Positions 1-23,266 of a stretch of 23,266 nt of DNA are shown in pieces (the first letter of the stretch is position 1; the number at the start of each line of letters is the position of its first letter). A program made the translations under genes and the position numbers. Source of the stretch: a virus; the IMG/VR virus record IMGVR_UViG_3300047510_000289, positions 1 to 23,266 of that record, one strand, 5' to 3'. Below the pieces are notes generated by a model that was given only the letters and a program-made list of their open reading frames with translations, had not been told where the DNA came from and searched no databases.

Positions 1-30
1 CAATCTATCCGCAATCGGGGTGAGAAATGA
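1..30 (+). CDS. 3' end of a small phage gene (partial)
   Basis: The first frame is open from the window edge and ends in TGA at 28-30, giving the tail QSIRNRGEK. It closely resembles the end of the next gene (AAIRERGEI), so the two are probably members of one small-protein family. The stop overlaps the next start as ATGA. Only nine codons are visible, so no function can be given. Confidence 0.5.
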   Translation, partial: QSIRNRGEK

Positions 31-254
31 CACGAGACGACATTAGCCGTATGGCAGAAGCGGCGGGATTTCCCGCCCGCAGAGCGTTCAGCGATTTGTC
101 GGATTTGTACCCACGACTTGAACGCTTTGCCGCCCTTGTCGCCGCAGCCGAGCGAGAGGCGTGTGCGAAGGTGTGTGAGCCACAAGAGACGCATGACGAT
201 CCTTTGACCGCGTGGAAGATTGCCGCAGCCATCCGCGAACGAGGTGAGATATGA
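27..254 (+). CDS. Small phage protein, 75 aa, unknown function
   Basis: The ATG at 27 follows GGGTGAG, a usable ribosome-binding site, and overlaps the preceding stop. The protein is Ala/Arg/Glu-rich and largely helical. It has a central helix (about residues 28-50, with the run LERFAALVAAAEREACAKVCE cut by two cysteines) and a final AAIRERGEI helix. This type of protein is familiar from accessory regions of phages of Betaproteobacteria, where it is annotated as hypothetical. It has no catalytic motif or membrane segment. It ends in an ATGA overlap with the gene at 251, so the two are probably translationally coupled. Confidence 0.75.
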   Translation: MTRDDISRMAEAAGFPARRAFSDLSDLYPRLERFAALVAAAEREACAKVCEPQETHDDPLTAWKIAAAIRERGEI

Positions 255-385
255 ACAACCAAACAGACTACACAGAACAAGTCATCGAGTTCAACACGAG
301 CAGAAACTCAAGCGTCATGGGGCGATTGATTCGATTGCTTGCATTCCCGTTCATGTGGGTGCTGACAGGTAGGGGGATATTGTGA
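251..385 (+). CDS. Very small protein with a hydrophobic C-terminal half, 44 aa
   Basis: The ATG at 251 sits in an ATGA overlap with the previous stop, and GAGGTGAG lies just upstream. The protein starts with a polar, acidic stretch (about residues 1-22). It ends with a basic and hydrophobic stretch, MGRLIRLLAFPFMWVLTGRG (residues 23-42), which could be one short membrane segment or an amphipathic helix flanked by arginines. The stop overlaps the next start as GTGA. The regular overlaps on both sides are the main evidence that it is a real gene. Its function is unknown; a small membrane-associated accessory protein is a guess. Confidence 0.55.
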   Translation: MNNQTDYTEQVIEFNTSRNSSVMGRLIRLLAFPFMWVLTGRGIL

Positions 386-573
386 ACGAACGAATCGCAA
401 AACTTTATGACCAAGCACTGATGTTAGAAAGCAACGGTGACTATGTTGCAGGTGAACTTGATCCTGAAAAGTTTGCCGAGCGGATTGTTCGTGAATGCCT
501 AAGAATCTGTGACCGCAGAGGTGCATACGAAGTCATGGACGACATCATCGACCACTTTGGGGTAGAGATATGA
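382..573 (+). CDS. Small acidic phage protein, 63 aa
   Basis: It starts with GTG at 382, overlapping the previous stop by four bases; AGGGGG lies 6-11 bases upstream. The sequence is helical and acidic: an N-terminal MNERIAKLYDQA helix, a middle section EKFAERIVRECLRICDRR with two cysteines, and a DDIIDHFGVEI end. Small phage proteins of this style are common and uncharacterised. The stop TGA at 571-573 overlaps an ATG at 570. No function is assigned. Confidence 0.75.
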   Translation: MNERIAKLYDQALMLESNGDYVAGELDPEKFAERIVRECLRICDRRGAYEVMDDIIDHFGVEI

Positions 574-632
574 GCATGACAATGCACGAGTACGAACAGT
601 GTCTGCGTTGTTCAACGGGCTGCAATCGCTGA
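570..632 (+). CDS. Possible micro-ORF with Cys pairs, 20 aa
   Basis: The ATG at 570 overlaps the preceding stop as ATGA, with GGGGTAGAG upstream. It encodes 20 residues ending CLRCSTGCNR, with a CxxC followed by another cysteine. A different frame starting at 599 carries on with a more protein-like sequence. The 570 ORF may therefore be the 5' part of a small gene broken by a one-base indel after codon EYEQ, rather than a complete peptide. Confidence 0.3.
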   Translation: MSMTMHEYEQCLRCSTGCNR

Positions 633-694
633 ATGGTCATGTCACCAGACTACAAGCGCGGATTATTGAAATCACAGAACGGGTTGAGGTGTGA
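599..694 (+). CDS. Possible 31-aa ORF or 3' part of a frameshifted small gene
   Basis: A frame open from 566 has a GTG at 599 and stops at 692-694, one base before the ATG of the next gene. It encodes a helical peptide, including LQARIIEITERVEV, typical of small phage coiled-coil proteins. It has no good ribosome-binding site of its own. Joined to the peptide at 570 by a shift near position 598, it would make a protein of about 40 residues. Whether this is a true frameshift, a sequencing error or a degraded gene cannot be decided here. Confidence 0.3.
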   Translation: MSALFNGLQSLNGHVTRLQARIIEITERVEV

Positions 695-695
695 G

Positions 696-923
696 ATGAC
701 CAACGAATTCAAGTTCCAGAACATAGAAACAAACAAGCTGTATATATCAGATGGCGCGTATGCAATCAAAGATCCGCCTCCCATTTGTGGGTACTGGATG
801 TTGCCGTGCCAAGATGAAACCCACTACGCCACCATGTTTGCGGCATATAGTCGGCCTAATTGGTTCCATCGCAAGATGATGAGTTGGATTCTAGGATTTA
901 AGTGGCGGGAGAAAAACACATGA
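696..923 (+). CDS. Hypothetical phage protein, 75 aa
   Basis: I chose the ATG at 696 because TTGAGGTG lies just upstream and the preceding small frame ends one base earlier. An in-frame ATG at 633 would add 21 residues that look like shadow coding. The protein begins MTNEFKFQNIETNKLYISDG, has aromatic-rich middle and end sections (CGYWMLPCQDETHYATMF and PNWFHRKMMSWILGFKW), and ends REKNT. The codons for the final REKN double as the GGGAGAAAAA ribosome-binding site of the next gene. No family is recognised. Confidence 0.6.
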   Translation: MTNEFKFQNIETNKLYISDGAYAIKDPPPICGYWMLPCQDETHYATMFAAYSRPNWFHRKMMSWILGFKWREKNT

Positions 924-1294
924 GCATCGAGGTAATGCGACAGGTGCTAGAGGCGTTGGAGCAGATTAAGTGCTCTATGTTTCACCCAGCGAAAGTATTC
1001 ACTTGGGATCCAAGCATCATCGCCCTCCGCGCTGCCATTGAGCAGGCTGAGAAGCAGGAGCCGTTCGGATATTTTCAGTACGCGCTGCATTTTGATGCGT
1101 GGGTACAGAACCGTGACAGCAACGAAGGCGTTCCGTTTTACACCGCACCTCGTCAATGGGTCGGTCTGACGGATGAGGAAATTATGCAAACCGTCGGGCA
1201 AATTACAACTTATCGCGGCGAGTACGAGGTCGCAGTTGGACACGCGATTGAAGCAAAGCTGAGGGAGAAAAACGATGTTCTACGGTCAGTGTAA
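920..1294 (+). CDS. Phage accessory protein, 124 aa, unknown function
   Basis: The ATG at 920 overlaps the previous stop (ATGA) and follows GGGAGAAAAACAC. The N-terminal part (MSIEVMRQVLEALEQIK and IALRAAIEQAEKQEPFGYF, about residues 1-54) is a helical module often seen in accessory proteins of Burkholderiales-type phages. The C-terminal part has the linker YTAPRQWVGLTDEEIMQ, followed by AIEAKLREKN. The GLTDEEI and AKLREKN elements recur in the next gene, so the two share a duplicated C-terminal module. The 3' end overlaps the next gene by 20 bases. Its function is unknown. Confidence 0.75.
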   Translation: MSIEVMRQVLEALEQIKCSMFHPAKVFTWDPSIIALRAAIEQAEKQEPFGYFQYALHFDAWVQNRDSNEGVPFYTAPRQWVGLTDEEIMQTVGQITTYRGEYEVAVGHAIEAKLREKNDVLRSV

Positions 1295-1532
1295 CAAGTG
1301 CGGCGAACGATGGGGGCTTGGGACGGTAAGCACCTGCAAATGCCCAGACCTCGTGACTTGGGATGCTTCAGCGCCACTGGTTGTTACACCGCATCCTGGG
1401 TTCAAAAAGCCTTGGATTGGACTGACGGATGAGGAGATCGAACAGGGCAAAAAAGAATCCTGGGTGTCCGAGCAAGCGTTTGAGTCGGCAGTTTGGTGGG
1501 CAGAGGCAAAGCTGAAGGAGAAGAACCAATGA
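1275..1532 (+). CDS. Small Cys-containing phage protein, 85 aa
   Basis: The ATG at 1275 lies inside the end of the preceding gene, after GAGGGAGAAAAACG. The N-terminus has a possible zinc-binding set (C6-x2-C9, then C21 and C23). The C-terminal half carries [11 protein letters not shown] and [10 protein letters not shown], repeating the module of the gene before it. This suggests that the pair arose by module shuffling. The codons for LKEKNQ contain AAGGAG, which serves as the ribosome-binding site of the DfrB-like gene. No biochemical role can be assigned. Confidence 0.7.
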
Positions 1533-1729
1533 AATTCAAACGAGGCGACACTGTTCGCAAAGTATCTGGCTCTCAGTGGCATGGAGTCATTGTAGGAACC
1601 TACTCCACGACACTAACCCCAGAAGGTTACGCAGTCGAGAGTTGGACGGAGAAGGGGTCTGTGCAGATATACCCGGCAAAAGCATTGGAGCACTGGGTAC
1701 CGGAGGTTAACTATGCGAACGAGGGATAA
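1529..1729 (+). CDS. dfrB-like: DfrB/R67-like type II dihydrofolate reductase homologue, 66 aa
   Basis: The ATG at 1529 overlaps the preceding stop and follows AAGGAG with an 8-base spacer. An in-frame upstream start at 1493 is less likely. From residue 6 the protein lines up, without gaps, with the SH3-like core of R67 dihydrofolate reductase as I remember it: [10 protein letters not shown]17, [23 protein letters not shown]. The R67 active-site residues K32, Q67, I68 and Y69 correspond to K11, Q46, I47 and Y48, and all are present. R67-type enzymes are homotetramers that reduce dihydrofolate with NADPH and are naturally insensitive to trimethoprim. The disordered N-terminal extension of R67 is missing, and a short C-terminal tail is added. 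Activity is inferred; a non-enzymatic SH3-like role is possible. Confidence 0.85.
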
Positions 1730-1973
1730 GCTTGAACGATACCTCAAGAGTATTAAGACACCTCTTCATGTAGACCAGTTAGCAATTCGGTTTCTTGTTT
1801 CAACCACTACGATACGAAAGATTCTCAAGGAGATGGAGCATGAAGGAAAAGCAGGCTATCGAATCGTCAAAGGCAAAAAGCTCTGGTCATACCGGCACAC
1901 CCATTATGTGGCCGTTCCCAACAAGCCTGGAGTCTTTACGACCACTCACAAACCCACCATTGAACGAAGGTAA
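1713..1973 (+). CDS. Winged-helix (HTH) DNA-binding protein, 86 aa
   Basis: The ATG at 1713 follows GGAGG with a 6-base spacer and overlaps the end of the DfrB-like gene by 17 bases. Residues of about 5-55 form a winged-helix pattern. There is a first helix ([10 protein letters not shown]), then [20 protein letters not shown], in which [13 protein letters not shown] is the likely recognition helix, then a basic hairpin ([11 protein letters not shown]). The tail is short and basic. The protein is probably a small transcriptional regulator or DNA-binding accessory protein; the target is unknown. Its last 134 bases also carry another frame (1840-2022). Confidence 0.7.
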
Positions 1974-2022
1974 GCCAACCTTTGACGAACTACACCGCGA
2001 AGCTGGAGACGCGCCGTGGTAA
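1840..2022 (+). CDS. Overprinted small gene, 60 aa
   Basis: The ATG at 1840 has AAGGAG seven bases upstream, inside the winged-helix gene, and the frame runs 134 bases through that gene in another phase. The last 16 codons, including PTFDELHREAGDAPW, lie mostly outside the overlap and look like a genuine small phage protein end. The overlapped part is rich in Ser/Pro/Lys, as expected of a sequence constrained by another frame. Its stop overlaps the GTG start of the DUF3310 gene. The strong ribosome-binding site and natural C-terminus support it. Confidence 0.5.
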   Translation: MKEKQAIESSKAKSSGHTGTPIMWPFPTSLESLRPLTNPPLNEGKPTFDELHREAGDAPW

Positions 2023-2342
2023 CCCTTAACGACATCATTAAACGCAAACTAGAGGAATATGAAATGACACAAGCCAAGAGCCCCCTGGATGACACCACCC
2101 CTATCGCTTCTGCAGACACCCGCCAAGTCGGCGGCAGCCACTACAAGGACATGGACCCACAACCCTGGGACGTGATGGAAGCCCTTCTGACCCGCGAAGA
2201 GTTCTCGGGCTTCATCAAAGGAAACATGATTAAGTACGCGATGCGTCAAGGTAAGAAAGACAGCCCCGACGCTGGTAAGTATCACCACTACAAACAGAAG
2301 TACAACGAACTGCGGAGGCGTGGTTATGGCAGCAACTCCTGA
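2016..2342 (+). CDS. DUF3310 domain protein, 108 aa
   Basis: Residues 38-100 match the DUF3310 pattern: VGGSHYKDM, QPWDVMEALL, EEFSGFIKGNMIKY, then a Lys-rich segment with HHYKQKYNEL. Such proteins are widespread in tailed phages, often next to nucleotide-metabolism or replication genes. Some are labelled nucleotide-kinase-like without firm evidence. I kept the GTG start at 2016, which overlaps the previous stop and follows GGAGA. An ATG at 2064 after AGAGGAA is a good alternative and would remove 16 residues. The 3' end overlaps the nuclease gene by 17 bases. Confidence 0.8.
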   Translation: MVTLNDIIKRKLEEYEMTQAKSPLDDTTPIASADTRQVGGSHYKDMDPQPWDVMEALLTREEFSGFIKGNMIKYAMRQGKKDSPDAGKYHHYKQKYNELRRRGYGSNS

Positions 2343-2619
2343 AGTAAAAGTTAAGAAAGCCGTTCGCAAAATTCTTGATGAGATGGGGGTCTACTACTTC
2401 ATGCCCCCAGCTAACGGCTACGGCAGGCAAGGCATCCCCGACATCGTAGGCTGCGTCAACGGCGCGTTCTTCGCTATCGAGTGCAAAGCCAAAGGCAATG
2501 TACCAACGGCACTACAAGCTGCTGAGATTATGAAAATACGCGAAGCCGGTGGTGTGGCGCTTGTCGTTGATGAGACCAACATCGAAGCAGTGCGCGTCAT
2601 AGGAGTAACGGATGTCTGA
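2326..2619 (+). CDS. VRR-NUC family nuclease, 97 aa
   Basis: The ATG at 2326 follows GCGGAGG with an 8-base spacer. The protein has the stand-alone VRR-NUC fold pattern of the PD-(D/E)xK superfamily. It starts with a basic helix (VKVKKAVRKIL), followed by GIPDIVG with D39, IECKAKG with E52 and K54, and then Q64 in the helix TALQAAEIMKI. These are the expected metal-binding and catalytic residues. Stand-alone phage VRR-NUC proteins are structure-selective nucleases that cut branched DNA such as Holliday junctions. Its position directly before the polymerase (8-base overlap) suits a role in resolving replication or recombination intermediates. Confidence 0.85.
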   Translation: MAATPEVKVKKAVRKILDEMGVYYFMPPANGYGRQGIPDIVGCVNGAFFAIECKAKGNVPTALQAAEIMKIREAGGVALVVDETNIEAVRVIGVTDV

Positions 2620-3892
2620 TGTCGTTGTGCTTGATCTAGAAACTTTTTATGACCGCCAGTTTTCTTTATCGAAAATATCAACCGAGGAGTACATCCGCAG
2701 CCCACTGTTTGAGACGATTGGTATCGCCATCAAGATCGATCACGGCCCTACCAAGTGGTACCCCAAGCCTGAAGTAAAGGCAGCACTGGCGGCTATCGAC
2801 TGGGGCAACGCAATGGTGGTAGCCCAGAACACCATGTTCGATGGTGCGATCCTCAAGTGGCACTACGGCGTGGAACCCAAGGCGTGGCTGGATATCATGG
2901 GTATGTCTCGCGCTTTGTTTCCGCACGAGAAGAGTCACAGCCTCAAGTCGCAAGCCCAGCGGGCAGGCATAGGTGCCAAGGGTGATGAAGTTGTTGCAGC
3001 AATCGGTAAGAACTACAAAGACTTCGATGCTGAGTCACTGGCGAGGTACGGCGCTTACTGCATCAATGACGTGGAGCTTACGTATGAGTTGTTCACGCGC
3101 TATCTGCGCACTGGGTTCCCCATCAAAGAGTTGCAGTTGATCGACCTCACGTTGCGGATGTTTATTGACCCCGTGCTTGAGCTGGACCGTGAGTTGTTGC
3201 AGGACCACTTGGCGGATGTGCTGGCTAAGAAGGAAGCGTTGCTCAGTAAACTGAGCGCCGACGATAAGTCTCGTCTGATGAGTAATCCGCAGTTGGCGCA
3301 GATGCTCAGAGAGCGTGGCGTTGAGCCACCGATGAAGACAAGCCCAACCACGGGTAAGCAGACACTCGCGTTTGCAAAGACCGATGAAGCGTTTAAAGCT
3401 TTGCTTGAGCACGAAGACGTTGAAGTGCAGGCGATTGTTGCTGCACGGTTGGGTGTGAAGAGCACGATCGAGGAGACACGCACTCAGCGGTTCATAGATA
3501 TGTCCTATCGTGGCAAGTTTCCTGTGCCGCTTAGATACTACGGGGCACACTCGGGTCGTTGGTCTGGCTGCTTAGTTGCCGATACTGAGGTGATTGTGTA
3601 TGATCCACAGCATGGGGTGATGACAAAACGTATCGTTGACGTACTCGCAGACGACCTTGTGTGGGATGGGGAAAAGTTTGTAGAGCACGAAGGTGTTCAG
3701 TTCAGCGGCTACCAAGAAGTCATCACATGGGACAACGTAACAGGGACACCCGATCATGTCGTATTCACAGACGCCGGCGAGATTAGCTTACGAGATGCGA
3801 TGCAGGGAGGCCACAAAATCCAAACTCCTCGAAGCCCTACCCAAGACGACGTGGACACCGCTAGGAGACTTATTCGTAACTACAAAAGATAG
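2612..3892 (+). CDS. polA: DNA polymerase A, N-terminal half (3'-5' exonuclease) fused to the N-part of a split intein
   Basis: The frame encodes 426 residues: a 319-residue N-extein plus a 107-residue intein N-fragment. The extein has a DnaQ-like 3'-5' exonuclease with Exo I D8/E10 (LDLET), Exo II D77 (QNTMFDGA) and Exo III Y149-x3-D153. It then runs through the thumb region to HSGRWSG, the start of the conserved family A R-x-S-G...NLQNLP motif. There C320 opens the intein: block A is CLVADTEV and block B is GTPDHVVFT with H382. The frame then stops at 3890-3892, with no polymerase palm or fingers. The polymerase domain is in the separate gene at 4510. An active enzyme of 609 residues would form only after trans-splicing with that protein. 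The ATG at 2612 overlaps the nuclease gene. Confidence 0.92.
   Translation: MSDVVVLDLETFYDRQFSLSKISTEEYIRSPLFETIGIAIKIDHGPTKWYPKPEVKAALAAIDWGNAMVVAQNTMFDGAILKWHYGVEPKAWLDIMGMSRALFPHEKSHSLKSQAQRAGIGAKGDEVVAAIGKNYKDFDAESLARYGAYCINDVELTYELFTRYLRTGFPIKELQLIDLTLRMFIDPVLELDRELLQDHLADVLAKKEALLSKLSADDKSRLMSNPQLAQMLRERGVEPPMKTSPTTGKQTLAFAKTDEAFKALLEHEDVEVQAIVAARLGVKSTIEETRTQRFIDMSYRGKFPVPLRYYGAHSGRWSGCLVADTEVIVYDPQHGVMTKRIVDVLADDLVWDGEKFVEHEGVQFSGYQEVITWDNVTGTPDHVVFTDAGEISLRDAMQGGHKIQTPRSPTQDDVDTARRLIRNYKR
3569..3889 (+). other. Split intein N-fragment (IntN), 107 aa
   Basis: The fragment begins with the nucleophile Cys (TGC at 3569-3571) straight after the extein sequence RWSG. Block A (CLVADTEV), a middle part with VWDGEKFVEH, and block B (TPDH, with the conserved Thr and His that activate the first splice junction) are all present. 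A conserved-looking strand (EISLRDAM) follows, and then a basic tail of about 20 residues that is probably outside the fold. With the 26-residue C-fragment, the total is about 133 residues, the size of a mini-intein without an endonuclease domain. Confidence 0.9.
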
Positions 3893-4556
3893 GGTTTTGT
3901 GCAGATGTGCTTGCGGGGTTGAGCGAGCGCTAAGGGTTAGTGACCTCCTAAGCGGTAACTCTAAGTTTTGCAGGTCCTGCTCTAGCCGAGCAAAAATGGC
4001 ACGAATGGACCCTGAAGAACGTAGGCGCCAAGCTACCGTTGCCTCTGCAGTAGCATTAGAGGTTTTGGCCGAGACCCTCCTGAATGACCCGCTACGACAA
4101 CGGTTTTCTGTTGAAGATATACAGCGCACTAGGGCTACCGCTGTGGGGGCTAAAGGTCGCTGTACAAACCCCAAAAACGTCGTCTATGAAAATTATGGCG
4201 GTAGAGGCATTGAGTTTAGATTCCCGAGTATTAGAAGCGCAGTCGAATGGATACTCTACAACCTGGGCCCTAGACCTACGCCGGCACACTCGTTAGATCG
4301 GATCGATAACAACCGGCACTACGAACCTGGGAATCTGAGATGGGCCACGCGTTCGGAACAAGCAAGAAACAAACGCCAATACAAACGAACCACTATGGGG
4401 GAGCGGGTACGAGCTATCCTAGCGCAGCGAAGTGACATCACTTATGAAACCGTTCGTCAGTGGATACATAAAGGCTTTACAGACGACGAAATTTTACAAA
4501 GGAGAAAACATGTTGGTTGCGGTATACGACATCAAAAACTGCGGGCCGAGGCATAG
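3756..4556 (+). CDS. HNH homing endonuclease lying between the split intein halves, 266 aa
   Basis: This gene is in a different frame from both polymerase halves, overlapping the first by 137 bases and the second by 47. It has a zinc-ribbon-like N-part (C49, C51, C53, then C72 and C75). Its HNH domain has YENYGGRGI, then AHSLDRIDNN with H178, then YEPGNLRWAT with N193, and QARNKR with N205. A C-terminal helix-turn-helix (about 226-250, ITYETVRQWIHKGFTDDEI) resembles the DNA-binding repeats of phage homing endonucleases. It presumably cuts intein-less polymerase genes and spreads the locus. Start choice is uncertain: ATG 3756 has a weak AGGGA upstream, and ATG 3795 is closer to the recognisable domain. 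The family is clear; specificity is unknown. Confidence 0.88.
   Translation: MSYSQTPARLAYEMRCREATKSKLLEALPKTTWTPLGDLFVTTKDRVLCRCACGVERALRVSDLLSGNSKFCRSCSSRAKMARMDPEERRRQATVASAVALEVLAETLLNDPLRQRFSVEDIQRTRATAVGAKGRCTNPKNVVYENYGGRGIEFRFPSIRSAVEWILYNLGPRPTPAHSLDRIDNNRHYEPGNLRWATRSEQARNKRQYKRTTMGERVRAILAQRSDITYETVRQWIHKGFTDDEILQRRKHVGCGIRHQKLRAEA
4496..4512 (+). promoter_or_regulatory. Strong internal ribosome-binding site for the polymerase C-half
   Basis: ACAAAGGAGAAAAC immediately precedes ATG 4510 and lies within the coding sequence of the HNH gene. This site fixes the start of the intein C-fragment and shows that the C-half is independently translated, not made by frameshifting. Confidence 0.85.
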
Positions 4557-4587
4557 GTTTGTAGCTAACGGTAGATTGGTACACAAC
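4510..4587 (+). other. Split intein C-fragment (IntC), 26 aa
   Basis: The fragment runs from the initiator Met through block F (VYDIKNCGPRHRF) to the terminal His25-Asn26, with Ser as the +1 residue at 4588-4590. His-Asn-Ser is the canonical set for branched-intermediate resolution and Asn cyclisation. The break point lies in the loop where contiguous inteins usually carry an endonuclease. Confidence 0.9.
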
Positions 4588-5460
4588 TCTGATTCGGTTA
4601 ACCTTCAAAACCTTCCATCACGCACAGCTAACGCAGGCAAGATCAAGAAAGCTATCAAAGCGCCGCCCGGTTACGTGGTGATTGACTCTGACTCCTCTCA
4701 GATCGAAGCGCGGACACTGGCGTGGTTAGCGGGGCAGCAAGACCTCGTTGATGCGTTCGAACAAAAGCAAGACGTGTATCGCATCATGGCTTCGCATATC
4801 TACGGGGTTGCGCCCGACCAGATAACAAAAGAACAACGGTTCATTGGGAAGTCAACTGTGTTAGGTTGTGGTTATGGAGTCGGGCACAAGAAGCTACAGC
4901 TCTTCCTGAAGACGGGTGCGGGCGTTGTGGTGGACGATGCGGAAGCCAAGCGCATAGTAGATACCTATCGACGGACGTACTACTGCATACCTGAGCTATG
5001 GAAAACTGCAGACGTTGCGCTCTCGATGCTGGCGGCACACATGCCGATGGTTGTGGACCGGCAAAATATCGTGAAGGTCATACCGGGCGTGGGGCTCACG
5101 CTTCCAAGCGGCACACATATCCAATACCCAGGGCTTCGGCAGGAGCGCCGGGATGACGGCACTTTGCGGTGGGTGTATGACTCACGTGGGCAGGTGATCG
5201 ACATATACGGCGGCAAAAGTGTGGAGAATTTTTGCCAGGGAATCGCACGGTGCATCGTGGCTGAGCAGATGTTACGCATCGCCAAGCGGTACAAGGTGGT
5301 GTTGACAGTGCATGATGCGGTTGCCTGTGTTGCCCCCGAGACCGAGGTTGAGGAGGCCGTGAAGTACGTCGAGGAATGTATGTCGTGGCGACCGGCGTGG
5401 GCTAAGACACTTCCCCTTGCGTGTGAGGTAGGGTGGGGTGCATCATACGGGGATTGCTAA
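4510..5460 (+). CDS. polA: Split intein C-part fused to DNA polymerase A C-terminal half (polymerase domain)
   Basis: ATG 4510 has a near-ideal AAAGGAG five bases upstream, inside the endonuclease gene, so this half is translated on its own. A further in-frame ATG at 4432 is not needed. Residues 1-26 are intein blocks F and G (VYDIKNCGPRHRFVANG, then LVHN), followed by S27 as the first C-extein residue. The extein resumes the family A motif (NLQNLPSR). It has motif A D61 (DSSQIEAR), motif B R110, K114, L118 and Y122 (LGCGYG), and motif C H268-D269-A270. L118 aligns with E. coli Phe762, and A270 replaces the usual Glu. The C-extein is 290 residues long. Joining it to the 2612 product would restore a contiguous phage Pol I. 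Confidence 0.92.
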   Translation: MLVAVYDIKNCGPRHRFVANGRLVHNSDSVNLQNLPSRTANAGKIKKAIKAPPGYVVIDSDSSQIEARTLAWLAGQQDLVDAFEQKQDVYRIMASHIYGVAPDQITKEQRFIGKSTVLGCGYGVGHKKLQLFLKTGAGVVVDDAEAKRIVDTYRRTYYCIPELWKTADVALSMLAAHMPMVVDRQNIVKVIPGVGLTLPSGTHIQYPGLRQERRDDGTLRWVYDSRGQVIDIYGGKSVENFCQGIARCIVAEQMLRIAKRYKVVLTVHDAVACVAPETEVEEAVKYVEECMSWRPAWAKTLPLACEVGWGASYGDC

Positions 5461-5474
5461 ATGTAAAAACAATC

Positions 5475-6128
5475 ATGCTCATACACTCACACTCATCGAT
5501 CAAAGACTTCCAAGGTTGCGCAAGACGGTATCAGCAGGTTCGAATCCTCAAACGGTTTAAGTCTCAACCCACCGAAGCTACGACATACGGCAATCTTGTG
5601 CACGAAGCGATTGAGAAGTTTCTCAAGGACGGCACGGAGCTACCGGAACATCTGCAACGGCACACTGAGGTGCTTGAAGGCATTCGTGATATGCCTGGGC
5701 AACGGTTCTGCGAAGAGAAGCTTGGGCTTCGCAAGGACTTCACGCCTTGCGGGTTCTTCGATAAGGACGTGTGGTTCCGAGGTATCCCTGACCTGCTGGT
5801 GGTCAACAATGAGATCGCATGGTTAGCAGATTGGAAGACGGGCAAATCGAGTCGCTATGCAGATACATCGCAGTTAGAACTCATGGCGGCTATGACAATG
5901 GCGCACCATCCCAGTGTGCTGAAGGTAAAGGCGATGCTGTTCTTCCTTGTGCCGGGGGATGTGATCCAAGCTCGGTATTATCGTGAGCAGATGCCGGATA
6001 TTCTGTCTCGATGGGCTGGGCATGCAGCAGCGATTGAGGATACTGTGGCGGTCGATGTTTGGAATGCCACGCCCAGTGGGCTGTGTAAATTTTGTCCTGT
6101 CTCACAGGACGTTTGTGAGCATAGGTGA
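5475..6128 (+). CDS. Cas4/RecB-like PD-(D/E)xK nuclease with probable Fe-S cluster, 217 aa
   Basis: ATG 5475 is the first usable start after the polymerase stop. Its ribosome-binding site is poor, so translation may be coupled to the polymerase half; an in-frame TTG lies just upstream. The core has TYGNLVHEAIEKF with H43, GIPDLLVV with D106, WLADWKTGKS with D119 and K121, and SQLELMA with Q133. This is the RecB/Cas4 arrangement of H, D, D-x-K and Q. C15 (in DFQGCARRY) and C204-x2-C207-x5-C213 match the split four-cysteine pattern that holds a 4Fe-4S cluster in AddB and Cas4. It probably acts as a DNA exonuclease in phage recombination or end processing. The metal cluster is inferred from cysteine spacing. 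Confidence 0.85.
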   Translation: MLIHSHSSIKDFQGCARRYQQVRILKRFKSQPTEATTYGNLVHEAIEKFLKDGTELPEHLQRHTEVLEGIRDMPGQRFCEEKLGLRKDFTPCGFFDKDVWFRGIPDLLVVNNEIAWLADWKTGKSSRYADTSQLELMAAMTMAHHPSVLKVKAMLFFLVPGDVIQARYYREQMPDILSRWAGHAAAIEDTVAVDVWNATPSGLCKFCPVSQDVCEHR

Positions 6129-6131
6129 GGT

Positions 6132-6383
6132 ATGGCACGTAACTACCGCAACGAGTATGACTCTTATCAAGGCAAGCCCGAGCAGATCGCTAACCGCGCT
6201 GCACGTAACAAAGCCCGCCGCATGCTGGAGAAAGAAGGTCGCGTTAAGAAAGGCGACGGTAAGGACGTGCATCACGTAACGCCTATGGCCAAGGGCGGTG
6301 GGACCACGAAGGGAAACTTGCGAGCGGTATCTAAGAGTGCGAACCGTAGCTTCCCGAGAACCCGTAACGCCGGTATGAAATGA
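6132..6383 (+). CDS. Small HNH-like protein, 83 aa
   Basis: The ATG at 6132 follows AGGTGAGGT. The protein is very basic. It has an N-terminal helical part (residues 18-40, NRAARNKARRML) and a compact HNH-type motif, VHHVTPMAKGG with H47 and H48, then GNLR with N62, then SANRSFPRT with N71. Short proteins of this type are common beside phage replication genes and are annotated as HNH endonucleases. It may be a small nicking or repair nuclease, and it is not clearly related to the endonuclease inside the polymerase locus. Four bases separate it from the preceding nuclease gene, so they share a transcript. Confidence 0.75.
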   Translation: MARNYRNEYDSYQGKPEQIANRAARNKARRMLEKEGRVKKGDGKDVHHVTPMAKGGGTTKGNLRAVSKSANRSFPRTRNAGMK

Positions 6384-6393
6384 GAGGTTTGCA

Positions 6394-7149
6394 ATGGACT
6401 ACGAACCCTTACTAAGTTTGCCGGATGTTACGTCTGTATTTCGTACTGGGCGCGGGTCAACCTACGCACACCATGCGGACGCGACGACCACACGCAATCG
6501 TAGTGGCCAAAATCACAAAGATAAATCAGAAGGGCTCCAACAACGGTCAGGTCGAACTGTTTTTGTACCACCCGAATATCTAAATCAACTCGGTATTTTC
6601 CAAAATGCTGAGATGGCCACACGGTTTGTACCAGTCACCAAAGACGGCAAGCCAACTGGGTACGCCAAGCTAGAGTTGATGGAAGACTACGGCCCCAGAA
6701 AAGCGGGGTCAGTCTTAACGACTGTGCCGTATACCACGTCACCACAAGTCGGGCTCCACCCCGTAGAGATTTGGAAAAGCGAAAGCCCGCTCGGTGATGC
6801 GGGGCGTGGGATACATTTTGGTAACGCCATCACAGAGGTGTGGCCCAAGCCTGCTCGGTTAGCTGGTAAGGCTGGTGTTGCAGGGGGTTTAGCTGGTATT
6901 GCTGGCGCTGTTAAAGCAGCTACACAAGGTGATTACGGTCCCCTGCGTGAGGCTGTTGGAGAGATGGTGACGCCGCTCGGTGCAACGCCTTCTACGGTAA
7001 ACGCCAGAGAGCAAGAGTGGATTGACCGGTACGGAACAGCTGCGCGTAAGCGCAATGAAGAAGAGGCGGCACGTGTACTAGAGAGTTTGCGAGGAGACCG
7101 CGTACCAATGCCGGAGGAGTATTCCAAAGGTGGGTGGACCTTGATTTGA
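6394..7149 (+). CDS. Unknown phage protein with Gly-rich hydrophobic segment, 251 aa
   Basis: The ATG at 6394 follows GAGAGG. I do not recognise the family. The N-terminal 150 residues are soluble-looking and Gly/Thr-rich, with SVFRTGRGSTYAHHADATTT, VFVPPEYLNQLGIF and GKPTGYAKLELMEDYG. Around residues 150-170 there is a glycine-zipper-like hydrophobic stretch, KAGVAGGLAGIAGAVKAA, and the C-terminus is charged. The stretch resembles those in phage ejected or membrane-interacting proteins, but the gene lies among replication genes. It is the last gene before the terminator at 7227. A virion-associated or membrane-active role is a guess. Confidence 0.7.
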   Translation: MDYEPLLSLPDVTSVFRTGRGSTYAHHADATTTRNRSGQNHKDKSEGLQQRSGRTVFVPPEYLNQLGIFQNAEMATRFVPVTKDGKPTGYAKLELMEDYGPRKAGSVLTTVPYTTSPQVGLHPVEIWKSESPLGDAGRGIHFGNAITEVWPKPARLAGKAGVAGGLAGIAGAVKAATQGDYGPLREAVGEMVTPLGATPSTVNAREQEWIDRYGTAARKRNEEEAARVLESLRGDRVPMPEEYSKGGWTLI

Positions 7150-7152
7150 AGC

Positions 7153-7181
7153 TTGACGTAAGTTGCGTTAGTCGGTATCTT
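7153..7181 (+). promoter_or_regulatory. Putative sigma-70 promoter of a leader or small RNA
   Basis: TTGACG (7153-7158) and TATCTT (7176-7181) are separated by exactly 17 bases. The predicted start is about 7188, at the G-rich 5' arm of the first hairpin. It lies just after the end of the 251-residue gene. The match is moderate and there is no further support. Confidence 0.4.
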
Positions 7182-7187
7182 TGAAGG

Positions 7188-7260
7188 GTCCGGCGTCTCC
7201 CCGGACTCTCCTTGTGAAGTTGGTTTGCGAGGTGACTCCCCCCAGTCACCTCGCTTTTTT
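7188..7260 (+). ncRNA. Candidate phage small RNA with two hairpins and own terminator
   Basis: The interval has no gene. From the predicted start the RNA would open with a hairpin (arms 7185-7193 and 7201-7209, GTCCGG/CCGGAC core, the outermost bases depending on the exact start). A short single-stranded linker follows, and the RNA would end in the perfect terminator at 7227-7260, giving about 73 nt. The linker includes TCTCCTTGTGAAGT (7207-7220). This is complementary to 8907-8921, the ribosome-binding region of the gene at 8927, over 14 pairs with one bulged A. That layout is typical of antisense-acting small RNAs. It could also simply be the terminated end of the upstream transcript. Confidence 0.4.
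7227..7260 (+). terminator. Rho-independent terminator
   Basis: A perfect 11-bp stem (GCGAGGTGACT paired with AGTCACCTCGC) has a C6 loop and is followed directly by a run of T. It closes the transcription unit that ends with the gene at 6394, and any small RNA made from 7188. Confidence 0.93.
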
Positions 7261-7277
7261 GGAGACACATAACAAAC

Positions 7278-7301
7278 GCCGAGTGCAGACCGCACCTCGG
7301 C
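7278..7301 (+). other. Leader hairpin before the helicase gene
   Basis: GCCGAG-TGC pairs with GCA-C-CTCGGC, giving nine pairs with one bulged C and a 5-base loop. It sits between the terminator and the TTGGAGAG ribosome-binding site of the gene at 7323. It has no T run after it. It may stabilise or gate the 5' end of the helicase message. Confidence 0.45.
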
Positions 7302-7322
7302 TATTAAACATTTGGAGAGTCT

Positions 7323-8873
7323 GTGCAGATCATCGACAACAAGGCATTACTCATCCGCACCAAGAAGGCGGAGCAAATCATCCAGCTCATACCCAAGAGC
7401 AAGCTGCTGCGCAAGGAAGGCGAGGTTGGTGAAATCCTCGTGCACTGGGGGTTTGACGAAGCGCGAATCCTACGCAACCTACGCATCAAGGATGTACCTA
7501 ACCCAATTCTAGGCCGTTACAAGTGGCCCGGTATCTACACTCCGTTTGATCATCAACGTACGACTGCGGCGTTCCTTGCGACTCACCCGCGTTGCTTCTG
7601 TTTGAACGAGGCAGGCACTGGGAAAACGTCTGCCGCTGCGTGGGCTGCGGACTATCTCATGACGGTGGGGGTTGTCAAGCGGGTGCTGATTGTATGCCCG
7701 GTGTCGATCATGGACACAGCGTGGCGGTCAGATTTGTTCAAGACGGTTATGCACCGCACGGTGGCGCTTGCGGTTGGTAGCCGACGTAAGCGCGAAGAGA
7801 TTGTGTGTGGCGGGTATGACTTCACCATCATCAACTTCGATGGCGTTAAGGTTGTGCGCGAGGCGCTCGCTAAGCAACAGTTTGATCTCATCATCGTGGA
7901 CGAAGCGACTGCGATTAAATCAGCAACCACAGACCGATGGAAAGCACTAGCCTCACTGGTGCTGCCCAAGACATACATATGGCTTATGACTGGCACCCCG
8001 GCTGCGCAGTCGCCTGTGGATGCGTATGGTCTAGCTAAGATCGTCAACCCGGCGTCGGTGCCGCGCTTCTTCGGGGCGTTTCGTGACCAAGTGATGTATA
8101 AAGTGACGCAGTTCAAATGGATACCCAAAGCCTCCGCAGCGGAGACCGTCCACCGTGTGCTGCAGCCTGCCATCCGGTTCACCAAGGAGGAGTGCCTCGA
8201 CCTGCCGGACATGCTCTACACCACACGCGATGTGCCGCTGACCAAACAACAACTGCAGTATTACGAAGTCATCCGCAAGAACATGATGGCTACCGCAGCG
8301 GGCGAACAGATCACCGCAGTCAACGCAGCAGGGCTACTCAATAAACTTCTGCAGGTATCCCAAGGCAGCGCGTACTCTACAGAGCGCGAAGTCATCGAGT
8401 TCGATATCACCAACCGTTACAACGAGCTGCTGGATGTGGTGCGTGGCACCACACACAAAGTGATTGTGTTCGTACCCTTCCGACATGTACTTGAGCGGCT
8501 CACCGAGCTGCTATCGAAGGATGGCATCACTAACGCAGCGATCCACGGCGGCACACCAGGAAGTCTGCGGGCGACGTTCATCAAACAGTTCCAGACTGAG
8601 ACGGACCCCAAGGTGATCCTACTGATCCCTCAAGCTGCGGCGCATGGTGTGACGTTGACCAAGGCAGACACCGTGGTGTGGTGGGGGCCGGTGCCTTCAG
8701 CGGAGCTGTACATGCAAGGCAATGCGAGGGCGCATCGAGCGGGGCAGCGCAACCCAGTGACGGTTGTACGCCTGCAGGGAAGCCCTGTGGAGAAAAGGAT
8801 TTACGCGTTATTGGATGGGAAATTGGATATGCACCAAGCGCTGGTGCAGCTTTACGAAGAGGAAATCGCTTGA
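7323..8873 (+). CDS. SNF2-type superfamily 2 helicase, 516 aa
   Basis: GTG 7323 follows TTGGAGAG. After an N-terminal region of about 70 residues, the two RecA-like domains are clear. They show FDHQRTTAAFL (Q-like motif), Walker A NEAGTGKT (95-102), LIVCPVSIM, VDEATAIKS (motif II, 192-200), LMTGTPAAQSP (motif III), VIVFVPFR, and ARAHRAGQRNPV (motif VI, about 469-479). Such proteins use ATP to move along double-stranded DNA or remodel protein-DNA complexes. Phage members are thought to act in replication or recombination. The family is certain; the exact task is not. It ends inside the promoter of the next gene. Confidence 0.9.
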   Translation: MQIIDNKALLIRTKKAEQIIQLIPKSKLLRKEGEVGEILVHWGFDEARILRNLRIKDVPNPILGRYKWPGIYTPFDHQRTTAAFLATHPRCFCLNEAGTGKTSAAAWAADYLMTVGVVKRVLIVCPVSIMDTAWRSDLFKTVMHRTVALAVGSRRKREEIVCGGYDFTIINFDGVKVVREALAKQQFDLIIVDEATAIKSATTDRWKALASLVLPKTYIWLMTGTPAAQSPVDAYGLAKIVNPASVPRFFGAFRDQVMYKVTQFKWIPKASAAETVHRVLQPAIRFTKEECLDLPDMLYTTRDVPLTKQQLQYYEVIRKNMMATAAGEQITAVNAAGLLNKLLQVSQGSAYSTEREVIEFDITNRYNELLDVVRGTTHKVIVFVPFRHVLERLTELLSKDGITNAAIHGGTPGSLRATFIKQFQTETDPKVILLIPQAAAHGVTLTKADTVVWWGPVPSAELYMQGNARAHRAGQRNPVTVVRLQGSPVEKRIYALLDGKLDMHQALVQLYEEEIA

Positions 8874-8897
8874 CATGGTTGATCAACAGTGTAAAAT
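8870..8897 (+). promoter_or_regulatory. Sigma-70-like promoter before the gene at 8927
   Basis: A perfect -35 (TTGACA, 8870-8875) and a good -10 (TAAAAT, 8892-8897) are 16 bases apart, in the longest gap between these two genes. The spacer holds the palindrome TTGATCAA (8879-8886), a possible operator. The predicted start is about 8904, giving a leader of only about 23 bases that is nearly all ribosome-binding region. Confidence 0.7.
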
Positions 8898-8926
8898 GAC
8901 TATCTCACTTCACAAAGGAGAACATA

Positions 8927-9316
8927 ATGGACGCAACGAAGCTAGTGAATGTCTACATAAAGATGCGGGATGCGAAGGACGTATTGAAGCGGGAGTACGA
9001 ATCGAGGGCGGCGGAGATCGACGAGCAGATGGAGACCATCGAGCAAGCCCTGTTAGAGATATGCAAAGCTACCGGGCAAGATGGTGGCAAGACTGCATAC
9101 GGCACATTTTCCCGTTCCGTCAAGACCCGGTACTGGACCAACGATTGGGACTCGATGTACGGCTTCATCAAGAAGCACGACGCGATCCAACTGCTTGAGC
9201 AACGAATTCATCAGTCACACATGAAGCAATTCCTAACTGAAAACCCAGGAGAACTACCGCAAGGTCTAAATGCTGATTCGAAGTATTCCATCATTATTCG
9301 TCGTGCAACCAAGTAA
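8927..9316 (+). CDS. Conserved phage protein with N-terminal coiled coil, 129 aa
   Basis: The ATG at 8927 follows AAAGGAG with a 6-base spacer. Residues 1-50 form a charged helical, coiled-coil-like region (YIKMRDAKDVLKREY, IDEQMETIEQALLEICK). The C-terminal half is a conserved-looking globular domain (SVKTRYWTNDWDSMYGFIKK, ALLEQR-like IQLLEQRIHQ, ENPGELPQGLNADSKYSIIIRR). Similar proteins are found in phage replication regions beside the single-strand-binding gene, but I know of no proven function. It is the first gene after a strong promoter and begins 11 bases before the next gene's start region, so it is probably co-expressed with the binding protein. Confidence 0.85.
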   Translation: MDATKLVNVYIKMRDAKDVLKREYESRAAEIDEQMETIEQALLEICKATGQDGGKTAYGTFSRSVKTRYWTNDWDSMYGFIKKHDAIQLLEQRIHQSHMKQFLTENPGELPQGLNADSKYSIIIRRATK

Positions 9317-9326
9317 GGAAACTGAA

Positions 9327-10214
9327 ATGTCTGAGATCACTCTATTCAAATCTGGTGCTGCCCTGCCTGACTACCTGCGTTCTGATGAGGACGACTTCAC
9401 GCGGCGTTTAGCTGGCACCCCGCAAGGCAAGTCAATCTCAATCGACGGTGGTGTGTGGCGCATGATTGTGGGTGGCGAGGAGATCGCCAAGAACGAAGAC
9501 CGCGCTATGAACTTTGTAGTTGTTAACGCTGCCCCTAGCGTATCACGCACGTACTACTCGGGCAGTTACGTTAAAGGCCAAGCTACGGCACCCGACTGCT
9601 GGTCTGCAGATAGCAAGACACCTGATGCGTCAATCAAGAGTCCGCAGTCCTCGGCGTGTGCTACGTGTCCGCAAAACATCGAGGGCTCTGGGGAAGGCAA
9701 GTCCCGTGCATGCCGGTTCTTTTTGAACACCGCTGTGGTGCTTGAGGGTGACATGCAAGGCAACGTGTATCGATTGAAGCTCCCGTCGAAGTCATACTTC
9801 GGCAAGCCCGAGGGCGAGAAGATGCCCTTTCAAGCGTACGCAAAATTTTTGTCAGGCCACGGCATTCCCATGGGTGGCGTTGTGACGGAAGCTCGCTTCG
9901 ATACCAGTGAGTCCGTGCCGGTGTTGAAGTTCCGTGCAGTGCGCCCGTTGACTAAGCCTGAGTGGGAGACCTCTCGGCAGCAAGGCAAGACTGAGGATGC
10001 TCAACGTGCGATTGAGACGAAGTTCAGCACAACCAACGTAGCGGCAAACGTACCGGCACTACCTGAAAGCTTTACGCCCGAAGCTACGGCTGCAGTGGTC
10101 GAAGCACCTGCGCCTGCACCAGCCAAGCGTGAGAGCAAAAAGGCTGAGCCTGCTGCGGCCCCCAAGGACGTGAAGGATGTGCTGGCTCAGTGGAGTTCTG
10201 ATGATGAAGAATGA
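9327..10214 (+). CDS. Putative phage single-stranded DNA-binding protein with Cys cluster and acidic tail, 295 aa
   Basis: I chose ATG 9327 over the upstream in-frame ATG (9270) because TAAGGAAAC precedes it and it follows the previous stop. The core (about residues 35-235) is beta-rich. It carries four cysteines arranged C91, C111-x2-C114, C129, a probable zinc site. The region after residue 250 is Ala/Pro-rich and flexible. The end, LAQWSSDDEE, is a strongly acidic tail like those with which single-strand-binding proteins recruit partners. Position between a conserved replication-associated gene and the primase-helicase supports the call. The assignment rests on architecture and context; sequence recognition is partial. 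Confidence 0.6.
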   Translation: MSEITLFKSGAALPDYLRSDEDDFTRRLAGTPQGKSISIDGGVWRMIVGGEEIAKNEDRAMNFVVVNAAPSVSRTYYSGSYVKGQATAPDCWSADSKTPDASIKSPQSSACATCPQNIEGSGEGKSRACRFFLNTAVVLEGDMQGNVYRLKLPSKSYFGKPEGEKMPFQAYAKFLSGHGIPMGGVVTEARFDTSESVPVLKFRAVRPLTKPEWETSRQQGKTEDAQRAIETKFSTTNVAANVPALPESFTPEATAAVVEAPAPAPAKRESKKAEPAAAPKDVKDVLAQWSSDDEE

Positions 10215-10458
10215 TGCACGGGGATACTCATACGTTATGGTCACTGCCATACGTAACGCAGACCCGAACTTGCCAGGGGTGCAGCTGGGGCTGTTCTGCA
10301 TTGAGCACAACATCCCAGCGACTAAAGTAGCTAAAGACCTTGGTGTAGCGCGGCACTCGGTGTACTCATGGTTCACTGGGCGCTTCAAACCGCGTAGTTC
10401 GATGGAGACGCAGATCAAGGTGCTACTTGAACGCTACAGAACTGTTGGCGTAGTATAG
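10201..10458 (+). CDS. Small helix-turn-helix protein, 85 aa
   Basis: ATG 10201 (or 10204) follows TGGAG and overlaps the end of the preceding gene by 14 bases. Residues of about 30-70 hold an XRE/Cro-like helix-turn-helix: FCIEHNIPATKVAKDLGVAR followed by HSVYSWFTGRFKPR, in which ARHSVYSWFTG is the recognition helix. A Lys/Arg-rich helix closes the protein. It is probably a small regulator of this operon or of the early-to-late switch. Its target is unknown. A terminator-like hairpin follows. Confidence 0.75.
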   Translation: MMKNDARGYSYVMVTAIRNADPNLPGVQLGLFCIEHNIPATKVAKDLGVARHSVYSWFTGRFKPRSSMETQIKVLLERYRTVGVV

Positions 10459-10497
10459 CGACCCCAGGGGCTTGAGGGGGCTGATCCCTCCCTGACA

Positions 10498-10529
10498 CAG
10501 CAGACCACGGGCTGCTGCCCCGCCTTTTT
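10498..10529 (+). terminator. Terminator-like hairpin
   Basis: CAGCAG (10498-10503) pairs with CTGCTG (10512-10517) across an 8-base loop. A GC-rich stretch and a T5 run (10525-10529) follow. A further GAGGG/CCCTC hairpin lies upstream (10474-10490). The seven bases between stem and T run make it weaker than the terminator at 7227, and partial read-through into the primase gene is likely. The loop's CACGGG can also pair with CCCGTG at 10531-10536. Confidence 0.5.
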
Positions 10530-10557
10530 ACCCGTGTGCCAATCACCGTGGGGCACT

Positions 10558-13521
10558 GTGAGTACACAATTCTATGAAGCCATTCTGCCGCCCGTTGGGC
10601 CTTACTGCGTTGTAGGGATCAATGACAAAGCGGTCAAGCAAACATTCCATAACACAATCGAGGAGGTTATTGAACGTGGGGACGAACTCAATCGATCAAA
10701 CATAAACGCATACTTTGCGTTAGCGTCGTTTAACGAACCTACAACACGATCCGCAGAGAACGCAGCTTACCTTCGTGCGTTCTTCCTTGACTTAGACTGC
10801 GGCGAAAACAAGCCCTACGCGGTTCAAGCTGATGCGTACGACGCTCTAAAAAAGTTCTGTATTGATGCAGACATACCTCTGCCAGTTGTTGTGTCATCTG
10901 GGCGCGGACTGCATGCCTATTGGCCGTTGAACGACGCCATAGCCGCCGATGAGTGGCGCAGGCTTGCGAAGCGTTTTAAGAAACTGTGCTTGAACAATGG
11001 CCTTGAGATCGACACTGCCGTACCTGCTGATGCGGCACGGGTTCTGCGGATGCCGGACACGCATAACTTCAAATCGACACCACCCCTTGCAGTGAAGCTC
11101 TTCGGCGCCGTGCGTTCATTCGATCTATCGGATATTGAGCCACAACTACCCGAGCCTGAAATTGATCTTAGTGAAGCCAAGCAGTTCGGTATGGATGACT
11201 TCACGCGGCAGCATGCGCAAGTCGACTTTCCCCCTACATCGTTTGCTCGCTTAGTACGTCGAAGCCTCAAGGGTACGGGGTGTGCTCAGATAGCACACGC
11301 TGTCAAAGAGGCAGCAGCTTTGCCGGAGCCGCTGTGGCGGGCGGCGCTATCGATTGCGTGGCGTTGTGTTGACGCCGAAGAGAGTGTGCATACGCTCAGT
11401 AAGCCACATCCAGAGTACACGCCCGAGGACACTATCGCTAAGGCTGAGAAAACTCTTGGCCCCATGACGTGCGAGTGGTACCGCATGAATAATCCCTCGG
11501 CATGTGAGGGGTGCGCTCATAAGATCACAAGCCCTATACAGTTGGGCATCAAGATTGAAGAAGCGCCGGTGACAGATGACACTTATGTTGTTGAGGCTGT
11601 GCCAGAGCCTACGAATACTGAGACCAACAACACACCAGTAACCGTTGCTATACCCACCTACCCTGCGCCCTATTTCCGCCCAACGACAGGCGGCGTGTTT
11701 AAACGTACCAAAGATGAGGATGGCGACCCACACGAGACTGAAATCTACCCTTATGACCTCTATCTAACAGACCGGTTCTATGACTACGACGACTCCGGCA
11801 CAGGTGACGGTGAGATGGTGGGTATCAATATCCACTCGCCCCACGATGGTGTGCGTCGCATCATTGTGCCGGTCTACGTTTTGTTAGTGAAAGAGAAGCT
11901 ACGTGACGCGCTGCTCAAGCAGGGCGTGGCGGTGGTCAATAAAAAGGTAGATGACATCATGGCGTATTTCGCAGCGTCGTTTAAGAAACTGCAGCAGCGT
12001 GGGGCTGCAAACCGTACGCGCAATCAGATGGGTTGGACCAAAGACCTTGATGGGTTTGTAGTGGGTGAGCTTGAGTACACAGCATCGGGTGCCACACTCG
12101 CACCATCATCTACTGCAGTGCGTGAAGTCTCCTCGCTTCTTACTTCGCGTGGCACTTTGGAAAGCTGGAAGAACATCGTTAACTTCTATTCCCAAAGTGG
12201 TATGGAGGCGCATGCGTTGGCGGTGTTCGCTGGGTTCGGTGCCCCTCTGTTGAAGCTGGTAGGTGGTGTAGAGATTCGCGGTGCTGCTATCAACTTGATG
12301 AGCAACAAGTCGGGCACTGGCAAGACCACCGTGCAGATGGTCGTCAACAGCATCTTCGGGCATCCCAACGGGTTGCTCATGCGTAAGAACGATACGACAT
12401 TCGCCAAGATGCAGTGGCTAGGCATGCTCAACACGATAGCCGCCACGATGGATGAAGTGACCAACATGTCTGATGAGGCGTTGTCAGAGCTTGTTTATGA
12501 CATTCCGCAGGGTCGTGGCAGACACCGCATGGAGTCTCAGAGTAACCGCTTGCGGGTTAACACAGCCTCGTGGTCTACGTTCCTCATCATGTCCAGCAAC
12601 TCATCGCTGTACGACAAACTCATCCGGCTCAAGAACACCGCCGATGGCGAGCTACGTCGTTTGATTGAGCTGCGTGTACTGCGCCCGCTGAACATACCGA
12701 AGGCAACAACAGATGCGGTATTTAGTGAGCTGCAGCACAACTACGGACTCGCAGGTCCGATCTTTATCCAGTACGTCATGAACAACATGGAGAGTGTTCG
12801 CAAGCTTATCAGCGACACTCAGAAGCGCCTGGATGCAGACCTTGACCTGGACCAGTCTGATCGGTTTTACTCACACGTGCTGTCCTGCATCATCGCAGGG
12901 GGCATGATCGCTAACACGCTGGGCCTGCACAGCATACCTATCGCACCGGTGTATCGCTACGCTGTTGAACAGATCGCCACCATACGTCGTGAAATTCTGC
13001 TGCCCGCATCGGACTTTGGTGCTGTGACGGATGATGTGCTCTCAACATTCATCAATCAGAATTTGACTAACGCACTGGTCATCAACGTCAATAAGATCAA
13101 TGGCATCCCACCGGCTGCGCTACAGACACCACGCATGGAGCTTCGCATGCGATTCGAACCCGACACGGGTGAGCTGTGGGTACCGGGCAATGTGCTTAGA
13201 GAGTTTTTAACTGAGCGTCAGGTTGACTTTCGTCAAGCTATCAAGGAGTGGAATGAACGAGGGATGATGAAACATGGAGGACTCGCCACCTCGAAACGAA
13301 TCGGAGCTGGAGCCATTCTTGGTTTTGAAGCCGGAGTCACCCGGTCATACTGCTTCATTGCCGAAGAACTTGGAGTCACAACTAGCAACTTTACAAGCCA
13401 GCTTCGAGACGACGCTGGTGAAGCCACCCAACCTGATCGAACCCCTGCCGGACCTGATACGGTGCCTGAACCTATTCGGGGTGAAGTATTGGATTCATTG
13501 GGAGGCGATGAACATCGGTGA
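10558..13521 (+). CDS. Bifunctional AEP-type primase and DUF927-like helicase, 987 aa
   Basis: I chose GTG 10558 rather than the in-frame GTG at 10534, which abuts the terminator; the ribosome-binding site (GGGG) is weak. The N-terminal domain is an archaeo-eukaryotic-type primase. It has D78 and D80 in AFFLDLDCG, SSGRGLHAYW with H119, D152, and ARVLRMPDTHNFK. A linker has a zinc-like set (C305, C316, C319, H321). The C-terminal half is a DUF927-like P-loop ATPase with Walker A SNKSGTGKTT (K589), ATMDEVTNM and a sensor-like FLIMSSNSSL. The protein would prime and unwind DNA at the phage fork, replacing the separate primase and helicase of other phages. Confidence 0.85.
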   Translation: MSTQFYEAILPPVGPYCVVGINDKAVKQTFHNTIEEVIERGDELNRSNINAYFALASFNEPTTRSAENAAYLRAFFLDLDCGENKPYAVQADAYDALKKFCIDADIPLPVVVSSGRGLHAYWPLNDAIAADEWRRLAKRFKKLCLNNGLEIDTAVPADAARVLRMPDTHNFKSTPPLAVKLFGAVRSFDLSDIEPQLPEPEIDLSEAKQFGMDDFTRQHAQVDFPPTSFARLVRRSLKGTGCAQIAHAVKEAAALPEPLWRAALSIAWRCVDAEESVHTLSKPHPEYTPEDTIAKAEKTLGPMTCEWYRMNNPSACEGCAHKITSPIQLGIKIEEAPVTDDTYVVEAVPEPTNTETNNTPVTVAIPTYPAPYFRPTTGGVFKRTKDEDGDPHETEIYPYDLYLTDRFYDYDDSGTGDGEMVGINIHSPHDGVRRIIVPVYVLLVKEKLRDALLKQGVAVVNKKVDDIMAYFAASFKKLQQRGAANRTRNQMGWTKDLDGFVVGELEYTASGATLAPSSTAVREVSSLLTSRGTLESWKNIVNFYSQSGMEAHALAVFAGFGAPLLKLVGGVEIRGAAINLMSNKSGTGKTTVQMVVNSIFGHPNGLLMRKNDTTFAKMQWLGMLNTIAATMDEVTNMSDEALSELVYDIPQGRGRHRMESQSNRLRVNTASWSTFLIMSSNSSLYDKLIRLKNTADGELRRLIELRVLRPLNIPKATTDAVFSELQHNYGLAGPIFIQYVMNNMESVRKLISDTQKRLDADLDLDQSDRFYSHVLSCIIAGGMIANTLGLHSIPIAPVYRYAVEQIATIRREILLPASDFGAVTDDVLSTFINQNLTNALVINVNKINGIPPAALQTPRMELRMRFEPDTGELWVPGNVLREFLTERQVDFRQAIKEWNERGMMKHGGLATSKRIGAGAILGFEAGVTRSYCFIAEELGVTTSNFTSQLRDDAGEATQPDRTPAGPDTVPEPIRGEVLDSLGGDEHR

Positions 13522-13666
13522 CTCGGTGTTCATCAAGACAAGCGCTGATCTTGGACTGGTCAATAAGCAACTACGCAGCGTACGGTCAGCGCTTCGTCTA
13601 AACTTTGTAGCACAACAGCGGTGTGAGTTTGGGAAACTGGGTATCCGTATCTGGCGTATGCCTTAG
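13508..13666 (+). CDS. Small basic phage protein, 52 aa
   Basis: ATG 13508 overlaps the end of the primase-helicase gene by 14 bases, with GGAGG very close upstream (2-base gap). The protein begins MNIGDSVFIKTSADLG and is Arg/Lys-rich (KQLRSVRSALRLNF), ending in LGIRIWRMP. Small proteins of this pattern end replication operons in related phages; none has a known role. The frame is open upstream to an ATG at 13274, but that would overlap the primase gene by 248 bases. Its stop codon overlaps the stop of the convergent virion gene. Confidence 0.6.
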   Translation: MNIGDSVFIKTSADLGLVNKQLRSVRSALRLNFVAQQRCEFGKLGIRIWRMP

Positions 13667-13674
13667 ATACCCAG
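13637..13674. other. Inverted repeat across the convergent stop codons
   Basis: CTGGGTATC (13637-13645) and GATACCCAG (13666-13674) are perfect inverted copies, nine bases each, around a 20-base loop that contains both stop codons. It has no T run on either strand. It can form in transcripts from both directions and may slow or end convergent transcription. Confidence 0.55.
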
Positions 13675-16600
13675 AGAGTTCTTCGCTTCCCGCACCCACT
13701 CAACGAGGTTCTGTTCGTACTGCTGGATCTCTTGCTTCATCTTCAAGCGCTCTTCGCCTGTCATCGACTGTGCTGCCATGTCGGTATCCAGATAGCGCTT
13801 CATCGCCCGAGTTTTCTCAAGCTCTTCCAGTGTGCTGTTGACCATCTTGTAGGTCATCAAGAGCGGCGCGTTCTTCTCAGCAAAATCAAAAGCCCGTTCC
13901 GGGTTCGTCTTCAGCATCTGGTTAAGCGAGTTGTGTGTCTGCACAACTTTCTCACGCAGGTCATAGAACTCCGACGTGCGCCGCGTACCCACGGGGTCAT
14001 AAGCAAACGCAGACAGCCCAACGATCTGGTGCAGTGGTCGATCTGCGCGGTTAGGATTGATAGCTTGGTCAGCAGCAGCTAGCACCAAAGCACCCGTAGT
14101 ACCGAGGTATCCTCGTACGACGTTATCAATATCGATAGGAGAGACTTCTACGCCAGTCGTGGCGGCAGTGAACTGTGCGACTTGCTTCGCCAACTCTGAG
14201 GTACGAGTAGTCACACGCTCACTTGGTAGCTGACCCTGCTGGAATATGCCTTCCAACGGACGCCCAGTAAGAAACGAGTAGTTAGTGAAATTCTCAAGCA
14301 AGGGTTTAGCCGCTGCGGGGATCGGCACTTGCCGACCGAGATATTCTTCATACGCTGCACGGAACCAACCCAGCAGTGCTTCAGTAGCGACAGCTTCTTC
14401 AGGTGTACCGTGCTTGCGGTAGACCTCCAGCACACGCTCAGGGATTGACTTGAAGAGTATGCCGATCTCGGCAGGGACCGGGATACCGATCCCACCACCG
14501 ATAACCCACGTGCGGTCACGTTCACGCAGGTCCATGTTTTCATACTCTTCATCGCCCGCCATCAGCATGGCATAGAGCGTAGACGCAGCCATCAGGTAGC
14601 CGACGTTTGTCCAATACAGCTTGAGCGCCGCGTTGCGCTTCAACCCCGAGGGCGCTTCCTTACCAGTGAGTGAACGGTAAAGAACATCTGTACCTTGCAG
14701 GTATGCGTTGAAGAAGGGAATCGTCTGCGTAGCGATGTGGAGTAAGCCCAGCGGGTCACCGGCACCGAACCTACGGAAGTTGATGATCTCTCGTGCTCGC
14801 TCAAGCGCAAGTTGCCGATCACCTTGAGTCTCTTCAATCGTCTGATCGTAAATAGCTTTACGAACCGCAATATCAGAGGCCAGTGCTACGCCATTCAAGC
14901 GGTTCAATAGCTCACCAAACTTCGACGACTTGAGTAACGTACGGTTGCGCTTACCGATATCTTGCAAGAACGACTCCGCAGGATTGGACTTGTGGAAGTC
15001 CACACCACCCACGACACCGAACTCAGACAGTTCAGGTGCAACGTCAGAAAGTTTTCCAAGCGTTGCAGCTTTGGCGAAGTCTTTGAAGTTGCCAAGTGTC
15101 TTAGCTGTAAGCGCAACGGGGTCGCGCACACCCGAGGCCATGATGGCACGTTGGATATCTTGTGGAAGCTGTGTTGCAGTAAACGTCGGGATTGCTGTGA
15201 TCGCCGTCCGCAGGGCGCGTGAGAACTGCCCCATGAGCGTAAACATACCTGGGAGCGGTGTGATATCACTTCGGAATGCAGCGACGTGGTAAGGCGAAGC
15301 AACGACAAAATATCGCTCTTCACCGTTAACGTAGGTAGCAACTTTGCGATCTGACTCAGGCGGTGGGGTTGTGCGGAACTGAGCTTGCCCGATGTCTTCC
15401 AAAGCGCGAAGCGTACGCAGGGTAGCATCCTGACGTACAACCTCTTGCGTCATCCACCCAATGAGTCCGATGTAGTTCTCTAAAACATTCTTGGGTGGGC
15501 GGTTGGTACCCGCCTTGTTCACGAGTTCAGGCAGTTGGCCAAGCTGTGCGATACCGCGACCGACGCTGCGCTTCTGTCGGAACTTGGAGTCCATCTCCGC
15601 GACACGATCAAACGGCACGTAGGCGGTGGCTGCCTTCCAATCTGCACCCATCTCTTTGGTGATGCGGCCCACGGCAACCAGCTGGTCGATGAAGTCAAAC
15701 CGCAGCTTGTCCATATCATCTTTGATTGCCTGCAGTTTGTTATCTTGCTGGTACTCTGCATACAGGCGGTCGATATCGGCATCCGACATGCTGACGGGGA
15801 AGTCACGGCCCTTCTCTTGAGTCTTGTTGAGCCGACGAAACTCATGCTCTCGTGCAGCTCGTAAAAGCTCATCAGCGCGGTTCCACGCAGCTTCGAATTT
15901 GAGGCCCTGAGTTTTGCCCCACTGCGTGAGTTCTTCGGTAATGTCTTGGACAGACTTGACACCGGAAGCTTTAGCCGCCTTCCACAGGTTCGTGCCTTTG
16001 TCACGCCGCACGACACCCAGTCGATACACAGCCGGTACCAGTTGGTCTGACGCTTCGGCCTGTCGATAGACTGCCTCGACACGCGGGTCCTTGAGCGCCG
16101 TGGTCACAGCATTGTTGAAGTTCTTAGCGATCTCGTTGAAGACCGTGGCACCCGCATCCGTCATCATGCGCCGGAACTTGGTGATGCGGTCGATCGTGAT
16201 GTCTTGTATCTGCCGCGCAGTTCCACCGGGTTGCGGCGAGAACCCAGCTTGCATGTCTTGTTCGGTGGGGGTTACTGCCCGAAACTCAACACCTTGATCC
16301 ATTAGCATCTTGTCGCTGACAAACTTGCCGTCAGATTTTGCAAGACTGTCAAGTGCTTTGATAAGTGCAGCGTTAGAACGGAAGCCAAACGCAGACTTAA
16401 TTTTTTGTCCGAGTTCTTTAAGCCAATTACTTAAGCGACTTAGAATAGACTCAGACATTCCATACCGATTAGCGACGATTTGTGATGCGTTAACCGCCCA
16501 AAACTCAGATGGGTTAATGAACTGATAATTATCAATATCGACTGTTCCGTCTTCTAACATCTTAAGTACAGCAGCATACAGCGCATCGCCACGAGTCTCT

Positions 16601-19347
16601 GGGTCACCAAAGTGATATTGATCAAGTAGTTCAAAGAACTGTTTATCGTCTTTTGAAGTTGCCGCTTTCTTAGCCGCGAGAAATTGTTCCGACCATGCAC
16701 GACGAATTTCCTGTTGTACAGGCAAAGGCATCATACGTTCCAAGTGATGCAAAATTTCGTGAACAGCCGTTAGGTCATCTCCACGCTCTTTAATTAGCCG
16801 GATAATCCGTGGCAAAGGGAGGTATTGGCCAGCGGTTCCTTCTGGCGCTTTGCTTGATATGCTAATACCAAGATCGGCTACTAGCTGCGGGTTGTTCTGT
16901 ATGAACCAATCGGCGAGTTCTGCACCGTCTTCATCGATCAATCCTTTACGCTTTGCGTTAAGCAACCGCTCACGAATGAAGTCAGCACCACGTTGACGCT
17001 CAGGGTAATCCTTAGCTAATCGCGCATCGTCATCAGAATCAAGAGTGCCATTAACCAGTAGGATGTACTCCCCTTCGCTAAGTTTTCCGCGCCGGTACTC
17101 ATTACGTAGCGTCTTAAGACGGCGTTTTGTAGCGGGCATCCGTCTGTTGGTTACACCGTCTGGCCGGTAAATACTTAGAAAGTCTTGTTGTTTCTTAGCG
17201 CGACGCTCTTTGCGGGGTTTGCCTTTCGGGGCAGCAGCTTTAGGTGCAACTTCAACAGCCGCAGCTTCAACAGCCACAGGAGCTTCAACAGCCACAGGAG
17301 CTTCAACAGCCACAGGAGCTTCAACAGGCGCAGCAGCTTCAACAGCCGCAGCAGCTTCAACAGCCGCAGCTTCAACAGGCGCAGCAGCTAACACTTCATC
17401 TGCGTCTTGCATCGTAAGACGTTCAGGGCGCTCAGTGTATCGAGCTTGCCAATCTGCCTGCATGGACGGCGATAGCGCATCAAACGCCGGGGCACCGTCT
17501 GGTTTAAACTCTTCCCAAGCTTCTGCGACCGGGGTTGGTGTAGGTTCGATCAGTGCAGCGGGTTGTTCTCGCGCAACCACATCTCCCGGCTCAGCAACAG
17601 CCCCAGCAGGTTCCAATCCCAATCGCTCAGATGCTGCAGGTTGCTCGGTAGCTCGTACTCTTCGAGGCCGTCGTTGAGGCTCGACAGGACCTGCCACGCT
17701 TGGCTCAGCTCCTCCAAAGTCAAGCTCTGGCTGCTCGGCAACTCCACTAGGTGTTTCTGGTCTGGGTTCACGAACGGGCTCCTTGAAGGCCGCAGGTTGG
17801 GGAGTGATCATCTCACGCAACGCACGAGCGCGTAACCCCTCACCACGGACAAGCTCAGGCTGCTGTTTAACCAACCGCTCAATCTGCGGGACCGTCTTAC
17901 CAACGACGTTATCCTGCATCCATCCACGCACACCAATCTGGGCAGGCGTACCACCAATCGCGGGAATACCGTAGTTTGGCAAGTCTTGTGTACGGATGCG
18001 GTCATCAAACGCCAACTCATACTGCCCTTCAACGGGTGTGACCGGCACGGGGCCAGGGCGCTTGATATCTTCAGGCGGCAGTCGTTTACTGACTTCCTTA
18101 ATCTCTGCTTGCAACGATTCGAGCTGTGGGGCTAGCTTTTCCGCTTCGGCCCGTGCAGTGGCTTGATCAGCTTCAGGTGCAGCACGTAGGCGCTCGTTTT
18201 CACGCTGCAAGCGATCAAACTCTTCGCGCAAAGAACGCAGGCGCTCGGTGTCCTCTTCTCGTGTAGGGGCAGCAGGCTCAACGGCAGGGGCAGCAGTAGT
18301 CGGGAACAACTCACCTTGCGCACCGGGTTCAGGTGGCACTGCTGGGGGTAGCGCTGGCGCAGCTTCGGGAGTCGGGGGTTGTTCAGCAGCTAGCGCACGT
18401 CGAGCCGAGCTACGGTCCATAACCCGTCCAACCCCACCCAACGGACCGCCTACCAAGCCTGCTAGATAAAGCGCTTCGCCATACTCTTTCATGGCGTCGG
18501 GGCTCGTGAGGTCAAGCCCAGCTTGCGCTCGTTCGATAATACTCTGGCTAAGCTCTACCGGCATCTCGATAGCTGCGCCACGCGCTACACCACCCTTAAT
18601 GGTGGACTGAGCCATCTTAAGGAGTGTGTCTTTGTTTTTAGACGCAGCAAGCGCAGCGTCATCTGCGATACCAAGCACACCCTTTATAACGGATTTGCCA
18701 AAGACCGCAGCCGTACCACCGATCTCAAGGCCCGTCTGTGCAGCCGTGGCTAGCGCAGCGTTAGCTACATCAACTTTGGGGGTCTCGCCACGCTCGCGTT
18801 GTTCAGCAACTTGCCGCTCGATGTTTGTACCAAAGAGTTGTGGCGCAACAGCAGCGGCAGAGCCAAGTACACCACCCGCAATCGTACCTACCCCCGGCGC
18901 AATCGCCGAGCCAGCCATAGCACCCAGTTTGCCACCCGCAATCACCGCAGCAATATTGGCACCTTGACCAGCTACTGCTTGTGGGATATCGGAGACCGCT
19001 TGTCTTGCGGCAGGGAGCACTCCTTGCTCTTGGTACACACGCTGTAAACGCTCAAAGGACGGACCCTCACCAGCACGTTCACTGATCTCACGCCCCCGTT
19101 CGATACCCGCAACCGCAGCTTCCTCGGGGGAACCAAACATGCCGCCAAGACCCGTGCGTGTTGAAGATATAAGCTGCTCCGCACCACGGCGAAGCTCGCC
19201 CATAAACGTCGAAGGTTTCGGCTGTTGCGTAATAAACGCTGGCCCTTGCTGCTGTATGACTGCAACCAGTTGCTCAAGCGTAGCCCCCTCGGGGCCTTCA
19301 ATGTCGTACGTACGCTTGTCCGGGCCTTCAACGGTATAGATAGGCAT
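13663..19347 (-). CDS. Giant polyvalent virion protein with HExxH motif and LPD38-like region, 1894 aa
   Basis: The ATG (19345-19347) follows AGGAACTACC. The first 60 residues look like a small beta-domain. Residues 123-172 are Gly/Ala-rich and hydrophobic (GKLGAMAGSAIAPGVGTIAG), possibly membrane-active. Residues 300-720 are Pro/Glu/Ala-rich and disordered, with PVEAPVAVEA tandem repeats near 652-700. H863-E864-I-L-H867 (VHEILHHLERM) is a zincin-type metallopeptidase motif. From about residue 1050 to the end, the sequence resembles the large polyvalent-protein-associated domain LPD38 (MDSKFRQKRSVGRG, DIAVRKAIYDQTIEETQGD, FFNAYLQG). Such proteins are packaged in the capsid and ejected with DNA. 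The third zinc ligand is not identified, so protease activity is inferred. It is the last gene of the arm. Confidence 0.8.
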   Translation of the reverse strand: MPIYTVEGPDKRTYDIEGPEGATLEQLVAVIQQQGPAFITQQPKPSTFMGELRRGAEQLISSTRTGLGGMFGSPEEAAVAGIERGREISERAGEGPSFERLQRVYQEQGVLPAARQAVSDIPQAVAGQGANIAAVIAGGKLGAMAGSAIAPGVGTIAGGVLGSAAAVAPQLFGTNIERQVAEQRERGETPKVDVANAALATAAQTGLEIGGTAAVFGKSVIKGVLGIADDAALAASKNKDTLLKMAQSTIKGGVARGAAIEMPVELSQSIIERAQAGLDLTSPDAMKEYGEALYLAGLVGGPLGGVGRVMDRSSARRALAAEQPPTPEAAPALPPAVPPEPGAQGELFPTTAAPAVEPAAPTREEDTERLRSLREEFDRLQRENERLRAAPEADQATARAEAEKLAPQLESLQAEIKEVSKRLPPEDIKRPGPVPVTPVEGQYELAFDDRIRTQDLPNYGIPAIGGTPAQIGVRGWMQDNVVGKTVPQIERLVKQQPELVRGEGLRARALREMITPQPAAFKEPVREPRPETPSGVAEQPELDFGGAEPSVAGPVEPQRRPRRVRATEQPAASERLGLEPAGAVAEPGDVVAREQPAALIEPTPTPVAEAWEEFKPDGAPAFDALSPSMQADWQARYTERPERLTMQDADEVLAAAPVEAAAVEAAAAVEAAAPVEAPVAVEAPVAVEAPVAVEAAAVEVAPKAAAPKGKPRKERRAKKQQDFLSIYRPDGVTNRRMPATKRRLKTLRNEYRRGKLSEGEYILLVNGTLDSDDDARLAKDYPERQRGADFIRERLLNAKRKGLIDEDGAELADWFIQNNPQLVADLGISISSKAPEGTAGQYLPLPRIIRLIKERGDDLTAVHEILHHLERMMPLPVQQEIRRAWSEQFLAAKKAATSKDDKQFFELLDQYHFGDPETRGDALYAAVLKMLEDGTVDIDNYQFINPSEFWAVNASQIVANRYGMSESILSRLSNWLKELGQKIKSAFGFRSNAALIKALDSLAKSDGKFVSDKMLMDQGVEFRAVTPTEQDMQAGFSPQPGGTARQIQDITIDRITKFRRMMTDAGATVFNEIAKNFNNAVTTALKDPRVEAVYRQAEASDQLVPAVYRLGVVRRDKGTNLWKAAKASGVKSVQDITEELTQWGKTQGLKFEAAWNRADELLRAAREHEFRRLNKTQEKGRDFPVSMSDADIDRLYAEYQQDNKLQAIKDDMDKLRFDFIDQLVAVGRITKEMGADWKAATAYVPFDRVAEMDSKFRQKRSVGRGIAQLGQLPELVNKAGTNRPPKNVLENYIGLIGWMTQEVVRQDATLRTLRALEDIGQAQFRTTPPPESDRKVATYVNGEERYFVVASPYHVAAFRSDITPLPGMFTLMGQFSRALRTAITAIPTFTATQLPQDIQRAIMASGVRDPVALTAKTLGNFKDFAKAATLGKLSDVAPELSEFGVVGGVDFHKSNPAESFLQDIGKRNRTLLKSSKFGELLNRLNGVALASDIAVRKAIYDQTIEETQGDRQLALERAREIINFRRFGAGDPLGLLHIATQTIPFFNAYLQGTDVLYRSLTGKEAPSGLKRNAALKLYWTNVGYLMAASTLYAMLMAGDEEYENMDLRERDRTWVIGGGIGIPVPAEIGILFKSIPERVLEVYRKHGTPEEAVATEALLGWFRAAYEEYLGRQVPIPAAAKPLLENFTNYSFLTGRPLEGIFQQGQLPSERVTTRTSELAKQVAQFTAATTGVEVSPIDIDNVVRGYLGTTGALVLAAADQAINPNRADRPLHQIVGLSAFAYDPVGTRRTSEFYDLREKVVQTHNSLNQMLKTNPERAFDFAEKNAPLLMTYKMVNSTLEELEKTRAMKRYLDTDMAAQSMTGEERLKMKQEIQQYEQNLVEWVREAKNSLGI
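17245..17390. repeat. 18-bp tandem repeat inside the giant protein gene
   Basis: AGCTTCAACAGCCACAGG occurs three times without change (17263-17280, 17281-17298, 17299-17316). Near copies with GGCGC or GCCGC in place of GCCAC continue to 17390, and one copy is shortened by three bases. On the coding strand the units give VEAPVA/VEAAA. The 18-base and 15-base periods keep the frame. Confidence 0.9.
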
Positions 19348-19355
19348 GGTAGTTC

Positions 19356-21122
19356 CTACTTCGAGGGCCGTACACCTGTAATGTTGAAGCCTTGCGTGTT
19401 TACCGGTGCAGCCTGCGTTTGCTGGGGCGTGACGGTCGCCATACCCAAATCCTTAGCGAGACGATTCATGATAGCCGCAGTCTCTTGCAAGGCAGGCGAA
19501 GTACGAATTGCTTCACGCTTAGCCATCTCAACCATACGAAGTGTTTCAGCACTCTTTGGGTTATTAGGATTGAGGGCGGCCTGCTTGATCTGCATGTCGT
19601 ATTGCTTGTCGATGCTTTCACTAATATCGTTAATTAGTGCTGCGCGTCTCTGCATAAGCGAGCTATACGAACGTTCCTTACGGGTGTCATCCATCTGTTG
19701 TCGCGCTAACGCATTAGCAACTTGACGGGCTTCAGTCTCAAGCGCAGACGCCCGCGCAGCAATATCCCGGCCTAACACCCCAGCACCCGCCTCAAGCGCA
19801 GACCGCGCCGACGGTTCAAAAGCTCTAAGCCCTTCCAACTCGGATGTGAACCGCCCACGTTCCACGTCCTCACCCTGCTTACGCAGCATCTCGCGCATGC
19901 CTTCAATTTCTTTAGCGCGTTCGCGTTGGGCAGCAGTTTGCTGAGCTTCATATCGAGAGGCTGCACGAGCAGCACTTGCACCCACACTACCTAACGTAGA
20001 CCGACCAGCACCACCTGCCAAGAACTCAATCAGTGAGTTCAAGCGTTGGCTACTGGGGTCAAATTCTTTAGCCATCCGCGCTTCAGCTTCGCGGATCGCA
20101 CGTTCGCGGGCCTCACGATCTTCAGGCCGCATACCAGGATACTTAGCAGCCAGCGCAGCTGCACGAGCTTCGGGGTCACGCCCCATTTGCGTAAGAAGCC
20201 CTTGGCGGACTTGCCTTTCAAACTCACTAGGCTCCACCGTCGTCGGAGCCATCTGCACACTCGGTACCGCTGCTCGCGCTAAGTCACCTAGACCGCCCAC
20301 AGCAGGAGCTTGTCTTTCTTCCCGAGGCGGAGCACTGCGCGCCGCTCGCATCCCACCGGCCATTTGTGCCATAACATCTTCAGGACTTGGCCGCGCAGCT
20401 TCAGGCTGCGGCATAGAGCGACGTACTTGCTCAAAATAATCTGGCAACCCACGACTGGGACGAGCTTCTTCTAACACTTGTGCAAGCCCAGGCCGCGCAG
20501 GCTCACGTGCAGGCTCGGCTGCTAAAGGTACTTCACGTCCTTCACGCTGCGCTCGACGGCGCATAAACTCGTCTTCTATACTGCGCTTCAACTGCGCATC
20601 ACGAGCACCAAGCCGACGCAGCAAATCCAAAATCCCACGCTCGCGGTCACGCGAGTCTACGGGCGATTCATCAGTCATCTCAATCGGAATCTGATCCTCG
20701 GGCGTACCACCTGCTTGGAACGCCACAATCCCACCCGCTGCCATTGCTTGAGGTTGCATCGCGTTACCGGCACCGGGCGCTTGAGGGAGACCCCCCATCA
20801 GCTTCTGCATCGCAGCTTGCTTAGCCTGTGCTTGCTGCTGGAGCGTACCGCCCACCTGCTGCGCCAGCTCTTGTTTCGTGAGGTCCATGACTTCTTTCTC
20901 ACGTTGCTCGGCAACCGTCGGCAACCCACCGGGCTGATTCTGCGCCATCTGCATCTGCATCTGCATTTCGCGGGCAGCGGCTTCTTTCTCAGACTTAATC
21001 TTCTGAAGCGCAAGCAGGTCAATAAGTTGTTGGCTTTGCTGGTAGCGCTGCATCAGCATCTGGGGGTTGCCACGGTATGCGTCCATCCGACGCTGGACTT
21101 CTTGGTCGATCATGTTAGACAC
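19356..21122 (-). CDS. Ala/Gln/Arg-rich virion-associated protein, 588 aa
   Basis: The ATG (21120-21122) follows AAGGGTG, three bases after the preceding stop region. The protein is low-complexity and helical. It opens with a Gln/Met-rich coiled coil (residues 1-70, REMQMQMQMAQNQPGG), then has QAMAAGGIVAFQAGG, a short Gly-Gly-Ile-Val motif seen in several structural proteins of environmental phages. A Pro/Arg/Glu-rich middle follows (to about residue 330), then a long C-terminal coiled coil (AREKEIEGMREMLRK-type, DISESIDKQYDMQIKQAAL). It lies between two virion genes in a single - strand unit. It is probably an internal virion or ejected protein. No enzyme motif is visible. Confidence 0.65.
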   Translation of the reverse strand: MSNMIDQEVQRRMDAYRGNPQMLMQRYQQSQQLIDLLALQKIKSEKEAAAREMQMQMQMAQNQPGGLPTVAEQREKEVMDLTKQELAQQVGGTLQQQAQAKQAAMQKLMGGLPQAPGAGNAMQPQAMAAGGIVAFQAGGTPEDQIPIEMTDESPVDSRDRERGILDLLRRLGARDAQLKRSIEDEFMRRRAQREGREVPLAAEPAREPARPGLAQVLEEARPSRGLPDYFEQVRRSMPQPEAARPSPEDVMAQMAGGMRAARSAPPREERQAPAVGGLGDLARAAVPSVQMAPTTVEPSEFERQVRQGLLTQMGRDPEARAAALAAKYPGMRPEDREARERAIREAEARMAKEFDPSSQRLNSLIEFLAGGAGRSTLGSVGASAARAASRYEAQQTAAQRERAKEIEGMREMLRKQGEDVERGRFTSELEGLRAFEPSARSALEAGAGVLGRDIAARASALETEARQVANALARQQMDDTRKERSYSSLMQRRAALINDISESIDKQYDMQIKQAALNPNNPKSAETLRMVEMAKREAIRTSPALQETAAIMNRLAKDLGMATVTPQQTQAAPVNTQGFNITGVRPSK

Positions 21123-21124
21123 CC

Positions 21125-21955
21125 TTACTTGATGATGCCAATTTCTTTTAGGAACCGCAGGATGCCTGCGCTGGTGCCCATAAACTCAGAAATGCCTGAC
21201 GGCGGTTGATACCCATAAGTCGCAGACTGAAGCGGCAAGCCTTTGAGCAACGATTGCTCAAACTGAATCTGCTTGTATGGATAGTCGCGCTCTTCTTCAA
21301 ATTGCTTGATGTCGGCTGCGATACCTTCTTGGTCGATTGCGCGTTGCGTTGCGCCCGCACTTGTCTGAGCGCCTAGCGCTTCGAGGCCATACTGCTGCGC
21401 CTGACGGGCTGCTTGCATCTGGCGCTGCTGCTCGGTATTGAACTGATCCATCGCTTTATCATACGCAGTCTGATACCCACGGCCTGTGATACCCGCAAGG
21501 TTAGAAGCAAGGTTGCGCGTAAGTTCAGACTCCATAATGGCTTGCCGACCGCCACCATATGCACCAGCACGACCAAGCCGACCCGCCTGCATAACTCGAT
21601 CAATCTCAGCCTGTCTACGAGCTTCGTCAATCTGAGGCTGTAAACCAGCCATGAGGTATGGGTTCATGTAGCCTTGCGCAGCTTCTGCTGTAAACGTGCC
21701 GGGCGTGTATGAGGTCTGGTCTGCTGTCGGAATCGAAAGCCCCGCGATTCCTTCAAACGCTTTGGTCTGGAGTTCAGACGGACCTGCAGTCAGCGGTCCG
21801 GTGTAGGCTTCGTAAGGCGTCTTGGCAACTGCTTGCCCACGGCCCAGCATGTCAGTGACATAATCCCCCGCCCACGGAGAAAGCGAAGACTCAGTGCTTG
21901 TTTGCTTGCCCGCTAGAGGATCGGGTACTGTACCGCCGTTATTAAATCTGTACAT
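21125..21955 (-). CDS. Virion-associated phage protein, 276 aa
   Basis: The ATG (21953-21955) follows GTGAGGCAGCT. The N-terminus, MYRFNNGGTVPDP, has a GG motif like those of its neighbours. The middle holds YMNPYLMAGLQPQIDEARRQ, then AGRLGRAGAYGGGRQAIMES, and a helical Gln-rich stretch. The end contains RAIDQEGIAADIKQFEEERD, YPYKQIQFEQSLLKGLPLQS and SGISEFMG. I recall this C-terminal pattern from structural proteins of marine and freshwater podoviruses, where the function is usually unassigned. It is probably an internal virion or tail-associated protein. Spacing to its neighbours is 2 and 7 bases, consistent with one operon. Confidence 0.7.
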   Translation of the reverse strand: MYRFNNGGTVPDPLAGKQTSTESSLSPWAGDYVTDMLGRGQAVAKTPYEAYTGPLTAGPSELQTKAFEGIAGLSIPTADQTSYTPGTFTAEAAQGYMNPYLMAGLQPQIDEARRQAEIDRVMQAGRLGRAGAYGGGRQAIMESELTRNLASNLAGITGRGYQTAYDKAMDQFNTEQQRQMQAARQAQQYGLEALGAQTSAGATQRAIDQEGIAADIKQFEEERDYPYKQIQFEQSLLKGLPLQSATYGYQPPSGISEFMGTSAGILRFLKEIGIIK

Positions 21956-21962
21956 AGCTGCC

Positions 21963-23195
21963 TCACGCAGGAAGGTATTTGTTCGGGTTGATCTGTTTGC
22001 CCTGCTTGGTGGTACCCGTTCGGGCTTGGCGAATCTTGTCCATCATGGCGTACAGACGTTCTGCACCAGCCTCAGAGTTACCGTTACCTAAGTGGCTTAC
22101 GACATCGGCAGGCACCACAAACTCCCCATGGCTTAGACGTGCAGGTTGCTTGTCTTCGATTGTAGCGGGAATCTTGTCTGCCATCCCATCGCTTGAGCCG
22201 TTCAAGTAGCGTCCACGCGCAAGGTTCATAAGCCCACCACGAGCGGCTGTGATGGGTGGTTGTGTTGTTGCGGCTTGGCCTATTAGCTTAGGCTCCATGA
22301 CCGGTAGGAGTTGGGCAACTCCTGAAGCTGCTAGGGGTGGGGTGGTTACTGGCTTTGTAGTATCAGTAGTTTTTGGCGGAAGCACCGACGCAGGGCGCTT
22401 CTCGTATGCTGGGTTGGATGTATTGAGAGTTGCGAGTCCTGCAGCTTGATTTTGTGCAGCGGTCTTTGCAGCAGCAAGCGCAGCGGCATCTTTCTCAGCA
22501 TCAGCAGCGACGCCCGTCTTAGGCGCATAGGAAATGTCTGAGAAATAACGACGCCCACCTGAACCGGGTCTGCGCGTTGGATCAGTCGTCCCCGCTACGC
22601 GCTCACGAACCGCTGTGTACTTAGGAACGCCGCCTTGATAGCCCGAGGGAGCTGGCGTGCTTGATTTGCTATCGCCAAACAGTTTTGGTAAAAGGGCAGT
22701 AGCACCAAGAATGCCAAGCGGGTTAATACCGCCATCGTCATTTACAAATATCTTTTTTAGGATGTTTGTGACGTTATCTTTGGGCAATATATTGCCAGTA
22801 CCACCTGAGCCACCTTGACTACCTGCAGCTGCTTCTTCGCCGGGATTACCAGTTCCAGTTTCATAGCTAGACCCAGAGCCACCGACACCGGTTAAGACAT
22901 TGCCAGTACCACCTGAGCCACCTTGACTACCTGCAGCTGCTTCTTCGCCAGGTGCTCCAACCCCAGTCCCATAGCTAGACCCAGAGCCGCCTACAGAAGT
23001 AATGTCAGCAGGGTCTACATCAATCGAAGTCCACCAGCTATCAGGAAGGTCCTTTAGGGCTTCGTTCAACTTTTCAAAATCAATATCGCCAGACCCCCAC
23101 GAACCCCAGTCGATATCGCTAAAATCAATATCGCCAGACCCCCAGTCGCCAAAAAGATTACCCCAACTACCAGTAAGAAAATCATCTGGGTCCAT
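21963..23195 (-). CDS. Gly/Ser-rich structural protein with internal duplications, 410 aa
   Basis: The ATG (23193-23195) follows GACGAGGCTGAT. The N-terminus repeats WGSGDIDF at a 15-residue spacing. Next come two copies of a 36-residue Gly/Ser-rich unit (GGSGSSY...PGEEAAAGSQGGSGGTGN). A hydrophobic part follows (NPLGILGATALLPKLFG), then an Ala/Thr/Pro-rich linker. The last about 100 residues are a conserved-looking domain: GRYLNGSSDGMADKIPATI, then ARLSHGEFVVPADVVSHLG, and AGAERLYAMMDKIRQARTG. I recall that domain from tail or neck-region proteins of environmental podoviruses. It is probably structural; the exact role is unknown. The repeat part looks like a flexible, variable-length linker. 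Confidence 0.7.
   Translation of the reverse strand: MDPDDFLTGSWGNLFGDWGSGDIDFSDIDWGSWGSGDIDFEKLNEALKDLPDSWWTSIDVDPADITSVGGSGSSYGTGVGAPGEEAAAGSQGGSGGTGNVLTGVGGSGSSYETGTGNPGEEAAAGSQGGSGGTGNILPKDNVTNILKKIFVNDDGGINPLGILGATALLPKLFGDSKSSTPAPSGYQGGVPKYTAVRERVAGTTDPTRRPGSGGRRYFSDISYAPKTGVAADAEKDAAALAAAKTAAQNQAAGLATLNTSNPAYEKRPASVLPPKTTDTTKPVTTPPLAASGVAQLLPVMEPKLIGQAATTQPPITAARGGLMNLARGRYLNGSSDGMADKIPATIEDKQPARLSHGEFVVPADVVSHLGNGNSEAGAERLYAMMDKIRQARTGTTKQGKQINPNKYLPA
22791..22990. repeat. 108-bp direct repeat, two copies
   Basis: ATTGCCAGTACCACC starts at 22791 and again at 22899, a period of 108 bases (36 codons). The first 50 or so bases of each copy, through GCTTCTTCGCC, are identical, and the rest differ at scattered positions. 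This points to a recent in-frame duplication that has begun to diverge. Confidence 0.88.
23076..23144. repeat. 24-bp direct repeat with 45-bp period
   Basis: AAAATCAATATCGCCAGACC, followed by CCCA, occurs at 23076-23099 and at 23121-23144. The 45-base period keeps the reading frame and produces the repeated WGSGDIDF segment at the N-terminus of the 410-residue protein. Confidence 0.88.
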
Positions 23196-23196
23196 A

Positions 23197-23266
23197 TCAG
23201 CCTCGTCTTATATTCCGGTTAGTCTGGGGAGCGGGGGTGGGTTCAGGCGGTGTGTAAAAGCGATCG
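23197..23266 (-). CDS. 3' end of an upstream virion gene (partial)
   Basis: Reading on the - strand from the window edge, one frame gives DRFYTPPEPTPAPQTNRNIR, then RG and a TGA at 23197-23199, one base before the ATG of the next gene. The Pro-rich tail and the tight spacing fit the end of a gene in the same operon. Only 22 codons are visible, so the product is unknown. Confidence 0.55.
   Translation of the reverse strand, partial: DRFYTPPEPTPAPQTNRNIRRG

What the first reader, a model, noticed from the sequence alone, without database searches (positions are those of the whole stretch)
2612..5460. Fractured DNA polymerase: split intein with an HNH homing endonuclease gene between the halves
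Three overlapping genes in three frames replace one polymerase gene. The first ends in intein blocks A and B. The second is an HNH endonuclease. The third starts with intein blocks F and G ending His-Asn-Ser. The exteins join exactly within the conserved family A motif (RWSG then SDSVNLQNLP). Known 'fractured genes' in marine metagenomes (Dassa and colleagues, 2009) have this logic but with a Vsr-like endonuclease. Here the endonuclease is HNH with a zinc-ribbon-like part and a helix-turn-helix. The locus is a candidate new trans-splicing intein with an unusually short 26-residue C-fragment.
Basis: partly seen in the sequence, partly recalled or inferred. Interest (0 to 1): 0.9.

Follow-up and report, generated by a model that had tools for sequence, protein, structure and literature searches.

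The report
Phage polymerase gene broken by intein–nuclease
In this virus the DNA-polymerase gene is cut into two genes that probably rejoin as proteins through a split intein, and the gap holds a DNA-cutting homing enzyme whose start signal is written, in another reading frame, inside the intein's own catalytic motif; the same mobile unit recurs in about 40 other uncultured phages.

Summary
A family A DNA polymerase gene (2612-5460) is broken at RWSG|SDSVNLQNLP. The first half ends in a 107-aa N-intein, the second begins with a 26-aa C-intein (own ATG and Shine-Dalgarno site). An HNH-family ORF in a third frame lies between and overlaps both. It is not an assembly error or a one-off: I found about 40 non-identical relatives in IMG/VR at this polymerase motif. 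An empty allele exists (L004, 98% identical). A sister phage shares a 1,243-nt identical tract over the element against 6.4% divergence around it. Elsewhere, element and polymerase histories conflict. These are signs of recent homing. Synonymous variation collapses in both frames exactly where nuclease and N-intein overlap, so the 137-nt overlap encodes two selected proteins; the nuclease start codon is CAT|G, the block B catalytic histidine codon plus one base. Relatives elsewhere carry unsplit inteins with the HNH hidden out of frame, a GIY-YIG ORF instead of HNH, or split halves without nuclease. Best reading: a mobile trans-splicing split intein of the 'fractured gene' kind with a dual-coded HNH homing nuclease. 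Splicing and DNA cleavage are inferred, not shown. New variant of a known kind.

The parts
2612..3568 (+). N-extein: 3'-5' exonuclease and first part of family A DNA polymerase (319 aa, ends RWSG)
   Evidence: phrog_17 E 2e-28; relatives' uninterrupted polymerases align across the junction
3569..3892 (+). N-intein (107 aa, Cys1, block B T60-P61-D62-H63) fused to the N-extein, with stop codon
   Evidence: profile match to unsplit phage inteins, probability 99.7, E 7e-27
3742..3746 (+). possible ribosome-binding site (AGGGA) of the nuclease, inside the codons of block B (T58-G59-T60)
   Evidence: in relatives 20 of 28 such starts have a Shine-Dalgarno match of 4 nt or more against 28% of background ATGs; Gly59 is GGA/GGG in 31 of 35. 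Weak for the window itself
3756..4556 (+). HNH-family endonuclease ORF (266 aa): N-terminal helix, zinc-ribbon-like cysteines, HNH core, C-terminal helix-turn-helix-like part
   Evidence: phrog_374/3377; AlphaFold2 mean pLDDT 88; alignment of 34 relatives
3756..3892 (+). 137-nt dual-coded overlap of N-intein tail and nuclease N-terminus; start ATG = block B His codon CAT plus G
   Evidence: 4-fold synonymous difference 0.65 before and 0.22 inside the overlap in the N-intein frame; 0.73 outside and 0.42 inside in the nuclease frame (0.30 in codons 1-20)
4499..4504 (+). Shine-Dalgarno site AAGGAG of the C-half gene
   Evidence: sequence; 33 of 35 members have a match of 4 nt or more
4510..4587 (+). 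C-intein (26 aa, blocks F and G, ends His-Asn)
4588..5460 (+). C-extein: palm and fingers of family A polymerase (290 aa, +1 Ser)
   Evidence: Pfam DNA_pol_A E 1e-37, phrog_17 E 3e-63
3443..4685 (.). tract without any mismatch to sister phage L002/L003, covering the whole element plus 126 and 98 nt of flank (recent conversion/homing footprint)

Best explanation
The 1,019-nt element 3569-4587 is a mobile split intein with its own homing nuclease. The two polymerase halves are translated separately; the N-intein (107 aa) and C-intein (26 aa) associate, splice in trans through Cys1, block B His, terminal Asn and +1 Ser, and release a 609-residue polymerase. The HNH-family protein, started at an internal ATG within block B, cuts intein-free polymerase genes at the RWSG|Q(D) site, and repair from the element-bearing copy installs the element together with the +1 Ser codon in place of Gln. 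Shown by sequence: the architecture, its recurrence, purifying selection, dual coding, the empty allele, horizontal transfer. Inferred: splicing, DNA cleavage, use of the internal start.
For: Same layout in about 40 non-identical elements at this polymerase motif. Splicing residues are kept: Cys1, Thr60 and His63 invariant in 34 N-inteins; C-inteins end (H/S)N followed by Ser or Cys. Empty polymerases have Gln at +1 in 72 of 74 and never Ser/Cys, so the element brings its nucleophile. Empty allele L004, 98.4% identical downstream. Zero mismatches over 1,243 nt against L002, while the other 3,634 nt differ at 234 sites. L115/L215: 4-fold synonymous difference 0.59 in exteins, 0.10 in the element, p 2e-19. 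Intein more alike than exteins in 496 of 496 pairs. Polymerase tree rejects the intein grouping L005+L113+L117, AU p 4e-5; at least 5 gains or losses. pN well below pS in N-intein, nuclease and C-half. Own Shine-Dalgarno and start for the C-half in 33 of 35. Profile of unsplit relatives finds only inteins in the PDB, 12 of 12 hits, and matches the N-intein family at E 7e-27. L209 lost the nuclease and kept both intein halves.
Against: No experiment. Curated intein models hardly see the N-intein (TIGR01445 in 2 of 34 members, best E 0.05). An AlphaFold model of a relative read through from N- to C-intein was poor (mean pLDDT 53), so the joint HINT fold is not demonstrated. The nuclease has no Foldseek match in the PDB, misses Pfam HNH cut-offs, and the first His of the HNH motif is not conserved. 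Some outliers lack CAT|G (7 of 35) or an obvious C-half start (L137, L140, L180).
Confidence: 0.85

Rival explanations
1. Genes in pieces without splicing: a homing gene split the polymerase and the two halves work as a non-covalent complex, as reported for a split phage ribonucleotide reductase (Friedrich 2007, cited in PMC10448857).
For: Both halves carry their own start and stop; split enzymes can stay functional (PMC10448857).
Against: All intein splicing residues are kept across elements whose polymerases are only about 48% alike on average; the +1 residue changes from Gln to Ser/Cys whenever the element is present; the intein parts are more conserved than the polymerase.
Confidence: 0.07
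2. One continuous protein through ribosomal frameshifting: N-intein to nuclease to C-intein by two +1 shifts, giving a cis-splicing intein with an internal HNH domain.
For: Both frame changes are +1 in most members; relatives at other sites have continuous inteins.
Against: Two shifts would be needed for every polymerase made; the C-half has a start codon with Shine-Dalgarno site in nearly all members; the N-to-C frame relation is 0 rather than 2 in L128, L130, L132 and L133; constraint in the nuclease frame begins at its ATG; L209 lacks the nuclease and keeps separate halves.
Confidence: 0.03
3. A group I intron (or other self-splicing RNA) carrying the HNH gene interrupts an otherwise normal mini-intein gene.
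For: HNH genes often sit in group I introns; the Sodalis SO-1 record calls its related element a type I intron.
Against: No Rfam family at gathering score, no intron hit even at E 10; the interval is coding nearly end to end, with dual coding at the left edge.
Confidence: 0.02
4. Decayed or mis-assembled polymerase gene.
For: The single contig alone could not exclude a frameshift error.
Against: Independent contigs with the same frames; purifying selection in all parts; dual-frame constraint.
Confidence: 0.01

Closest known systems
'Fractured genes' with split inteins and a nuclease gene in between (Dassa et al. 2009, NAR 37:2560; known to me from its abstract, text not held)
   Same: A conserved DNA-metabolism enzyme broken in two by a split intein with a free-standing homing-type nuclease gene between the halves, mainly in phages.
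   Different: Nuclease is HNH-family, not Vsr-like; the nuclease gene overlaps both intein halves and is dual-coded with block B; C-intein is 26 aa (from memory gp41-1 37, Npu DnaE about 36, N. equitans Pol 30). I could not check whether members of this family are among Dassa's 26 loci.
Unsplit phage polymerase inteins: Salmonella phage Ent2/SEP2 gp37, Hamiltonella phage APSE-1 P45, Sodalis phage SO-1 gp38, Gardnerella phage AB1
   Same: Homologous intein type (WDG..V.H.GV, TPDH, VYD..N.GPRHRF); HNH-family ORF in the interval.
   Different: Intein frame stays open, so splicing would be in cis; the HNH is entirely nested out of frame; other insertion sites.
Hidden HNH of the ShiLan element (Arsenault 2025, PMC11855218)
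   Same: Mobile out-of-frame HNH gene overlapping a host coding frame in phages.
   Different: Inserted in a methylase with no intein or intron found; its start is a GTG 18 bp into the insertion without a detectable ribosome-binding site; here the overlap partner is a functional-looking intein and both frames are under selection.
Split ribonucleotide reductase gene of a phage (Friedrich 2007, cited in PMC10448857)
   Same: Homing gene inserted in an essential enzyme gene that stays functional in pieces.
   Different: There the pieces are not rejoined (as described in PMC10448857).

Membership tests
Split intein (class 1) | Cys/Ser at position 1 | tested here: met
   Cys1 invariant in 34 N-inteins
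Split intein (class 1) | Block B T-x-x-H | tested here: met
   T60 and H63 invariant
Split intein (class 1) | C-terminal (His)-Asn and nucleophile at +1 | tested here: met
   LVHN|S in the window; HN or SN followed by S or C in relatives
Split intein (class 1) | Two fragments on separate genes | tested here: met
   Stop at 3890-3892, Shine-Dalgarno and start at 4499-4512; same in relatives
Split intein (class 1) | HINT fold | tested here: inconclusive
   Profile chain to PDB inteins (12 of 12 hits inteins, best E 0.009), but model of joined halves poor
Split intein (class 1) | Protein splicing activity | not testable with these tools
   needs experiment
Fractured gene (Dassa 2009) | Enzyme gene broken by split intein with nuclease ORF between halves | tested here: met
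Fractured gene (Dassa 2009) | Vsr-like endonuclease (in half of the loci, from memory; not strictly defining) | tested here: not met
   HNH families instead
HNH homing endonuclease | Sequence match to HNH families | tested here: met
   phrog_374 E 8e-30, phrog_3377 E 3e-28; below Pfam cut-off
HNH homing endonuclease | Canonical first His of the motif | tested here: not met
   motif reads S-[LI]-D-R-I-D-N; His178 is not among the invariant or nearly invariant columns
HNH homing endonuclease | Horizontal spread into empty sites | tested here: met
   (indirect)
HNH homing endonuclease | Site-specific DNA cleavage | not testable with these tools
   needs experiment
Group I intron | Rfam intron covariance model | tested here: not met

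The most novel reading that the evidence does not exclude
A split intein whose catalytic block B doubles, in the +1 frame, as ribosome-binding site, start codon and N-terminus of its homing nuclease. Within one intein lineage there is a series: cis inteins without nuclease, cis inteins with an out-of-frame nested HNH, fractured split inteins with a dual-coded HNH or with a GIY-YIG ORF, and a split intein that has lost its nuclease. This would make 'out-of-frame nesting, then fracture' a directly testable route by which split inteins arise.
Probability: 0.5. Interest if true: 0.78.

Novelty: new variant of a known kind. Interest (0 to 1): 0.66.

Why it matters
How natural split inteins arise is an open question. 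This family shows, in homologous inteins, unsplit forms with a hidden HNH gene and fractured forms, and ties the nuclease to the intein's catalytic codons, so that one can hardly change without the other. It also offers about 40 related natural candidate trans-splicing pairs with a 26-residue C-fragment, short enough to synthesise, for protein ligation. Finally, it shows that phage polymerase inteins, including those of well-known Salmonella and Escherichia phages, carry overlooked out-of-frame nuclease genes.

Tried and rejected
DNA-level search of cultured phages: no match. Rfam, two thresholds: no intron. PDB sequence search with N-intein and HNH profiles: nothing useful. Foldseek of the HNH model: only noise. 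AlphaFold of relative L128 read through stops from N- to C-intein to test the joint fold: mean pLDDT 53, not interpretable; a first alignment for it was misaligned by MAFFT and dropped. Human faecal record MT838483, which seemed to match part of the C-intein, is an ordinary PolA without this intein. Genome collection scan with the N-intein: only two distant hits. Dassa 2009 full text not held.
Full report
Observation. The window is an IMG/VR virus record of 23,266 bases. ORFs 2612-3892, 3756-4556 and 4510-5460 lie in three frames. The first and third are the two parts of a family A DNA polymerase (phrog_17 E 2e-28 and 3e-63; Pfam DNA_pol_A E 1e-37). The middle one matches HNH families (phrog_374 E 8e-30, phrog_3377 E 3e-28). 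The first ends with CLVADTEV...GTPDHVVF..., the third begins MLVAVYDIKNCGPRHRFVANGRLVHN|SDSVNLQNLP.

A family, not a single case. Searches with the C-half, the nuclease and the N-intein brought in about 40 non-identical elements with the same plan at this polymerase motif. In 28 of 35 complete members the nuclease ATG lies at the same place and consists of the block B histidine codon CAT plus the next G. The C-half begins with ATG or GTG at the same place and has a Shine-Dalgarno match of 4 nt or more in 33 of 35 members, against 28% of background ATGs. This excludes assembly error.

Two proteins in one stretch. Among 11 independent members the 4-fold synonymous difference in the N-intein frame is 0.65 before codon 63 and 0.22 after it, where the nuclease begins; in the nuclease frame it is 0.73 outside the overlap and 0.42 inside it, 0.30 in codons 1-20. 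The overlapped nuclease N-terminus is predicted as a confident helix (block pLDDT 96-98; residues 7-30 in the AlphaFold2 model, mean 88). Gly59 of block B uses GGA or GGG in 31 of 35 members (background 45%), consistent with a ribosome-binding site within block B; for the window itself (AGGGA, 9 nt before the ATG) this is suggestive only. These counts are not independent, since the members are related.

Mobility. L004 is an empty allele, 98.4% identical downstream of the site and 95.5% just upstream. Sister phage L002/L003 is identical to the window from 3443 to 4685 (1,243 nt) while the remaining 3,634 compared bases differ at 234 sites (6.4%). L115 and L215 differ at 59% of 4-fold sites in the polymerase but 10% in the element (p 2e-19). 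In all 496 pairs tested the intein is more alike than the polymerase; this alone could be a slower rate, but the intein tree groups L005 with L113/L117 and the polymerase data reject that (AU p 4e-5; the group was chosen after seeing the intein tree). Presence is scattered on the polymerase tree, with at least 5 changes (empty relatives were sampled only near the window). At the +1 position 72 of 74 empty polymerases have Gln and none Ser/Cys, so the element brings its nucleophile and empties look never-invaded rather than cured.

Is it an intein? Cys1, Thr60 and His63 are invariant in 34 N-inteins and C-inteins end in HN or SN before Ser or Cys. Curated intein models barely register it. However, the family matches the profile of unsplit phage polymerase inteins at E 7e-27, and that profile finds only inteins among PDB sequences (12 of 12 hits, best E 0.009: RecA mini-intein, N. 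equitans split intein, DnaX, DnaB). One cultured relative (Ent2/SEP2 gp37) is annotated as intein-containing polymerase. A joint fold could not be shown.

Relatives in other states. APSE-1 P45, SEP2 gp37, SO-1 gp38 and contigs L096, L098, L099, L172 and others have the intein open in the host frame, with an HNH ORF out of frame in the interval. Between SO-1 and SEP2, differences concentrate at the third position of the intein frame in the splicing parts (17 of 27 and 12 of 13) but at the third position of the HNH frame in the interval (68 of 118), so the hidden HNH is the selected frame there. Cis inteins without a nuclease occur in Ruminococcus and Streptococcus phages (L105, L107, L103). Split inteins two codons upstream of the window's site have an ORF that reads as a GIY-YIG nuclease (L237, L239; identified by eye only). 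L209 has lost the nuclease yet keeps both halves (element about 407 nt). The intein tree has few columns and does not fix the order of these states.

Mechanism. Best reading: trans-splicing of two separately translated halves plus homing by the HNH protein with co-conversion of the +1 Ser codon. Splicing and cleavage are inferred. Genes in pieces without splicing, double frameshifting, a group I intron and decay were considered; each conflicts with data listed under rivals.

Known and new. The logic is that of Dassa's fractured genes (abstract known from memory; text not held). Out-of-frame HNH elements in phages were described in 2025 for a methylase without intein (PMC11855218). The papers I could search describe neither an HNH gene dual-coded with intein block B nor hidden HNH genes in these polymerase inteins, but most subscription papers are not in the library. 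I therefore rate it a new variant of a known kind.

Noticed in passing
window 6380-7186: An 808-nt stretch with ORF 6394-7149 (weak match to an endolysin family, phrog_938) is present in the window but absent from sister phages L002, L003 and L004, right after a small HNH-like ORF (6132-6383): possibly another mobile insertion.
   Followed up: no
L100 5036-5794; L101 3431-3853; L246 2459-3355: Cultured phages SO-1, APSE-1 and Ent2/SEP2 have polymerase inteins with an HNH gene hidden in another frame; in SEP2 it is not annotated, in SO-1 it is called a type I intron.
   Followed up: partly
L237 3501-4680, L239 3501-4730, L240 3501-4360: Split inteins of the same type near the window's site with a GIY-YIG-like ORF between the halves (L240 is cut off by the contig end).
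   Followed up: partly
L209 3501-3907: Split intein with most of the nuclease deleted; the remaining short ORF overlaps and the halves stay separate.
   Followed up: partly
L137, L140, L180 (C-intein starts): C-half ORFs without an obvious ATG/GTG/TTG start near the C-intein; perhaps other starts or frameshifting.
   Followed up: no
L102 2731-3663 (Moraxella phage Mcat20): A small cis mini-intein of the same type, without nuclease, inside a gene whose N-terminal part reads like a ThyX-type protein.
   Followed up: no
L005 and L008, near window position 5836-5850: About 1 kb of extra sequence relative to the window within the exonuclease gene region.
   Followed up: no
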